This document shows positions 1 to 64,000 of a stretch of 64,000 bases of DNA, piece after piece. Location of the stretch: contig VXQX01000010.1 in assembly GCA_009838765.1 (NCBI GenBank), forward strand, positions 1-64,000. The letters run 5' to 3'. The notes under the pieces were generated by a model. The model was not told the DNA's origin. It saw only the letters and a list, made by a program, of their open reading frames with translations, and did not search any database. How positions within the stretch are numbered: the first letter of the stretch is position 1; every line of letters begins with the position of its first letter. This stretch comes from Gemmatimonadales bacterium. GTDB lineage: Bacteria > Gemmatimonadota > Gemmatimonadetes > Palauibacterales > Palauibacteraceae. The translations under genes and the position numbers were made by a program.

Positions 1-2
1 CT

Positions 3-338
3 CCACCGCCCCCGCCCCCGCGGGTGGAGCCCCCCTTCGGGTCGGACGCGAACTTCGACATCCAGGACGATACGTTCGTCGATCCCAACGGGAATCACGA
101 TCAGGAAGCCCGCGTGACGGTGGAGCGGCACGCGAACATCACGTGGACGCAGAACGGCACGAACATCCACCGGGTGGAGTTCAGCAAGGTCCCCGAAGGC
201 GTGAACGCGGTGGACAGCGAAGATCTGCTGCCGGGTGCCGTCTGGGAGTACCGGCCCCGGGTCGCGGGCGAGTACGTGTTCTTCTGCCGCTACCACGAGT
301 ACATGATGGACGTGCGAATCACCGTGGAAAGTTCCTGA
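3..338 (+). CDS. Cupredoxin (plastocyanin-like) domain protein, 5' partial
   Basis: The frame is open to the left edge of the window, and the first codons read as a proline-rich stretch, so this is the C-terminal part of a longer protein; a GTG at 24 is probably internal. The visible part is one cupredoxin fold. A His in NIHRVEF and the C-terminal CRYHEYMM supply the Cys, His and Met ligands expected of a type 1 copper site, followed by a final beta strand (DVRITV). Such small blue-copper proteins carry electrons in the periplasm. It lies 12 bases before a di-haem peroxidase whose N-terminus also has a proline linker, so the two may be redox partners. The Cu site is seen; the partnership is inferred. 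Confidence 0.8.
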   Translation, partial: PPPPPPRVEPPFGSDANFDIQDDTFVDPNGNHDQEARVTVERHANITWTQNGTNIHRVEFSKVPEGVNAVDSEDLLPGAVWEYRPRVAGEYVFFCRYHEYMMDVRITVESS

Positions 339-350
339 GCGAGAGCTTCG

Positions 351-1772
351 TTGAATCGCACGCGGAAGGCCCTCGCCCTGATGGCCACGGGACTCGTTTT
401 CGGCCTCGCCGCCTGCGGGGACGGTTCCGTCACGCCGCCGGTGCCGCCGCCGGTGCCGCCCGCGCCTCCGCCGGAACCGCCCCCGCCGCCGCCTCCTCCT
501 CCCGAGGTCGTGCGGGCGATGCTCATCGACACCGTGCGCCTTCTCGCGGACCACCGGAACCTCGATCCGCTCGATCCGCCGCCCGCCGTGCGGCCGGAAC
601 TCGTCGAGCTGGGGCGGGTGCTGGCCTTCGACCGGATTCTGGGTGGGAACCGGGACATCTCCTGCATGACGTGCCACCTCCCGAGCTCCGCGCTGGGGGA
701 CGGCCGGTCGCTCTCGATCGGCGTCGGGGGACGAGGGCTGGGTCCCAACCGGACGCACCCCGAGGGCGAGTTCATCCCGCGCAACTCGCCGGCGCTCTTC
801 AACCTCCATCTCTCGACACAGTTCTTCTGGGACGGGTTCGTGGAAGAACTGGAGGACGGCTCGATCTCGACGGAGGCCGGGGATCAACTGACGCCGGCGA
901 TGCAGGCGGTGTTCGAGTTCGGCGCGCTCTCGGCGCAGCCCATGATCCCCGTCCTGCGGCGCAAGGAGATGCGCGGCTTCGGCGAGGACAACGAACTGGC
1001 GGCGCTGGAGGATGACGACTTCACCGGCGTGTGGGTGGCGCTCATGGCGCGGCTGGGGGAGATCGAGGAATACCGGACGATGTTCGAGGCCGCGTATCCG
1101 GGCACGGGGTTCGACGAGATGTCCTTCGCGCACGCGGCGAACGCGATCGCGGGTTTCTACGTGTCCGAACTCACTTTCATCGACACGCCGTGGGACCGGT
1201 TCCTGAAGGGCGATGACGACCAGCTCAGCGACTCGGCGCTGCGCGGCGCGAAGAGTTTCATGACGATCCGCTGCATGCTGTGCCACGAAACGGATCAGTT
1301 CGACGACCGCAACAACGAGCATCACAACGCGGCCATCCCGCAGATCGGACCCGGGCAGGGCGACGGACCGGGCGGGAACGACGACTTCGGCCGCGAGCGT
1401 GTGACCGGAGACCCGGCGCACCGCCGGCTCTTCAAGACGCCGCCGATGCGGAACGTCGAGCTCACGGGGCCGTACGGCCACGCAGGCCAGTTCGCCACGC
1501 TGAAGGCGATCGTCGTGCACTACGACAGCATCGACAACCGGCTGCGGGACTACGACGTGTCGCAGGTGGACCCGGAGCTGCGGGGTACGCTGCTCAACAA
1601 CTTCGATGAGATCCTTGCGACGCGGGACACGATTCTCATCCCGGTCGCCTTCGACGACGCGGAAGCGGACGATCTCGTCGCCTTCCTCGAGTCGCTGACG
1701 GACGACGCGGCGCGCGACCTGTCGCACCTGGCGCCGGCGGCCGTGCCCAGCGGGCTGCCGATCGACAAGTAG
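351..1772 (+). CDS. Di-haem cytochrome c peroxidase / MauG family lipoprotein
   Basis: A 473-residue exported protein starting at TTG. Residues 1-22 form a lipoprotein signal (LAAC, Cys22), followed by a linker of almost pure proline (about 28-51). Two c-type haem motifs are visible, CMTCH at 105-109 and CMLCH at about 308-312, the arrangement of bacterial di-haem cytochrome c peroxidases and MauG-like enzymes. These act in the periplasm, reducing peroxide or oxidising a protein or small-molecule substrate with electrons from a cupredoxin or cytochrome c. A cupredoxin gene lies immediately upstream. The true substrate cannot be told from the sequence; the family also includes MbnH and other modification enzymes. 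Confidence 0.88.
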   Translation: MNRTRKALALMATGLVFGLAACGDGSVTPPVPPPVPPAPPPEPPPPPPPPPEVVRAMLIDTVRLLADHRNLDPLDPPPAVRPELVELGRVLAFDRILGGNRDISCMTCHLPSSALGDGRSLSIGVGGRGLGPNRTHPEGEFIPRNSPALFNLHLSTQFFWDGFVEELEDGSISTEAGDQLTPAMQAVFEFGALSAQPMIPVLRRKEMRGFGEDNELAALEDDDFTGVWVALMARLGEIEEYRTMFEAAYPGTGFDEMSFAHAANAIAGFYVSELTFIDTPWDRFLKGDDDQLSDSALRGAKSFMTIRCMLCHETDQFDDRNNEHHNAAIPQIGPGQGDGPGGNDDFGRERVTGDPAHRRLFKTPPMRNVELTGPYGHAGQFATLKAIVVHYDSIDNRLRDYDVSQVDPELRGTLLNNFDEILATRDTILIPVAFDDAEADDLVAFLESLTDDAARDLSHLAPAAVPSGLPIDK

Positions 1773-1776
1773 GAGA

Positions 1777-1799
1777 GCGGCCGCAAGCTCCGCGGCCGC
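1777..1799. terminator. GC-rich hairpin between convergent genes
   Basis: Two copies of GCGGCCGC (1777-1784 and 1792-1799) can pair across a 7-base loop, giving an 8-bp stem in the 34-base gap between the convergent peroxidase and thioredoxin genes. No T-run follows on either strand, so it is at best a weak bidirectional terminator or a 3'-end stabilising hairpin. Each arm is itself palindromic. Confidence 0.45.
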
Positions 1800-1806
1800 G
1801 GGGCGG

Positions 1807-3036
1807 TCAGCGGTCCGCGTCGAGGAGCGTTCGGAGCGTCCGCTCGAGTTCGCCGGCCTGAGCTTCCGCATCCGCGAGCGTCGGGTGCCGGACGAGCGCG
1901 AGATCTCCCGCGGCATCCACGACGAAGAGCGCCGGAACCGAGGCGAGCTTGTAGTCGGAGGCGATGCGCTCCGCGCGCAGGAGGAGAGGTGCGTCGAGCC
2001 CCCATTCGCGCACGATCGGGCCGGGATCCACCTCGGGGCTTTCCCACGCGTTGAGGTTGAGGAACCGGACGCGCTCCGACGCGGCCTGCTCCGGAAGGGC
2101 GGCGTACGCGGCCGCGAGGTCGCGGCAGAGGGCGCACCAGCTTGCCCCGAAACTCAGCACGACGATGTCCCCGCGCAGCTCCGAGAGGCGGAAGGCCGAC
2201 CCTGATGCCGTTTCGAGCGTCCAGTCGGGCGCCGGAACGCCGGGTTCGATCCGCCGCTCGTCCTCATCGATGACCTCGCCGCCATCGGGACCGTCGAGGT
2301 CCACGCGGATCGCGAGCTGTTCGGCCGAGAGCACCGGATCGACGAGCATGCTCCGGATCTCGAACGCGAGCGCCCCGCTCCCGTCATCGGCCTCCCAGCG
2401 GAAGGCGCGGGGCAGGTCGTCCTCGACCCCGACGTGCCACCACACCTGCGCGGGCCCGAACTCGTCGGTCCTTCCGCGCAGCACATCGCACAGGACGCCG
2501 CCGATCGTCTCCCGGCTCACGAGTTCCATGTCGCCCGCCAGTTCCGCCTGGAACGGCTGCGGATCCGTGAACGCCGGGAGGACCGCGAAGGGGGCGTTGG
2601 CGACGAGATGGCCGGAGCCCCCCGAGATCGTCCCGTGATGGAACCGGCCCAGCGCCTCGTCGAGGGCCGCGACGTAGTCGCCGCCGCCGGACACGATGAG
2701 CGCGGGCGCCTCGGTCGGCGGGTCGTCCGGCGGCGAGTCGTCCGGCGGCGGAGCGGTCCACGACGGTGACGGCCGAAGCTCGGCCCAGTAGGTCCGGGGT
2801 TCGTCCGCGGCGCTGAGCAGCCGCACCCTCCCCGTGTAGGACCCGGCGGCGCTGCCGCTCCCCTCGTACGCGTACTCGTACGCGAGGCTCGACAGCCGCT
2901 CGATGGCCGCGGCGGCATCGAGGAGCCGGTCCCGACCCGTCGGCGCCGACTCGCACGACACGCACAGTGCGGCCGCGACGCCGGCCGCCGCCGCGCGTGA
3001 CGCTCGATTAATCCTGTCGGGCCTCATGTTTGCCAT
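1807..3036 (-). CDS. TlpA-like thioredoxin-domain lipoprotein with N-terminal LolA/DUF2092-like region
   Basis: Start taken at ATG 3036 (ATG 3027 three codons on is equally possible); both give a lipoprotein signal ending in ALCVSC. A longer open frame upstream is rejected because it overlaps the divergent gene's leader and lacks a signal. About 409 residues. The N-terminal two thirds resemble periplasmic proteins that measure or bind a lipid-like ligand (weak). The C-terminal part, from about residue 265, is an AhpC/TlpA thioredoxin fold with SFGASWCALC as redox CXXC motif and a cis-Pro (ASVPALFVV). It probably reduces disulfides or cytochrome-maturation partners at the membrane. Divergent from the next gene across a 64-base gap. 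Confidence 0.8.
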   Translation of the reverse strand: MANMRPDRINRASRAAAAGVAAALCVSCESAPTGRDRLLDAAAAIERLSSLAYEYAYEGSGSAAGSYTGRVRLLSAADEPRTYWAELRPSPSWTAPPPDDSPPDDPPTEAPALIVSGGGDYVAALDEALGRFHHGTISGGSGHLVANAPFAVLPAFTDPQPFQAELAGDMELVSRETIGGVLCDVLRGRTDEFGPAQVWWHVGVEDDLPRAFRWEADDGSGALAFEIRSMLVDPVLSAEQLAIRVDLDGPDGGEVIDEDERRIEPGVPAPDWTLETASGSAFRLSELRGDIVVLSFGASWCALCRDLAAAYAALPEQAASERVRFLNLNAWESPEVDPGPIVREWGLDAPLLLRAERIASDYKLASVPALFVVDAAGDLALVRHPTLADAEAQAGELERTLRTLLDADR

Positions 3037-3100
3037 CGGCTCCCCGCCGCTCCGAAGTTGGATTCCATATGTCACCTCTCGCACCCGGAGGCAAACCCGG

Positions 3101-4513
3101 ATGGAACCGACGAAGCGCGAATCGAACGAAACCGGCGAAATGACACCCGCGGGCGTCGACCGGCGGACGCTGCTCAGGCTGGGCGCGCTGGGGGCGGGGG
3201 CGGCAGTCCTGGGCGCCTGCCGCGAGCCCGAGGCCGACGGTGGATCGGCGCACGGGCCACGCGGCGGCGAGCCGGCGCCGGAAGCGCTCTTCTCGGCCCC
3301 GCCGCTGGAGACGGTCCGGATCGGTTTTGTGGGGATCGGCGGCATGGGTTCGGTCCACGTCCGCAATCTCCTCGACATGGAGGGCGTGGAGCTCACGGCG
3401 CTCTGCGACATCCGCCCCGACCACGCCGAGCGCGCCCGCGACTGGGTGCTCGAGGCCGGTGGGCCGGAGCCGACCCTCTACACGCGCGGCGAGACGGACT
3501 TCGTCCGCATGTGCGAGACCGAGGACATCGATCTGGTCTACACGGCCACGCCGTGGCGCTGGCACGTGCCCGTCTGCGTGGCCGCGATGGAGCACGGAAA
3601 GCACGCGGCGACCGAGGTGCCGGCGGCCTACGCGATGGAGGACTGCTGGCGTCTCGTGGAGACGGCCGAGGCGACGCGCCGGCACTGCGTGATGATGGAG
3701 AACGTGAACTACGGCCGCTGGGAGATGCTCGTCTTCCACATGGTCCGGCAGGGCGTCTTCGGTGAGATCCTGCACGGCGAGGGCGGATACCTTCACGACC
3801 TGCGCGCCATAAAGTTCGCCGACACCGGCGAGGGGCTGTGGCGGCGGGAACACTCGAAGACCAGAAACGGCAACCTCTATCCCACGCATGGGCTGGGACC
3901 GATCGCCAACTGCATGGACATCAACCGCGGGGACCGCTTCGACTACGCCGTCTCCATGAGCGGGCCGTCGCGCGGGCTGCAGGACTTCGCGCGCGAGCAC
4001 TTCCCCGAGGGCGCGCCGGAGCGTCGGGAAACCTTCGCGCTCGGCGACGTGAACGTCACGCTCATCAGGACCGTCCTCGGCCGCACGATCTACGTTTCGC
4101 ACGACACGAACCTCCCCCGGCCGTACTCGCGGATCCACCTGGTCCAGGGGACGCGGGGCCTCTTCCAGGGCTATCCCGAACGGGTGTACGTCGAGGGCCG
4201 CAGCGAAGGGCATCGGTGGGACGAGGCGCAGGACTACCTCGAGGAGTTCGAGCACCCGCTGTGGCGCGAGATGGCCGGATCCGGTGCGGGCCGCGGACAC
4301 GGCAGCATGGACTACCTGGAGAACTACCGACTCATCAAGTGCCTGCGCGAGGGACTGCCCACGGACATGAACGTCTACGACGCGGCGGCGCTGTCGGCCG
4401 TGTGCGCCGTGAGCGAGGATTCCGTGGCGGACCGCAGCCGGCCGGTCGACTTTCCCGATTTCACGCGCGGTCGGTGGGAGACGTGGCCGCAGCTCGGCAT
4501 CGTCGGGGCATGA
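3101..4513 (+). CDS. TAT-exported Gfo/Idh/MocA-fold protein, GH109-like (alpha-N-acetylgalactosaminidase type)
   Basis: Start at ATG 3101, preceded by GGAGG at 3087-3091. The N-terminus has a twin-arginine lipoprotein signal (DRRTLLRLG, Cys40). A Rossmann motif GIGGMG lies at 78-83. The usual catalytic EKP of Gfo/Idh dehydrogenases reads TEVPAAY here, so the lysine is missing, and the segment NLYPTHGLGP with INRGDRFDY matches what I recall of the GH109 subgroup, which uses bound NAD+ to cleave alpha-GalNAc linkages by oxidation, elimination and re-reduction. So a periplasmic glycosidase acting on host or algal glycans is plausible. Family assignment is sure; the GH109 call is by motif memory only. 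The stop overlaps the next gene by ATGA. Confidence 0.78.
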   Translation: MEPTKRESNETGEMTPAGVDRRTLLRLGALGAGAAVLGACREPEADGGSAHGPRGGEPAPEALFSAPPLETVRIGFVGIGGMGSVHVRNLLDMEGVELTALCDIRPDHAERARDWVLEAGGPEPTLYTRGETDFVRMCETEDIDLVYTATPWRWHVPVCVAAMEHGKHAATEVPAAYAMEDCWRLVETAEATRRHCVMMENVNYGRWEMLVFHMVRQGVFGEILHGEGGYLHDLRAIKFADTGEGLWRREHSKTRNGNLYPTHGLGPIANCMDINRGDRFDYAVSMSGPSRGLQDFAREHFPEGAPERRETFALGDVNVTLIRTVLGRTIYVSHDTNLPRPYSRIHLVQGTRGLFQGYPERVYVEGRSEGHRWDEAQDYLEEFEHPLWREMAGSGAGRGHGSMDYLENYRLIKCLREGLPTDMNVYDAAALSAVCAVSEDSVADRSRPVDFPDFTRGRWETWPQLGIVGA

Positions 4514-5382
4514 CACCGCGGAGGCGACGGCGGCATCCGGCCGTGCGGGCGCTGCGCGGCCTTGCCGCCCTCACCCTGGCCGGGCTGGCCGTCGCGGCCG
4601 CGTACCTGGGGTTGCGGTCGCTGGGCTTCCAACCCCGCTGGGAAGTAGAGGCACCGGCCTCGCCCCCGCCGTCGGCGAAACCCGGGCGCCGGCTGCCCCC
4701 TCCGCCTGCGGAGCTTCGGAGCCGCGTACCCCCGGCGCCCTCCACGCCGCCCGCCGCCCCGGACGCCGCCGGTGACACCGAAGAGGGCGACGCTCCGCAG
4801 CCGGAAGGCGGCCCCGTCGGGAGCGGTCCGTACGCACAAATCGAGTTCGAGACCTATGGAGATGGACGGCCCGTCGTCTCGAACTCCGCCGTGGCGGACG
4901 AATGGCGCGGCCAGGGACTCGTGCTGTCCTTCGAGTCGTACACGGCCGCGGCCACGCAGCCTCACGTGCTGGACGCCAGCGGCTACCGTCCGCCGGGCTC
5001 CTCCACGCACGCGCTCGGCCCTCCGCTGTCCGGCGACCGCGGTCTCGAAGTGGGGGTGATACATCTCGAATTCCCCGGCCGCCCCCGGAAGGTGGCGTTC
5101 ACCCTGTTCGGTCCCGATCTGATCGAGAGCTTCCATGTGACCGTCCGGAGCCGCGGCGCGCGTCTTCCGGCGTCGGTCCGGAACCACTCGCCGGACATGA
5201 GGTACGATACGACAGGAGATGGCGAGGCGGGGAAGGCCACCTACAGTCCGGGCGGGCGGTCCCGCTTTCGCGCCGAACGCGTCATCGTCGAGACACCGCT
5301 CGGGATCGACCGGATCTCACTCGACGCGTGGGGTCCGCCGGGTCACGTGCTCCTCGTGGACCACGTCGACATCAACCCCTGA
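4510..5382 (+). CDS. Membrane-anchored protein of unknown function, proline-rich linker plus beta-sandwich-like domain
   Basis: Start ATG 4510 overlaps the TGA of the previous gene (ATGA), indicating translational coupling. 290 residues: an arginine-rich N-terminus, one hydrophobic segment (about 15-40), a Pro/Ala-rich spacer to about residue 105, then a domain rich in alternating hydrophobic residues that looks all-beta (IEFETYGDG, HLEFPGRP, HVTVRSRG, VLLVDHVDI). The pattern resembles carbohydrate-binding-like jelly rolls but I do not recognise a family. With the glycosidase-like gene upstream it may anchor or assist glycan binding at the cell surface; that is inference. Confidence 0.62.
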   Translation: MTPRRRRRHPAVRALRGLAALTLAGLAVAAAYLGLRSLGFQPRWEVEAPASPPPSAKPGRRLPPPPAELRSRVPPAPSTPPAAPDAAGDTEEGDAPQPEGGPVGSGPYAQIEFETYGDGRPVVSNSAVADEWRGQGLVLSFESYTAAATQPHVLDASGYRPPGSSTHALGPPLSGDRGLEVGVIHLEFPGRPRKVAFTLFGPDLIESFHVTVRSRGARLPASVRNHSPDMRYDTTGDGEAGKATYSPGGRSRFRAERVIVETPLGIDRISLDAWGPPGHVLLVDHVDINP

Positions 5383-5658
5383 CGCCAAGCGCATGAGCAG
5401 GAGCACGTAGCCGCGGCGATCGCGGCGGCGAACGATTCGAACAACGACCTCCACCGATCATGGGAGGCGATGATCAACACGTCGGACGACGCGCTGGCCG
5501 CCCAGGCTACGGCGAGAGCCCGAGGCATCGAACACCAGATTCGCGCCGCGTCGGCGACCGTCGACCAAAGTGGGGAAACCGAATTCAAGACGATTTGGTA
5601 TTCCAGTGGCGGCGGTTGGAGTAAAGTTCCCCACGGCGTGAAGAGAGGCTCAGAATGA
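5383..5658 (+). pseudogene. Remnant of an HExxH metallopeptidase-like gene
   Basis: In the same frame as the preceding gene, directly after its stop, 91 codons stay open and encode RQAHEQEHVAAAIAAAN followed by helical Ala-rich sequence. AHEQEH is an HExxH zinc motif, but no start codon or N-terminal half precedes it; the first ATG (5470) lies after the motif. It looks like the 3' end of a small zinc-protease gene (DUF922-like or similar) truncated by deletion. A short 62-residue product from 5470 is possible. Its end overlaps the next ATG (ATGA), as expected of a former operon member. Confidence 0.42.
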
Positions 5659-6344
5659 GATCGATTCAACGAGATATCTGCCTCACGGTGATTCTGCTTT
5701 CAGTCACGCCGTGCGCTCTTCCGGCACAGGTCCGTATGCATGGGCCGGGCCACGAAGTGATCCGGCTACCCGCGGTAACGCGTGAGTATCCGGACATTCT
5801 GGCGGAACTCACGCAGCAGAACGGGATGCGCACGCCCGCCGAGCTGGACTCGGTCGCCGCCCTGCTCGTCGAGTGGGCGACGGCGGAGGATGTGATCGAA
5901 CGTGAGGGGCATCCCGTCACGGCCGTGAATCGAAGCGTGACGACGCTGCGCATGGCAGCCGATCCTGAGACGGGAACCCCCTACGAGCGCGCATTCGAGA
6001 TCGTGGTCTCGATCTTCGAGGCTGCGGCCAGATTCGCCGAGTCGCCGTACAGTCATACATGGGCCCGCACATGGGTAGCGGCGAACGGCTGGGATCCGAG
6101 CGAGGAAGGGCATGTGCGGGCCGCGGCGCCCCAAGCGGCGCTGATCGGACTCGAGCTGATGGATACGCCACGAGCGGCCGAGTTCATGGCCCGGGTGGCT
6201 ACGCGGGCCAACGCATCGTCCTGTGCGGCGCGGCGTTCGTTGCGGGTTCTCGACGATGGCGAGCCGCACCCGCGCTATCTGGAGTTGCGGCGCAACGACG
6301 CGTTCCGACACCGCTGTCCGGAGCTGGACCGCGACCCCGAATAG
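5655..6344 (+). CDS. Secreted protein of unknown function
   Basis: 229 residues with a Sec signal peptide (hydrophobic segment to about residue 25, ending LPAQV). Start ATG 5655 overlaps the end of the upstream remnant frame. The mature part is mostly helical, with paired Cys near residues 193 and 221 that could form a disulfide in the periplasm. Two helical stretches (about 58-110 and 140-190) recall HEAT or TPR-like folds without clear repeats. I do not recognise a family. It ends in a 148-base convergent gap facing the symporter gene; that gap holds a small GCCCC/GGGGC inverted repeat but no clear terminator. Confidence 0.6.
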   Translation: MRSIQRDICLTVILLSVTPCALPAQVRMHGPGHEVIRLPAVTREYPDILAELTQQNGMRTPAELDSVAALLVEWATAEDVIEREGHPVTAVNRSVTTLRMAADPETGTPYERAFEIVVSIFEAAARFAESPYSHTWARTWVAANGWDPSEEGHVRAAAPQAALIGLELMDTPRAAEFMARVATRANASSCAARRSLRVLDDGEPHPRYLELRRNDAFRHRCPELDRDPE

Positions 6345-6492
6345 GGGCAACGCGACGACTCGCTGAGCCCATCGGCGGCCCCGCCGGGGCGACGGCGAAG
6401 TCTCCCCCCGCGGAACGGAACTCCTGCCGAAGACGCGCCTCATCGAACCGGGACCCGCACCCGGCGGCGCGAGCGGCCTCGGCCGGGTTCGG

Positions 6493-8256
6493 TCAGTCGA
6501 AGCCCACCCTTGGGAGCGCCCGAAACAGCCCGACGGCGGCGGCGACGGCCACGAGCCCGAATCCGGCCGCGGCGGCCGGCCTTCCGTACAGGGCCATCCC
6601 GGTGCCGAAGAGCACGGCGTACACGGTCACGCAGCCAAGGCCCCACGCGGCGAGACCCGCGGCCAGGCTCCCGGGCGCATCCGGCCGGGTGTTAACGGCC
6701 CTCCGCCAGCCGCGGGCGAAGGGGCGGATGCGGTCGTAGAAGCCCTGCAGCGTCGCCGTGTCCACGGGTCGGGTGAGGAAGGTCACCAGCAGCCACACCG
6801 CGGTCGTCAGCCCGACGCCCAGCAGCAGGCTGACGGCCGGGTCGAGCGCCGGCAGCCCCACGCGCTCGTGGAAGAGCGGGAACCAGAGCGCCACGGTCGC
6901 GGAAGCCGCCATGCCCGAGATCTCCGACCACGCGTTCACCCGCCACCAGAACCAGCGCAGGAGGAAGATCAGACCGCTCCCCGCGTGCAGCAGCAGGATG
7001 AGCTCGAACGCCTGTTTCGCGCTGTCCAGGAAGAGCGCGAGGGCGGCGGAGAGGACGATCAGCACCCCGGTGGAGATCCGCGCCACCCGCACGTAATGGG
7101 CCTCGTCCCGGTCCCGGGCCACGAAGCGGCGATAGAAGTCGTCGACCACGTACGACGACCCCCAGTTCAGGTGCGTGGAGATGGTCGACATGTACGCGGC
7201 CGCGAGCGAAGCGACGACGAGTCCCAGGAGTCCGTGGGGCAGGAAGACGAGCATCGCCGGGTAGGCGAGGTCGTGCCCCAGAAGGTCGGGATCGAGGTCG
7301 GGGAAGGCCGATGCGATGGAGTCGAGCGTGGGATAGACGGCGATCGAGGCGAGGGCGACGAGAATCCAGGGCCACGGCCGCAGCGAGTAGTGCGCGATGT
7401 TGAACCACAGGGTGGCGCGCATGGAGTCGCGCTCGTTCCGCGCCGCGAGCATCCGCTGCGCCGCATATCCGCCGCCGCCCGGCTCCGCGCCGGGATACCA
7501 GCTCGCCCACCACTGCACGGCGATCGGGATGACGAACACCATCGCCGCCGTCCGCCAGTCCGAGACGTCGGGCAGCAGCGAGAGATTTCGCGAGATCTCC
7601 GGGTGGGTGACGAGCCCCGCCAGGCCCCCGACCTCCGGCTGCGCGAGCGCGTACGAGGCCGCCGCGACGGCGCCGATCATGGCGATCGCGAACAGGAGGA
7701 GATCGGTAACGACCACGCCCCAGAGCCCGGATGTCGCGGAGTACAGCGCCGCCACCGTGCCCGCGACGAGCACCGTCGTGTACTTGTCCGCCCCGAGCAG
7801 GACCCCCGAGATCTTGATCGCCGCGAGCGTGACGGTGGCCATGATGACGACGTTGAAGAACACGCCCAGGTAGAGGGCCCGGAAGCCCCGCAGGAAGGTC
7901 GCCGCACGCCCGGAATAGCGGAGTTCGTAGAAGCCGATGTCGGTGAATACGCCGGAACGCCGCCACAGCTTCGCGTAGAAGAACGTTGTGCACATCGCCG
8001 TGACGAGGAAGGCCCACCAGCCCCAGTTCCGGCTCACGCCGCCGTTGCGGACGAGGTCCGTGACGAGGTTCGGAGTGTCGGTGGAGAAGGTCGTGGCGAC
8101 CATCGACGTCCCCAGCAGCCACCAGGGGAGCTTCCGGCCCGCGAGGAAGAACTCGTTCGTGCCGGAGCCGGCGCGTCGGGCGAACCAGAGCCCGACGCCG
8201 AGGGCCACGGCCCCGTACGCGGCCAGGACGATCCAGTCGAGGCCGTTCAGTTGCAC
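6493..8256 (-). CDS. Sodium:solute symporter family transporter
   Basis: 587 residues, GTG start, with about 13-14 hydrophobic helices and the start typical of the SSS family (LDWIVLAAYG, then GTNEFFLAGRKLPWW). This family couples Na+ flux to uptake of sugars, polyols, amino acids or vitamins across the inner membrane. It is the last gene of the minus-strand cluster that starts with the GMC oxidoreductase at 12311, 55 bases after the Gfo/Idh gene, so the substrate is probably a sugar, polyol or their oxidised product. Substrate specificity cannot be read from the sequence. Confidence 0.9.
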   Translation of the reverse strand: MQLNGLDWIVLAAYGAVALGVGLWFARRAGSGTNEFFLAGRKLPWWLLGTSMVATTFSTDTPNLVTDLVRNGGVSRNWGWWAFLVTAMCTTFFYAKLWRRSGVFTDIGFYELRYSGRAATFLRGFRALYLGVFFNVVIMATVTLAAIKISGVLLGADKYTTVLVAGTVAALYSATSGLWGVVVTDLLLFAIAMIGAVAAASYALAQPEVGGLAGLVTHPEISRNLSLLPDVSDWRTAAMVFVIPIAVQWWASWYPGAEPGGGGYAAQRMLAARNERDSMRATLWFNIAHYSLRPWPWILVALASIAVYPTLDSIASAFPDLDPDLLGHDLAYPAMLVFLPHGLLGLVVASLAAAYMSTISTHLNWGSSYVVDDFYRRFVARDRDEAHYVRVARISTGVLIVLSAALALFLDSAKQAFELILLLHAGSGLIFLLRWFWWRVNAWSEISGMAASATVALWFPLFHERVGLPALDPAVSLLLGVGLTTAVWLLVTFLTRPVDTATLQGFYDRIRPFARGWRRAVNTRPDAPGSLAAGLAAWGLGCVTVYAVLFGTGMALYGRPAAAAGFGLVAVAAAVGLFRALPRVGFD

Positions 8257-8311
8257 GGAATCATTCGCCGCTGGCGTGCTTCAACGGTCGCCGCGGCCGG
8301 AGAGGAGGCCG

Positions 8312-9661
8312 CTACCACCCCCAGCCCGAACGGTATTCGGGCGTTACGTAGCGCTCCGGGATCGAGACGCCGTCGAGGATCTCGCCCGTCGCCGGATCGA
8401 GCCGCACTTCCCGGCCGCTGCGCACCGAGAGGTTGCCGAGGAGCACCATCTCCGTGAGCGGTCCCGCGTGTTCGACGAAGTTGGAGCCCGCAGGCGGGCC
8501 GTCCTTGCAGGCGGCGGCGAATTCCGCGTACACACCGTCCGTGCGCGGGTACTTCTCCGGCGGAGGGTCGGCCCGGACCTCCGCGTCCCGCCCGGCGTCG
8601 AGGAGCCGCGGATTCTCGCCGTAGATCCCCGCGAACATCTTGCCGTCGGTCCCGATCCACAGCTGCCCGCTCGACTCGAAGGGCCAACGCGCGTCGTCCG
8701 GCACTTCCTCGGGCCGCGGCGGCGAGAGGTTGCCGTCGCGCCACACCACCTTTACGGCCGGCCGATCCTCCCGGGCCGGAAAGTCGTACTCGATGCGCGA
8801 GGCCGCGGGCGCCGTCTCCGGGAAGAGCGTGGTCGATTCCGCCGAAATCCGCTCCGGCGTGCCGAGGTCGAAGGTCCAGAATGCGGCGTCCATCGCGTGG
8901 CACCCGATGTCGCCGAGCGCGCCGGTCCCGAAGTCCCACCAGCCGCGCCAGTTGAAGGGTGCGTAGGCCGGGTGGTAGGGACGGTCGGCCGCGGGCCCGA
9001 GCCACAGGTCCCACTCCAGCCAGGGCGGGGCGTGGTGCGCCTCGGTCGGCCGCAGGATCGCCTGCGGCCAGATGGGCCGGTTCGTCCAGTACTCGATGCG
9101 CCGGATCTCGCCGATGGCGCCGGCCTCGTACCACTCGCGGATCTCCCGCGTCCCGTCCTGGGCGTGGCCCTGGTTCCCCATCTGCGTCGCGACCCCCGCC
9201 CGCTCCGCGGCGGCGGCGAGTTGCCGCACCTCCCAGATCGTGGTCGCGAGCGGCTTCTGAATGCGGGTGGGTTTGCCCAGCGAAAGGGACATCATGCCGG
9301 CCGCGGTGTGCGTGTGGTCCGGCGTGGAGATCAGGACCGCGTCGATGTTGTCGGCCTCTTCCGAGAGCATGGTACGGAAGTCGCGGTAGCGCTTGGCCCG
9401 CGGGAAGGCGCTCCACGAGCCGGCCGCCTGGCGCTCGTCCACGTCGCAGAGGGCATAGATGTTCTCGCCGACGCCCGCCATGCCCCGCACATCGCCGCCT
9501 CCCATGCCGCCGACACCGATGTGCGCCACGTTCAGCGTGTCGCTGGGGGCACGGTGCCGGGGCCCGCCGAGCACATGTGCGGGCACGATGCTCAGGCCGA
9601 GGCCGGCCGCGCCGGAGGCCCGAACGAAGTCGCGCCGGGAGAAGTTGTTTTTCAGCGTCAT
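8312..9661 (-). CDS. TAT-exported Gfo/Idh/MocA family oxidoreductase
   Basis: Start ATG 9661 with GGAGTGAGG just upstream. 449 residues: a twin-arginine signal (SRRDFVRAS), the Rossmann motif GVGGMGGGD, the QKPLA version of the catalytic EKP motif, and the C-terminal domain with GALGDIGCHAMDAAFW. This subgroup is common in Planctomycetota, Bacteroidota and Gemmatimonadota and oxidises sugars or inositols with NAD(P) that is bound before TAT export. Position between the GMC system and the symporter suggests the same pathway. Unlike the GH109-like protein at 3101, the catalytic lysine is present, so dehydrogenase activity is expected. Confidence 0.9.
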   Translation of the reverse strand: MTLKNNFSRRDFVRASGAAGLGLSIVPAHVLGGPRHRAPSDTLNVAHIGVGGMGGGDVRGMAGVGENIYALCDVDERQAAGSWSAFPRAKRYRDFRTMLSEEADNIDAVLISTPDHTHTAAGMMSLSLGKPTRIQKPLATTIWEVRQLAAAAERAGVATQMGNQGHAQDGTREIREWYEAGAIGEIRRIEYWTNRPIWPQAILRPTEAHHAPPWLEWDLWLGPAADRPYHPAYAPFNWRGWWDFGTGALGDIGCHAMDAAFWTFDLGTPERISAESTTLFPETAPAASRIEYDFPAREDRPAVKVVWRDGNLSPPRPEEVPDDARWPFESSGQLWIGTDGKMFAGIYGENPRLLDAGRDAEVRADPPPEKYPRTDGVYAEFAAACKDGPPAGSNFVEHAGPLTEMVLLGNLSVRSGREVRLDPATGEILDGVSIPERYVTPEYRSGWGW

Positions 9662-9732
9662 GCTGCGCCTCACTCCGGAACAGGTCCGCGAAGGAAAGCC
9701 CGCCTGCTTGCACCGACGGCCGCCGGAATACA

Positions 9733-10482
9733 CTAAGCCAGACCCAGGCGTTCGAGCACCTCCGGGGGCGGGCCATCGAAACGGGGCATGGGGCGGTTCC
9801 CCACGAAGCCGAGGTCGGCCATCCCCTCCGCCGTCGTCCAGAACGCGGTCGACGTGAGGTCCCGCACCCGATCGAAGAAGCGGGCCGCGACCCGGTATTC
9901 CGGGGCCGCGTTCGCCGCCCAGCAGATGTCGTCGCATATCGCATGCTTCTGCTCGAGGGTCAGTTCGGTGAAGCCGCCCCCGAAACGTTCCGCCGATTCG
10001 ATGTCCAGCCACACAAGCCCGCCGCGGACCAGCGTCAGGTCCTCCCGATTCCCGTCGTAGGGCGCGCTCACCCACTCGTCGATGAAGGCGTGCGCGCCGA
10101 GCGCCGCCGCGCCGGGGGAGTGTTCGTCCTCGGGGATGATGACGTCGCACAGCGACGCGAGCGTGGCGAGTTCGTCCTCCGTGAGCACGAGATCCCACCA
10201 CACGACGGGGGAGACCATGTCCGGGTCGGTCGGCGTGCCGGCCGCTCGGGGGTTGCCGCCCCTCGTGGCGCCGGCGAACGAGGCCGCATCCTCCGCGTCG
10301 GGTACGCCGGAATCCGTCCCGTCGGCGCACGCCCCGGTCGAGAGGGCGGCCGCGCCCGCCGCCCCGGCCGCGAGCACCTGGAGCGCCCGGCGACGGGTCA
10401 GTCCCTCGACCGCCTCCGGTTCCCGTTCTCGCACCCCCTCGTGTTCCGACGTCGGTGCCCGATCGCGTTCGTGGTCGGCCAT
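9733..10482 (-). CDS. Gluconate 2-dehydrogenase subunit 3 family protein, TAT signal
   Basis: 249 residues. A long charged N-region precedes TRRRALQVLAAGAAGAAA and a lipobox-like Cys near residue 54, giving a twin-arginine lipoprotein signal. The rest (WDLVLTEDELATLASLCDVI onward) matches the Gluconate_2-dh3 family, the small subunit that escorts the GMC flavoprotein through TAT. The ATG shares one base with the TGA of the GMC gene (TGATG), so the two are coupled. The third, cytochrome c subunit usual in such dehydrogenases is not in this operon. Confidence 0.87.
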   Translation of the reverse strand: MADHERDRAPTSEHEGVREREPEAVEGLTRRRALQVLAAGAAGAAALSTGACADGTDSGVPDAEDAASFAGATRGGNPRAAGTPTDPDMVSPVVWWDLVLTEDELATLASLCDVIIPEDEHSPGAAALGAHAFIDEWVSAPYDGNREDLTLVRGGLVWLDIESAERFGGGFTELTLEQKHAICDDICWAANAAPEYRVAARFFDRVRDLTSTAFWTTAEGMADLGFVGNRPMPRFDGPPPEVLERLGLA

Positions 10483-12311
10483 CACAGAGCTCCCTGCCGA
10501 AGCTGGTCCACGAGGTACTCGGACGACCGCCAGGCGATCGCCATGATGGAGAGCGTCGGGTTCTTGTCGGCGTTCGATACGAACGGTCCGCCGTCCATCA
10601 CGAACAGATTCGGAACCTCCCACGACTGGCAGTACTGGTTGAGCACCGAGTTCTCCGGCCGGTCTCCCATCCGGACGCCGCCCACCTCGTGGATGATCTG
10701 GCCGGGCGCCAGGATCGCCCGGGCGCCGTCCGTCTGCACCGTCGAGAGCACGCGCCCCCCCATCTCCTCGATGATCCCGGCGAACGTCCGCTGCATGTGC
10801 AGCGCCTGGTTGAGTTCGTGATCCGACCACTTCCAGTGGAACCTGAGCACGGGAATGCCCCACTGATCGACGACCTCGGGATCGATCTCGCAGTAGCAGT
10901 CCTCGTTGGGGATCATCTCGCCGCGGCCGTCGAAGTACATGAACGAACCGTAGTAGCGGCGGCACTCCTCCTTGAAGCGCTGACCATAGGCGCCCCCGGT
11001 GAGGGACTCGATGCCGCCGAAGGCGCCGTAGCCCGGCATCCGCTGCCCGCCGCCGAACTCGATGTGGTAGCCGCGGGCGAAATCGAGGCGTCCCGCCGCC
11101 TGTTCCCCGTAGAGCCACCACGGCATGTACATGTGCATGGCCGAGGCCCCCTCCTCCGCGTGCCGCGGCAGGTACTCGAGCGCCGGGATCTGGCCGGAGA
11201 CGCCTGCGCCCACGGTATCCATGATGTACTTGCCGACGAGGCCGCTCCCATTCGCCAGGCCATCGGGGAAGAGGGAGCTGCGGGAGTTGAGGAGGATGCG
11301 GGCGGACTCGAGCGCGCTGGCCGCGAGGATGACGACCGGGGCCGCGGCATGGCGGTCGGCGCGCGCCTTCTTGTCGACGTAGTGGACCCCGTTCGCCCGT
11401 CCCCGCGCATCGAGCGTCACCTCGCGCACCATGGCGTCGGTGATCGTCGTGAGGTTGCCGGTCGCCCGCGCCGGCGGCAGGCAGACGGTGGTCGACTGGA
11501 AGTTGGCCTTGATCGAGCAGCCCCGCCCGCACGGCGTCGCCCAGTAGCAGGGCGCGCGGCCCCGCATGGCGTCGCGCGTCACCCGTTGGGCCAGCGCGTT
11601 GCCCGGCCACAGCATCCTCGACAGGCCTTCCGGATCCTGCGCTTCGGTGAGGATCGCGAGGTGGGCGGGCACGACCGGGATCCCGAGGCCCCCGCAGGCC
11701 TTCTTCGCGAGCAGTTCGTAGGCGCGCGGCGCGGGCGGCGGCTGGAGGATCCCGTCGGAGGAGTCAGGGGTGTTCTCGAGCCCCTCGCTCGAACCGTAGA
11801 CGCCGATGAAGGCCTCGGTCCGGTCGTACCACGGCGCGAGATCGTCGTACGTCATCGGCCAGTCGAACCCGAGTCCGTCCCGGCTGTAGGGCTTGAAGTC
11901 GTAAGGACCCATGCGGAGCGAGATCCGGCCCCAGTGGTTCGTCCGTCCCCCGAGCATGCGCGACCGCCACCACATGAAGTTGACGCCCTCGGCGTTCGTG
12001 TAGGGTTCGCCGGGGACGCGCCAGCCGCCGTCGACCGTCGCGTCGTAGAAGCCGAACGGCTTGTCGGCCGTCCCCGCGGCCCGCAGCGGTGCATCGGCCG
12101 GGAGCTGGAACATCGGGGTCTCCGACACCGGATCGTAGTCCCGCCCCGCCTCGAGGAGCAGGACGCGAACGCCGTGGCAGGCGAGCACGTAGGCGGCCAT
12201 CCCGCCCCCCGCGCCGGAGCCGACGATGATGACGTCATGGGTGTCCTGGGCGCGCCGCCGTAACGCGGGCGCCGAGCCGGCTGTTGTCAGGCGCGGGTGC
12301 GATGAAGGCAT
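10482..12311 (-). CDS. GMC-family FAD-dependent sugar/polyol dehydrogenase, large subunit
   Basis: Start ATG 12311 is preferred to an in-frame TTG at 12347. 609 residues with the N-terminal FAD motif IIVGSGAGGG, an acidic end of the second strand (LLLEAGRDYD), a Cys-rich loop (CYWATPCGRGC) and the C-terminal GMC signature around HEVGGVRMG. It has no signal peptide of its own and is expected to leave the cell bound to the TAT-tagged small subunit encoded immediately downstream. Enzymes of this type oxidise gluconate, sorbitol or related sugars in the periplasm and feed electrons to cytochrome c. First gene of a four-gene operon. Confidence 0.9.
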   Translation of the reverse strand: MPSSHPRLTTAGSAPALRRRAQDTHDVIIVGSGAGGGMAAYVLACHGVRVLLLEAGRDYDPVSETPMFQLPADAPLRAAGTADKPFGFYDATVDGGWRVPGEPYTNAEGVNFMWWRSRMLGGRTNHWGRISLRMGPYDFKPYSRDGLGFDWPMTYDDLAPWYDRTEAFIGVYGSSEGLENTPDSSDGILQPPPAPRAYELLAKKACGGLGIPVVPAHLAILTEAQDPEGLSRMLWPGNALAQRVTRDAMRGRAPCYWATPCGRGCSIKANFQSTTVCLPPARATGNLTTITDAMVREVTLDARGRANGVHYVDKKARADRHAAAPVVILAASALESARILLNSRSSLFPDGLANGSGLVGKYIMDTVGAGVSGQIPALEYLPRHAEEGASAMHMYMPWWLYGEQAAGRLDFARGYHIEFGGGQRMPGYGAFGGIESLTGGAYGQRFKEECRRYYGSFMYFDGRGEMIPNEDCYCEIDPEVVDQWGIPVLRFHWKWSDHELNQALHMQRTFAGIIEEMGGRVLSTVQTDGARAILAPGQIIHEVGGVRMGDRPENSVLNQYCQSWEVPNLFVMDGGPFVSNADKNPTLSIMAIAWRSSEYLVDQLRQGAL

Positions 12312-12421
12312 GGCCCGAGGATGAGCGGGGAGGGTGCCGGAGGTCAACGGGTCATCTTGCCGCGTCCGACCGGCGCGCGAACCTTCAGCGCCACCGGAGC
12401 GGAAACTCGATGGGAGGTGAG

Positions 12422-13771
12422 ATGTACGGACGAGCCGTCGCGGGGCTCATGGTCACGGTGGCGCTGACGGCGGCGACAGGCAGGCCGGCCGCGGCGCAGT
12501 CGCTCACGGACCTCGTATCGGAACTGTTCGTGTTCGGGCAGTGCGGAGTGCCCCTCTGCCTCGATCCGGACTTCGAGGAGACCGGGGCCTTCAATACGGA
12601 GCACGGCCGGCACTACATGCGCGAACGGGTGCCGCGAAACGACGCGCTCATCCTCGCCTTCCAGGGGGGGATCGCCGGTGTCGTGGGCAGCCTTCCTCCG
12701 ACTGCGATGTCCGGCGGCCGGATCTGGTCGGACGAAGACCGGAGCGCATCGTTCGGGCCGATTTTCGCGGAACGGGCGGAGACCCTCGGGATGGGGCGGT
12801 TCTTCCTCGGCCTCGAAGCGACGGCGTTCCAGGTCACGAACTTCGGCGGCGTGCCCACGGACAACCTCGTCCTGAACTTCTTCCACGAGAATTCGAACGT
12901 GGCTCTGGGTCCGGACCCGGGGCTCGGCCTGCCGCTATTCGAGCGCGACGTGCTCCGGGTGCGGACGAACCTCGACCTCGACTACACGGTGGCCACGGCG
13001 GTCCTGAGCGCCGGTCTGGCGTCCTTCCTCGACGTGGGATTCGCCGTGCCGGTCGTGCGGGCCAATCTGAGGGGGACGGCCCATGCCCAGATCCTGCCGC
13101 TCGGCGGCGAGCTCGCGCACCGTTTCGGCGGCACGCCCGCCGCGCCGGTCCTCGAGGCAAGCAACTCCGTGAGAGGGTCGGCGACCGGAATCGGCGATGT
13201 CTCCGCCCGCGTGAAGATCAACCTCACCGGCGGGACAACCGTGGGCCGCGCGCCGCCGCCCGTGGGCATGGCGCTGCTGGCGGACGTCACCTTCCCCACG
13301 GGCCAGGGGGAAGATCTGCTCGGCCTGGGCGAAGGGCGTGGCCGCGCCGTGGCGATTCTCTCCCTCAACCGGGGGCGATTCTCGCCCCATCTCAACGCTG
13401 GGTATCTCCTGCGGGAAGGCAACCTGCGCGACAGGAACTTCGACCGGGACGCGGCGCTCGCGACCGTGGGCTTCGATGCCCGGGCGTCCGACGGCGTCAC
13501 GGTGGCCGCCGACCTCATCACCCGCTGGGAACTGGCGGATCCGGAGCATCCGCTGCCGGGTCCGGTCACCTTCGTCGGCACCCCGGCGCTCACCGTCGAG
13601 TCGTCATCTCTCCCGGACGTCGGCCGCCGCTTCATCGACCTTGCGGTGGGGCTCAAGTACATGCTCGGCCGGGACATGATTCTCGCAACGAACGCCCTGC
13701 TCCCGGTCCAGGCCGCCGGCCTGCGGCCGGATGTCCTGTGGACGCTGGGGATCCAGGGTACGTTCAGGTAG
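12422..13771 (+). CDS. Predicted outer-membrane beta-barrel protein
   Basis: 449 residues from ATG 12422 (GGAGG just upstream); an ATG at 12410 adds four residues and is equally possible. A signal peptide ends at about PAAAQS. The mature protein is rich in alternating aromatic and glycine positions, with long amphipathic strands from about residue 150 to the end, and finishes in DLAVGLKYMLG and TLGIQGTFR, the strand pattern of an outer-membrane barrel with C-terminal aromatic. Two Cys close together (FGQCGVPLC) may form a plug or loop disulfide. Function unknown; transport of small hydrophobic compounds would be one guess. Confidence 0.65.
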   Translation: MYGRAVAGLMVTVALTAATGRPAAAQSLTDLVSELFVFGQCGVPLCLDPDFEETGAFNTEHGRHYMRERVPRNDALILAFQGGIAGVVGSLPPTAMSGGRIWSDEDRSASFGPIFAERAETLGMGRFFLGLEATAFQVTNFGGVPTDNLVLNFFHENSNVALGPDPGLGLPLFERDVLRVRTNLDLDYTVATAVLSAGLASFLDVGFAVPVVRANLRGTAHAQILPLGGELAHRFGGTPAAPVLEASNSVRGSATGIGDVSARVKINLTGGTTVGRAPPPVGMALLADVTFPTGQGEDLLGLGEGRGRAVAILSLNRGRFSPHLNAGYLLREGNLRDRNFDRDAALATVGFDARASDGVTVAADLITRWELADPEHPLPGPVTFVGTPALTVESSSLPDVGRRFIDLAVGLKYMLGRDMILATNALLPVQAAGLRPDVLWTLGIQGTFR

Positions 13772-13816
13772 CGGTCGATCAGACCGAATCGCACAATCCC
13801 TCGCGTGGAGGTGTCG

Positions 13817-15049
13817 ATGTCCTTCTTGCCACGAACGGGATCGGCGCGCCGGCGCCCGGTCGCTCCGATGCTGACCGCGGCCGTCGCAGCGCTCACCGCC
13901 GGCGGGCTGGCTGCCGGCGCCCTCGGCGCCCAGACGGCGCCCAGGGCGCGGGACCTCGGGATCCCCTTCCCGGGAGAGCCCGGAACCTTGAACGCGATTA
14001 CCGATGTGGCCGGCGTCCGGGTCGGGCATGCGACGATCATCGAAGGGGAGGGAGCGCTCGTCGTCGGCGAGGGCCCCGTGCGCACGGGCGTGACCGCCGT
14101 ACTCCCCCGCACGGAGAGCTACGAACCCGTCTTCGCCGGCTGGTACTCGCTGAACGGGAACGGCGAGATGACGGGGACGACCTGGGTCGAGGAATCGGGC
14201 TTCCTCGAGGGTCCCGTGATGATCACCAACACGCACAGCGTGGGAGATGTCCACCAGGCGGTCATCGAGTGGTCGCGCGACGCGCGCGCGAACCACCCCA
14301 TCGCCCCGGGGATCTGGTGGAGCCTGCCGCTGGTGGCGGAGACCTGGGACGGCCGGCTCAACGACATCAACGGCTTCCACGTCGGGAAGGAACACGTGTT
14401 CGCGGCGATCGAGAGCGCCGCCGCGGGCTCCGTCACGGAGGGGTCGGTCGGCGGTGGGACCGGCATGGTCTGCAATTCGTTCAAGGGCGGGATCGGAACG
14501 GCGTCGCGGATTGCGGGAGACTACACCGTCGGCGTGCTCGTGCAGTGCAACTACGGGCGCCGGCCGGAGTTGCTGATCGCGGGCGTCCCGGTGGGGCGGG
14601 AACTCCTCGACTGGATGCCGCCAGGCGGCGCCGATGGATCGGCGGACGCCGGCGTCTTCGACGGCCTCGGCTCGATCATCGTCGTCATCGCGACGGACGC
14701 TCCGCTGTTGCCGCACCAGTTGAAGCGGCTCGCGCGCCGGGCGCCGATCGGCATCGGGCGCATGGGGGGCTACGGGGCGAACAGTTCCGGAGACATCTTC
14801 ATCGCCTTCTCGACGGCGAACGGCGGGGCGTGGAGCCGAGGCGGGAACACGACCGTCGAGATGATGTCGAACGACGCCATTTCTCCGCTGCTGCTCGCGA
14901 CGGCCCAGGCCACGGAGGAGGCGATCACGAACGCGATGGTCGCGGGCCGGACCATGGTGGGCCGGGACGGGAACATGGTGCCCGGACTCCCGCACGACGA
15001 AGTGCGGCGCATCCTCGCCGCGCATAACCGGTTGGAGAGGCCGAAGTGA
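13817..15049 (+). CDS. P1 family (DmpA/BapA type) aminopeptidase, exported
   Basis: Start ATG 13817 follows GGAGG at 13807-13811; a GTG at 13805 is less likely. 410 residues with an Arg-rich N-region and a hydrophobic signal (AALTAGGLAAGALGAQ). The family's GGGTGMVCNSFKGGIGT motif is present, and the autocatalytic site is GLG-SIIVVIATDAPLLP: cleavage before Ser286 would create the N-terminal nucleophile of the beta subunit. DmpA-type enzymes release N-terminal D- or L-residues or beta-peptides. Here it is probably periplasmic. It overlaps the next gene by GTGA. Confidence 0.9.
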   Translation: MSFLPRTGSARRRPVAPMLTAAVAALTAGGLAAGALGAQTAPRARDLGIPFPGEPGTLNAITDVAGVRVGHATIIEGEGALVVGEGPVRTGVTAVLPRTESYEPVFAGWYSLNGNGEMTGTTWVEESGFLEGPVMITNTHSVGDVHQAVIEWSRDARANHPIAPGIWWSLPLVAETWDGRLNDINGFHVGKEHVFAAIESAAAGSVTEGSVGGGTGMVCNSFKGGIGTASRIAGDYTVGVLVQCNYGRRPELLIAGVPVGRELLDWMPPGGADGSADAGVFDGLGSIIVVIATDAPLLPHQLKRLARRAPIGIGRMGGYGANSSGDIFIAFSTANGGAWSRGGNTTVEMMSNDAISPLLLATAQATEEAITNAMVAGRTMVGRDGNMVPGLPHDEVRRILAAHNRLERPK

Positions 15050-15924
15050 TCCCGGGGCCGCGGCGAAACGGACGGCGGGGTTCGGCGGCCGCCTGGACCG
15101 CGCTCTTTCTCGGGCTGCTCGTACCGGGGCCCGCCGAGTGCGCGCTCGATCCCCTGTTCGCCCGCGCAGGTCCGGGGTTTGCCGGGTCCCCCGCCCTCCT
15201 GGCCGCATCGCCGGTCCCCGCACAAGCCGCCCAGGCTCCGGAGCCCGCAGCTACGCAGCCCGCAGCTACGCAGCCCGCGGCGGCGGAGGATCTGGGTTTC
15301 CTGGCGCGCCTCGTCACCTGGCTGCGCGAGACCACGGCGGGACTGGGGTGGCTGGGACCCTTCTTCTTCGGACTCTTCTACGCGCTCGCCGTGGTCCTCT
15401 TCGTGCCGGGTTCCGCGCTGACGATCGCCGGAGGCGTCACCTTCGGCCTCGCGCTCGGCACCCTGACCGTGTTCGTGGGCGCGAACATCGGGGCCGCGCT
15501 CGCCTTCCTCATTGCCCGCTACGTGCTGCGCGACCGCGTCGAAAAGCTCCTCGCCAACCGCCCCGCGCTGCGGGCGATCGACCGCGCGGTCGAAACCCAG
15601 GGCTGGCGCATCGTCTTCCTCACCCGCCTCTCGCCGGTGTTTCCGTTCAGCGCGCAGAACTACTTCTACGGTCTCACCGGCGTGACCTTCGCCCAGTACG
15701 TCGCGGCCTCGCTCGTGGGGATGTTCCCTGGGACGCTCCTTTATGTGTACATCGGCGCGGCGGGGGCGGAGGTGGCCGAGGCGTCCGGCGGCGCGGCGAG
15801 CTGGGGGCAGACCGCGCTGCTCGTGGCCGGCCTCGCCGCGACCGCCGCCGTCGTCGTCCTCGTCACGCGCGTGGCCCGGCGCGAACTCCAGAAGGCGCTG
15901 GCCGAGGTGGAAGACACCGTCTGA
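15046..15924 (+). CDS. TVP38/TMEM64 (SNARE-associated, VTT/DedA-like) membrane protein
   Basis: GTG start overlapping the preceding TGA. 292 residues: a hydrophobic N-terminal segment (probably a signal or anchor), an Ala/Pro/Thr-rich spacer with a short tandem repeat, then the VTT domain with FVPGSALTIAGGVTFG and the re-entrant-loop motif RLSPVFPFSAQNYFYGLTG. Proteins of this family are linked to lipid scrambling and undecaprenyl or phospholipid transport in the inner membrane. The 60-residue periplasmic-looking extension before the VTT domain is longer than usual. Confidence 0.86.
   Translation: MIPGPRRNGRRGSAAAWTALFLGLLVPGPAECALDPLFARAGPGFAGSPALLAASPVPAQAAQAPEPAATQPAATQPAAAEDLGFLARLVTWLRETTAGLGWLGPFFFGLFYALAVVLFVPGSALTIAGGVTFGLALGTLTVFVGANIGAALAFLIARYVLRDRVEKLLANRPALRAIDRAVETQGWRIVFLTRLSPVFPFSAQNYFYGLTGVTFAQYVAASLVGMFPGTLLYVYIGAAGAEVAEASGGAASWGQTALLVAGLAATAAVVVLVTRVARRELQKALAEVEDTV
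15244..15273 (+). repeat. Two tandem 15-base units in the VTT gene
   Basis: CCCGCAGCTACGCAG occurs twice in a row (15244-15258, 15259-15273), with a partial third copy, and encodes PAATQPAATQ in the spacer of the TVP38-like protein. Being in frame, unit loss or gain would only change linker length. Confidence 0.8.
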
Positions 15925-15948
15925 TCGTCGACGGGCAGCCGCGGTGGG

Positions 15949-17160
15949 TCAGGACAGTTCTTCGACCCGGTGGCCGAGTTCGCGGAGCCTGGCCACGATC
16001 GTCGCGATATGGTCGCGGCCGCGCGTCTCGATCGTGAGTTCGATCCCCACCTTCCCGACGGAGATGTCCCCGAAGGCGCGCGTGTGTTCGATGTGGAGGA
16101 CGTTGGCGCCCTCGATCGCGACGAGCGCCGTCACTTCGTTGAGGTAGCCGGGGCGGTCGCGAACGACGACGGCGAGACGCGCGAGCCGGCCATCGGACCA
16201 GAGCGCGCGGTCGATGACCCGCGACACGAGGTTCATGTCGATGTTGCCGCCGGACAGGATGCAGACGGTGACATCGGACGGACCGAGGTCGACCTTCCCC
16301 TCGAGGACGGCTGCCACGGACACCGCTCCGCCGCCCTCCACGACGAACTTCTCGGATTCGAGCAGGAAGAAGATCGCGCGTGTGATCTGTTCCTCGTCGA
16401 TGAGGACGACGTCGTCCACGAGCGCCGCCAGGTGAGGGAAGGCGAGGTCGCCGATCCGCTTCACGGCGATGCCGTCCGCCAGCGTGTCCGAGTTCTCCAG
16501 GTGCACGGGCCTCCCGGCGGCCAGCGACTCCCGGGCCCCCGGCGAGGCCGCGGCCTCCACGCCGATGACGCGCACGTTCGGGCGCTGCGCCTTCACCACG
16601 GTCGCGACGCCGGAGATCATCCCGCCCCCTCCGACGGGGACGATGACCGTCGTGAGGTCGGGCACCTGTTCGAGGATCTCCAGCCCGATCGTTCCCTGGC
16701 CGGCCATCACATCGAGATCATCGAAGGCGTGTACGGGCGTGAGCCCTTCCTCGCGGGCCAGGCGGTCGACGAGCGCCATCCCGTCGGAGAGGGTCTCTCC
16801 GGTCTGAATCACGCGGGCCCCGTAGCCGCGCGTGTGGGCGACCTTGATGAGGGGCGCGTGCGTGGGCATCACGATCGTACACGCGATCTCCAGCCGGGAG
16901 GCGTGATACGCGAGGGCCTGGGCGTGATTCCCGGCGCTGGCCGCGACGACACCGCCCCCGCGGGCGGCCGGGCCGAGGCGCAGAAGCTTGTGGAGCGATC
17001 CCCGGTCCTTGAACGACCCGGTGCGCTGCCGGAACTCGGTCTTGAGATGAAAGCGCCCTTCGGCCCGCGCCTCGAGGGCGAACGACTTCGGGCAGGTGGT
17101 TCGCGCCACGCCGGATCGGATCCGTTCACGCGCCGCGACGACATCCGAGTTCGTAAGCAT
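15949..17160 (-). CDS. ilvA: Threonine ammonia-lyase (threonine dehydratase) with ACT domain
   Basis: 403 residues, the usual length of the tdcB/ilvA1-type enzyme. It has the PLP-lysine motif TGSFKDRG, the substrate loop ASAGNHAQ, the phosphate-binding glycine run VPVGGGGMISG and a C-terminal ACT domain (from about residue 325: LAVVVRDRPGYLNEV). It converts L-threonine to 2-oxobutanoate and ammonia, the first step toward isoleucine or threonine catabolism. ATG 17160 has a GGAG about 7 bases upstream. Whether its role is biosynthetic or degradative is not settled by the sequence. Confidence 0.92.
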   Translation of the reverse strand: MLTNSDVVAARERIRSGVARTTCPKSFALEARAEGRFHLKTEFRQRTGSFKDRGSLHKLLRLGPAARGGGVVAASAGNHAQALAYHASRLEIACTIVMPTHAPLIKVAHTRGYGARVIQTGETLSDGMALVDRLAREEGLTPVHAFDDLDVMAGQGTIGLEILEQVPDLTTVIVPVGGGGMISGVATVVKAQRPNVRVIGVEAAASPGARESLAAGRPVHLENSDTLADGIAVKRIGDLAFPHLAALVDDVVLIDEEQITRAIFFLLESEKFVVEGGGAVSVAAVLEGKVDLGPSDVTVCILSGGNIDMNLVSRVIDRALWSDGRLARLAVVVRDRPGYLNEVTALVAIEGANVLHIEHTRAFGDISVGKVGIELTIETRGRDHIATIVARLRELGHRVEELS

Positions 17161-17204
17161 GGGACTCCAGACCCGTTGACGAGGACGGGGTTCCGCTGCG
17201 GGCG

Positions 17205-18269
17205 TCAGAACGCGAGGCCCCGAAGCCGGTCGATGGCGCCGGCGGCGTCGAGGCGGGTCAGGTCGATCGCGTGTCCGCCGTCACCCCCCTCCTCGAGCCA
17301 GCGGCCGACCATCGCGCTGGGCACTGATTCCCGCGGAGAAAGGACCGTGGGCGCCCGCAACTCCGCCACTCGCACGGCGTAGCAGGCGTCTTCCACGGCC
17401 TCCTCCCAGGCACCCTCAGCCCACGACACGCGGCGCCGCCGGAGCACCTGGCCCCGCGCCACGGGCTGGAACATCCGGTGCGCCTCGTCGAGCCCGGGGA
17501 GCACGATGAGCCAGGAGTGCGGCTCCGCTCCCGGCTCCAGCAGGAACCGAAGTTCCTCGAGTTCCTCGATCCAGTCGAGCCGAAGTTGCGCCGCCGCGGC
17601 CCGCTCGAACTCGAGTCTTTCAGAGGCGGCGTCGCGTGCCTCGGCGAAACGGTCCATGAGCTCCCATGCGTAGCCCGGGTCTGCGAGCAGGCGCCCGGCC
17701 GCTTCCGCCTGTCGCCGATAGGCGTTGAGTCCCACGCGGCGCGCGCAGGGCGCGGTGCAGAGGTCCATGTCGAACTGCATGCACGGGCTCCGCGCGGGGT
17801 TCGGATGCACGGCTTCGGCGCAACTCCGCAACCGGACGATCTTCTCGACGAGGCGACGGATGCGCTCGGGCAACCGGCGACTCCAGAAGGGACCGACGTA
17901 GCGGGCCCCGGCCCGGCGCGGGCGGCGCACGACGCGCAGCCGCGGGAAGGGTTCGTTCCGGCGCAGTTCCAGATACCAGCCGGCGCCGCGCCGCTTGAGG
18001 GCCCGGTTGTAGGGCGGACGCTGGCCGAGGATGCGCTCCGCCTCCACCAGCCGCGCCTCGAGGTCGCTCCCGGTCGGGTATGCCTCGACGCCCCGGGCGA
18101 TCCGCAGCATCTCGGCCAGGCGCTCGTTCGTTGGCCCGCCCGCGTAGAAGTAGCCCCGCACGCGCCGCCGCAGGTTGACGCTCTTCCCCACGTAGAGGGG
18201 ATGCCCGTGCGCATCCCCGAAAACGTAGACGCCCGGGGTCGCGGGAAGATCGGGCACCCATTCCGGCAC
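17205..18269 (-). CDS. GIY-YIG nuclease, Cho/UvrC N-terminal-half homologue
   Basis: 354 residues. A GIY-YIG domain (GVYVFGD, then [13 protein letters not shown]) fills the first 90 residues. A Cys cluster ([21 protein letters not shown] at about 150-175) corresponds to the UvrC cysteine region, and a UvrB-binding-like helical pair follows (about 205-240). The C-terminal RNase-H-like and HhH domains of UvrC are absent, so it resembles Cho, which makes only the 3' incision. The GTG start at 18269 has no nearby SD; AGGAGG on the minus strand sits about 24 bases upstream, 7 bases before an in-frame ATC. Confidence 0.83.
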
Positions 18270-18417
18270 CGGTGTCGCGCGCGGGATCGCGAGACCTCCT
18301 CTGTCTTCGGCCTTCGGTTTCCCGCGGCCCGGTCGGCGGCGGGACCGGGAATGTCGGCTTCGGGTTGTCTTCGGTCAAGCGGTGGAGAGACGCCGGCCCC
18401 CCGCCGCCCGCCGCCGT

Positions 18418-18446
18418 TTGGCCGCGGCCCGCCGGCCGCGCATATT
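18418..18446 (+). promoter_or_regulatory. Candidate promoter of gmd
   Basis: TTGGCC (18418-18423), a 17-base spacer and CATATT (18441-18446) end 8 bases before the gmd ATG. No SD is visible, so a very short or absent leader is likely. The match is moderate. Confidence 0.38.
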
Positions 18447-18454
18447 CGGCCGCC

Positions 18455-19420
<966 letters not shown>

Positions 19421-19444
19421 CCACGGCTGACCGGGCCGGGTCTC

Positions 19445-20521
19445 CTACGTACGCAGTTTTGCGAATAGCAGGAGGCCGGCGCCGAAGAAGATGACGTTGG
19501 GCAGCCAGGCCGCCGCCGCCGGCAACAGCGCCCCTCCCGCGCCCATCGCCTCGGCGATGCGGATCAGAGTCAGGAAGAGGATCGTCGTCCCGAGCGCGAT
19601 TCCGATCGAGGTCGGCGCGCCGCCGCGTTTGTTGCTCTGCGCAAGCGGTATGCCGAACACGGCGATCACCAGGCATGTGAAGGGGAAGGCGATGCGCTGC
19701 GCGCGGGAGGTCCTGAGCCCGTTCGTCGTGCCGCCCGACCGTTCGACGGCCTCGATGAGGCGCCCCAGTTCCGCGTAGCGCATCTCGTCCGGTTCCTTGG
19801 GCCTGGCCTGAAGCTCCTCGGGCGTCTCATCCAGTTGCCGCACGAACAACTCGCCGAACTCGTAGGCGGTCTCCTCCTCCGGGCCGCGGAACTCGCGCAT
19901 CCATCCCCGCTCGAGCACCCAGCGCGAGGACGCCGAGTCGTACCGCGCGACGTTGGCCGTGATGTGTATGGTCGGAAAGTCGGGCCCCGACCCCCTCCGC
20001 TCGATCTGCACGTCGTCCATCCGGCCTTCGCGCGCGTCGAGCAGTCGCGCCTTGTATACCAGGCCTTCGTCTCCCCGGTAGACGAAGGAGTTGCGGATCG
20101 TCTGGCTGCGGGCCTCCTCCTGCTCGAGGACTTCGGCCGATTCCCGCGTCGTCACGGCGACGAGTTCCGTGAGGCCGAGCGCGACGAAACTGAGCAGCGT
20201 AGCGCCGCAAAGGATCGGGAGGGCGAGCCGATAGAACGAAACGCCGCCGGCCTTGACGGCCGCGACCTCGAAGTGCCGGGACATGGAGGCCACCGTGAAC
20301 ACGGACCCGAGCAGGGCGGCAATCGGGAACCCGAGCAGCGAATGGTATGGGAACCCGTACAGGTAGTGGAGGACGATCTGCGACCAGGTCGACCCCTGGT
20401 CGAGGAACCTGTCGAGGTTGTCGGCGATGTCGATGACCATGAAGAGGAACGGCACGCCGAGCGCGCAGGCCGCGAATATCCTCAGGAACTGGGAAAGGAC
20501 GTAGCGGTCGAGCAGCTTCAC
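19445..20521 (-). CDS. lptG: LPS export permease LptG
   Basis: 358 residues, GTG start. YjgP/YjgQ fold: N-terminal helices with the typical AVKAGGVSFYRL segment, a periplasmic beta-jellyroll (about 130-260) and three C-terminal helices ending in PNVIFFGAGLLL. Pairs with LptF and the ATPase LptB to extract LPS from the inner membrane. It lies 4 bases downstream of lptF, so both are cotranscribed; lptG follows lptF in the usual order. No lptB, lptC or lptA is in the window. Confidence 0.93.
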   Translation of the reverse strand: MKLLDRYVLSQFLRIFAACALGVPFLFMVIDIADNLDRFLDQGSTWSQIVLHYLYGFPYHSLLGFPIAALLGSVFTVASMSRHFEVAAVKAGGVSFYRLALPILCGATLLSFVALGLTELVAVTTRESAEVLEQEEARSQTIRNSFVYRGDEGLVYKARLLDAREGRMDDVQIERRGSGPDFPTIHITANVARYDSASSRWVLERGWMREFRGPEEETAYEFGELFVRQLDETPEELQARPKEPDEMRYAELGRLIEAVERSGGTTNGLRTSRAQRIAFPFTCLVIAVFGIPLAQSNKRGGAPTSIGIALGTTILFLTLIRIAEAMGAGGALLPAAAAWLPNVIFFGAGLLLFAKLRT

Positions 20522-20525
20522 GGGG

Positions 20526-22004
20526 TCAGCGCATCACCTTGGTGGAGCGCGCCAGGGCCACGAGCCCCGCCGCGCCGAAGATGACGTTCGGGGCCCACAT
20601 GGCCCAGAGCGGCGAGATCCAGAGGCGGTCGGCAAGTCGCTCCCCCCCGATGAGCGAGACGTAATACGCTCCGAAGATGCCCAGACTGACGCCGACGACG
20701 AGCGCGACCCCCCCACGCGGGAACCGCACGGCGATCGGGGCGCCGAGGAGGACGAAGACGATGCACGCAGCCGGGATCGTCCCCTTCTTGTGAATCTCGA
20801 CCCAGTACTGGTTGATGCGGCGAAGGCCCGTGACCTCCCGCTCGGCGTATGACTGGAACTGGTTCGCGGCATCGGAGGCGGAGTAGAAGCGGCGGGCCGC
20901 GCTCTCGGCGACCTGCGTCGTGGAGTCCGGCGCGGCGGCTTCCTGCGCGGGTCCCGGCTCGATCTCGCGCCCCGCGGGCGTTCCGGGTGTCGCGGGGAGG
21001 CGATCTCTCCCGCGTTCCAGGTCGGAGATGTCATCTTCCCAGTCGCGGGTCTCGCCCTCCGGGGTCCAGGCGCCGTCCGCCGGCCCGGGCCCCGGCACCG
21101 GCGCGTCCGCGAGAGGTTGCTCGAAATCCAGCAGCATGCCGGTGATCGCCCGCGCGTACGCGAGACTCTCCGAACGCGCCGCGTCCGCCATCTGCGCGCC
21201 GCGATCCGCCTCCACGCGCATGTCGGCGATGTTCATCTCGCGATCGCCGCGAATGGCCGCGGTATCCCGCTCGAGTCCGTTCGCTACATCCGGGATCTTG
21301 AGCAGCATCCGCTCGAAGGCGATGCGCCGGAAGGCGTGCGGACGTTCGTTCATGCGTACCTGGACGACGCCGTCCTCGAGGTCGAAGTAGAGGTCCTCTC
21401 CCTCCTCCGAAAAGCCCATCTTTCCGCGGGTCGCATAGATGGAGCGGCTCTCCTGGCCGTTCCGCTCATCGTAGATCGCGACATCGTGAACCACGCTTTC
21501 TTCCCGGTCGATCATGCCGGGGTGTACGTAGACATGGGACGGGAGCACCTCGTTGATCGTATGTTCCCGGAGGTTGAAGGTCGGCTTCTTGCGGCCGATT
21601 CCCGTGAGCAGCACCTGCAGGTGATGATTCGACTGCGGCAGGACCGTGTTGTTGAACCAGGTCATTCCGCCGGCGAGAATGACGGCACAGACGAGAAGCG
21701 GGGCCATCGCCCGCGACAGGGGGATGCCGCTCGCCTTGACGGCTGTGATCTCGAAGTCGCCCTCCATCCGGCTGAAGACGTACAGGACGGCGATGAGCAC
21801 GGCCATCGGCAGGGTCTGGGCGAGGATGAAGGGGATCGAGTAGGCGAAGACCTCGGCGATCACCGTCCACTCGAGGTCCTTGCCGATGAGCCGCTCGAAG
21901 CGCTTGCTCACCTGGTCGAGGAGGAGCAGCACCGTGGTGCCGATGACGGCGAAGATGAACGGCCCGGCGTGACGACTCAGGATGTAGCGGGTGAGAGTTC
22001 GCAT
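20526..22004 (-). CDS. lptF: LPS export permease LptF with large periplasmic insertion
   Basis: Start ATG 22004; the frame is open further but upstream lies the divergent GT9 gene. 492 residues against the usual 360-390. The N-terminal helices with EITAVKASGIPLSRAM and the C-terminal PNVIFGAAGLVAL are typical of the YjgP/YjgQ family. The extra length is an acidic, Pro-rich stretch (about 295-365) plus a helical segment before the last helices. It would lie in the periplasm between the jellyroll and TM4. The short gap before the start carries a promoter-like pair that predicts a leaderless mRNA. Confidence 0.92.
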   Translation of the reverse strand: MRTLTRYILSRHAGPFIFAVIGTTVLLLLDQVSKRFERLIGKDLEWTVIAEVFAYSIPFILAQTLPMAVLIAVLYVFSRMEGDFEITAVKASGIPLSRAMAPLLVCAVILAGGMTWFNNTVLPQSNHHLQVLLTGIGRKKPTFNLREHTINEVLPSHVYVHPGMIDREESVVHDVAIYDERNGQESRSIYATRGKMGFSEEGEDLYFDLEDGVVQVRMNERPHAFRRIAFERMLLKIPDVANGLERDTAAIRGDREMNIADMRVEADRGAQMADAARSESLAYARAITGMLLDFEQPLADAPVPGPGPADGAWTPEGETRDWEDDISDLERGRDRLPATPGTPAGREIEPGPAQEAAAPDSTTQVAESAARRFYSASDAANQFQSYAEREVTGLRRINQYWVEIHKKGTIPAACIVFVLLGAPIAVRFPRGGVALVVGVSLGIFGAYYVSLIGGERLADRLWISPLWAMWAPNVIFGAAGLVALARSTKVMR

Positions 22005-22011
22005 CGCCCCG

Positions 22012-22040
22012 AGATTACTGTGTTTTCGGGCCGTTGTCAG
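22012..22040 (-). promoter_or_regulatory. Promoter of lptF-lptG, probably leaderless
   Basis: On the minus strand CTGACA (22040-22035), a 17-base spacer and TAATCT (22017-22012), then 7 bases to the lptF ATG. The hexamers are 5/6 and 4/6 matches to the sigma-70 consensus. A start site 7 bases after the -10 box would fall at the ATG, leaving no room for an SD. Confidence 0.55.
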
Positions 22041-22110
22041 CCCGGGCGGGTCTTTCCCGCGCCGGTTCCGCCCCGCGGGTTTGGCACGGTCCGCCAACTT
22101 CTGTACCGGG

Positions 22111-23172
22111 ATGCGGCCGGATAGATCCCCGCGGAGCGCCGACGCTCCGCCGCGCCGGGTCGCCATCGTGCTCATGAGCGCGGTGGGAAGCACCGTCCAG
22201 GGGATGCCCATCGTCGCGTCCCTCCGACGGGCGTGGCCCGCCGCCCACATCACCTGGGTGCTGCAACCGGGCCCCGCGACGCTGATGGCCGGCCGGCCGG
22301 ACGTGGACCGGATCCAGCTCTTTCACCGACGGCTCGGCGCCCGTGCCTATTCCCGCTTTCGGCGCGAGGTGGCGGCAGAGACGTTCGATCTCGTCATCTG
22401 TCTGCAGCCGAACTTCAAGGGAGGGGTGGTCACGCGTCTCCTGCGCGCCCCGAAGCGCCTGGGCCATGACCGCACGCGCGCCCGCGACCTGAGCTGGCTG
22501 GCCACCAACCGCCGCATCCCGTCGGCCCCCGTAGCCCACATTCAGGACGAACTGTTCGAGTTCCTCGACCATCTCGGCGTCCCGCGACGCCTGGAGTGGC
22601 GTTTTCATTTCACGGAGGCGGAACGGGAGGTTTCGGCGCGGTGGCGGGAGCGATTCTCGCGCCCGGTGCTTGCCGTCGTGCCCCGGAGTTCCAACGCCCG
22701 CAGAAACTGGACCCTCGAGGGCACGGCGCGGGTAATCGATGCGGCGGCCGGCGATCTGGGTCTTCAGCCCGTCCTCCTGGGAGGAGACTCCGAAGAGGAG
22801 CTGCGGGATGCCCGCCGCCTCGGGGAATTGTGCGGGGCTCCGCCGCGCGTCGCGCTGGGCGGCACGCTGCGGGAGTTGGCGGGTCGGCTCTACGCGAGCG
22901 ACCTCGTGCTGGCGCCGGACACGGGTCCTCTGCACATGGCGGTGGCGCTGGGGACGCCGACCATCGGACTGTACGGGTACACGGACCCCGAACGCAGCGG
23001 TCCCTACGGCCGGTTCACGGACCTCACGGTGGACCGGTTTCGCGGCCGGGCCGGCGCCGACGTCGAGCGAAAGCCGTCGCGCGACACCCGGCGCCGACGC
23101 ATGTCGAGGATCCGCGTCGAGGATGTCATGCTTAAGCTGGAGCGGGCCATGCGCTCATATCTGAACACCTGA
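22111..23172 (+). CDS. Glycosyltransferase family 9 (heptosyltransferase-like)
   Basis: 353 residues from ATG 22111. Features of ADP-heptose:LPS heptosyltransferases: N-terminal VAIVLMSAVGSTVQGMPIV, the mid-protein NWTLEG and LVLAPDTGPLHMAVALGTP, where the DTGPLH motif binds the nucleotide sugar. GT9 enzymes add L,D-heptose to the LPS inner core. The substrate here could be a heptose or another ADP-sugar. Divergent from lptF (106-base gap) and 10 bases before the PorX-like gene, placing it in the LPS block. Confidence 0.87.
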   Translation: MRPDRSPRSADAPPRRVAIVLMSAVGSTVQGMPIVASLRRAWPAAHITWVLQPGPATLMAGRPDVDRIQLFHRRLGARAYSRFRREVAAETFDLVICLQPNFKGGVVTRLLRAPKRLGHDRTRARDLSWLATNRRIPSAPVAHIQDELFEFLDHLGVPRRLEWRFHFTEAEREVSARWRERFSRPVLAVVPRSSNARRNWTLEGTARVIDAAAGDLGLQPVLLGGDSEEELRDARRLGELCGAPPRVALGGTLRELAGRLYASDLVLAPDTGPLHMAVALGTPTIGLYGYTDPERSGPYGRFTDLTVDRFRGRAGADVERKPSRDTRRRRMSRIRVEDVMLKLERAMRSYLNT

Positions 23173-23182
23173 AAGGCGGCAC

Positions 23183-24757
23183 ATGACCGAAGGGACGAAG
23201 ACCGCGGCGGGCCGGATCCTGTGGGTGGACGACGAAGTCGACCTGCTGCGTCCGCATCTCATGCTGCTGCGATCGTCGGGATATCACGTGGATGCCGTGA
23301 TGAACGGCCAGGACGCGATGGAACTCCTGACGGCGGCTTCCTACGATCTCGTGTTGCTGGATGAGCGGATGCCCGGGCTGCGCGGGATCGAGGTGCTCGA
23401 CCGCATCCGGAGTTCCGCCCCGCGCCTTCCCGTGGTGATGGTCACGAAGAGCGAAGAAGAATCGACCATGCACGAGGCGATCGGACGGCGGGCGGACGAT
23501 TACATCGTCAAGCCGACGAGCCCCCGACAGGTGCTGTCGGTCGTGACGCGGCTCCTCGCCGGCCCGGCCCTGCGCCACGAGCACATCACGCGCGATTTCT
23601 CGCGCCGCTTCGGCGAGTTGCGGGAGCGGGTCTCCACGGCGGCTTCGTGGCGGGATTGGGCCGACCTGTATTCCGAGTTCGTCGACTGGGACCTGAAGCT
23701 CGAGGAGGCCGGCGAGTCGGGCCTGCGCGAGATCCTCAAAGGGCTGCACACCGACCTGAGCCGCGGTTTCTGCGATCTCGTGGCGGATCGGTACGGAGAG
23801 TGGGTGCATGAGGGAGGCGAGCCGGGGCCGACCCTCTCCGTGGACGTGCTGCCTCGCTTCTTCCGCCCGATCCTGGACGAGGATCCGGCGGCGCTCCTCG
23901 TCGTGATGGACTGCATGCGGCTGGACCAGTGGCGGGCTGTCCTCCCCATCGTGAGCGAATACTTCGAGATCGAGGAGGCGCTCTACGCGGGCCTGCTACC
24001 CACCGCGACTCCGTTTGCGCGCAACGCAATCTTCGGAGGCACCTTCGCGGACGAACTCGCCGAGAGTTATCCCGATTGGTGGGAGAGAGGGAGCGAGATC
24101 GGCTACAACTCGTTCGAAGATGAACTCTTCGAACGGCATATCCACGAACTGACTGCGTCGCGGATCCCCGTGCACTACGAGAAGATCTTCTCGGCCCAGG
24201 AGAGCGAGCCCATGCTGGCGCGGCTCGGCGGCTACCTGTCCTCCCCTTCGGCCACGGCGCTTGTGTTCGGCTTCGTGGACATGCTCACGCACGGGAGGGC
24301 GCGGTCGCGCCTCATCTGGGAGATGGCGCAGGACAGCAGCGCGCTACGCTCGTTGACGGTGACCTGGTTCGAGCGTTCGCCGGCGCTGAAGGCGCTCCGA
24401 CTGGCCGCGCAGCGGGGCGTCCGTGTCCTTCTCACGACAGACCACGGTTCGATTCACTGCCGGCGGCCCGCCACGATCTACGCCGGGCGCGACGCGTCAA
24501 CGAGTCTGCGCTACAAGATCGGCGACGACATGAAGGTGGAGAACCCGGCCGCGGTCATGTCGACTTCGGACTCCGACGAATGGCGGCTGCCTCCCGGCGG
24601 GATCAACAAGACCTTCGCCCTTTGCCGCGAAGACTACTTCTTCGTTTATCCGACCAGGCTGCGGGAATACCAGAATCGATACCGGGACAGTTTCCTGCAC
24701 GGCGGAGTGAGCCCCGACGAGATGGTGCTTCCGGCCGCGCTGCTCACGCCGCGGTGA
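23183..24757 (+). CDS. PorX-like response regulator with PglZ phosphatase domain
   Basis: 524 residues. Residues 12-130 are a receiver domain: acidic pair D16-D17, phospho-acceptor D60 (LVLLDERMPG), Thr/Lys near VTKSE. A helical linker leads to a PglZ alkaline-phosphatase-superfamily domain with MDCMRLDQW at about 242, the nucleophile segment PTATPFARN at about 272, and TTDHGS at about 419, which supply metal ligands. This is the architecture of PorX, the Bacteroidota regulator of the type IX secretion system, which cleaves cyclic oligonucleotides. No T9SS genes are in the window. SD GAAAGG-type upstream; 4 bases before the ABC exporter. Confidence 0.88.
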   Translation: MTEGTKTAAGRILWVDDEVDLLRPHLMLLRSSGYHVDAVMNGQDAMELLTAASYDLVLLDERMPGLRGIEVLDRIRSSAPRLPVVMVTKSEEESTMHEAIGRRADDYIVKPTSPRQVLSVVTRLLAGPALRHEHITRDFSRRFGELRERVSTAASWRDWADLYSEFVDWDLKLEEAGESGLREILKGLHTDLSRGFCDLVADRYGEWVHEGGEPGPTLSVDVLPRFFRPILDEDPAALLVVMDCMRLDQWRAVLPIVSEYFEIEEALYAGLLPTATPFARNAIFGGTFADELAESYPDWWERGSEIGYNSFEDELFERHIHELTASRIPVHYEKIFSAQESEPMLARLGGYLSSPSATALVFGFVDMLTHGRARSRLIWEMAQDSSALRSLTVTWFERSPALKALRLAAQRGVRVLLTTDHGSIHCRRPATIYAGRDASTSLRYKIGDDMKVENPAAVMSTSDSDEWRLPPGGINKTFALCREDYFFVYPTRLREYQNRYRDSFLHGGVSPDEMVLPAALLTPR

Positions 24758-24761
24758 CTCG

Positions 24762-26597
24762 ATGAACGCGGGGCGGAACGGGGGGGGCGCCTCGTCGTAT
24801 CGGCGGCTGCTCCGGTTCCTGCACCCCTATCGCTGGACCTTCCTCGCGAGCCTGGCGCTGGGCGTGCTCGCGGCAGGACTCGAAGCGTTCAGCCTCCTCC
24901 TTCTGATCCCGTTCCTCCGCTCGCTCTTCGGCATGGGGCCTCCGCTGCCCGGCGGCGGACGGAATGCGGCGGAGCGCTTCATCGACGGGATCGCGGGGGG
25001 GTGGCTCGGCCCGGAAGCGGGGCTGGACGGGTTGCGGGCCGTGTGCGTACTGGTGCTGGCCGCGCTCCTCCTCAAGAACCTCTGCGTCGTCGGGGGGCGA
25101 GTGCTCTCCATCCGCACCCAGGAGTTCCTCGTCCGCGATGTGCGCAACGCCGTGCATGCGCACCTGCAGCACCTGCCGCTCGCCTTCTTCGAGCGCGGCA
25201 AGGCGGGACAGTTGATCGCGCGCGTGATCGCGGATGCCGGGGAGGCGAAGCCCGTCGTGACCGACGCGCTCGCGCAGGCGGTGCGCCAGGCGGCGACCCT
25301 CGCGGCGTACGCCGTGGCGCTGTTCGCGCTCTCGTGGAGGCTGGCGCTGGTCGCCGCCATCCTGGTGCCGCTCGTGTGGCTCGGCCTGCGGCCGCTGCTC
25401 GGCCGGTTGCGCGAGAGGTTCCGCCGCACGTGGGATGACCACGGCGAACTCGTCGCGGCGCTGCAGGAATCGCTGGGCGCGGTGCGGCTCGTGAAGTCGA
25501 GGGTTGCCGAGGACTTCGAGAAGAAGCGTTTTCGACATCGTTCGGACGCGTTCAGCCGCAAGCGGATCGCGGCGGCCACGACCCGGCACCTCGCATCGCC
25601 CATCTCCGAAACGCTCGCGTCCGTCGTGGCGCTCGGGCTCGTCTGGGTCGGGGCGTCGTTCGTGGAGAACGGCGGGTCCATCGCGCCTGAACAGTTTGTC
25701 GCATTCGTGACCATCGCGCTGCGCGCCATCTCACCGGTGAAGGGGGTTGCGCAGTACCCGGCCATCGCCGCTCAGGGCCTCGCCGCGGCCGACCGTTTCT
25801 TCGAGATTCTCGACCGGAACCCGGAGCCGGCCGGAGGGCCGCGGATCGCGAAGGGCCCCGAACGGGAGATCCGCTACGAAGGGGTCAGCTTCGCCTACGA
25901 GCGAGGCCGGGCGGCGCTTCGAGACGTCGACCTCGTCATCCCGCACGGGGCCGTCGTCGCCATCGTCGGGGCGTCGGGGAGCGGAAAATCCACGCTGGTC
26001 GACCTGCTGCCCAGGTTTGCGGACCCGCAGGCGGGGAGGGTCACGATCGACGGGACGGACATCCGGGAGTTCTCGGTGGATTCCCTGCGCCGCCTCACCG
26101 GTCTCGTGGGGCAGGAGGCGGTGCTCTTCCACGACACGGTGGCGGCGAACATCGCCTACGGGGAGGACGCGCCGGACCCGGCGGCGGTCGAGGCGGCCGC
26201 GCGGACGGCCGGGGCGCATGGATTCATCGCGGGACTGCCCGACGGTTACGACACCGTGCTCGGCGATCGCGGGGTGCGCCTGTCGACGGGACAGCGCCAG
26301 CGCATCGGGATCGCGCGGGCACTCTTCCACGACCCGCCCATCCTCATCCTGGACGAAGCCACGTCGGCCGTCGACGCCGAAACGGAGACGGCGCTGAGGG
26401 CGGCGGCGGAAGGCCTTCGCGGCCGCACGGTGATCGTCGTCGCCCACCGGCTTTCCACGGTGCGCGAGGCCCACCGGATCTTCGTCCTCGAGCGCGGGCG
26501 ACTCGTGGACGCCGGCCGCCATGACGCGCTCGTCTCTCGCGGCGGGACGTATCGCCGGCTCTTCGGCCGGCAGCTCGAACACGCCTCGCAACCATGA
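24762..26597 (+). CDS. MsbA-like ABC exporter (fused permease-ATPase)
   Basis: 611 residues. Six transmembrane helices in the first 330 residues, then an ATPase with Walker A GASGSGKST (about 402), signature LSTGQRQR (about 507), Walker B ILILDEATSAVD and the H-loop VAHRLST. Half-transporters of this type flip lipid A-core (MsbA), lipids or peptides. The next gene is a lipid A-type acyltransferase that it overlaps by ATGA (26594), so lipid A-core flipping is the best guess. Not assigned msbA with certainty. Confidence 0.9.
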   Translation: MNAGRNGGGASSYRRLLRFLHPYRWTFLASLALGVLAAGLEAFSLLLLIPFLRSLFGMGPPLPGGGRNAAERFIDGIAGGWLGPEAGLDGLRAVCVLVLAALLLKNLCVVGGRVLSIRTQEFLVRDVRNAVHAHLQHLPLAFFERGKAGQLIARVIADAGEAKPVVTDALAQAVRQAATLAAYAVALFALSWRLALVAAILVPLVWLGLRPLLGRLRERFRRTWDDHGELVAALQESLGAVRLVKSRVAEDFEKKRFRHRSDAFSRKRIAAATTRHLASPISETLASVVALGLVWVGASFVENGGSIAPEQFVAFVTIALRAISPVKGVAQYPAIAAQGLAAADRFFEILDRNPEPAGGPRIAKGPEREIRYEGVSFAYERGRAALRDVDLVIPHGAVVAIVGASGSGKSTLVDLLPRFADPQAGRVTIDGTDIREFSVDSLRRLTGLVGQEAVLFHDTVAANIAYGEDAPDPAAVEAAARTAGAHGFIAGLPDGYDTVLGDRGVRLSTGQRQRIGIARALFHDPPILILDEATSAVDAETETALRAAAEGLRGRTVIVVAHRLSTVREAHRIFVLERGRLVDAGRHDALVSRGGTYRRLFGRQLEHASQP

Positions 26598-27538
26598 AGG
26601 GCCGGGCGGGCCGGGCCGGCCGGCGTGGCGGGGACGGCGGCCGGGGCGCCGGCCGACGGCTCGCGGATGCGTTGGTGGACGGCGGTGTGACCGGTCTGCA
26701 CCTGGGACTGCGCGCGGCGCCGGAACCGGTGGCGCTCGCGGCCGGCCGGACGCTCGGGGCGCTGTGTCGCGATCCTCTCCGCGTGCGTCGTCGCGTGGTT
26801 GACGCGCAGCTCGCCGCGAGCTTCCCGGCCGCGACGCCGCACTGGGTGCGCGACACGGCTCGCGCCTGCTACCGCCACTTCGGCCGGGAGGCGGCGCTCC
26901 TCATGGGCGGCCCGCCCCGGATCGAGCGGACGCTGTCCCGCGTCACCGACGAGGCCGGGCTGGGTCCGCGTCTGCACGCCGCGATCGCGGAGCGGGGCGG
27001 CGCCGCGGTCGTCGCCGGGCACCTCGGCAACTGGGAGCTCGGCGGCGCCGCCGTGCGGGCGCTCGGAGTGCGTGTGACGGCGGTCGTGCAGCGTCAGCGG
27101 GGCGCCTTCGGCCGTCGGCTGCGCGACCTGCGCGCGCGGCTGGGACTGGACGTGCTCGACCGCGACGCGGCGGCGCGGCCCGCGCTCGACGCCCTGCGCT
27201 CCGGCCGGATCCTGGCCCTCGTGGCCGATCAGCACGCCCGGCGCGGCAGCGTCCCGATCGACTTCCTGGGCCGCCCCGCGTGGACATCGCTCGCCCCCGC
27301 GCGTTTGTGTCTCGCGGCCGATGTCCCTCTCTTCTTCGCGGCTCTCGTTCGAGACCCGACGGGGTACAGGATCGTCCATGAAGAGATCGACGGCGCCGGA
27401 TCCCGCCCCGGCGACCCGGCCGAGGTCACGAAGCGATGGGTTCGGGCGCTGGAGAGGGAGATCGAACGGCGGCCGGAGCAGTACTTCTGGTTCCACCGGC
27501 GCTGGAAGCCGGTGGCGCAAAGCGGGGAGCAGGCGTGA
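26594..27538 (+). CDS. Lipid A biosynthesis acyltransferase (LpxL/HtrB family)
   Basis: 314 residues; ATG overlaps the ABC exporter stop. The LPLAT motif GHLGNWE (H-x4-E type) lies at about 139-145, with DQHARRGSVPIDFLGRP and a C-terminal PEQYFWFHRRW, the characteristic WxHRRWK end. Family members add secondary acyl chains to lipid A at the inner membrane. The Arg/Gly-rich N-terminal 25 residues are unusual and the start could be later (a GTG at about 26673). The GTGA overlap couples it to the GT2 gene. Confidence 0.9.
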   Translation: MKGRAGRAGRRGGDGGRGAGRRLADALVDGGVTGLHLGLRAAPEPVALAAGRTLGALCRDPLRVRRRVVDAQLAASFPAATPHWVRDTARACYRHFGREAALLMGGPPRIERTLSRVTDEAGLGPRLHAAIAERGGAAVVAGHLGNWELGGAAVRALGVRVTAVVQRQRGAFGRRLRDLRARLGLDVLDRDAAARPALDALRSGRILALVADQHARRGSVPIDFLGRPAWTSLAPARLCLAADVPLFFAALVRDPTGYRIVHEEIDGAGSRPGDPAEVTKRWVRALEREIERRPEQYFWFHRRWKPVAQSGEQA

Positions 27539-28284
27539 TCCACATCGGGATTCCAGTACATAACGAGCGCGAGACCATCGGTCCGCTGCTGTGGCGCATC
27601 CGCGAATTGCTCTACGGCGAGCGGCGACGGTTTCACGTGCTCGTCTGCGACGATGCCTCGGACGACGGGACGGCCGAAGCGCTTGAGCGGTATCCGCGGG
27701 TGCTCCCGCTGACCGTGCTCCGCAACGAGGAACGCCGGGGATACGCCGCGAGCCTCGACCGGCTGATCCGGGCGACGCTCCGCCGCTCGGGCTATCCCCG
27801 GCGCGATGCGTTCGTCTCCATGCAGGGAGATTTTTCCGATCCGCCCGAGCGCCTGCCGGAGATGCTTCGCCACTTCGAGGGCGGCGCCGACCTCGTCACG
27901 GTCGCGCGCGCCGAACCCGAACCTCTGCCCCGACGCCTGACCCGGGCGGCCGGCCGGCTCTGCGCCCGTCATCTGCTGGCGGCTCCAGCCGTAACGGACC
28001 CTTATGCTTCTCTTCGGTTATATAGGTTGTTCGCACTGGAAGGCGCCGTCGCCGCCGGCGATGGGCCGCTGTTGCAGTACGAAGGTTGGGCCGCCGACGC
28101 CGCGCTGCTGCTGCAGGTGTGGCCGTTTGTACGAAGATTCGAGGAGATTCCGCATGGTCCGCATCCCCTCCGGCGATACCGCGAGGCCCGCTTCCGGGCC
28201 GGCGAGCAGCTCCGGCAGCTGTTCGCGGTCGGCCGGGACCGCGCCCTGCGCGAGATCGGCCGGCAGGTCATGGATGTCGCCTGA
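27535..28284 (+). CDS. Glycosyltransferase family 2 (dolichol-phosphate-mannose-synthase-like)
   Basis: 249 residues, GTG start (VIHIGIPVHNE) overlapping the acyltransferase TGA. It has the GT-A features of GT2: IPVHNERETIGPL at the start, CDDASDDGTAE, and FVSMQGDFSDPPERLPEM as the DxD-like segment (QGDFSD). It has no membrane helices. Its product is probably a lipid-linked or LPS-linked sugar. Its place between an LpxL-type gene and DUF3108 supports a role in the lipid A/core pathway; donor and acceptor unknown. Confidence 0.85.
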   Translation: MIHIGIPVHNERETIGPLLWRIRELLYGERRRFHVLVCDDASDDGTAEALERYPRVLPLTVLRNEERRGYAASLDRLIRATLRRSGYPRRDAFVSMQGDFSDPPERLPEMLRHFEGGADLVTVARAEPEPLPRRLTRAAGRLCARHLLAAPAVTDPYASLRLYRLFALEGAVAAGDGPLLQYEGWAADAALLLQVWPFVRRFEEIPHGPHPLRRYREARFRAGEQLRQLFAVGRDRALREIGRQVMDVA

Positions 28285-28285
28285 G

Positions 28286-29122
28286 ATGCCGAAGCGTCGC
28301 CCCGGGCTCGCCACGGTTTTCGCGTCGGTTCTCTCCGCCTCCCTTGCCGGCGTCGGTCCCCTCGCGGGCCAGGCCGGATCGGAAGCGGCGGACGGTGGTC
28401 CGTTCCCCGGGGCGTGGCCCTTTGCGATCGGTCAGGAAGCCGAATACGCGGTGACGTTCGGGCCCGTGCGGTTCGGGCGGATGCATCTGCGCGTGGAAGC
28501 GCAGGACACGATCCGCAGCACGCCCGCGTACCGGATCGCGATGGAGATGAAGGGGAGCATACCCTTCTACAGGATGGACGACCGCTCGGTGAGCTGGCTC
28601 GCCACGGAACCGTACCGAACGCTCCGGTTCGAGGAGATTCTGCATCAGGGCGATTACCGGAGACACCAGCGCTGGGAGTTGGATCACGACGCGCTGACGG
28701 CGACCCGGGAAGACTGGGATGAGGAGATTCAAGCCTACCGTCCGCACCGCCGGCAACGGGACCTTCCCATACCGCAGGGCGCCCTGGACGAGATCTCGTA
28801 TCTCTTCCTGATCCGGACCCTCCCCTTTGCAGTCGGACAGAACTATGAATTCGACCGCTACTTCGAAGAGGATGGCAATCCCGTCATCGTCGAGGTTCTC
28901 CGCCGCGAGCGCGTTCGGGTCCCCGCGGGGACGTTCGAGACGTTCGTCGTGCGTCCCATCATCCAGACCGATGGCCTCTTCGGGGAAGAGGGGCAGGCCG
29001 AGGTCTTCATCTCGGACGACGATCGTCGGCTCATCGTGCAGATCAAGAGCCGCATGAGGAGAGGCAGCGTGAACATGTATCTTCGCGACTTCGAACAGAA
29101 TGCGGCGGACGCCGATCGCTGA
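28286..29122 (+). CDS. DUF3108 family exported protein
   Basis: 278 residues from ATG 28286, one base after the GT2 stop. Sec signal (ATVFASVLSASLAGVGPLAGQA). The mature part starts GAWPFAIGQEAEYAVTFGPV and contains YRTLRFEEILHQGDYRR and IPVRVPAGTFETFVV-like segments (VRVPAGTFETFVV), as in DUF3108 proteins found in Bacteroidota and Gemmatimonadota. Predicted all-beta periplasmic protein. Family function is unknown; its position at the end of the LPS block suggests envelope work. Confidence 0.8.
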   Translation: MPKRRPGLATVFASVLSASLAGVGPLAGQAGSEAADGGPFPGAWPFAIGQEAEYAVTFGPVRFGRMHLRVEAQDTIRSTPAYRIAMEMKGSIPFYRMDDRSVSWLATEPYRTLRFEEILHQGDYRRHQRWELDHDALTATREDWDEEIQAYRPHRRQRDLPIPQGALDEISYLFLIRTLPFAVGQNYEFDRYFEEDGNPVIVEVLRRERVRVPAGTFETFVVRPIIQTDGLFGEEGQAEVFISDDDRRLIVQIKSRMRRGSVNMYLRDFEQNAADADR

Positions 29123-29266
29123 CGTTCGAACCGGGCCCATCGGCGGAGCGGGCGCCGGCGTCGCCCGGGGCCGCCGCCGGGGCCGCGCGGCACTCCCTTT
29201 CTGCCATGGTACGTCCTAGGTTAGTCTTGGAGCCCATAAGGCGACGACGACCAGCAAGGAGGTGCC

Positions 29267-29533
29267 TTGAGCAAAGGAAATCATGTGCCGAATTCGAGCG
29301 ACCGGGCCCGCGACGAGCTGTTCAGCCACATCCGCCGCTGTGGCGTGCTCGACGCGGAAGAAGAGCAGCGGCAGGAGTGGTTCGACGATACGATCCAGTA
29401 CCTCGGAGAGCGATATCCGGAGTTGACGCCCGGTGACCTGTCTGTCCTGCGCACCATCGGCGAGCGGTACTGTGCCCCGGCGATTCCGCACGGCGGCGCC
29501 GCCCGGCAGTCGGAGCAGGAAGCCCAGATCTAG
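29267..29533 (+). CDS. Small acidic protein of unknown function
   Basis: 88 residues with TTG start, preceded by a consensus AAGGAGGT (29256-29263), a strong reason to believe it is translated. Mostly helical and acidic, with two Cys (about 25 and 70). No signal peptide or membrane segment. I do not recognise a family. Conserved-looking segments are HIRRCGVLDAEEEQ and ELTPGDLSVLRTIGERY. It precedes the CorC gene by 93 bases. Confidence 0.7.
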   Translation: MSKGNHVPNSSDRARDELFSHIRRCGVLDAEEEQRQEWFDDTIQYLGERYPELTPGDLSVLRTIGERYCAPAIPHGGAARQSEQEAQI

Positions 29534-29626
29534 CGCCACCGGCGAGGTAACGAGGTAACGTAGCCTGAACGAACCCCCGCCCCCGGACAGACCGGGAGCC
29601 ACACCACCCGCTAGTCGGATTGCCGA

Positions 29627-30985
29627 ATGGACCTCGGACTCGCTCTGAGGCTCGGCGCGGTCCTCGCGCTCGTAGCGGCGAACGCCTTCTTCGTTGCGGC
29701 GGAGTTCGCGCTCGTCAGCGCGCGACGCACCCGCATCGACGAACTGGCCGAAGCCGGTGATCGCCTGGCGGGCGTCGTGCGCCGGGCGCAGGACAATCTC
29801 GACCGCGCCATCTCGGGTACGCAGCTCGGGATCACGATCGCGTCGCTCGGCCTGGGCTGGATCGGTGAGCCGGCGCTCGCGCGGTCGATCGAGCCCATGT
29901 TCGGCACGCTGGGTCTCGCCGCGGGACCGGCGGCGCTCCACACGACGGCCGTCGTCGTCGCCTTCATCCTCATCACCTATCTTCACATCGTCCTCGGCGA
30001 ACTCGCGCCGAAGACCGTTGCGCTCCTTCGTCCCGAGACGGTGAGCCGCTACCTCGCCGGCCCTCTTCTCGCCTTCAACCGCGTCGCGACGCCGGCGATC
30101 TGGCTGCTCGACGGCTCGGCCCGGCTGTTCCTGAGGACGATCCGCGCCCCCGCGGGCGACGCGCACGGCGTCGAACACGCGCACAGTCCGGACGAGATCG
30201 AGGTGCTCATCCGGCAGAGTCGGCGACGAGGAATGGTCGAGAAGGACGAACAGGCGATGATCGAAGGCGTGTTCGATCTCACGCATACCGTGGTTCGGGA
30301 GGTGATGACGCCCCGGCCGGACATCGTCGCCGTCGGGGCCGGGGATCCGGCCAAGGTCATCCTGGAGGTCGCGGCGGAGTCCGGACATTCGCGTCTTCCC
30401 GTCACGGACGATTCGCTGGACGACATCGTCGGCATCGTCGTCGTGAAGGACCTGCTCGCGGAACTCCTCGCGGCGCGCCCTACGGGGCTCGTGGCGCGGG
30501 ACGTGATGCGCGAGGCGCTCTTCGTCCCCGAGTCGAAGGCGGTCGACGACCTGCTGGCGGAAATGCGGACCCGGAAGACGCATATGGCGGTCGTCGTCGA
30601 CGAGTTCGGCGGCACGGACGGCATCGCCACCCTGGAGGATCTTCTCGAGGAGATCGTCGGCGAGATCTACGACGAGCACGACGAGGCGGAGGCGGGACTC
30701 GAGGTCGGGCCGGACGGGTCGGTCGGACTCGATGGGGGCGTCTCGTTCACGGATCTCCTCGAGGGTCTGGGCCTGGACGATCTTGAGGAGGACGAGGAGT
30801 ACGACACCGTGGCCGGCTATGTGATCGGCACGCTGGGCCGCATTCCGGCGCCGGGCGACCGTGTCCCGCTGGGAGATGCGCGGCTGGAGGTCACGGAGCT
30901 GGTCGAACGGCGGATCACCCGGCTCACCCTGCTCGGGGTGGACGAGGAGAGGGTGGGGAGGTTGTTGGAAGCCCTCGAGTCGTGA
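29627..30985 (+). CDS. HlyC/CorC (CNNM) family transporter with CBS pair
   Basis: 452 residues. Residues 1-150 form the CNNM transmembrane domain (AANAFFVAAEFALVSARRTR, then HIVLGELAPKTVAL), followed by two CBS domains with VMTPRPDIVAV and MRTRKTHMAVVVDEFGGT, and a C-terminal CorC-HlyC domain. Such proteins export Mg2+ or Co2+ or regulate Mg2+ efflux. The C-terminus is unusually acidic around residue 370-395 (LGLDDLEEDEEYD). No SD is obvious at ATG 29627. Confidence 0.92.
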   Translation: MDLGLALRLGAVLALVAANAFFVAAEFALVSARRTRIDELAEAGDRLAGVVRRAQDNLDRAISGTQLGITIASLGLGWIGEPALARSIEPMFGTLGLAAGPAALHTTAVVVAFILITYLHIVLGELAPKTVALLRPETVSRYLAGPLLAFNRVATPAIWLLDGSARLFLRTIRAPAGDAHGVEHAHSPDEIEVLIRQSRRRGMVEKDEQAMIEGVFDLTHTVVREVMTPRPDIVAVGAGDPAKVILEVAAESGHSRLPVTDDSLDDIVGIVVVKDLLAELLAARPTGLVARDVMREALFVPESKAVDDLLAEMRTRKTHMAVVVDEFGGTDGIATLEDLLEEIVGEIYDEHDEAEAGLEVGPDGSVGLDGGVSFTDLLEGLGLDDLEEDEEYDTVAGYVIGTLGRIPAPGDRVPLGDARLEVTELVERRITRLTLLGVDEERVGRLLEALES

Positions 30986-31113
30986 ACGCATTCGAGCCTC
31001 GAACTTGCTGGCGTGGGCATCGCGTCCGAAGTTGAAAGAGCCTCCTTCAACGAAAGGCTCCGCTCTGGCTCGCCGAATACGGTCGGAAGGGTTCCTGACT
31101 TGAGGTTCCGGAC

Positions 31114-32211
31114 TTGAACCTCTCCGACTCCTGGAACTACGAGCAGTTCGACGCCGAGGCGCAACGGCTGTACGAAGCCGGCGACTTCGACCAGGCGCTT
31201 GGCCTCCTCAAGGAGGCCCTCACCCGTTATCCCGATTCGGTCGAACTCCTCGTATCGCTAGGATATACGCGGCTGGCCCGTGAGGAATACGCCTGGGCCC
31301 GCGCGGCCTTCGACGGGGTCCTCGGGATCGACCCGGAGCACGAGGAAGCGCTGGCCGGCCTGGGAGACGTCCTGCTGAAACTTGGGGAACGCGCGGCGGC
31401 CTTCCAGATCTTCGAAGGCCTCGTCGCGCTGGGGTACGATCGGGATGTTGAACTCATGCTCTGCGTCGGGCGCAGCTTGTTGCGCGAGGGTCTCCTGCGC
31501 CGGGCTGAGCGATTCTTCCGGCTCGCCCTCGCCGCCGATCGCGAGAGCCCCGATGCCGCACTGGATCTCGCCTTCACCTTCTACCGGGATGGCGATACCG
31601 AGGCGGCCCTGTTCTGGAGCCACGAGGCGGTGCGCCTGGATCCTCGCTTCGCGGAGGCCCGCGCGCTCTACGGCAACGTGCTCTACGAACGCGGCGATTT
31701 CAGGGGAGCGCTCAGACAGCTTGCGACGATCCCGGTAACGGATCTTGCGGACCCGATCGTTGCGTGGCGGGTCGTCGACCTCAAGCGGCGACTCGAAGAT
31801 CTTCCGGCGGACGCCGAGGAGTTGCGGCCCTACCTGCTGGCGCTGGAGGAACTGGCGCCGGAACCGAGTGCGGAGGAACGCGTGCTTGCCGAGGTCGAGG
31901 CCCGTGCCAACGGCTTGACGGCGGGGCCCGGCACGGGCCAGCTTGATCTGTTCGGTCGTCCGCCCGACGCGTCGGCGGTGGAGGTGCACCGCGTGCGGGC
32001 CCCGAACGGCGTGGTGTACGAGGGAGACTGGGATGGGATCGTGCGAGCCATGCGCAACGGGTCCGAGGAGCCGGGCGTTTCGCTGGCCGACTTCATGCGA
32101 AACGAGGCGATGCGGCTCCAGGCTCTGACGGGCATCGCCGTCTCCTGGCAGACGGCGCGCGCCTTCCTCGAGGACTCGGCCCGGGTCGGCGCGCTCGAGA
32201 TCGAACGCTAG
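31114..32211 (+). CDS. TPR repeat protein with a C-terminal domain of unknown function
   Basis: 365 residues, TTG start. About five tetratricopeptide repeats fill residues 15-210 (e.g. AQRLYEAGDFDQALGLLKEA, YTRLAREEYAWARAAFDGVL), a scaffold for protein binding. The last 100 residues form a different region with QLDLFGRPP and a domain around VRAPNGVVYEGDWDGIVRAM that I do not recognise; it looks like a small alpha/beta or helical module. Signal peptide absent. The next gene, leuB-like, begins 10 bases later. Confidence 0.75.
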   Translation: MNLSDSWNYEQFDAEAQRLYEAGDFDQALGLLKEALTRYPDSVELLVSLGYTRLAREEYAWARAAFDGVLGIDPEHEEALAGLGDVLLKLGERAAAFQIFEGLVALGYDRDVELMLCVGRSLLREGLLRRAERFFRLALAADRESPDAALDLAFTFYRDGDTEAALFWSHEAVRLDPRFAEARALYGNVLYERGDFRGALRQLATIPVTDLADPIVAWRVVDLKRRLEDLPADAEELRPYLLALEELAPEPSAEERVLAEVEARANGLTAGPGTGQLDLFGRPPDASAVEVHRVRAPNGVVYEGDWDGIVRAMRNGSEEPGVSLADFMRNEAMRLQALTGIAVSWQTARAFLEDSARVGALEIER

Positions 32212-32221
32212 CCGTACTCCG

Positions 32222-33292
32222 GTGTCGAGGGCTCCGCTGCGCATCGCCGTCATCGGCGGCGACGGGATCGGCCCCGAGGTCACCCACGAGGCGTGTCGCG
32301 TGCTCGGGGCCGCGGTCGCCAGAGGCCTGTCAGAACTCGAACTGACGCACTTCCCGCACGGCGCCGACCACTATCTCGCCACCGGGGAAACGCTGTCGCA
32401 GCAAACGTTCGAGTCTCTGAGGGATGACTTCGACGCGATTCTCTTCGGCGCCGTGGGCGACCCGCGCGTGCCCGATGGCCGCCACGCGCGCGACCTCCTT
32501 CTCGGCCTGCGGGTGCGGCTGGACCTGTTCCTGAACCGCCGGCCGCTGCGGTTGCGCGCGCCGGAGCTGTCGCCGCTGCGGTTGGCGGACTCGGCGCCCA
32601 TCGACTTCGAGATCTTCCGGGAGAACACGGAGGGCCTATACGTGGGCATCGGCCGGGTCGAACACGAGGGCACGCCCGATGAGGTCGCAGTGTCGGAGTC
32701 GGTCGCGACCCGGTTCGGCGTGGAGCGGATCGTGCGGCGGGCGTTCGAGCACGCGGCTCCACGGGGGCTGCGGGTGACGCTCGCGGACAAGGCCAACGCG
32801 GTGCCGCACATGTTCGGGCTCTGGCGCCGCGTGTTCGCGGAGGTCGCCGCCGGATATCCGGCGGTGGAGTCGGAGATGCGCTACGTGGACGCGCTCGCCA
32901 TGGAGATGATCCGGGTGCCGGAACGGTTCGGGGTCATCGTCACGTCGAACCTGCTCGGCGACATTCTCTCCGACCTCGGCGCCGAGATCGTGGGTGGGCC
33001 CGGCCTCGCGCCCTCCGCCAACGTGAACCCGGGTGTGCATGGACTGTACGAGCCCGTGCACGGCAGCGCCCCCGACATCGTCGGCACGGGTCGGGCCAAT
33101 CCGATGGCCGCGGTGCTCAGCGCCGCGCTCCTCCTGCGGGATCACGGTTCGAACGAAGCGGCCTCGGCCATCGAGGCCGCCGTGAATGCGGCACTCGACT
33201 CGCGGATCCGGACACCGGACCTGGGGGGGAGCGCGACGACCTCGGAGGTCGGCGGCTGGCTCGCGGACCGGGTGGCCTCGGGCGCAGCCTGA
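32222..33292 (+). CDS. leuB: 3-isopropylmalate dehydrogenase family
   Basis: 356 residues, GTG start. Hallmarks of the isocitrate/isopropylmalate dehydrogenase family: IAVIGGDGIGPEVTHEA at the start, EIFRENTEGLYVGIG, metal-binding TSNLLGDILSDLGAEIVGG and NVNPGVHGLYEPVHGSAPDI. Acts on 3-isopropylmalate in leucine synthesis with NAD+ and Mg2+. The R-x-R-x-x-R segment (RVRLDLFLNRRPLRL) is compatible with leuB, but tartrate or homoisocitrate dehydrogenase cannot be excluded because no leu genes neighbour it. Confidence 0.8.
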   Translation: MSRAPLRIAVIGGDGIGPEVTHEACRVLGAAVARGLSELELTHFPHGADHYLATGETLSQQTFESLRDDFDAILFGAVGDPRVPDGRHARDLLLGLRVRLDLFLNRRPLRLRAPELSPLRLADSAPIDFEIFRENTEGLYVGIGRVEHEGTPDEVAVSESVATRFGVERIVRRAFEHAAPRGLRVTLADKANAVPHMFGLWRRVFAEVAAGYPAVESEMRYVDALAMEMIRVPERFGVIVTSNLLGDILSDLGAEIVGGPGLAPSANVNPGVHGLYEPVHGSAPDIVGTGRANPMAAVLSAALLLRDHGSNEAASAIEAAVNAALDSRIRTPDLGGSATTSEVGGWLADRVASGAA

Positions 33293-33430
33293 TCCGTCGC
33301 GCTACGTTCCCGGTGCGGCTCTGCAGCCTGATCCGCGCGCGCCGCCGGCCGGACTGTGCCGGCGAAGTCACCTCTGACATCACACGACACCGGTCGCGCG
33401 ACCGGCAAGGGTATGGAAGGACTCTGCGAA

Positions 33431-34630
33431 ATGAGCGAAAGCAACGGTAACGGGACGGTGTTTCTCTCCGCGGCCCGAACCGCCATGGGCGCGTTCGGCG
33501 GCAGCCTGAAGGACTACTCGGCGGTGGACCTGGGCGTCGTCGCCTCGGAAGCCGCGATCGAGCGCTCGGGCGCCGAGCCCGGCGATTTCGGGCACGTGGT
33601 GATGGGGAACGTGATGCAGACGTCGGCGGACGCGATCTATCTCGCGCGGCACGTGGGGCTGCGGGCCGGGCTGCCGATCGAGACGCCGGCCGTCACCGTG
33701 AACCGCCTGTGCGGCTCGGGCTTCCAGGCCGTGATCGATGGCTCGCAGGAGATTGAACTCGGGGAAAGCGATGTCTGTCTGGTGGGTGGAGCCGAGTCCA
33801 TGAGTCAGGCGCCGCATATCGTTCGCGGGGCCCGCTGGGGTCTGCGGCTGGGCCCCGCGCCGAAGTTCGAGGATTCGCTGTGGGAGGCTCTCACGGATCC
33901 CTATTGCGGCTTCTCGATGGCCCAGACGGCGGAGAATCTTGCGGAGGAATACGGGATCTCGCGCTCGGAGGCCGACGAGACGGCCGTGCGCAGCCAGCGG
34001 CTGGCGGCGGAGGCCTGGGACGGCGGCCGCTACGAGGACGAGGTGGTGCCGATGATGGTGGGAAGAAAGGGGAGGGAAACGTCCTTCGAGCGGGATGAAC
34101 ATCTCCGTCCCGACACGACGGTCGATGGGCTCGCGAAGCTTCGGCCGTATTTCAAGCAGGATGGCCTCGTCACCGCCGGCAACGCGAGCGGCATCGGGGA
34201 TGGGGCGGCGGCGCTCGTGCTGGCGGGCGGGGACTACGCCGCCGCGCACGGCCTGGAGCCGGCCGGCCGTCTCGTGTCGTACGCCGTGGCGGGTGTGCCA
34301 CCCCACATCATGGGCATCGGACCCGCGCCCGCCTCGCGCGCCGCCCTCGAGAAGGCCGGCCTCACCTTCGACGACATCGATCTCGTCGAGGTGAACGAAG
34401 CCTTCGCTCCGCAGTATCTGGCGGTCGAGCGCGAACTCGGCCTCGACCGCGACAAGGTGAACGTGAACGGCGGAGCCATCGCGCTGAGCCACCCGCTCGG
34501 CATGACGGGGGCACGGATCACGGGCCATCTTCTGCACGAACTGCGGCGGCGGGGCGGTGGCCTGGGTCTGGGCGCGGCGTGCATCGGGGGTGGGCAGGGC
34601 GCGGCCGTCATCGTGGAGGTCGACGCTTAG
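33431..34630 (+). CDS. Acetyl-CoA acetyltransferase / 3-ketoacyl-CoA thiolase
   Basis: 399 residues from ATG 33431 (SD GGAAGG 33415-33420; ATG 33413 is possible). Catalytic Cys is in [10 protein letters not shown] at about residue 93, His in [12 protein letters not shown] and [17 protein letters not shown], and the C-terminal CIGGGQG holds the second Cys. It forms or cleaves acetoacetyl-CoA or longer ketoacyl-CoA. A 3-hydroxyacyl-CoA dehydrogenase lies 2 kb downstream, in line with butanoyl or beta-oxidation metabolism. Confidence 0.92.
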
Positions 34631-34718
34631 CGGACCGCGGCCCGGCGACGCGAGCAGCCCCCGGCCGGGTGCCGCGATCAGCCGGGCCGCGCTCCGCGAT
34701 CAGTCGGAGGGAGTGAAC

Positions 34719-35639
34719 ATGGATCCTCTATTCTTCATCCTCGCCGGGGCGGGCGCGCTGGCGCTGGCGACGAGTCTCCGCATCCTCAAGGAATACGAAC
34801 GGGCCGTCGTCTTCCGCCTTGGCCGTGCGCGTCCGACCCGAGGGCCCGGGCTCATCTTCCTCGTCCCGTTCGGGGTCGAACGCATGGAGCGGGTGAGCCT
34901 GCGGATCATCGCGATGGACATCCCGCCGCAGGACGTCATCACGCGAGACAACGTGTCGGTGAAGGTCAACGCGGTCCTCTATTTCCGGGTCGCGACCCCC
35001 CGGCGGGCCATCCTCGAGATCGAGGACTACCTGTTCGCCACCTCGCAGCTTGCCCAGACGACACTGCGCTCGGTCATCGGGCAGGCGGAACTGGATGAGG
35101 TCCTCGCCGAGCGCGAGAAGTTCAACCAGATTCTGCGCGACATCATCGACCAGGGGACGGACGCCTGGGGGATCGACGTCACGGGCGTCGAAGTGAAGGA
35201 CGTAGACCTGCCGAACGAGATGAAGCGGGCGATCGCCCGGCAGGCGGAGGCGGAACGCGAGCGGCGCGCCAAGGTGATCAACGCGCAGGGCGAGCTGCAG
35301 GCGGCGTCGAACCTGCGGGACGCGGCGCGCCAGCTGAGCGAATACCCGGCCTCGCTGCAGCTTCGTTTCCTGCAGACGGCGACGGAGATCGCGGCGGAGA
35401 ACAACTCGACGACGCTCTTCCCGCTTCCCGTGGAACTCGGCCCGATGGTGGGTCTGTTCAAGGGAATCGCGACCGCGGCCGACGATGCGTCCGAGGCTCC
35501 GGCTCCGGTCGACGAACGCGTGCTCGAAGGCTCGGAGGGCGGCGCGCCGCGGTTGCCCGGCGCGGAGGCCGCGGAGGACGTACCGGAGGCGGCGGACGAG
35601 CCGGAGGCGGTCGCAAGGGAGCGCGATGCCGCCGGCTGA
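34719..35639 (+). CDS. Slipin family SPFH/band 7 protein
   Basis: 306 residues from ATG 34719 with GGAGG at 34706-34710. N-terminal hydrophobic segment ([16 protein letters not shown]) then the band 7 domain ([13 protein letters not shown], then [15 protein letters not shown]). The C-terminus is a Pro/Glu/Ala tail. Slipins form membrane microdomain scaffolds. Bacterial slipins are usually paired with a NfeD/ClpP-class protease; that partner is not here. Instead the stop overlaps a gene for a different membrane protein. Confidence 0.92.
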
Positions 35640-36495
35640 CGAGGATCGCGAGGGTTCAGGCGAGTCCGGTCCCCCGGCACGCCGCTCGTCGCTGCCCCGC
35701 ACGGTCACGCAGGAGCAACTCGAACGTGTGATCCGGCGCGCGTCCGATCTCCAGTTCCGCAGTTCCACCTCGGTCGGCGGGGAACTCGGGGCGGGCGAAG
35801 TCGTCCAGATCGGAGCGGAAGTCGGGATCGAGGAGCGCTACGTCCGGCAGGCGCTGGCCGAGGTGGAAGCCGCCTCCCTCATCCCGGATGCGCCTGCCGA
35901 TGAGGGGCTCGCGCGCCGGATCGTGGGTCCCGCGATCGTGAGCACGAGCCGCGTGGTGCCCGGGAGTCCCGCGGATGTGGAAGCGAATCTCGAATCGTAC
36001 CTGCGCGAAGAGGAGCTTCTCCGGCAGGTACGGTCGCGACCGGGCGGATCGCTCTGGGAGCCGGGGACCGGCCTCGTCAGCCAGATGCGCCGCGCGATGG
36101 ATGTCGGCGGCCGACGGTACACGCTCGCGAAGTCGCGGAACCTCCAGGTCAGCGTGGAAGCCCTGGAGAGTGGGTGGTCGCTCGTCACGCTGACGGCAGA
36201 CGTCGGCAACATGAGGGCGGAGCGGCTCGGCGGCTGGTTCGCCGGGATGGGACTGGGTGGAGCGGCCGGTGGTTTCGGCCTGTTCATGGCGACGGGGGGC
36301 GGCATCCTGCCGCTCATGGGAGGACTGGCGATCTTCTCGGGTTTCACGGCCATCGCGGCGGTGTCCGCGCGGGCCGACATGCGGAAGGTCAGGCAGCGGA
36401 TGGAACTCGCGCTTCAGGGTCTTCTGGACCGACTCGAACGCGGCGAGAATCTTCGCAGCGCCGAGGAACCGTGGCACCGGAAGCTCCTCCGCTGA
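35626..36495 (+). CDS. Membrane protein of unknown function, slipin partner candidate
   Basis: 289 residues from ATG 35626, overlapping the slipin stop by 14 bases. N-terminal part soluble and charged with [17 protein letters not shown] and a helix-turn-helix-like [18 protein letters not shown]-type segment ([18 protein letters not shown]), then a beta-rich stretch. Two hydrophobic helices (about 207-245: [19 protein letters not shown] and [19 protein letters not shown]) and a short charged tail follow. No family recognised. The overlap suggests that it works with the slipin. Confidence 0.72.
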
Positions 36496-36518
36496 GGGCG
36501 TGTGGTTCCGCGCGCCAC

Positions 36519-36580
36519 CGCACCAGCAGACAATCGCACCAGCAGACAATCGCACCAACAGACAATCGCACCAACAGACA
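36519..36580 (+). repeat. Four near-identical 16-base tandem units
   Basis: Units CGCACCAGCAGACAAT (36519-36534, 36535-36550) and CGCACCAACAGACAAT (36551-36566, and a truncated 36567-36580). They fill the space between the stop of the membrane-protein gene and the SD of the hydroxyacyl-CoA dehydrogenase. Units 1-2 have AGCAG, 3-4 have AACAG. No flanking insertion-sequence ends, no spacer, so not CRISPR. Confidence 0.85.
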
Positions 36581-36595
36581 TGGAGGGAGTGGACA

Positions 36596-37483
36596 TTGGC
36601 TGAAATTCGGAAGGTCGGGGTGGTCGGAGCGGGATTGATGGGAGGCGGGATCGCGCAGGTCAGCGCGGCGGCCGGCTATGAGACGATCGTGCGGGAGGTG
36701 GAGCAGGGCCTCCTCGACCGCGGGCTGGCCGGGATCCGAAAGAACCTCGACCGCGCCGTGCATAAGGAGAAGCTTGGTGCGGCGGACCGGGACGAGACGA
36801 TGGCTCGCCTCCACCCGACCCTCGAGCCGGGCGACCTGGCGGAGTGCGACCTCATCATCGAGGCGATCACCGAGAACCTCGGAGCGAAACACGCGCTCTT
36901 CGCCGAGCTTGGCGGACTGTGCGCCGGAGAGACGATCTTCGCCTCCAACACATCGAGCCTGTCCATCACCGAACTCGCCGCGGAGACGGATCGGCCGGAG
37001 CGTTTCGTCGGGCTCCACTTCTTCAGCCCCGTTCCGGTCATGCCGCTGGTGGAGGTCGTCCGCTGCGGGCAGACTGCGGATGAAACGTTCGAGGCGGCCT
37101 TCGCCTTCGCCGGATCGCTCGGGAAGAGCCCGATCGCCTGTGGCGACAATACCGGCTTCGTGGTGAACCGGCTGCTCGTGCCGTACATGCTCGACGCGAT
37201 TCGCGCGTACGAAGCCGGGGTCGCATCGATCCCCGACATCGACAAGGGGCTGCGGCTGGGCTGCGGCTACCCGATGGGCCCGTTCACGCTGGGCGATTTC
37301 GTGGGGCTCGACACGCTGTACCACATCACGGGGATCATGTACGACGAGTACAAGGAGGCGCGCTTCGCCTCTCCGCCTCTCCTGCGCCGCATGTACCTGG
37401 CCGGATACCACGGCCGGAAGACGGGGAAGGGCTTCTACGACTACAGCGGCGACGAACCGGTAGTGTCCAGCTTCGTGCTGTAG
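36596..37483 (+). CDS. 3-hydroxybutyryl-CoA dehydrogenase
   Basis: 295 residues from TTG 36596, chosen because GGAGGG (36582-36587) lies 8 bases upstream and the N-terminus AEIRKVGVVGAGLMGGGIAQ then matches family length. NAD-binding GxGxxG is clear; the catalytic His is in VGLHFFSPVPVMPLVEVV, and NTGFVVNRLLVPYM with GCGYPMGPFTLGD is typical. It reduces acetoacetyl-CoA to 3-hydroxybutyryl-CoA or the reverse. The tandem repeat immediately upstream may influence expression. Confidence 0.92.
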   Translation: MAEIRKVGVVGAGLMGGGIAQVSAAAGYETIVREVEQGLLDRGLAGIRKNLDRAVHKEKLGAADRDETMARLHPTLEPGDLAECDLIIEAITENLGAKHALFAELGGLCAGETIFASNTSSLSITELAAETDRPERFVGLHFFSPVPVMPLVEVVRCGQTADETFEAAFAFAGSLGKSPIACGDNTGFVVNRLLVPYMLDAIRAYEAGVASIPDIDKGLRLGCGYPMGPFTLGDFVGLDTLYHITGIMYDEYKEARFASPPLLRRMYLAGYHGRKTGKGFYDYSGDEPVVSSFVL

Positions 37484-37555
37484 TGTGCGCCCCAAACGGA
37501 CCGGAGGACGGCGTGGCGTCTTCCGGTCCACCTACCGTCTCCATGGCGTGTGAGA

Positions 37556-37584
37556 TTGCAAATCGTTTGATGCAAGAATAGATT
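37556..37584 (+). promoter_or_regulatory. Promoter-like pair before the ImmA/IrrE gene
   Basis: TTGCAA (37556-37561), 17-base spacer, TAGATT (37579-37584), then 6 bases to the ATG. This AT-rich patch stands out from the surrounding sequence. GATTGCAAAT and GATTGCATTT near its ends are repeated sequences that could serve as an operator for the XRE-type HTH protein encoded next. No SD is present, so the mRNA is probably leaderless. Confidence 0.52.
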
Positions 37585-37590
37585 GCATTT

Positions 37591-38715
37591 ATGTCGTTGG
37601 CATCCGATCCTCGCGTTGGCCTCCGTTTCAGGGCGGCCCGAAAACGCGCTCGCCTGACGCAAGAGGAACTTGCCGGCGCCTTAGGCCTCCGGCATCGGCA
37701 GACGATTGCCAGCATCGAATCCGGGGAACGACCTCTGAGCGCGAGGGAACTGGTCAGCGCCATGGACGTGCTCGGGGTCGATCTTGACTACTTCACCGAC
37801 CCCTTTCGACTCGTGGGCGAGGGCCAGTTCTCGTTCAGGACGAGTACGGGCGTCGCGGGTGCGGTGCTCGACGACTTCGAAGATTGCGCGGGACGCTGGA
37901 TTGCCATGTACCGTGAGCTCTCCCTGGAGCAGGGTTTTGAGCCGCGGTGGCTGGAGTCCAAGCTGGCCCTCACGGCCGGATCATCCTTCGAGGACGCCCA
38001 AGCCTCCGGGGAGTCGGTAGCTGATCGCTGGCAACTGGGCTCGTGCCCCGCGGCGAAGCTGCGTTCGGCCATGGAGAGCCGCGCCTCAATCCTGGTGCTC
38101 GATGTCGACACACCACCTGGCGTTTCCGGTGCAGCCTCGAGGGTTCCCGGGCTGAGTTGTGTGTTGGTTAATCGTAACGATCCTGAACGACGTCGGAACT
38201 TCGACCTGGCCCACGAGCTGTTTCATCTGCTGACGTGGGACGCAATGCCACCCGAGCGGACCGAAGACGTTAGCGTTCCAAGAACCGGAAAGGGGTGGCG
38301 TGTCGAGCGACTTGCCGAGAACTTCGCCGCCGCGATCCTCATGCCCGAGAAGATGCTGCGGCAGCGGTGGGAGCGGTCGGCGGGGGAAACCGGCATCCAC
38401 CAGCGGATCAATGAGATCGCGGACGATTTCCGCGTCTCCGGAACGGCCTGCAAGTGGCGTCTTCACAACGCCGGACTGCTCGCAGGGTCGGATCTCGCGG
38501 AGATCGATGACCGGCGCTTCGTGGCCAACGGGCACACAACCGATCCCCCCCCCGAAGTGCCGGCATTCAGCAAGCCGTTCATCGATCGCGTCGTTGTAGC
38601 CCTGGATGCTGGTCGCCTCTCCGTAAGGCGGGCGGCTACTCTGCTCGGCCTGTCGTTGGCGGATCTCGTTTCCCTCATCCGAGGTTATGGCCACGAGACG
38701 TATTTCGAGGCGTGA
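37591..38715 (+). CDS. XRE-HTH plus ImmA/IrrE-type metallopeptidase
   Basis: 374 residues. An N-terminal XRE-type HTH (about 12-66: FRAARKRARLTQEELAGALG), then an ImmA/IrrE (COG2856) domain with the zinc motif DLAHELFHLLTW (His-Glu-x2-His at about 208-212) and NFAAAILMP. Proteins of this kind cut repressor or antitoxin-like partners or act as antitoxins. It overlaps the PIN-domain gene by 29 bases, an arrangement described for predicted toxin-antitoxin pairs (COG2856 with PIN or other toxin). Probably represses its own promoter. Confidence 0.9.
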   Translation: MSLASDPRVGLRFRAARKRARLTQEELAGALGLRHRQTIASIESGERPLSARELVSAMDVLGVDLDYFTDPFRLVGEGQFSFRTSTGVAGAVLDDFEDCAGRWIAMYRELSLEQGFEPRWLESKLALTAGSSFEDAQASGESVADRWQLGSCPAAKLRSAMESRASILVLDVDTPPGVSGAASRVPGLSCVLVNRNDPERRRNFDLAHELFHLLTWDAMPPERTEDVSVPRTGKGWRVERLAENFAAAILMPEKMLRQRWERSAGETGIHQRINEIADDFRVSGTACKWRLHNAGLLAGSDLAEIDDRRFVANGHTTDPPPEVPAFSKPFIDRVVVALDAGRLSVRRAATLLGLSLADLVSLIRGYGHETYFEA

Positions 38716-39226
38716 ACCCGTAGGTTTCGCCCCGAACGACATCGTACTCGTGGACACCATGATCGTCATCGAGGCGGTGGATACCGGTTGCTGGAACGCC
38801 GTGGCCGGTGGCAGACAGATCGTCACAGTCGAGGAGTGTGCGGAAGAACTGCGGCGCGGCGATCCTTCCATGCGCGGGTACGTCCCAGTGCGCGAACAGG
38901 ACATCGCCCGCGCCACCGTGAGAACGCTGTCCAGCGCAGCGGACGTCACCTTTCGTTTGCAGTACCCCGATGCCCACCGCCTCGACGCCGGTGAGCGCGA
39001 CTTGTTGGCGTTGGCATACATGCTGGCAGATGGCTTCATCCTGTGTAGTTGCGACAAGGCGGCAGTAACGGCGGCTCACGCACTCGGATGGCTCGATCGA
39101 GTTGTTTCGCTTGAGGCCCTGGCGACGAGTGTCGGCGTACGTCCGCGCCGACCGCTCAGGCGACAGTATACCATCAGGCAGCTGGAGGCCTGGAGGACAT
39201 CGCTGCTCCCGGACGCTGGGCCCTGA
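38687..39226 (+). CDS. PIN-domain protein, putative RNase toxin
   Basis: 179 residues from ATG 38687. Acidic residues of a PIN-like nuclease are seen: Asp in DIVLVDTMIVIEAV (about 23), Glu/Asp in RLDAGERDLLALA and Asp in CSCDKAAV. PIN toxins cleave tRNA or mRNA. It overlaps the upstream HTH-ImmA gene, so expression is coupled; that gene is the expected antitoxin or regulator. Its length and extra N-terminal residues (MATRRISRREPVG) are unlike typical VapC, so I call only PIN-like. Confidence 0.82.
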   Translation: MATRRISRREPVGFAPNDIVLVDTMIVIEAVDTGCWNAVAGGRQIVTVEECAEELRRGDPSMRGYVPVREQDIARATVRTLSSAADVTFRLQYPDAHRLDAGERDLLALAYMLADGFILCSCDKAAVTAAHALGWLDRVVSLEALATSVGVRPRRPLRRQYTIRQLEAWRTSLLPDAGP

Positions 39227-39278
39227 GGCGGCATCACCCGCTCCGGTCCGCCCGAGCCACTCGAAGGCGCCTCGGGAG

Positions 39279-40121
39279 CTACTCCCGGAAGCGGACCTGA
39301 ACGCCCAGCGCGTCCCCGGCGATCAGCGGACGGATCCGGGCGCGGGCGGAAGGAGAGACTCCGGGGGCGGCGGACGAGGGTTCGATCCCGAGCCAGCCCG
39401 CGGCGGCGGCCGTCGCCCGGCCGCCCACCCACCAGCCGATGAAGCCGCCGACGACCACGTCGGAAAGCCAGTGGCGGTCTCCGTAGATGCGGGCGATTCC
39501 CGTGCCCGCGGCGGCCGCGTAGAAGGGGATCGCCCACCCGCCGTCGGTCACCTCATCGACGGCGGCGGCAATGGCGAAGGCATAGGCCGTATGGCCGGAA
39601 CCCAGCGATGCGTTGCCCCGGAAGGGGTCGAAGTGCAGGACGCCCCGCTCGTCTCTCGGGCGGCTTCGTCCCAGCGTCCAGTTGAGGACGGTGTTCGACA
39701 TCGAGCCGGCGAAGACGCCGAAGAAGGCCGAGGTCGCCCGCCGGACGCCCCGTTCCCCGTCCAACGCGACGCCGAGCAGAATCCCGCCCCCGGCGAGAAA
39801 TGGCGCGGTCCGCTGCCAGTCGCCGTACGTGTGGCCCGCCTCGGCCAGATCACGTCCCAACGTGCCCTGATGGTCCAGCGCCAGGCTGCGGACGTGCTCG
39901 TCGAGGAGGAAGGTGCCGCCGAGCACGCCTGCCGCGAGGGCGATATCCCGCCCGATCCGGCTCGCGCCCGGCGTCCGCGAATCCGGAGGCGCTTCAACGG
40001 TCTGCGCGGCGAGGTGGACCGGTAACAGGAGCCACGCCAACCCGAGGGAGGAGACCGCCCCTCGCAGGGCTCTGTTTCGCGTGATCGGGCGGCGTGCGCC
40101 GCGGCGGTCGAGGCGTGTCAT
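39279..40121 (-). CDS. PAP2 superfamily membrane phosphatase
   Basis: 280 residues, ATG 40121 taken although the frame is open further upstream, because a signal-like hydrophobic segment (AVSSLGLAWLLLPVHLAAQT) starts here. The PAP2 motifs are GRSRPRD (KxxxxxxRP-like), SLGSGHTAYAF (PSGH-like) and IYGDRHWLSDVVVGG (SRxxxxxHxxxD). Such enzymes dephosphorylate undecaprenyl pyrophosphate, phosphatidate or similar lipids. The first lysine of the canonical motif is replaced (LNWTLGRSRP), which is seen in periplasmic PAP2 subfamilies. Confidence 0.87.
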   Translation of the reverse strand: MTRLDRRGARRPITRNRALRGAVSSLGLAWLLLPVHLAAQTVEAPPDSRTPGASRIGRDIALAAGVLGGTFLLDEHVRSLALDHQGTLGRDLAEAGHTYGDWQRTAPFLAGGGILLGVALDGERGVRRATSAFFGVFAGSMSNTVLNWTLGRSRPRDERGVLHFDPFRGNASLGSGHTAYAFAIAAAVDEVTDGGWAIPFYAAAAGTGIARIYGDRHWLSDVVVGGFIGWWVGGRATAAAAGWLGIEPSSAAPGVSPSARARIRPLIAGDALGVQVRFRE

Positions 40122-40208
40122 GGACGTCTTCGAAGCTGCCTGCGGGGAGCCTCTCGGGCAACCGCTCGGCGGTGCTTTCCGGAGAAGGCCTCCAACGGAC
40201 AAATTTCC

Positions 40209-40237
40209 TTGCGGTATAAGGCTTTTCGCCGTATTTT
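40209..40237 (+). promoter_or_regulatory. Candidate promoter of recF
   Basis: TTGCGG (40209-40214), 17-base spacer and TATTTT (40232-40237), 9 bases before the recF GTG. The region is AT-rich compared to its surroundings. Weak -35, good -10. Confidence 0.35.
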
Positions 40238-40246
40238 CACAAGCCT

Positions 40247-41415
40247 GTGACGAAGACACCGGAGGCACCGCCCATCCGCCAGCCCGAGGCGTCCTCCGCG
40301 CCTTTTCTCAGGCGCTTGATCCTGCGCGACTACCGCAACTTCGAACGACTCGAATGCGAGTTTCCCGAAGCCGGCGTCGCGATCATCGGGCCCAACGGAT
40401 CGGGCAAGACGAACCTCCTCGAGGCGATCTGCTACCTCGAGGTTTTTCGGTCCTTTCGAGGCGTGCGGGACCGCGACCTTGTGCGGTTCGGACAGACCGT
40501 GTTTCGGGTGGAAGGTGAGGTGGAGGGGGGGATGTCCGTGGCTGCGGCCTACGACCGGTCTCAACGGATCAAGAAGGTCGAGATCGACGCGCTCGAGGTG
40601 GAGCGGGTTTCGGCGGGGATCGGCTCGGTGGGGGTCGCGGCGTTCCGCCTCGACGACGCCGAGATCGTGCGCGGAGGGCCGACGCTGCGGCGTCGCTTCC
40701 TCGACGTCGCGCTCTCGGTGGGCGTGGTGGGCTACCTGCCGGCGCTGCAGCGCTACCGGGGTCTTCTGTCGCAGCGGAACGAGGCGCTGCGGCGCGGCGG
40801 GTCGAACGACGAGATCGAAGCGTGGACGGAAGGGTTGATCGAGGCGGGCGGAGTCCTCACGGAAAGGCGGGCGGAGTGGGTGTCGGAGGGGGCGGAGCGA
40901 TACGCCGATTTCTACGCACGGATCTCGGGAGGAGACCGGGCGGGGCTTCGGTATTCGGCTTCGATCGCTTCGAATGGCGGAACGGACGGTGCGGAGGGCG
41001 CGGTGTCGTGGGAGGACCGCTTTCGACACGCGCTCGAGAGGGCCGGAGAACGTGAGCGTCGGCAGGGCATGACCGTGGTGGGCCCGCACCGTGACGAGAT
41101 CCGGTTCGAAGTCGAGGCGCCGGAGGGCCCCCGCGACCTCCGGAGCTACGGGTCGAGCGGACAGCAGCGCACGGCAGCGCTCGCCCTGCGCCTGCTCGAA
41201 GCGGATCGGCTCAGGGAACGGCTCGGCCGCGAGCCGCTGTACGTCCTCGACGACGTGTTTGCGGAACTCGACGAGGGACGTTCCGACCGGCTGTTTCGCC
41301 TCTTCGAGTCCGAGCGGGGCGGTCAGGTGATTCTCACGGCGCCCAAGCCCGGTGACGTAGGGCTGTTAGGTGGGAAGCTCGCGCGCTGGCGCCTGCGCAA
41401 TGGACGGCTGATCGC

Positions 41416-41419
<4 letters not shown>
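40247..41419 (+). CDS. recF: DNA replication and repair protein RecF
   Basis: 390 residues, GTG start. Walker A IIGPNGSGKTNLLEA at about 46-60, the SMC-like signature YGSSGQQRTAALALRL at about 305, and Walker B YVLDDVFAELDE at about 333. RecF loads RecA at ssDNA gaps with RecO and RecR. It heads the recF-dciA-gyrB cluster, which often lies near dnaA; dnaA and dnaN are not in the window. GTGA overlap with the next gene. Confidence 0.95.
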
Positions 41420-43787
<2,368 letters not shown>

Positions 43788-43889
43788 GTCGCCCTCCCCG
43801 ATCCACCGTTCGTTGGCGGCTCGCGCGGCTCATGGCCGGGGCGCGCGGGTTGATAGTTCGTTGATGTCCGCCCCGATCCTTGTGCTGGA

Positions 43890-43912
43890 GAGGGCGGCAC
43901 GGCGTCGCCCTC
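43890..43912 (+). ncRNA. Conserved 5'-leader hairpin of small exported protein 1
   Basis: GAGGGCG (43890-43896) and CGCCCTC (43906-43912) can form a 7-bp stem with a 9-base loop. The same hairpin (loop GCAGGGTGT instead of GCACGGCGT) sits before the paralogous gene at 45639. Both are followed by ATCAGGGGAGGTGG and the start codon. Being conserved where the rest of the leader differs, it may be an mRNA element. Confidence 0.55.
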
Positions 43913-43937
43913 CGGTATCAATCAGGGGAGGTGGACG

Positions 43938-44285
43938 ATGATGAGGACGAGGAGAGGCAGGAAAACGGCGTGGCCGCTCGCCGTGGCGTGGGCCTTCGCG
44001 GGGGCATTGGCGGTCTCGCTGGCGCAGCCGTCCGAGGCCGCGGCGCAGAGCGAGTGTGGGGACTACATCTCGGGAGGTCGGGACTTTCCGGCGAGTGGAA
44101 CGCTGATAGGCTGGCAGCGGGTTACCGCCACCTTCGGCGGCAGCGCCGGCGTCGAGGGCGCCGGCCTGAGCGGCGGGCTCAACGGCAGCATCGCGGTGAG
44201 CTTCAACGTCGGCGTCTACCGGATGCACGATGGAAGCCACCTGAGCCTCCGGTGCGATGACTACACGGAATGGGACCTCCAGTGA
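43938..44285 (+). CDS. Small secreted protein, paralogue 1
   Basis: 115 residues from ATG 43938, preceded by GGGGAGGTGG. Sec signal with MMRTRRGRK n-region and hydrophobic core, cleavage near AAAQ-S; the N-terminal 40 residues nearly match those of the paralogue at 45683. The mature part has two Cys (about 40 and 106), shares E-C-x-x-(Y/W)-(I/V)-S-G-G and G-x-L-(I/V)-G-x-Q-x-V-T with its paralogue, and has a Gly-rich insert. Unknown function; no hydrolase motif. The leader hairpin and the downstream hairpin at 44466 are also shared. Confidence 0.72.
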   Translation: MMRTRRGRKTAWPLAVAWAFAGALAVSLAQPSEAAAQSECGDYISGGRDFPASGTLIGWQRVTATFGGSAGVEGAGLSGGLNGSIAVSFNVGVYRMHDGSHLSLRCDDYTEWDLQ

Positions 44286-44358
44286 GTCGAGCGCGCGGAG
44301 TCATCGGTTCGAGGTCGCGTCCCGCGCGAGTTGAGGCTGCAGCTGCGAACCGTGGGCC

Positions 44359-44450
44359 GGGGGGGGGCGCGGGGGCGGGGGGGGGGGGGGGGGGGGGGGG
44401 GCGGGGGGGCGGCGGGGGGGGGGGGGGGGCGGGGGGGGGGGGGGGGGGGG
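44359..44450 (+). repeat. G-tract of 92 bases
   Basis: From 44359 to 44450 nearly every base is G, broken only by eight C. It would form strong G-quadruplexes on the plus strand, but such tracts are also a known artefact of two-colour sequencing and of assembly across gaps. It lies between a small gene and a lipoprotein lacking a start codon, so missing real sequence is likely. Confidence 0.9.
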
Positions 44451-44465
44451 TAGGCCTCCCGCGCG

Positions 44466-44496
44466 CCGGCCACCCTGCTTCTGACTCGGTGGCCGG
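44466..44496 (+). terminator. 3' hairpin of module 1
   Basis: CCGGCCACC (44466-44474) pairs with GGTGGCCGG (44488-44496) over a 13-base loop. The stem matches the perfect 14-bp hairpin after the paralogue (46040-46072). No T-run follows. Confidence 0.5.
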
Positions 44497-44498
44497 GG

Positions 44499-45575
44499 AC
44501 GGTTTCGCGCACCATCGCTCTGGGTCTGGCGGGCGCCCTCGGTTCGGCGGGCTGCGGAGGCCCGGACGCCGACGACGGGCGTGTCTATTTCAGCGAGAGC
44601 ACCAGCCACGTTTACGAAATCGGGCCGTCCGATACCCACCTGGATCAACTGGACGAACGCGTCAGCTTCGGTTCCATCATCGACGTAGTGGCCGTACCCG
44701 GCGGCTATTTCGTCGCCGACGGGCTCGACCCGCGTATCGTCCTGCTCGATGAGGGTCTCAACCCGGTGCGAACCATGGGCAGGGAGGGGGAAGGACCTGG
44801 AGAGTACAGGCTCCCGTGGCATCTGTCCCGGGCGGATGATCGGGTTCTGGTCCACGATAGCGGGAACGGCCGGGTCACCTACCTGACGCTGGAGGGCGAT
44901 TTCGTGGCGAGCCGGCGGTTTCCCGGTCTCGCAAGCGGTATCGCGGGACATCCGGAACTCGGGCTGCTCGTCGCGGGCGATGCGTTCCCCGACCATTACC
45001 TGACGCGAGTTTCGGAGCAGGCGCATACCGCTTTCGGACCGATCCCGGCCGAGTGGATCGTCGACCCCGAAGACTCCGACGACTCCGCAGACAAAGTACA
45101 GCTCCCCGAGGATCGGGTCGCGGTGACGCCCGACGGTCTCGTACACGTCCTCGACGGGGATCGGCTTGCGCTCGTGAGTTATCGCCCCGACGGCGAGCTC
45201 GTGGGCATCGTCTTCCTGCCCAAGGAGATGCAGGCTCGCGAAGTGAAGCAGAACGAGGAGATGATCGAAGCGCTCGGCGGACGCGACCGAGTCCTCTCCT
45301 CACCGGTGGTGATGTCCCTTACGCCTCTCGACGATGGTCGCCTGCTCGCCGGAACAACCTCCGCGGTGACCGCCGACGGTCTGGTCACGAGGGGTCGGGT
45401 ACTGGACCTGGAGCGTCTCGAGGCGATCCCCCTGGTCTTCGGCGCCGACGTCGATCGACCATGGGCACGGGCGGTTCGCGTCGATATCGACCGACTGGAT
45501 CGGGCGGTCCTCAATCCCATGTGGACTGCGAGCCTCGAAGCCGCGCCGGTCCGGCTTGTAGACCGGGACCGATGA
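44499..45575 (+). CDS. Beta-propeller (6-bladed, NHL-like) lipoprotein, start unresolved
   Basis: From 44454 the frame is open, but no ATG, GTG or TTG precedes the lipoprotein signal RTIALGLAGALGSAGC; the first GTG (44688) falls inside the propeller. The codon nearest the signal's start is ACG at 44499, so the real start is either rare, or lost with the G-tract. The mature protein has repeats such as FVADGLDPRIVLLDEGLNPV, GREGEGPGEY and VHDSGNGRVTYLTLEGDFV, typical of 6-bladed propellers (YVTN/NHL). Surface-exposed ligand binding is likely; no enzyme motif. Confidence 0.68.
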   Translation, partial: TVSRTIALGLAGALGSAGCGGPDADDGRVYFSESTSHVYEIGPSDTHLDQLDERVSFGSIIDVVAVPGGYFVADGLDPRIVLLDEGLNPVRTMGREGEGPGEYRLPWHLSRADDRVLVHDSGNGRVTYLTLEGDFVASRRFPGLASGIAGHPELGLLVAGDAFPDHYLTRVSEQAHTAFGPIPAEWIVDPEDSDDSADKVQLPEDRVAVTPDGLVHVLDGDRLALVSYRPDGELVGIVFLPKEMQAREVKQNEEMIEALGGRDRVLSSPVVMSLTPLDDGRLLAGTTSAVTADGLVTRGRVLDLERLEAIPLVFGADVDRPWARAVRVDIDRLDRAVLNPMWTASLEAAPVRLVDRDR

Positions 45576-45638
45576 TCTTCCCCCCGCCGCGACTCCCGTT
45601 GATGCCCCGTTGAAGCTTCTCAGGATCCTGGTATCGGA

Positions 45639-45659
45639 AGGGCGGCAGGGTGTCGCCCT
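45639..45659 (+). ncRNA. Conserved 5'-leader hairpin of small exported protein 2
   Basis: AGGGCG (45639-45644) pairs with CGCCCT (45654-45659), 6-bp stem, 9-base loop (GCAGGGTGT). Same position relative to the SD as the hairpin at 43890. The two differ in loop sequence but keep the stem. Confidence 0.52.
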
Positions 45660-45682
45660 CGCTGACCGATCAGGGGAGGTGG

Positions 45683-45973
45683 ATGATGATGAGGACGAGG
45701 AGAAATCGCGGAGGAGCGTGGCTGCTCGGGGTGGCATGGCTTCTTGCGGGAGCCCTGGCGCTTTCGCTGGCCCAACCGTCCGAAGCCGCGGCACAGGACG
45801 AGTGTGCGGAGTGGGTGTCCGGAGGTCCGGACAATCTCGCAATCGGGCGCCTGGTAGGCTCTCAGGAGGTGACGTTCTACGTGCGTTTGTTCATCTGGAG
45901 GATTCCCGTGAACATGACCGTCGGGTGGTACCACCTGGATAACGGCGGCCTCGCCGGCCTCCCGTGTCCATGA
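45683..45973 (+). CDS. Small secreted protein, paralogue 2
   Basis: 96 residues. Three consecutive in-frame ATGs (45683, 45686, 45689) follow GGGGAGGTGG; the first is used. The signal peptide (MMMRTRRNRGG to AAAQ-D) almost equals that of paralogue 1. The mature 60 residues share the DECAEWVSGG start, the G-x-L-V-G-x-Q-x-V-T block and a terminal Cys (95), but lack the Gly-rich insert and have a hydrophobic YVRLFIWRIPVN stretch instead. Two Cys probably form a disulfide. Function unknown. Confidence 0.72.
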   Translation: MMMRTRRNRGGAWLLGVAWLLAGALALSLAQPSEAAAQDECAEWVSGGPDNLAIGRLVGSQEVTFYVRLFIWRIPVNMTVGWYHLDNGGLAGLPCP

Positions 45974-46039
45974 GCCGCGCGCAAGGCGTGACCGGTTCGA
46001 AGCTCCGTCCGCGGGGGTTGGGTCTTCGCCGAGAGCCGT

Positions 46040-46072
46040 CCCCGGCCACCGAGTTCCGCTCGGTGGCCGGGG
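46040..46072 (+). terminator. Perfect 14-bp hairpin after module 2
   Basis: CCCCGGCCACCGAG (46040-46053), loop TTCCG, CTCGGTGGCCGGGG (46059-46072). A very stable RNA hairpin 67 bases after the small gene's stop. Only ATGGTTGATG follows, so intrinsic termination would be weak; it may stabilise the 3' end or mark the end of the module. Related to the hairpin at 44466. Confidence 0.7.
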
Positions 46073-46108
46073 ATGGTTGATGTTCAGGACGCTGCGGGAT
46101 CGCGGGAC

Positions 46109-46138
46109 TTGAAACCGCGCCGATCCAGCCCGTAGCCT
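46109..46138 (+). promoter_or_regulatory. Promoter of glpK, probably leaderless
   Basis: TTGAAA (46109-46114), 18-base spacer, TAGCCT (46133-46138), then exactly 6 bases to the ATG at 46145. No SD is present between. Confidence 0.5.
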
Positions 46139-46144
46139 GGGACC

Positions 46145-47632
46145 ATGACCGACCCGGCGGTGATCGCGATCGACCAGGGAACGACCTCCACGCGCGCCAT
46201 CGCGTTCGATCGCGCGGCGGTGGCGCTGGCCACGGCGCAGCGCGAGCTGCCTCAGAGCTATCCGATGCCGGGCCGGGTGGAGCATGATGCCGAGCGAATT
46301 CGGGACGATGCGATCCGGGCGGCGCGGGAGGTCATCGAGGCCGCCGAGACGCTCGGGGCCCATGTGGCGGCGATCGGCATCACGAACCAGCGCGAGACGA
46401 CCGTGGTCTGGGAACGCGCGAGCGGCAGGCCGATTCACCCGGCGATCGTGTGGCAGGACCGGCGGACGGCGAAGGAGTGCGCCCGGCTTCGCGGGGCGGG
46501 ACACGAGGGGCCGATCGAGCGCCGCACCGGTTTGCGGCTCGACCCGTACTTTTCCGGAACGAAGCTCGCGTGGATCCTCGACCATGTGTCTGGAGCGCGC
46601 GAGGCGGCGGGTAAGGGCGACCTCGCCTTCGGGACGATCGACACCTGGCTGCTCTGGTGTCTGACCGGAGGACGCGTGCACGCGACGGATGCGTCGAACG
46701 CGTCGCGGACCCTCCTCTACGACATCGATGAGGGCCGGTGGCACCCGGAACTGCTCGAAATTCTGCGCGTGCCCGCCTCCCTGTTGCCCGAGGTTCGCGA
46801 TTCCGCCGGCGACTTCGGGGAAACGTCCGCCGGGCTCTTCGGCCGTGCGATCCCGGTGCGGGGCGTGGCCGGCGACCAGCAGGCGGCGACCTTCGGGCAG
46901 GCGGCGTTCGAGCCGGGCGGGATGAAGTTCACCTACGGTACGGGCGCGTTTGCGCTGCTGAACACCGGCGCGGAGCGACTCGCATCCCGGCAAGGCCTGC
47001 TCACGACGGTGGCCTGGCAACTGGGCGGAGAACGCACGTACGCGCTCGAGGGCAGCATCTTCGTCGCGGGCGCCTCGGTTCAGTGGCTGCGCGATGGGCT
47101 GGGCATCATCTCCGATGCCGCCGAGACGGAGGCTCTGGCCCGTTCCGTGGATTCGACGGGCGGGGTCGTGCTGGTTCCCGCCTTCGTCGGGCTGGGCGGC
47201 ATCCACTGGGATCCGGACGCCCGTGCCGCCCTGCTGGGAATGACGCGCGACACAGGTCGAGCCGAGATCGCCCGGGCGGCGCTGGAGGCGGTCGCCTACC
47301 AGTCACGCGAACTGATCGACGCGATGCAGGGGGACGGCGCGCCGCGCCCCGGCACGTTGCGCGTGGACGGCGGGTTCACGCGCAACGACTGGGCGATGCA
47401 GTTTCTCGCCGACATCCTCGACCTCGAGATCGGGCGCCCCGTCGTGACCGAGACCACCGCGCTGGGGGCGGCGATGCTGGCGGGCCTCGGCGCCGGCGTG
47501 TTCGCCGATCTGCGGGAAGTCGCGGCACTGTGGCGACATGACCGCGCGTGGCGGCCCGCCATGGACGCGCAGGAGCGCGAAACACTCTATTGCGGGTGGC
47601 GGCGGGCGGTCGCCCGCGTGCTCACGAACTGA
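46145..47632 (+). CDS. glpK: Glycerol kinase
   Basis: 495 residues. FGGY fold with [16 protein letters not shown] at the start, [25 protein letters not shown], and [14 protein letters not shown] in the ATP region. The family's second signature [17 protein letters not shown] is present. It makes sn-glycerol-3-phosphate from glycerol and [20 protein letters not shown] differs slightly from the usual GAPYWDP. No glpF or glpD is adjacent, and a short promoter-like pair precedes the ATG. Confidence 0.93.
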
Positions 47633-47673
47633 TATTCTGCCCGACACCACCCCCTGTAGCGCACGGGTAGCCC

Positions 47674-48657
47674 ATGGAGACGACCAGGAGGCCGACCGTC
47701 CCCGCGGCCGAGGAGATTCTCGGCGGGTATTTTCCCGTCCTCGACCACGGATTCGTCGCGCTCGTCGACTACATGGGCTCAGACGCCGATGTGGAGGCAG
47801 CGGCTCGCGTCAGCTACGGGGCCGGCACGCGCCGCGTGAGCCAGACGCGCGGCCTCGTGCGGTATCTGCGGCGCCACGCCCACACGACGCCGAGCGAGAT
47901 GGTCGAGTTCAAGTTCCACTGCTCCATGCCGATGTTCGTGGCGCGACAGTGGATCCGGCACCGCACGGCTTCCGTCAACGAACTCAGCGCCCGCTACAGC
48001 CTCCTGCCGCTGCTGTTCTACCGGCCGAACCACGAGCAGTTCGCCTATCAGAGTCGCCTGAACAACCAGGGCCGGGAGACGGATCCCGCCCCGGACGACC
48101 TCTACCGCAACGCGATCGACCGCTGGGATCAGCTGCGCGCGGAAGCGGCCGATTCCTACGGCTGGCTGCTGTCCGAGGATGTCGCCCGGGAACTCGCGCG
48201 GATCGACCTTCCCCTCTCCACCTATACGCAGTGGTACTGGAAGATCGACCTGCACAACCTCCTCCACTTCCTGCGGCTGCGGGTGGACTCGCACGCTCAG
48301 TGGGAAATCCAGGAGTATGGCCGGGTGATGGCCGGGATGCTCCAGCGGGTCGCCCCGCTCAGCTACGAGGCCTGGGTCGACTACGAGGTGCTGGGGGCGC
48401 GGCTGAGCGCGGGGGAACTCGAGGTGCTGCGAAGCCTGCTGCGGGTGGACGCCGAGTCGGAATCGATCTGCGCCGAAGGGATCGCGACGAAGGAGGATCT
48501 CGGGGCGGCCGGTCTGGCGCCCCGAGAGATCCGGGAACTGCTGAACAAGCTGTCTCCGGTGGAACGGCCGGACTTCACGCTCGATCTCTCGCAGATGAAG
48601 AGCGCGGAGGAGATGTCCGGAAAGATGGCGGAGGCGGTGCCGGCACCCACGGCGTAG
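47674..48657 (+). CDS. thyX: FAD-dependent thymidylate synthase
   Basis: 327 residues. The ThyX signature RHRTASVNELSARYS occurs at about 95-109, with the following FYRPNHEQFAYQSRLNNQG and a TQWYWKIDLHNLLHFLRLR segment, where the substrate Arg/His residues lie. It methylates dUMP using methylenetetrahydrofolate and FADH2. It has a longer C-terminus than the 220-residue minimal enzymes. No thyA is in the window. It starts 41 bases after glpK; no strong SD. Confidence 0.95.
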   Translation: METTRRPTVPAAEEILGGYFPVLDHGFVALVDYMGSDADVEAAARVSYGAGTRRVSQTRGLVRYLRRHAHTTPSEMVEFKFHCSMPMFVARQWIRHRTASVNELSARYSLLPLLFYRPNHEQFAYQSRLNNQGRETDPAPDDLYRNAIDRWDQLRAEAADSYGWLLSEDVARELARIDLPLSTYTQWYWKIDLHNLLHFLRLRVDSHAQWEIQEYGRVMAGMLQRVAPLSYEAWVDYEVLGARLSAGELEVLRSLLRVDAESESICAEGIATKEDLGAAGLAPREIRELLNKLSPVERPDFTLDLSQMKSAEEMSGKMAEAVPAPTA

Positions 48658-48706
48658 CGGGCGACCCGCGGCGTCGATCCGTCCCTTCCCGTTACTGCAC
48701 CCCTCA

Positions 48707-50440
48707 CTACACCCCGCGCGGCGCCCGTCCCGGAAGGGTGCGCGCGGCGAACCACACGAGCGACCCCAGCCACAGCGCGTAGAGCACGATGCGGATCGGG
48801 TGGAGCGCCAGGGACTCCTGGAACTGCGGCGCCACTCCGGTGACGAGCATCGTGGTTCGCGAGAGCTGTTCGGCCGTGAACCATCCCCACAGCACCGCAG
48901 CCCAGAGCAGACTCCACCGCTTCCAGGTCGGAGGCCCCAGCTCGGCCGGCAGCCGGCGCACGTTCATGTAGCCGATGACGAGCGTGAACAGGAACATGCT
49001 GGACATCGTGAACGGGCCGGCGATGAGGAGCAGGAAATCGGGCTGAAGCACATCCAGCGCCTCCCCGCCGATCCACGACGCGGTGATGATCCCCATCGCC
49101 GCCAGCACGAAGATCGTGAGAAACACCAGAAACGTGCGTTTCTGCGTGAAGAAGCGGGTCCGGTATCCGAAACGTTCGAAGAAGATGCAGCCCGTGATGC
49201 GAGTGACGGTGTCGAGGATCGCAAGCTGGGTCGAAAAGATGACGAACGATCCCCCGAGCAGGAACGCGACGCGCAGCCATAGCCCGCCGACACGTTCGAT
49301 CGCCTCGCCCTGCAGCGTCACCATGGCAGTCAGATCGCCCGCGATCTCCGGGCTGTCCGTCCCAAGCGTCGCCGCGACGAGCATGCACGTGATGACGACG
49401 CTCAGGAGAGTCAGGACAACGAAGGTGACGAGCAGCTCCTGGTGGACAACCCGCATCCATCCCCGGAAACGCCCGAGCTGGGTCGGGTCGTTCGTGTCGA
49501 AGACGAACCCCGTCGTGCTGATGTCCTCATTGCGTCCGCGGATGCCGGCGATCCGCCCCTGGAACCGCGCCATCCCGAAGCCCTTGTCGCGCAGCCACAG
49601 CGACTGTGCGAGGAGCAGCGTACCCCCGGTGCCGGCATACGCGACCGCGAGGATCAGCGTCGGAAACTGATCCCCGGTGAACAGTTCGGCCGGGGCGCTC
49701 CCGAACGAGACGGCGCCGATCGCCAGTTCGAGGAGATGGGACGGAACGAGACCGACCACGAGAAGCGTAATCGCGAGAAGAGGGAAGAACCCGGCCACCA
49801 GCGCGATCTCGCAGCGCTCCAGGACATTGTAGACGATCCGGGAGACCGCGAGCCCGAACCAGATGCAGGCGAGCATGAGCAGCGCCATCGGTTGCCACTG
49901 GATCTGCGGCCCTCCGACGAGGACCACGATCTGACCCACCAATTCGGCGGACTGAGACGCCCACCCGGGCCAAAAGAAGCTGGCCAGCGTCGCGACCAGG
50001 AAGAGCCAGGGCCAGAACCCCAGCCGGTCGAGCCGCGCCATGCCGGCGAATGTCGACTCGCCGGTGGCGATGGTCCAGCGTTCGATCTCGCCGATGACGA
50101 CGAACTGGGTCACGACGCCGATCCAGAACAGCCACCAGATCGAGAACCCGTTGGCCGCCACGAGGTTGGGCCAGAGGAGGAACTCGCCGCTTCCCAGACC
50201 CATGCCGAGCGCGATGACCGACGGACCGATGATGTGCCTGAGGCGCGGTACCCGCGACATGCGGCGGACGAACTTGAACGGTCGGCCGTGACCGCGGTCG
50301 GGGAACGCCTCGGTGTCGGGCGCGTCGGGGAGGGCGGTCTCGTCGAGCGGTTGGTACACGCCCCCGCGGTACTGCCGCCCCTCCTCGGTGCTTGAGGAGA
50401 TCGAGTCCGGCGCCGTCGGGCCGGATCCTTGCTCGCTCAA
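48707..50440 (-). CDS. NRAMP-superfamily-like transporter without the metal motif
   Basis: 577 residues, TTG start overlapping the preceding lipoprotein stop (TTGA). About 11-12 hydrophobic helices. The first helix reads IIGPSVIALGMGLGSGEFLLWP, the NRAMP position, but where canonical NRAMP has DPGN this has GSGE; the helix-6 MPH motif is likewise replaced (GTGGTLLLAQ). So Mn2+/Fe2+ transport is unlikely and another substrate is expected. N-terminal 60 residues are cytosolic and disordered. Ends the gyrA operon. Confidence 0.72.
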   Translation of the reverse strand: MSEQGSGPTAPDSISSSTEEGRQYRGGVYQPLDETALPDAPDTEAFPDRGHGRPFKFVRRMSRVPRLRHIIGPSVIALGMGLGSGEFLLWPNLVAANGFSIWWLFWIGVVTQFVVIGEIERWTIATGESTFAGMARLDRLGFWPWLFLVATLASFFWPGWASQSAELVGQIVVLVGGPQIQWQPMALLMLACIWFGLAVSRIVYNVLERCEIALVAGFFPLLAITLLVVGLVPSHLLELAIGAVSFGSAPAELFTGDQFPTLILAVAYAGTGGTLLLAQSLWLRDKGFGMARFQGRIAGIRGRNEDISTTGFVFDTNDPTQLGRFRGWMRVVHQELLVTFVVLTLLSVVITCMLVAATLGTDSPEIAGDLTAMVTLQGEAIERVGGLWLRVAFLLGGSFVIFSTQLAILDTVTRITGCIFFERFGYRTRFFTQKRTFLVFLTIFVLAAMGIITASWIGGEALDVLQPDFLLLIAGPFTMSSMFLFTLVIGYMNVRRLPAELGPPTWKRWSLLWAAVLWGWFTAEQLSRTTMLVTGVAPQFQESLALHPIRIVLYALWLGSLVWFAARTLPGRAPRGV

Positions 50441-51267
50441 GGCGTCGGAGGATCGAAGCGTCCGTCGGGCACCGTCTCACCCGCGGCCACATCCTCGAAG
50501 TAGATGAAACGGCTGCCCCCATCCCGGAGCCGCGTCATCGCAAACTGGATGTCGCCGACCGGTTGCCAGTCGGCCCACCAGATGACCTCTCCGGGAGCTT
50601 CCGCACGCCCCAGGTGGTACTGCCAGGCCATCATGCGTCCCGACTCGTCGAGGAAGCCCCAGTACTGGTCTTCGGTCGTACCCAGCCCCTCGTCGAAGCT
50701 GAGGTGGATGACCTCGTACGTCCTGCCATCGGAGAGCGTACGCGTCCCCTCGTAGGCGACGTGCACGCCCGGGTCGTCCCACTTGAACGGCATGATCGCC
50801 CAGTACGTATCGTTGATGAAAGCGCCGTAGCCGCGCCGGAGCGCAGAGTCCCGCGCCGCGCCGGCCAGTTCCTCGCCCCCGACCCATGCGCGTCCGGCCG
50901 GAACCTTCTCGAGTTCGGGGTGCGGCTCTACTTCGTTCACGTTGAAGAGCAGCAGGTGGGGCGTTCCGTCCACTGCAAAGGCGACGCGATACCGTCCGTC
51001 GTACCGGTCCCACGAATGTTCGCGGTTCGCCACGATCTCGCCGTCGCGTTCCACGATCCAGCGGAACGACAGGTATCGCGTTCGGTCCCATGCCTCGCGT
51101 CCACCGAGACTCTCGGCCAGACGCGCGACGTGCATGGCCGCGGTGTCGTTCGGCGCCGCGGCGGCCGCCGCGGTCCCGCCGCCGTCTTCCGGCGTCCCGC
51201 CGCCGCACGCGACGAACGTGGACGCCGCCAACGTCGACACCGCCAACATCGCACAGAGTCTTTGCAT
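50437..51267 (-). CDS. Exported lipoprotein of unknown function
   Basis: 276 residues from ATG 51267 (AGGAGA 5 bases upstream); an ATG at 51288 overlapping the gyrA stop (ATGA) is an alternative. Lipobox STFVAC. The rest has IVERDGEIVANREHSWDRYDGRYRV and YWAIMPFKWDDPGVHVAYEG, a beta-rich domain seen in many exported Gemmatimonadota-type proteins, similar to outer-membrane-lipoprotein-sorting (LolA-like) folds. Function unknown. It sits between gyrA and the transporter, each overlapping by four bases. Confidence 0.68.
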   Translation of the reverse strand: MQRLCAMLAVSTLAASTFVACGGGTPEDGGGTAAAAAAPNDTAAMHVARLAESLGGREAWDRTRYLSFRWIVERDGEIVANREHSWDRYDGRYRVAFAVDGTPHLLLFNVNEVEPHPELEKVPAGRAWVGGEELAGAARDSALRRGYGAFINDTYWAIMPFKWDDPGVHVAYEGTRTLSDGRTYEVIHLSFDEGLGTTEDQYWGFLDESGRMMAWQYHLGRAEAPGEVIWWADWQPVGDIQFAMTRLRDGGSRFIYFEDVAAGETVPDGRFDPPTP

Positions 51268-51284
51268 GGACTCTCCTATGTTTC

Positions 51285-53813
51285 TCATGCTTCGAACTCC
51301 AACTCGGCCTGCGGATCCCCGCCGCCCGGGGGCGTTTCCGGGAATGCATGCTCACCGGTCTCCTCGCCGGCAGGAGATCCGGTGCGCGCGCGGCGTCCCG
51401 AGTACATCGGGTGTACCGCCTCCACCGCAACGCCGGCCGGCAGCCGCACGGCGGGGCGCCCGGCGTCGCGGGGCGCCCGGCGGATCACGCTGGCCGCCGA
51501 CATCGCCTCCACGGACCCATCGGACAGTTCCCAGGCCACCTCGTCCGCGTCGTGCGCTTCGGTGAACCCCACGAGACCGCCGGTACGCGCCCGCTCGGGA
51601 AGGACGGTGAAACCCTTGCCTGCTCGGCCCTGGACCTTGAATTCGGTGAACGGGATGCGCTTGCCGTACCCGGCGGCGGTAGCCACGAGCAGATCGGAGT
51701 CCGCGCGTGGAGCCGTCGCGGCGACCACCACGTCGCCGGGCGCCAGGTCGATGGCCTTGACGCCGCGGGCCGTGCGCCCCATGGCTCGGATGGCGGACTC
51801 CGGGAAGCGGATCGCCTGGCCGGATCGCGTCGCGAACAGGAGGTCGCTGCTCCCCTCGGTGACGAACGCGGCCACGGCCTCGTCGCCGCGCGCGATCCCG
51901 GCTCCGATGATGCCCGCGCTCCGGGCGTTCGCGTACTCCGACAGCGCCGAACGCTTCGCGTGACCCCGTCGCGTGGCCACCACGAGGAACCGGTCATCGG
52001 CGAACGTCTCGGCCGCGAGCAGCGCGACGATCTCGTCGGCCGGCTCCAGCTCGATGAACTCCTCGAGGTGGCGGCCCCGGGAGCTCCGCGTGCCCCTCGG
52101 CAGCGCCGACACGGGTAGCGCATGCGCGTTGCCGCGGGCCGTGAACGCGAGGAGCGTATGCGTCCCCCGCGCCAGGAACGCGTGGCGCGCGAAGTCGCCT
52201 TCACGGGCGGACAGCACTTCGGCGCCCGCCATCCCCCCGCCGGTTGCGGCAGGCTGCGCCTTCACGTAGCCGCCCCGACTCACGAGCACCAGCTGCGCCT
52301 CGCCGCCGCCCCCCTTCGACAGCCGGAACTCCGCGTCGTCATCGAGGATCTCCGTCCGCCTGGGGTCGTCGTAGCGTCCCGCCAGCTCCCGAATCTCCTC
52401 TCGCAGGAATCCCCGCCGGGCCGCCTCGTCCTCCACCAGGGCGGTCAGGCGCGTGATCTCCTCCCGCAGCGCCCTGAGTTCCTCAGCCAGCTTGTCCCGT
52501 TCCAGGCCCGTCAGCCGCACGAGCCGCATGGCGAGGATCGCGTCCGCCTGCCGCTCCGTGAGGTCGAACGCCGCGAGGAGTGCCTTCTGCGCGGCGGCCG
52601 GCGTCTTCGAGCCGCGGATGATGTCGATGACGCGATCGATTTCGTCGAGCGCCGTCCGCAGTCCTTCGACGACGTGCGCGCGGTCCCCGGCCCGGGCGAG
52701 GTCGTGCGCGGCGCCGCGGCGGATCACGGAGAGGCGATGATCGATCCAGGTGCCGAGGACTCTCCTCAGATCCAGCTCCTCGGGCTTGCCATCTACGAGG
52801 GCGAGCATGATCACGCCGAATGTGTAGCGGAGCTGCGTTTTCTTGAACAGGGTCGCGAGCACCTTCTTCGGCTTCGCGTCGCGCTTGAGCTCGATCACGA
52901 GCCGGATCCCGTCGCGGTCGGACTCGTCGCGCAGGTCGGTGATCGCGTCAGCCCGCCCGGCGCGCACGAGCTTCGTGATCTGCTCGATCACGCGCGTCTT
53001 GTTCACCTGATAGGGGAGTTCCGTAACGATCAGCGAGCTCTTCCCGAACCTGCCCTCCTCAATGTGGATCCTGGCGCGCATGTCGAGGCGTCCCCGACCG
53101 GTCCGGTAGGCGGACTCGATGCCGGACCGGCCCTGGATGTATCCGCCTGTCGGGAAGTCGGGCCCGGGCAGGCGTGCGAGCAGATCTTCGATGTCGCAAT
53201 GCGGGTTCGCGACAAGGTGGTCGACCGCGGCGAGGAGTTCCCCGGCGTTATGCGGCGGGATCTTCGTCGCCATGCCGACCGCGATCCCGTCGCTGCCGTT
53301 CAGCAGGAGGTGCGGCAGCCGGCAGGGCAGAACCACCGGCTCGCTGAGGCGCCCGTCGAAGTTGGGTCGCTTGTCGACGGTGTCGCGCTCGATGTCGGCG
53401 AGGAGGTCCATGGCGACCGGCGTCATCCGCACTTCCGTGTACCGGTAGGCGGCGGCGGAATCGCCGTCGATCGACCCGAAGTTGCCCTGGCCGTCGATGA
53501 GCGGATAGCGCAGCGAGAAGTGCTGGACCATGCGGACGATGGTGTCGTACACCGCCCCATCGCCGTGCGGGTGATACCGGCCCAGGACGTCGCCCACGAC
53601 CGTCGCGCTCTTCTTGTGGGGCCGCGAGGGGCGCATCCCCTCTTCCAGCATTGCGTAAAGGATCCGGCGATGGACCGGCTTCAGGCCGTCGCGGGCATCG
53701 GGGAGCGCACGCTGCACGATGACGCTCATCGAGTAGTCGATGAACGACTCGCGCATCTCCTGCTCGAGTGCGCGGCGTTCGATGCGTTCGTGCTGCAGGG
53801 TGCCTTGCGTCAC
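51285..53813 (-). CDS. gyrA: Type IIA topoisomerase A subunit (GyrA/ParC)
   Basis: 842 residues, GTG start with GAGGAGG. The breakage-reunion domain has the catalytic Tyr in [10 protein letters not shown] (Tyr125), [17 protein letters not shown] and the quinolone region [10 protein letters not shown]: the residue aligned to E. coli Ser83 is Gly86, the Asp87 counterpart is Asp90. The C-terminal pinwheel is present (from about 505), but the GyrA box QRRGGKG is not recognisable: its place reads [14 protein letters not shown]. It might behave as ParC-like. The gyrB partner is in the window, and no parE is seen. Confidence 0.9.
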
Positions 53814-53884
53814 TGCCGTGCCTCCTCTTCCACCTCAACCATCCTCCTCATCGTCAGCCCGCACCGGTCGCGGCCGGGGGAACC

Positions 53885-54280
53885 CTATTCACACAGCAGG
53901 TCGGCCGTTGCGCGCTGAGCTTCGGACGGGGCCGCGGGCATGGCGATCACGAAGCCCCTGCGGTTCGCCGCATCGGGCAGATGGATCAGCATGGCGCCCA
54001 TAGGGGAAGGGTCCGGCGCGGGCGCCGCGAGACCTTCCTCGGAAATTGTGAAGAGTCCCCCGGGCTCCAGGCTGCACGCCAGCCAAGCCCCATAGGAAAG
54101 CCATGCCGCCAGCGCCTCGCCGCCCTCCGTCACGCCTTCCACGTTCGATCGGTAGCGCGCGACGGCGAGCTCGTAGGCTCCGCCATCGCGCGTCTTCAAC
54201 CGCAGGAGGAGTCGACGGTAAAGGGGCTGTACGTCCTCGATCCCGTGCCCGGCCAGCGCCTGCGCGTAGGTCTCCGTCAT
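53885..54280 (-). CDS. Small soluble protein of unknown function
   Basis: 131 residues. A helical N-terminus (ALAGHGIEDVQPLYRRLLLRLKTRD), a short beta region and a C-terminal segment GFVIAMPAAPSEAQRATADLLC. No signal or membrane segment. I do not recognise a family. It lies between gyrA (71 bases) and an FmdB zinc-ribbon gene and is on the same strand. Confidence 0.55.
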   Translation of the reverse strand: MTETYAQALAGHGIEDVQPLYRRLLLRLKTRDGGAYELAVARYRSNVEGVTEGGEALAAWLSYGAWLACSLEPGGLFTISEEGLAAPAPDPSPMGAMLIHLPDAANRRGFVIAMPAAPSEAQRATADLLCE

Positions 54281-54350
54281 CCCGTCATCTCCATCCGCCT
54301 CGCCCGCCCGTCCGTCTCACGGATCCGCCGCGCTCGCCTGTTCCGGGGCG

Positions 54351-54596
54351 TCAGTCGTTATGGCTCAGTTCGTACTCCCGCTGCGCCCGCGTGCGTTCGC
54401 TCCCCAGCTTCACGTCGCGTTTCTTCGCCGCGGCGAGCGACCGTTCCTTGCGCGCCCCGGAGTGGACGCGCGGAAGGGAGATGAGTCGGTCCAGCTCCGC
54501 GCTCCCGCACGAGGCGCACGCGGGCGTCATGGAACCCCGCACGAGGAGTTCGAACTCGTCTGAACACTCGCGGCACCGGTACTCGTATATCGGCAT
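54351..54596 (-). CDS. FmdB-type zinc-ribbon protein
   Basis: 81 residues with AGGAGG before ATG 54596. N-terminal MPIYEYRCRECSDEFE and CASCG supply four Cys, the FmdB/CxxC regulatory-protein ribbon. Proteins of this kind are small and often linked to metal or sulfur regulation; a specific role is not shown. The C-terminus is basic. Confidence 0.85.
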   Translation of the reverse strand: MPIYEYRCRECSDEFELLVRGSMTPACASCGSAELDRLISLPRVHSGARKERSLAAAKKRDVKLGSERTRAQREYELSHND

Positions 54597-54680
54597 GGAC
54601 CCTCCTGTCGCGGGGCGCCCCGCAGCATGCTTTTCCGCGATCCCTCGGGCAAGTCGCCGTCCGTTTCGCCGAGTTGAGCT

Positions 54681-54710
54681 TTGACAGACTCCGACCGTCC
54701 GTCGGATAAT
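54681..54710 (+). promoter_or_regulatory. Strong sigma-70-type promoter of the VPS10-like gene
   Basis: TTGACA (54681-54686, perfect), 18-base spacer and GATAAT (54705-54710). 11 of 12 consensus positions match. A start near 54717 leaves a 35-base leader with an A-rich stretch but no GGAGG before the ATG at 54752. Confidence 0.75.
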
Positions 54711-54751
54711 GCCGGGTCGTCACCCCCGACCTTACCGAAAGAAAAAACTTT

Positions 54752-57577
54752 ATGCGATACGAATCGCGCACATGCGCCCCCTCGATGACCGTGCTCGCCC
54801 TGTTCGCGGCCGCACTCACCGTGCCGCCGCCGCCCGCCCATGCCCAGGACGGAGCGCGGGATGAAGACGCGGAGGCCGTCCTCAACGCCCCCGGACACCC
54901 GCTGCTCCAGGGGTTCCGGTGGCGGCCCGTCGGCCCGACCGGGCAGGGCGGTCGCGTCGACGACCTCGCGGTCCACCCCGAAGACAGCCGGATCTTCTAC
55001 GTCGGCTTCGCGACCGGCGGTCTGTGGAAGACGACGAACCGCGGGACGACGTTCGAGCCGATCTTCGACAGCTACGAGACGCACTCCATCGGCGCCCTCG
55101 CCCTCGCGCCCTCCGACCCCGACGTCCTCTACGTGGGTACGGGCGAGGCGAACAACCGACAAAGCTCGTCGTTCGGTTACGGTGTCTACAAGAGCACCGA
55201 CGGCGGCGCCACGTTCACGCATGCGGGACTCCGGGAGACGCAGAGCATCGCGCGCGTCCTCGTCCACCCGACGAATCCGGATGTCGTATGGGTGGCCGCG
55301 GTCGGCCATCTCTTCGGCCCCAACGCGGAGCGCGGCGTGTTCAAGTCCAGCGACGGAGGAGCGAGCTGGCGCCACGTACTCGCGGTCGATGAGGACACCG
55401 GCGCGACGGACCTCGTCATGGACCCGTCGAATCCCGACGTGCTGTTCGCCTCTACCTATCAGCGTCGACGCACCGTGTGCTGTTTTGTCGGCGGCGGGCC
55501 GGGAAGCGGAATCTGGCGTTCCGGGGACGGCGGGGAGAGCTGGTCGCCCGTCGAGGGAGCCGGGCTGCCCGCCGGCACCCTGGGCCGCATCGCGCTCGCA
55601 ATGACGCCCGCCGATCCCGACATCGTCTACGCCCAGATCGAAGTGGCCGCGGACCGCGAGTCGCCGCTGTCCGAAGAGGAGCAGGGCGAATGGCGCAGGC
55701 TTGCCAGGCTCGATTCGCTCCCCCCCGACCCGCAGTGGTCCGGGGTGTGGCGATCGGCGGACAAGGGCCGCACATGGGAGTTCCGGAGCAACGAGAACGG
55801 ACGCCCCATGTACTTCAGCCAGATCCGGGTCTCCCCCGAGGATCCCGATCTCGTCTATACCGTGGACCAGCGGGTGTCGAAGTCACGCGACGGCGGCCGC
55901 ACCTGGGAGGTGCTGAGCGGGTACGGCCACGTAGACCAGCACGCGTTCTGGATCGATCCGGCCGACCACGATCACCTCGTGATCGGCAACGATGGGGGGG
56001 TCGACGTGAGTTGGGACCAGGGCGAGACCTGGGAATCGCTGCGCCCCTGGGCCGTCGGGCAGCCCTATCACGCCTCGGTGGACATGCGGCGCCCCTACTA
56101 CGTCTGCACCGGCCTGCAGGACAACGGAAGCTGGTGCGGGCCGAGCTCCGTGCGCTCGGGGCCGATCCTCTCCCAGGACTGGTATCGGGTCGGCGGCGGG
56201 GACGGGTTCTACACGCAGGTCGACCCGACGGACGCGGCGATCGTGTTCGTCGAGTCGCAGAACGGGCGTCTCCGGCGCGTGGATCTGCGCGAGGGCGTCT
56301 CGCGTCCGATCACACCGCGGGTCCCGGATGAAGAAGACCCCATGGACACCAACATCGCCCCGGTTCCATCGGTTGACAGCGAGATCCGGTGGAACTGGAA
56401 CACACCGTTCCTCCTCTCGCCCCACAACCCGCGCATCCTGCACGCGGGCGGCAACCGGTTCTTCACATCGCGCGACCGTGGAGAGACCTGGACGATGGGC
56501 CCGGACCTCTCGAAAGACGTGGACCGGGACGCCGAGGTCGTGATGGGGGTGGCCAACGGCATCCCGCGCTGCTCGCAGTTCGAGCGCGGGACGGAGTGCA
56601 CGCTGTCGCGCAACGATGGCGTATCGATGTGGGGCAGCATGACGTCCATCGCCGAGTCGCCCATCGTCCCGGGCCTTCTCTGGGCCGGAACCGACGACGG
56701 CAACATCCAGGTGAGCCGCGACGGGGGTGCGATCTGGACCGAGGTCAGCCGCAACCTCCCCGGGGGTACGACGCGGCACTACGTGTCCCGCGTGGAAGCC
56801 TCGCATGCGGACGCGGCGACCGCGTACGTATCGATCGACGGGCACAAGAACGACGACCTGCGTCCCTACGTGTACGTGACCCGCGACTACGGCGCCACGT
56901 GGGAAGACATCACATCGAATCTGCCCTCGTTCGGAAACGTGAACACGGTCCGGCAGGATCCGCGGAACCCCCGTCTGCTCTACGTCGGCACCGAGTTCGG
57001 CTTCCACGTCTCGTTCGACGAGGGCGACACGTGGCACGACTTCATGCCGGGCCTGCCCGTAGTCCGGATCGACGATGTGGTCGTCCACCCCCGCGAGAAC
57101 GATCTCGTGTTGGCGACGCACGGCCGCAGCGTCTACATCCTCGACGACGTCACGGCCCTTCAGGCGCTGACCGATGGCATCCTCGCGAGCGACGCCCACC
57201 TGTTCGACCCCCGCCCGGCCGTCCTCTGGAAGAACGATATCCGGCGCAGCCGCTCCGTCACGGGCGACAAGAACTGGACGGGCGAGAGCGCGCCGGCAGG
57301 TACGATGATCCAGTACTACCTGGGCTCTCCGGCCGATGTGTCGATCGAGATCTCGGACCTCGCGACCGGCAGGGTCGTGCGCGGACTCGAAGGCACCGGC
57401 CGGACGGGGCTGAACCGGGTGGCCTGGAATCTGCGCACGAACCCGGGCCTCCAGGGCCGGGGCGGGGCCGGGTTGCCCGTGACCCCGGGCACATACCGCG
57501 TGACGCTGAAGGTGGGTGAGGCCACGCATTCGGCGCTGCTGGAGGTGCTGGAAGACCGCTGGCTGGAGACGCAGTGA
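54752..57577 (+). CDS. Secreted VPS10/sortilin-like BNR-repeat protein
   Basis: 941 residues. Signal peptide ending PPPAHAQ. About nine Asp-box (S-x-D-x-G-x-T-W) repeats are visible, such as KSTDGGATF, KSSDGGASW, RSGDGGESW, KSRDGGRTW, TSRDRGETW and VSFDEGDTW, which build a large propeller (VPS10/sialidase-like). The last 100 residues (from about 830) form an Ig-like C-terminal region. It is found widely in Gemmatimonadota-type genomes. It may bind or cut glycans, but no catalytic triad is evident. A near-consensus promoter precedes it. Confidence 0.85.
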   Translation: MRYESRTCAPSMTVLALFAAALTVPPPPAHAQDGARDEDAEAVLNAPGHPLLQGFRWRPVGPTGQGGRVDDLAVHPEDSRIFYVGFATGGLWKTTNRGTTFEPIFDSYETHSIGALALAPSDPDVLYVGTGEANNRQSSSFGYGVYKSTDGGATFTHAGLRETQSIARVLVHPTNPDVVWVAAVGHLFGPNAERGVFKSSDGGASWRHVLAVDEDTGATDLVMDPSNPDVLFASTYQRRRTVCCFVGGGPGSGIWRSGDGGESWSPVEGAGLPAGTLGRIALAMTPADPDIVYAQIEVAADRESPLSEEEQGEWRRLARLDSLPPDPQWSGVWRSADKGRTWEFRSNENGRPMYFSQIRVSPEDPDLVYTVDQRVSKSRDGGRTWEVLSGYGHVDQHAFWIDPADHDHLVIGNDGGVDVSWDQGETWESLRPWAVGQPYHASVDMRRPYYVCTGLQDNGSWCGPSSVRSGPILSQDWYRVGGGDGFYTQVDPTDAAIVFVESQNGRLRRVDLREGVSRPITPRVPDEEDPMDTNIAPVPSVDSEIRWNWNTPFLLSPHNPRILHAGGNRFFTSRDRGETWTMGPDLSKDVDRDAEVVMGVANGIPRCSQFERGTECTLSRNDGVSMWGSMTSIAESPIVPGLLWAGTDDGNIQVSRDGGAIWTEVSRNLPGGTTRHYVSRVEASHADAATAYVSIDGHKNDDLRPYVYVTRDYGATWEDITSNLPSFGNVNTVRQDPRNPRLLYVGTEFGFHVSFDEGDTWHDFMPGLPVVRIDDVVVHPRENDLVLATHGRSVYILDDVTALQALTDGILASDAHLFDPRPAVLWKNDIRRSRSVTGDKNWTGESAPAGTMIQYYLGSPADVSIEISDLATGRVVRGLEGTGRTGLNRVAWNLRTNPGLQGRGGAGLPVTPGTYRVTLKVGEATHSALLEVLEDRWLETQ

Positions 57578-57604
57578 CCCGGCGCCCGCGAGCCGCGAAA
57601 CCGG

Positions 57605-58855
57605 CTATCCGCCGGCCATCGAGTCGAGGAACTCCTGGTTCGTGTCCGTGCGCTGCAGCCGCTCGATCATGAACTGAATCGCCTCGGCCGGCGGCATGTC
57701 GGAGAGGAAGTTCCGCAGCAGGTACATCCGGTTGAGTTCGACCTCGTTCAGGAGGAGTTCCTCCTTGCGCGTGCTCGAACGGTTGAGATCGATCGCGGGG
57801 TAGATCCGCTTGTCGGAGATCTGGCGGTCCAGCAGGACCTCGCTGTTCCCCGTGCCCTTGAACTCCTCGAAGATGACCTCGTCCATCCGGCTGCCCGTCT
57901 CGATCAGGGCCGTCGCGATGATCGTGAGGCTGCCCCCCTCCTCGATGTTTCGCGCCGCGCCGAAGAAGCGCTTCGGCCGATGGAGCGCGTTCGCATCCAC
58001 GCCGCCGGAGAGAATCTTGCCCGAGTGGGGGACCGTCGTGTTGTAGGCCCGCGCGAGGCGCGTGATCGAATCGAGGAGGATCACGACATCGTGCTGGTAT
58101 TCGACCAGCCGCTTGGCTTTCTCGATCACCATCTCCGCCACCTGCGTGTGGCGGTCGGCCGGCTCATCGAACGTGGATGAGATGATCTCGGCGGGAACGT
58201 TCTCCTCCATGTCCGTGACCTCTTCGGGCCGCTCGTCGATGAGGAGTACGATCACCTTCGCATCCGGCTGGTTCGCGACGATCGCGTTCGCGATCTTCTG
58301 CAGGAGGATCGTCTTCCCGGCCTTGGGCGGGGAGACGATGAGGCTCCGCTGCCCCTTACCGATCGGCGCGATGAGGTCGAGGATCCGCATCGACACATCG
58401 CCGTCCTCCTGCTCGAGGACGAGCCGCTCCTCGGGATAGCGCGGTCGGAGATTGTCGAACGCGATCCGGTGCTTCGCCTTGTCCGGGTCCACGCCGTTGA
58501 GCGTCTCCACCTTCAGCAGGGCGAGGTACCGCTCTCCCTCCTTCGGCGGCCGCACGCGGCCCTGGATGGTGTCGCCCGTCCGCATGTCGAAGCGCTTGAT
58601 CTGCGACGGGGAGACGTAGATGTCGTCCGGGCCGTACAGGTAGTTCCAGTCCTGGCTCCGCAGAAAGCCGTAGCCCTCCGGCAGAATCTCGAGGACGCCC
58701 TCGCCCCGGAGGACGATGTCGGAATCGAGGAGATTCTGTTCGATCCGAAAGATCAGGTCCTGTTTTCGAAGGCCCGAGAAGTTGTGAATGTCGAGTTCTT
58801 CGGCCATGTCATGAAGCTCGCCGATCGACTTCGACTTGAGTTCGGCGATGTCCAT
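57605..58855 (-). CDS. rho: Transcription termination factor Rho
   Basis: 416 residues from ATG 58855; the open frame continues upstream but the family begins [19 protein letters not shown]. The N-terminal RNA-binding domain has [25 protein letters not shown] split as GYGFLRS and [13 protein letters not shown]; Walker A is SPPKAGKT, and the Q/R-loops [17 protein letters not shown] are split: [18 protein letters not shown]. Hexameric RNA helicase that ends transcription. Its promoter-like pair lies 115-140 bases upstream, giving a long leader. Confidence 0.97.
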
Positions 58856-58968
58856 CGCCTGCCTCCGGAAGAGAGTGAGCCGGGCTGCAGCCACGCCGCG
58901 TACGGCATGGTCGGTTCGTGAGGTGTCCTGCTTGCGGCCGGGGGATGTGGTCCGAGGTGGACGCACCG

Positions 58969-58997
58969 ACCATAATGGTGCCGCCGGGCACGGTCAA
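58969..58997 (-). promoter_or_regulatory. Candidate promoter of rho
   Basis: On the minus strand TTGACC (58997-58992), 17-base spacer, TATGGT (58974-58969). A transcript from about 58962 would have a leader of about 107 bases before the rho ATG. rho genes of several bacteria are autoregulated through their leaders; no clear attenuator hairpin is seen here. Confidence 0.45.
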
Positions 58998-59039
58998 GGC
59001 GACCGCGCCGCAACCGTAACTGCGACCCGCGAGCGCCCG

Positions 59040-59393
59040 ATGGCCAGACACAATCGCGAAGGAAGGGGACTCGACCAGCTCGGCAACCTGTGGCGGATAA
59101 GCTATCAGCCCGACTGGTTCCGTCTGTTGAAGCTGTCGCGGCCGGTGCCGGGGGGGCGCCGTTCGTCCCGCACGCTGTGCCGCAATCCGGCACGTACGGC
59201 GGACGCGGAGCCGGGCCGGTCGGTGCGGACGCGGATCTCGGCCGCGGACGGGTCCGTCGATGTGGCGGTGTCCATCGAAGACCGCGACCAGGTGGTCGAC
59301 CACGTCATCATCGGGGTCCGGCGAAAGCGCGGCAGAAAGACGGAACTGCTCCGGTTCGCCGTCCACGGCGGCCTTCCGAAGCGGAGGATCTGA
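59040..59393 (+). CDS. Small basic protein of unknown function
   Basis: 117 residues from ATG 59040. Strongly basic: MARHNREGRGLDQLGNLWRI, then YQPDWFRLLKLSRPVPGGRR and CRNPART, with a beta-rich C-terminal part (VDVAVSIEDRDQVVDHVIIG). No signal. It is divergent from rho. I do not recognise a Pfam family. It may bind nucleic acid, given its charge and rho neighbour, which is inference. Confidence 0.6.
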   Translation: MARHNREGRGLDQLGNLWRISYQPDWFRLLKLSRPVPGGRRSSRTLCRNPARTADAEPGRSVRTRISAADGSVDVAVSIEDRDQVVDHVIIGVRRKRGRKTELLRFAVHGGLPKRRI

Positions 59394-59420
59394 GCCGGCG
59401 GCCAGCCGGCAGCCCGGCTG

Positions 59421-60404
59421 CTAGAAGACGCGGATGCGGAGCCAGCGCGACGGGTTGTAACCGAGGTCTTCCGCCAACTCGGCGACTGCGGTGCGCAGGG
59501 CGGCGATTTGGCGTCGGACCTCCCCATCCACGAGAGCCCGGCCCGCGGTCCCCTCGCCGCGCTCCAGCCGCGCGATCATCGCCGCGACACGAGACAGCAC
59601 CGCGTCCAGCGCCTCGACTGTCGATTCGAGATTGCCGACGCCGTGCGCGAGTCGCGGGGACGCCTCCCAGGTCGCGAACCGTTCCCGCACGCGGCGCGTG
59701 GCCGCGCTCACGAGCGTGTCCGTCGCGAGCCGCGCGAGCGACGAGCGCCGAAAGTCCTGCTGAAACAGCTCCTCCAGCGCTTCGAGACTGCTTCGCAGCC
59801 CGGCCAGCGTGCCCGGATCCTCCCGAAAGCGGGCGAGCGAGCCCTGATCCGAGCCGAGCGCGTCCTGCGCTTCGGAGGCGCCCACTTCGAGCGTGCGTAC
59901 CGCCCCCAACAGCGAGTCCGCCAGCGCCATGACCGTCTCCGGTTCGATCGGCGGACCGGAAGCGCGCAGCGTGTCCGAGTAGTTCCAGGGGGGGGCGGAG
60001 CCCGTGCCCGGGTTCACGGAGAGGACGACGGGCGCCACGAGATCCGACGGTCGGACGTCGGCGGTGGCATCCGCTCGCAGGATCGTTTCGGCGGCCCGGT
60101 CGATGACGGCTTCGATCACGACCCGGCTCTCGAGCGACGCATCGCGTCCGTTTGCTCCGGGAGCCTGGAACGAAATCGACAGCACGCGCCCGACCGACCT
60201 CCCGGCCACCCAGACGGCGGAACCCGGCCCAAGCCCTTCCACCGACTGGGCGAGCGCCGTGATCCGGGGGCCTTCGAGCGTCGCGCGGACGATGACCTCG
60301 ATGACGGAGATCGTCGCCGAAAGGACGATGGCGACGGCGATCAGAACCAGGCCCCGCCGGGCCCGGATCCGCGAGACGTCTGAAGAGAGGTCCGTCCGGA
60401 TCAT
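59421..60404 (-). CDS. MCE/MlaD-domain protein
   Basis: 327 residues with one N-terminal membrane helix (LVLIAVAIVLSATISVIEV). An MCE domain follows with SVEGLGPGSAVWVAGRSVGRV, the GLxxGSxVxxxGxxVG pattern. The remaining half is helical with coiled-coil propensity. MCE proteins form hexamers that shuttle lipids between membranes (Mla-type). The ABC permease and ATPase partners are not adjacent. It faces the basic-protein gene convergently. Confidence 0.82.
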   Translation of the reverse strand: MIRTDLSSDVSRIRARRGLVLIAVAIVLSATISVIEVIVRATLEGPRITALAQSVEGLGPGSAVWVAGRSVGRVLSISFQAPGANGRDASLESRVVIEAVIDRAAETILRADATADVRPSDLVAPVVLSVNPGTGSAPPWNYSDTLRASGPPIEPETVMALADSLLGAVRTLEVGASEAQDALGSDQGSLARFREDPGTLAGLRSSLEALEELFQQDFRRSSLARLATDTLVSAATRRVRERFATWEASPRLAHGVGNLESTVEALDAVLSRVAAMIARLERGEGTAGRALVDGEVRRQIAALRTAVAELAEDLGYNPSRWLRIRVF

Positions 60405-60549
60405 CCCTGAGCAGACCCTCTCCCGGCTGCGGCGTCAAGGTGGGACCGGCCAGCTCCGGCCGTGGCGGAGATGCGGTTTGAAGTCCCTCCCCCCGATCGG
60501 AGATTCGCGTGCCTCGCTGACCTGCTCACGCATCGCAAAGGAGAGAATC

Positions 60550-60924
60550 ATGTCGAGAACGGTGAACCGCGTCATCCTCGTCGGAAACGCCGGCAGCGAT
60601 CCCGATGTGCGCGAGACCGCCTCCGGCACCGCCGTCGCGCACCTGTCGCTCGCGACCAACCGCGTGTTCCGCAAGAACGGGGAGACCCAGCGCCGCACGG
60701 ATTGGCACCGGCTCACCTTCTGGCGGCGTCAGGCGGAGACGGTCGGCGAGTACGTGCGCAAGGGCTCGCGCCTCTACGTCGAGGGCCACCTCGAGTACGG
60801 GTCGTTCGAGCGCGACGGCATCGCGATTCCCACCGTGGACGTGGTCGTGGAGGACATGGTGATGCTGGATCCGCGGCCGGACGACGGCGACCTCGCAACC
60901 GACAGCGCCGAGCTGCCGCAGTAG
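60550..60924 (+). CDS. ssb: Single-stranded DNA-binding protein
   Basis: 124 residues from ATG 60550 with AAAGGAGA at 60537-60544. OB-fold features: MSRTVNRVILVGNAGSDPDV, WHRLTFWRRQAETVGEYV and KGSRLYVEGHLEYGSFERDG. The protein ends soon after the fold at DLATDSAELPQ; the usual acidic tip (DDDIPF type) that binds partner proteins is missing. A second SSB elsewhere may carry that role. Confidence 0.9.
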   Translation: MSRTVNRVILVGNAGSDPDVRETASGTAVAHLSLATNRVFRKNGETQRRTDWHRLTFWRRQAETVGEYVRKGSRLYVEGHLEYGSFERDGIAIPTVDVVVEDMVMLDPRPDDGDLATDSAELPQ

Positions 60925-60929
60925 ACTGC

Positions 60930-61589
60930 ATGCATCGCGCCGCATTCGGCGAACCCTCGGCGACGCTCGCCGGGGCACTGGAGACCCGCCCCAGGAACGT
61001 GCATCTTCCCGTGCGTGGGGCGGGTCCGTCGACCAGGTCGAAGCGGAGGAATCCGATACAGACACACGATCCGGGGTTTCTGACCCTGTCGAATCTACTG
61101 TCCCTCAGCCGCATACCGCTCGGCCTCGCCTTCATAGTGGTCTCGGACCCCGGCATGATGGCTCTTCTCGTGGCCACGGCGGGCGCAACGGACGTCCTCG
61201 ATGGGTTCATCGCCCGCGTAAGCGGGACGCGCTCCCAGGTCGGACTCCTGCTCGACCCGCTCTGCGACAAGCTCTTCGTCCTGCTCGCCCTCTCCGGCTT
61301 CCTGGCGGCGGGCAGCCTCGACGGGGTGTCGTTCGTGATCCTGATCCTCCGGGATCTCTATACGGCCGGGTGCTACCTCCTGGCCCGGCTCGTCTCCATC
61401 ATCATCCCCTTCAAGCCCCGGTGGCCGGGCAAAATCGCCACCGGCCTGCAATTTCTTACGCTCCTCGCCCTCATTTTCAACCCTCGGTATGTTCCCGCAC
61501 TCGTGTTGCTCGTCGGCGTAACGTCGGCCTGGGCGATCATCGATTACGGAACGCATTGCCTCCGGCGGAAATGGAAGAGCGCGGCCTGA
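60930..61589 (+). CDS. CDP-alcohol phosphatidyltransferase family protein
   Basis: 219 residues from ATG 60930 (a GTG at 60999 is an alternative). The family motif D-G-x2-A-R-x8-G-x3-D-x3-D is visible as DVLDGFIARVSGTRSQVGL followed by LLDPLCDKL. Five or six hydrophobic helices. It would transfer a phosphoalcohol from CDP-lipid or CDP-alcohol, for example phosphatidylglycerophosphate synthase (pgsA) or a cardiolipin-type enzyme; which is unclear. It begins 5 bases after ssb. Confidence 0.85.
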   Translation: MHRAAFGEPSATLAGALETRPRNVHLPVRGAGPSTRSKRRNPIQTHDPGFLTLSNLLSLSRIPLGLAFIVVSDPGMMALLVATAGATDVLDGFIARVSGTRSQVGLLLDPLCDKLFVLLALSGFLAAGSLDGVSFVILILRDLYTAGCYLLARLVSIIIPFKPRWPGKIATGLQFLTLLALIFNPRYVPALVLLVGVTSAWAIIDYGTHCLRRKWKSAA

Positions 61590-61613
61590 CGATCCCCGGA
61601 CGGCCTGAACGGC

Positions 61614-62621
61614 TTGGGCGTGAAAGAAGAAACAGTCGACATTACCATCATCGGAGGCGGTCCGACCGGCCTCTACGGGTCCTTCTACGCCGGTATGCGC
61701 GGTGCGTCGGCCCGCATCATCGATGTCCTTCCCGAACTAGGGGGTCAGCTTACGGCGCTGTACCCGGAGAAGGACGTGTTCGACGTCGCCGGTTTCCCCC
61801 GGGTGCTGGCCAAGGATCTGGCGCGGGAACTCGTCACGCAGGGTCTGCAGTTCGACGCGCAGGTCTGTCTAGAGGAGCGCGTCCTCGAACTCAATCCGGG
61901 AAACGGCTGCTTCGATCTTCGCACGGACAAGGGTCCGCGGCCCACGCGCACCGTCGTCATTGCGGGGGGTAAGGGCGCCTTCAAGAGCCGCACTCTGCGC
62001 GTGCCGGGCTGGGATGAGTTCCTGAACCGGGGCCTCGCGACGAACGTGAAGGACCCGGAAGTGTTCCGCGGGAAACGCGTCCTTCTTGTCGGCGGGGGCG
62101 ACTCCGCCTTCGACTGGAGTTGGGCGCTGCGGAACATCGCCGGAGAGCTCACACATATTCACCGGACCGACCGCTATCGGGCCCACGAGAGCACGGTCGC
62201 CCAGGTGGAGGGAGCGCATGAACGCGGAGAACTGCGGCTCCGAACGTTCCACACCGTAACGGAGATTCACGGCGGCGAGCGGGTGGAGGCCGCGACGATC
62301 CGGCACACGAAGACGAAGGAAACGGAGCGAATCGAGGTGGACGGCATCATCGCTCTGATAGGTTTCGTTCCGAACATCGGGCCGATCGCCGAATGGGGGC
62401 TCGAGCTGCGGAAGAGGTGCATCGAGGTGGACTCGCGCATGCGCACGAACATCCCCGGCGTCTATGCGGCAGGGGACATCGCCACCTACGACGGGAAGCT
62501 GGAACTGATCTCGACCGGTTTCGGAGAGGCCGCGATCGCCGTGAACAACGCGGTCCACCACATCGACCCGACCGCGAAGGTGAACCCGGGCCACTCGACC
62601 GACTACAAGGTCTTCAAGTAG
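61614..62621 (+). CDS. Ferredoxin--NADP reductase (TrxR-like type)
   Basis: 335 residues from TTG 61614; a GTG at 61620 is equally possible. FAD-binding IIGGGPTGLYGSFYAG and ELGGQLTALYPEKDVFDVAG, NADP-binding VLLVGGGDSAFDW, and the C-terminal VYAAGDIATYDGKLELISTGFGE split: VYAAGDIATYDGK, GFGEAAIAVNN. Active-site cysteines of thioredoxin reductase are absent, as in YumC-type ferredoxin-NADP reductases. It overlaps the convergent ATPase gene by 8 bases at the stop. Confidence 0.92.
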   Translation: MGVKEETVDITIIGGGPTGLYGSFYAGMRGASARIIDVLPELGGQLTALYPEKDVFDVAGFPRVLAKDLARELVTQGLQFDAQVCLEERVLELNPGNGCFDLRTDKGPRPTRTVVIAGGKGAFKSRTLRVPGWDEFLNRGLATNVKDPEVFRGKRVLLVGGGDSAFDWSWALRNIAGELTHIHRTDRYRAHESTVAQVEGAHERGELRLRTFHTVTEIHGGERVEAATIRHTKTKETERIEVDGIIALIGFVPNIGPIAEWGLELRKRCIEVDSRMRTNIPGVYAAGDIATYDGKLELISTGFGEAAIAVNNAVHHIDPTAKVNPGHSTDYKVFK

Positions 62622-64000
62622 CGGCGGCCAGCCCGTTTCCTTCACTCTCGACGCGCCGTCCGCCGAGTTCGATGAGGCGGCCGTCGGGTTCCGCGAGGTG
62701 GTCCGTTGCCCAGTCCCGCACATCATCCTCGTGCGTGAAGAGGATGATCTGCGTCGAGCGCGAGAGTGCGTACAGCGTCTGCAGTACTGCCCGTTTCCGT
62801 GCCGCGTCGGAAGCGGCGACGACATCATCCAGGATGAGCGGACAGGATTCGCCTTCGCGCGTGAGGTGCCGTGAGAGTGCGAACCTGAGCAGCAGGTAGA
62901 TCTGCTCCGCCGTGCCATGGGAGAGCAGTTCGGCGGGCCGCCAGCGCCCGCCCGGCGCCCGGACCTCCACGAGCAGATTCTCCGGGTCGATGCGGCATCC
63001 CGTGTAGCGGCCGTCCGTCACCCCGGGCAGCCATTCGAGCACGGTCCGCCTGAGGATGGGCGCGATGTCGCGCAGCACGCGCTCCTGCGCCTCTTCGAGG
63101 AACCCGATCGTGCAGTCCAGCGTGTCCTTGAGACGTGCGATCCTCGCCTGTTCACGTTCGGCCGCTGCCAGCGCGTCCTCCGCGTCCGCGACGCTGGGGA
63201 GGTGATGTTCGCGCTCGGTGAGCTGGCCGCCCGCGCGCAGCACCTCCTCGCGGGCCGCCTCCGCTTCTCCCTTCAGATCCTCCAGCGTCGCCTCGGTGAC
63301 CCGTCTCGCCCGAGCCTCGTCAACGTCCGCTCCGCTGCGGGCGAGGAGCCGGGCGGCCCGGAGGCGGAGTCGCTCCACATCGTCCGCGAACGCCTCCAGC
63401 GTCCGCTCGCCAAGCAACTGTTGCAGGCGATCCCATGACTCGTTGCGCTCGCCGGCTTCGTCGAGCACCCGCTCCCGGCCGGCGCGCCATTGCTCCAGTG
63501 CGGCAGCCAGATCCTCGGGATCTTCGGCGGTCACGCCGACCTGCGCGCCGGCTTCGCGCAGCTTGTTCGCGGCATCGGCGGCACGTTCCGACCGCTGTGC
63601 GTCGCGCGTCTCCGCCGCCAGGCGCCGGGCCCGCTCGTCGCTCCACGTTCGACGTCGCTCCGCGGCCCGCCGTTCGAGTTCGTCCAACTCTCCCCGCGTA
63701 ATGCCCCGCGCCCTCGCGTCCGCGAGCGCGGCCTCGGCCACATCCGCGACAAGGACGTCAGCCGCCTCGCGCCGCCGATCCGTCTCGGCGACAAGCGCGT
63801 CGAAGGACGAGCCGGCCAGCAACCCCTTGAGCTCGTCCCACTGCGAGCCCAGCTGCCCGGCCTTTTCTCGTCCGGCCTGCAGGGACGCCACCTCGCGGCG
63901 CAGGGCGTCCGCGAGCGTTTCCGGGTCGGCGGTCGCCGCGGTCTCCGGATCGGCAAGCTCGCGCATGCGGCCGATCGCCTCGCGCCGATGCCGGCGCCCG
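62614..64000 (-). CDS. SMC/RecN/YhaN-like coiled-coil ATPase, C-terminal part (5' truncated by window)
   Basis: Open through the right edge, so the N-terminal Walker A half lies outside. At least 460 residues. Long Glu/Arg/Ala-rich coiled coil to about residue 320, then GRYTGCRIDPENLLVEV and the ABC-type signature SHGTAEQIYLLLRFALSR, Walker B CPLILDDVVAASDAARK and HEDDVRDWA. Resembles YhaN/SbcC-type repair ATPases. Its stop overlaps that of the ferredoxin reductase by 8 bases. Confidence 0.86.
   Translation of the reverse strand, partial: GRRHRREAIGRMRELADPETAATADPETLADALRREVASLQAGREKAGQLGSQWDELKGLLAGSSFDALVAETDRRREAADVLVADVAEAALADARARGITRGELDELERRAAERRRTWSDERARRLAAETRDAQRSERAADAANKLREAGAQVGVTAEDPEDLAAALEQWRAGRERVLDEAGERNESWDRLQQLLGERTLEAFADDVERLRLRAARLLARSGADVDEARARRVTEATLEDLKGEAEAAREEVLRAGGQLTEREHHLPSVADAEDALAAAEREQARIARLKDTLDCTIGFLEEAQERVLRDIAPILRRTVLEWLPGVTDGRYTGCRIDPENLLVEVRAPGGRWRPAELLSHGTAEQIYLLLRFALSRHLTREGESCPLILDDVVAASDAARKRAVLQTLYALSRSTQIILFTHEDDVRDWATDHLAEPDGRLIELGGRRVESEGNGLAAAT

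Follow-up and report, generated by a model that had tools for sequence, protein, structure and literature searches.

The small exported proteins of the NVEALA family (PF14055) of Bacteroidetes often lie beside six-bladed propeller genes. The locus analysed here resembles this arrangement in that a small exported, Cys-containing protein is encoded near a putative six-bladed propeller gene and in that both cases involve lineage-specific paralogues. However, the proteins described here lack the NVEALA motif, and the best match of the NVEALA model in the genome (E 0.158, 13.9 bits as compared to a cut-off of 27) lies elsewhere than at the two genes considered below. The downstream protein of the unit matches the propeller region of DUF5128/6-bladed beta-propeller (PF17170), in the window copy below the cut-off, and NHL structures, but these family models do not describe the paired small protein. 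A third point of comparison, by description and not by sequence, is BamI, a lipoprotein of the Bacteroidota BAM complex. The excerpted account (PMC12578637) describes it as a six-bladed propeller at the cell surface, within an envelope complex that lies largely outside the cell, and mentions no small Cys protein partner. A literature search for the pairing of a small exported protein with a propeller retrieved no paper.

Two related genes for small exported proteins

Two genes for small exported proteins with two Cys residues are present in the window, by which we mean the whole stretch of 64,000 nucleotides that was analysed (Table 1). Both open reading frames had been delineated in a sequence-only reading of this DNA and were recovered here, as were the two Cys residues and both shared motifs (ECGDYISGG in gene 1 and ECAEWVSGG in gene 2; GTLIGWQRVT and GRLVGSQEVT, respectively) and the difference in a Gly-rich stretch, which is absent from gene 2. 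A shared signal peptide is likewise evident, but its description as near-identical was somewhat overstated: amino acid identity is 78% over residues 1–37, as compared to 36% for the mature parts. Synonymous sites of the two genes have already diverged (dS about 0.85), and the likeness is therefore conserved at the protein level and is not that of a fresh copy. Nor is it due to chance, because the leader palindrome GGGCGGC..GTCGCCC and the GTTGAT repeat each occur twice in the window, where 0.03 and 0.23 occurrences are expected, respectively, and because no other open reading frame on either strand of the 64 kb passes a filter for small exported proteins with two Cys residues. The mature part of the small exported protein measures about 58–78 residues.

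Table 1. Coordinates of the features of the peptide–propeller locus in the window
Feature	Position	Strand	Remarks
GTTGAT direct repeat, 11-bp-phased, leader of gene 1	43849..43865	+	GTTGATAGTTCGTTGAT; putative promoter/regulator site; conserved in orthologous leaders
Palindrome/hairpin, leader of gene 1	43892..43912	+	GGGCGGCACGGCGTCGCCCTC; from sequence comparison
Shine-Dalgarno region of gene 1	43924..43934	+	AGGGGAGGTGG; from sequence; gene 2 has an identical one
Gene 1, small exported two-Cys protein	43938..44285	+	115 aa; signal peptide codons 1–37; mature part 44049–44282
Propeller lipoprotein gene, unit 1	44282..45575	+	expected GTG start overlaps gene 1 stop; frame can be read from 44454 onwards; Cys of the lipobox near 44553; putatively six-bladed, NHL-like
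Poly-G tract with scattered C, 92 nt	44359..44450	.	shifts propeller frame in 5' coding part
GTTGAT repeat, leader of gene 2	45598..45614	+	GTTGATGCCCCGTTGAA
Palindrome/hairpin, leader of gene 2	45640..45660	+	GGGCGGCAGGGTGTCGCCCTC; from sequence comparison
Gene 2, paralogue of gene 1 (small exported protein with two Cys)	45683..45973	+	95–96 aa; start ATGATGATG; mature part 45797–45970; now without own propeller
N-terminus remnant of lost second propeller	46031..46072	+	ESRPRPPSSARWPG; relatives ANRPRPPSSARWPG; hairpin kept

The propeller gene and the remnant of a second copy

A propeller lipoprotein gene does lie between the two genes, as had been noted, but its additional role as candidate partner of gene 1 in the same operon unit had been missed. 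In P. denitrificans, the stop codon of the peptide gene and the start codon of the propeller gene share the sequence GTGA; the frames overlap in other relatives too, in several of them by 4 nt, and the window has the same GTG. The poly-G tract in the 5' coding part of the window's propeller gene probably arose as an artefact during sequencing or assembly, because relatives carry at this site a short sequence with a strong hairpin (CCCCGGCCACCGAG..CTCGGTGGCCGGGG); in P. denitrificans, too, a short sequence stands in its place. Inspection of aligned orthologues by eye revealed a signal peptide with a lipobox Cys (LGLAGALG, then AGCGG), as expected of a lipoprotein. The window's propeller scores below the cut-off of the PF17170 model (17 bits as compared to 22.9, E 0.0036), which a close paralogue in the same genome (C49:69263) exceeds with 33.4 bits. 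By sequence, residues 80–166 match NHL-repeat structures (3e-13 to fly Thin), and the AlphaFold model (pLDDT 45) is too poor to count blades.

Downstream of gene 2, ~14 codons of a second propeller survive, which read almost like the beginning of the propeller precursor in relatives, and relatives carry partial second propellers: P. poriticola retains the first part of its own, and a further genome (G030) retains a remnant. Remnant and partial copies together indicate that the whole unit was duplicated and that the second propeller was subsequently lost. An apparent terminator shared by the 3' sides of both genes was discarded as such, as it is in fact a hairpin inside the 5' coding region of the propeller and its counterpart in the remnant. 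Genes 1 and 2 each represent the first gene of a tandemly duplicated two-gene operon unit, which comprises a small exported protein and a propeller lipoprotein, and the window holds one and a half copies of this unit. The locus is better described in these terms than as a duplicated peptide module.

The shared 5' leader

The leader block that had been claimed for both genes corresponds to 65 nt (43891–43955 and 45639–45703) that are 86% identical and contain ATCAGGGGAGGTGG. Loss of leader identity in close relatives had been envisaged as evidence against the claim; a leader of ~90 nt is kept in all 13 Palauibacter genomes that have the locus. In orthologues the stem of the palindrome is nearly invariant, and single-base indels fall mostly in its loop. 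A coding upstream open reading frame was ruled out for the leader, as single-base indels place it in different frames in different species and its ATG is not maintained. Comparison of the leader with known RNA families yielded no match at or near the gathering score.

When up to three mismatches were allowed, the GTTGAT repeat gave 22 matches in the whole genome, as compared to two for a reversed-pattern control. The motif GTTGATAGCCCGTTGAT, which precedes a further peptide–propeller pair (C96, see below), also occurs at unrelated genes and may for this reason represent a general regulator or promoter site. Furthermore, 11-bp-phased GTTGAY repeats are present at other genes of the genome (C21:6714, C39:61095 and C89:3648), and it is possible that such repeats are binding sites of a direct-repeat regulator. 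Two repeat arrays with N gaps were seen in addition, namely a coding repeat of ~21 nt (MDGRLDA) downstream of an exact GTTGATGGCCCGTTGAT motif on contig C89 (L118 1800–2070), and an array of GGGCGTGAGTCCC that immediately precedes the gene for a paralogous peptide on contig C49 (L002 1290–1435).

Linkage of peptide and propeller in relatives

Contigs homologous to this locus are labelled Candidatus Palauibacter or Gemmatimonadota; a published paper deals with the order Palauibacterales (PMC10469786). The order gyrB – peptide – propeller lipoprotein – glpK is found in 13 of the 17 Candidatus Palauibacter genomes searched, although in one of them the locus is divided between two contigs. A second peptide gene is present in seven of these 13 genomes, including that of the window. 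The many tandem paralogues that had been anticipated did not materialise: the locus comprises one to two units, and two to three dispersed copies exist elsewhere in the window's genome.

A profile search for the peptide covered 395 genomes of the phylum and found it in 17. Wherever a complete peptide homologue is followed by readable DNA, a propeller gene comes directly next, and this holds for other families of the class as well. Tandem second copies depart from this rule and mostly retain a propeller remnant or a truncated propeller; after the second peptide copy in one genome (G048), no propeller was seen. A more distant form of the peptide with extra Cys (C43, G026) is also followed by a propeller. 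Searching from the propeller side, we recognised by eye probable distant relatives of the peptide upstream of the propeller in some genomes (L151, L155, L157 and L162), and in the same search an upstream peptide was absent at many related propellers. The dependence is one-sided, that is the peptide implies the propeller and not the reverse: the propeller needs no peptide, because many propellers, relatives included, lack such a peptide upstream. Orphan second peptides nevertheless persist without a propeller of their own.

Divergence of the mature part

A conserved leader and signal peptide joined to a fast-changing mature part, as originally proposed, is seen both in orthologues and in in-paralogues. 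Among gene 1 orthologues, amino acid identity falls from 0.84 in the signal peptide to 0.68 in the mature part and to 0.59 in the middle of the latter, as compared to 0.96 for gyrB, 0.93 for glpK and 0.73 for the propeller. Gene 2 of the window's genome (G000) and its counterpart in a neighbouring species (G020) share 97% of the residues in the signal peptide and 58% in the mature part (gyrB, 98%). The dN/dS ratio of the mature part is 0.6 in gene 1 and about 1 in gene 2, as compared to a ratio of 0.35 in the signal peptide and of 0.11 in gyrB. Single pairs reach mature-part values of up to 1.7, which do not differ significantly from 1 (Fisher tests), and significant positive selection was accordingly rejected.

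The tandem copies of P. poriticola are 97–100% identical from about −50 to +130, 57–83% identical from +130 to +340 and again 87–100% identical up to +730, which leaves about 50% protein identity between a near-identical leader and signal peptide on one side and the propeller start on the other. The signal peptide has no synonymous differences at 28 sites, whereas the mature part has 10 at 51 sites. A diversity-generating retroelement was rejected as the source of the variation, as substitutions arise from all four bases and show no adenine bias. The pattern fits cassette exchange or homogenisation of the flanks, together with a mature part in which change is either tolerated or selected for. 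The mature part may be swapped as a cassette through recombination, with leader and signal peptide either retained or made uniform by gene conversion, a scenario that concerns the origin of the variation and is compatible with the explanation preferred below. The contrast in synonymous change and the identity that resumes in the propeller speak for it. However, P. poriticola is the one clear case, other tandem pairs diverge more gradually and no donor was identified, for which reasons we regard exchange as a tentative possibility at less than even odds.

The propeller as proposed partner of the small protein

The mature peptide is modelled with modest confidence (pLDDT 71) as four strands, and the stretch of variable length forms a disordered hairpin tip that joins the second strand to the third. 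The prediction is that of a small beta-sheet protein, in which the two conserved Cys residues could form one disulfide. Searches with this fold returned neither a PDB match nor a viral match at E ≤ 0.001. No other observation points to the function of the peptide as strongly as its stable pairing with a propeller lipoprotein. We give a probability of about one half to the reading that the propeller is the dedicated partner of the small protein in a cell-surface complex, and that the fast divergence of the tip reflects a changing partner outside the cell. The first gene of the unit would encode a small Sec-exported protein and the second a six-bladed NHL-like propeller lipoprotein; both proteins would be made together and both directed to the cell envelope, where the propeller would serve as receptor or carrier of the small protein. 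We infer export, a disulfide and physical binding of the two proteins at the surface, where the variable hairpin tip would meet its outside partner and diverge quickly as the latter changes. In the window, the second unit has lost its propeller and keeps only the small protein.

Alternatively, the small protein might contribute to the structure or assembly of a propeller lipoprotein complex, as a subunit, and this complex would have a housekeeping role in the envelope. The fast change of the small protein would then reflect relaxed constraint and not interaction with an outside partner. This would agree with mature-part dN/dS ratios that never significantly exceed 1 and with a propeller that also evolves fast in comparison with gyrB. 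However, simple relaxation does not explain why synonymous change is raised in the P. poriticola divergence island between near-identical flanks, and a scaffold under constraint is indicated by the conserved Cys residues together with the core of YISGG and VGxY; on balance, a housekeeping subunit appears rather unlikely. We consider improbable a bacteriocin-like system, in which the small protein antagonises related strains, the propeller lipoprotein confers immunity and an arms race between toxin and immunity drives divergence. The protein is small and exported, has two Cys residues, occurs in tandem copies and differs in its mature part between close species, as would befit a bacteriocin. 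However, the second copies in five genomes (G000, G019, G022, G023 and G030) keep the peptide without a propeller, which is the reverse of what immunity would demand, unless the first propeller also protects against the second peptide. Moreover, the signal is of the ordinary Sec type with an Ala-rich end before the first Cys, not the double-glycine leader of class II bacteriocins, and the adjoining genes (gyrB, propeller and glpK) include no C39 peptidase/ABC exporter or other dedicated exporter or processing gene. The peptide matched neither a bacteriocin model over cut-off nor a PADLOC defence model. That the pair are ordinary members of a known family that was missed is very improbable, as weak sub-threshold matches to PF22432 (best E 0.0075) are opposed by two results: the peptide exceeds the curated cut-off of no Pfam or NCBIfam model, in keeping with the earlier remark that a described family with this pattern is not known, and the genome contains no NVEALA match over cut-off.

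This uncultured marine bacterium encodes dozens of exported propellers, and their stable genetic association with small exported proteins, most of which are Cys-rich, is a concrete starting point. From this association, a ligand or subunit is predicted for a large family of orphan propellers, and compact pairs become available for biochemical work. Since a similar arrangement exists in Bacteroidetes, an answer could carry over to that group.

Peptide–propeller pairs elsewhere in the genome

The genome contains 33 PF17170-like propeller matches. A strict filter (60–200 aa, a hydrophobic signal, a ribosome site, at least two Cys residues and a position just upstream of the propeller gene) detected a small exported protein upstream of 8 of the 30 propellers examined, and looser inspection raised this number to 10 of 30. 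As background, the filter was passed at none of 1212 test positions in TonB-receptor loci and at 7 of 1258 test positions in the window, and these seven derive without exception from genes 1 and 2. Most of the other upstream peptides are Cys-rich and bear no recognisable relation to the peptide of genes 1 and 2, and about two thirds of the propellers examined stand alone. Pairing is general in this genome, as several other propellers are also preceded by a small, mostly Cys-rich exported protein. At one further locus with an unrelated peptide–propeller pair (C96, L119 1560–3883), an exact copy of GTTGATAGCCCGTTGAT precedes a gene for an exported peptide with six Cys residues, which is followed by a propeller-like lipoprotein, assigned by eye and with no Pfam match, and then by a DsbA/thioredoxin-like gene (PF13462, PF01323).

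These observations allow for a broader scenario, which we consider doubtful at present, in which Gemmatimonadota possess a repertoire of many propeller lipoproteins, each with its own small exported, mostly Cys-rich protein from one of several unrelated families, under partly shared control and with the exported part diversified by exchange or selection. If true, this repertoire would constitute a surface recognition or antagonism system new to description.

Two further arrangements were observed. An unrelated family of Cys-rich peptides lies upstream of propellers on two contigs (C11, L010 and C62, L015); its members are more alike in the signal peptide than in the N-terminal half of the mature part, and their leader is not conserved. 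Elsewhere (C81, L019), two different small exported Cys-rich proteins are encoded in tandem upstream of a propeller, with further propellers within 8 kb.
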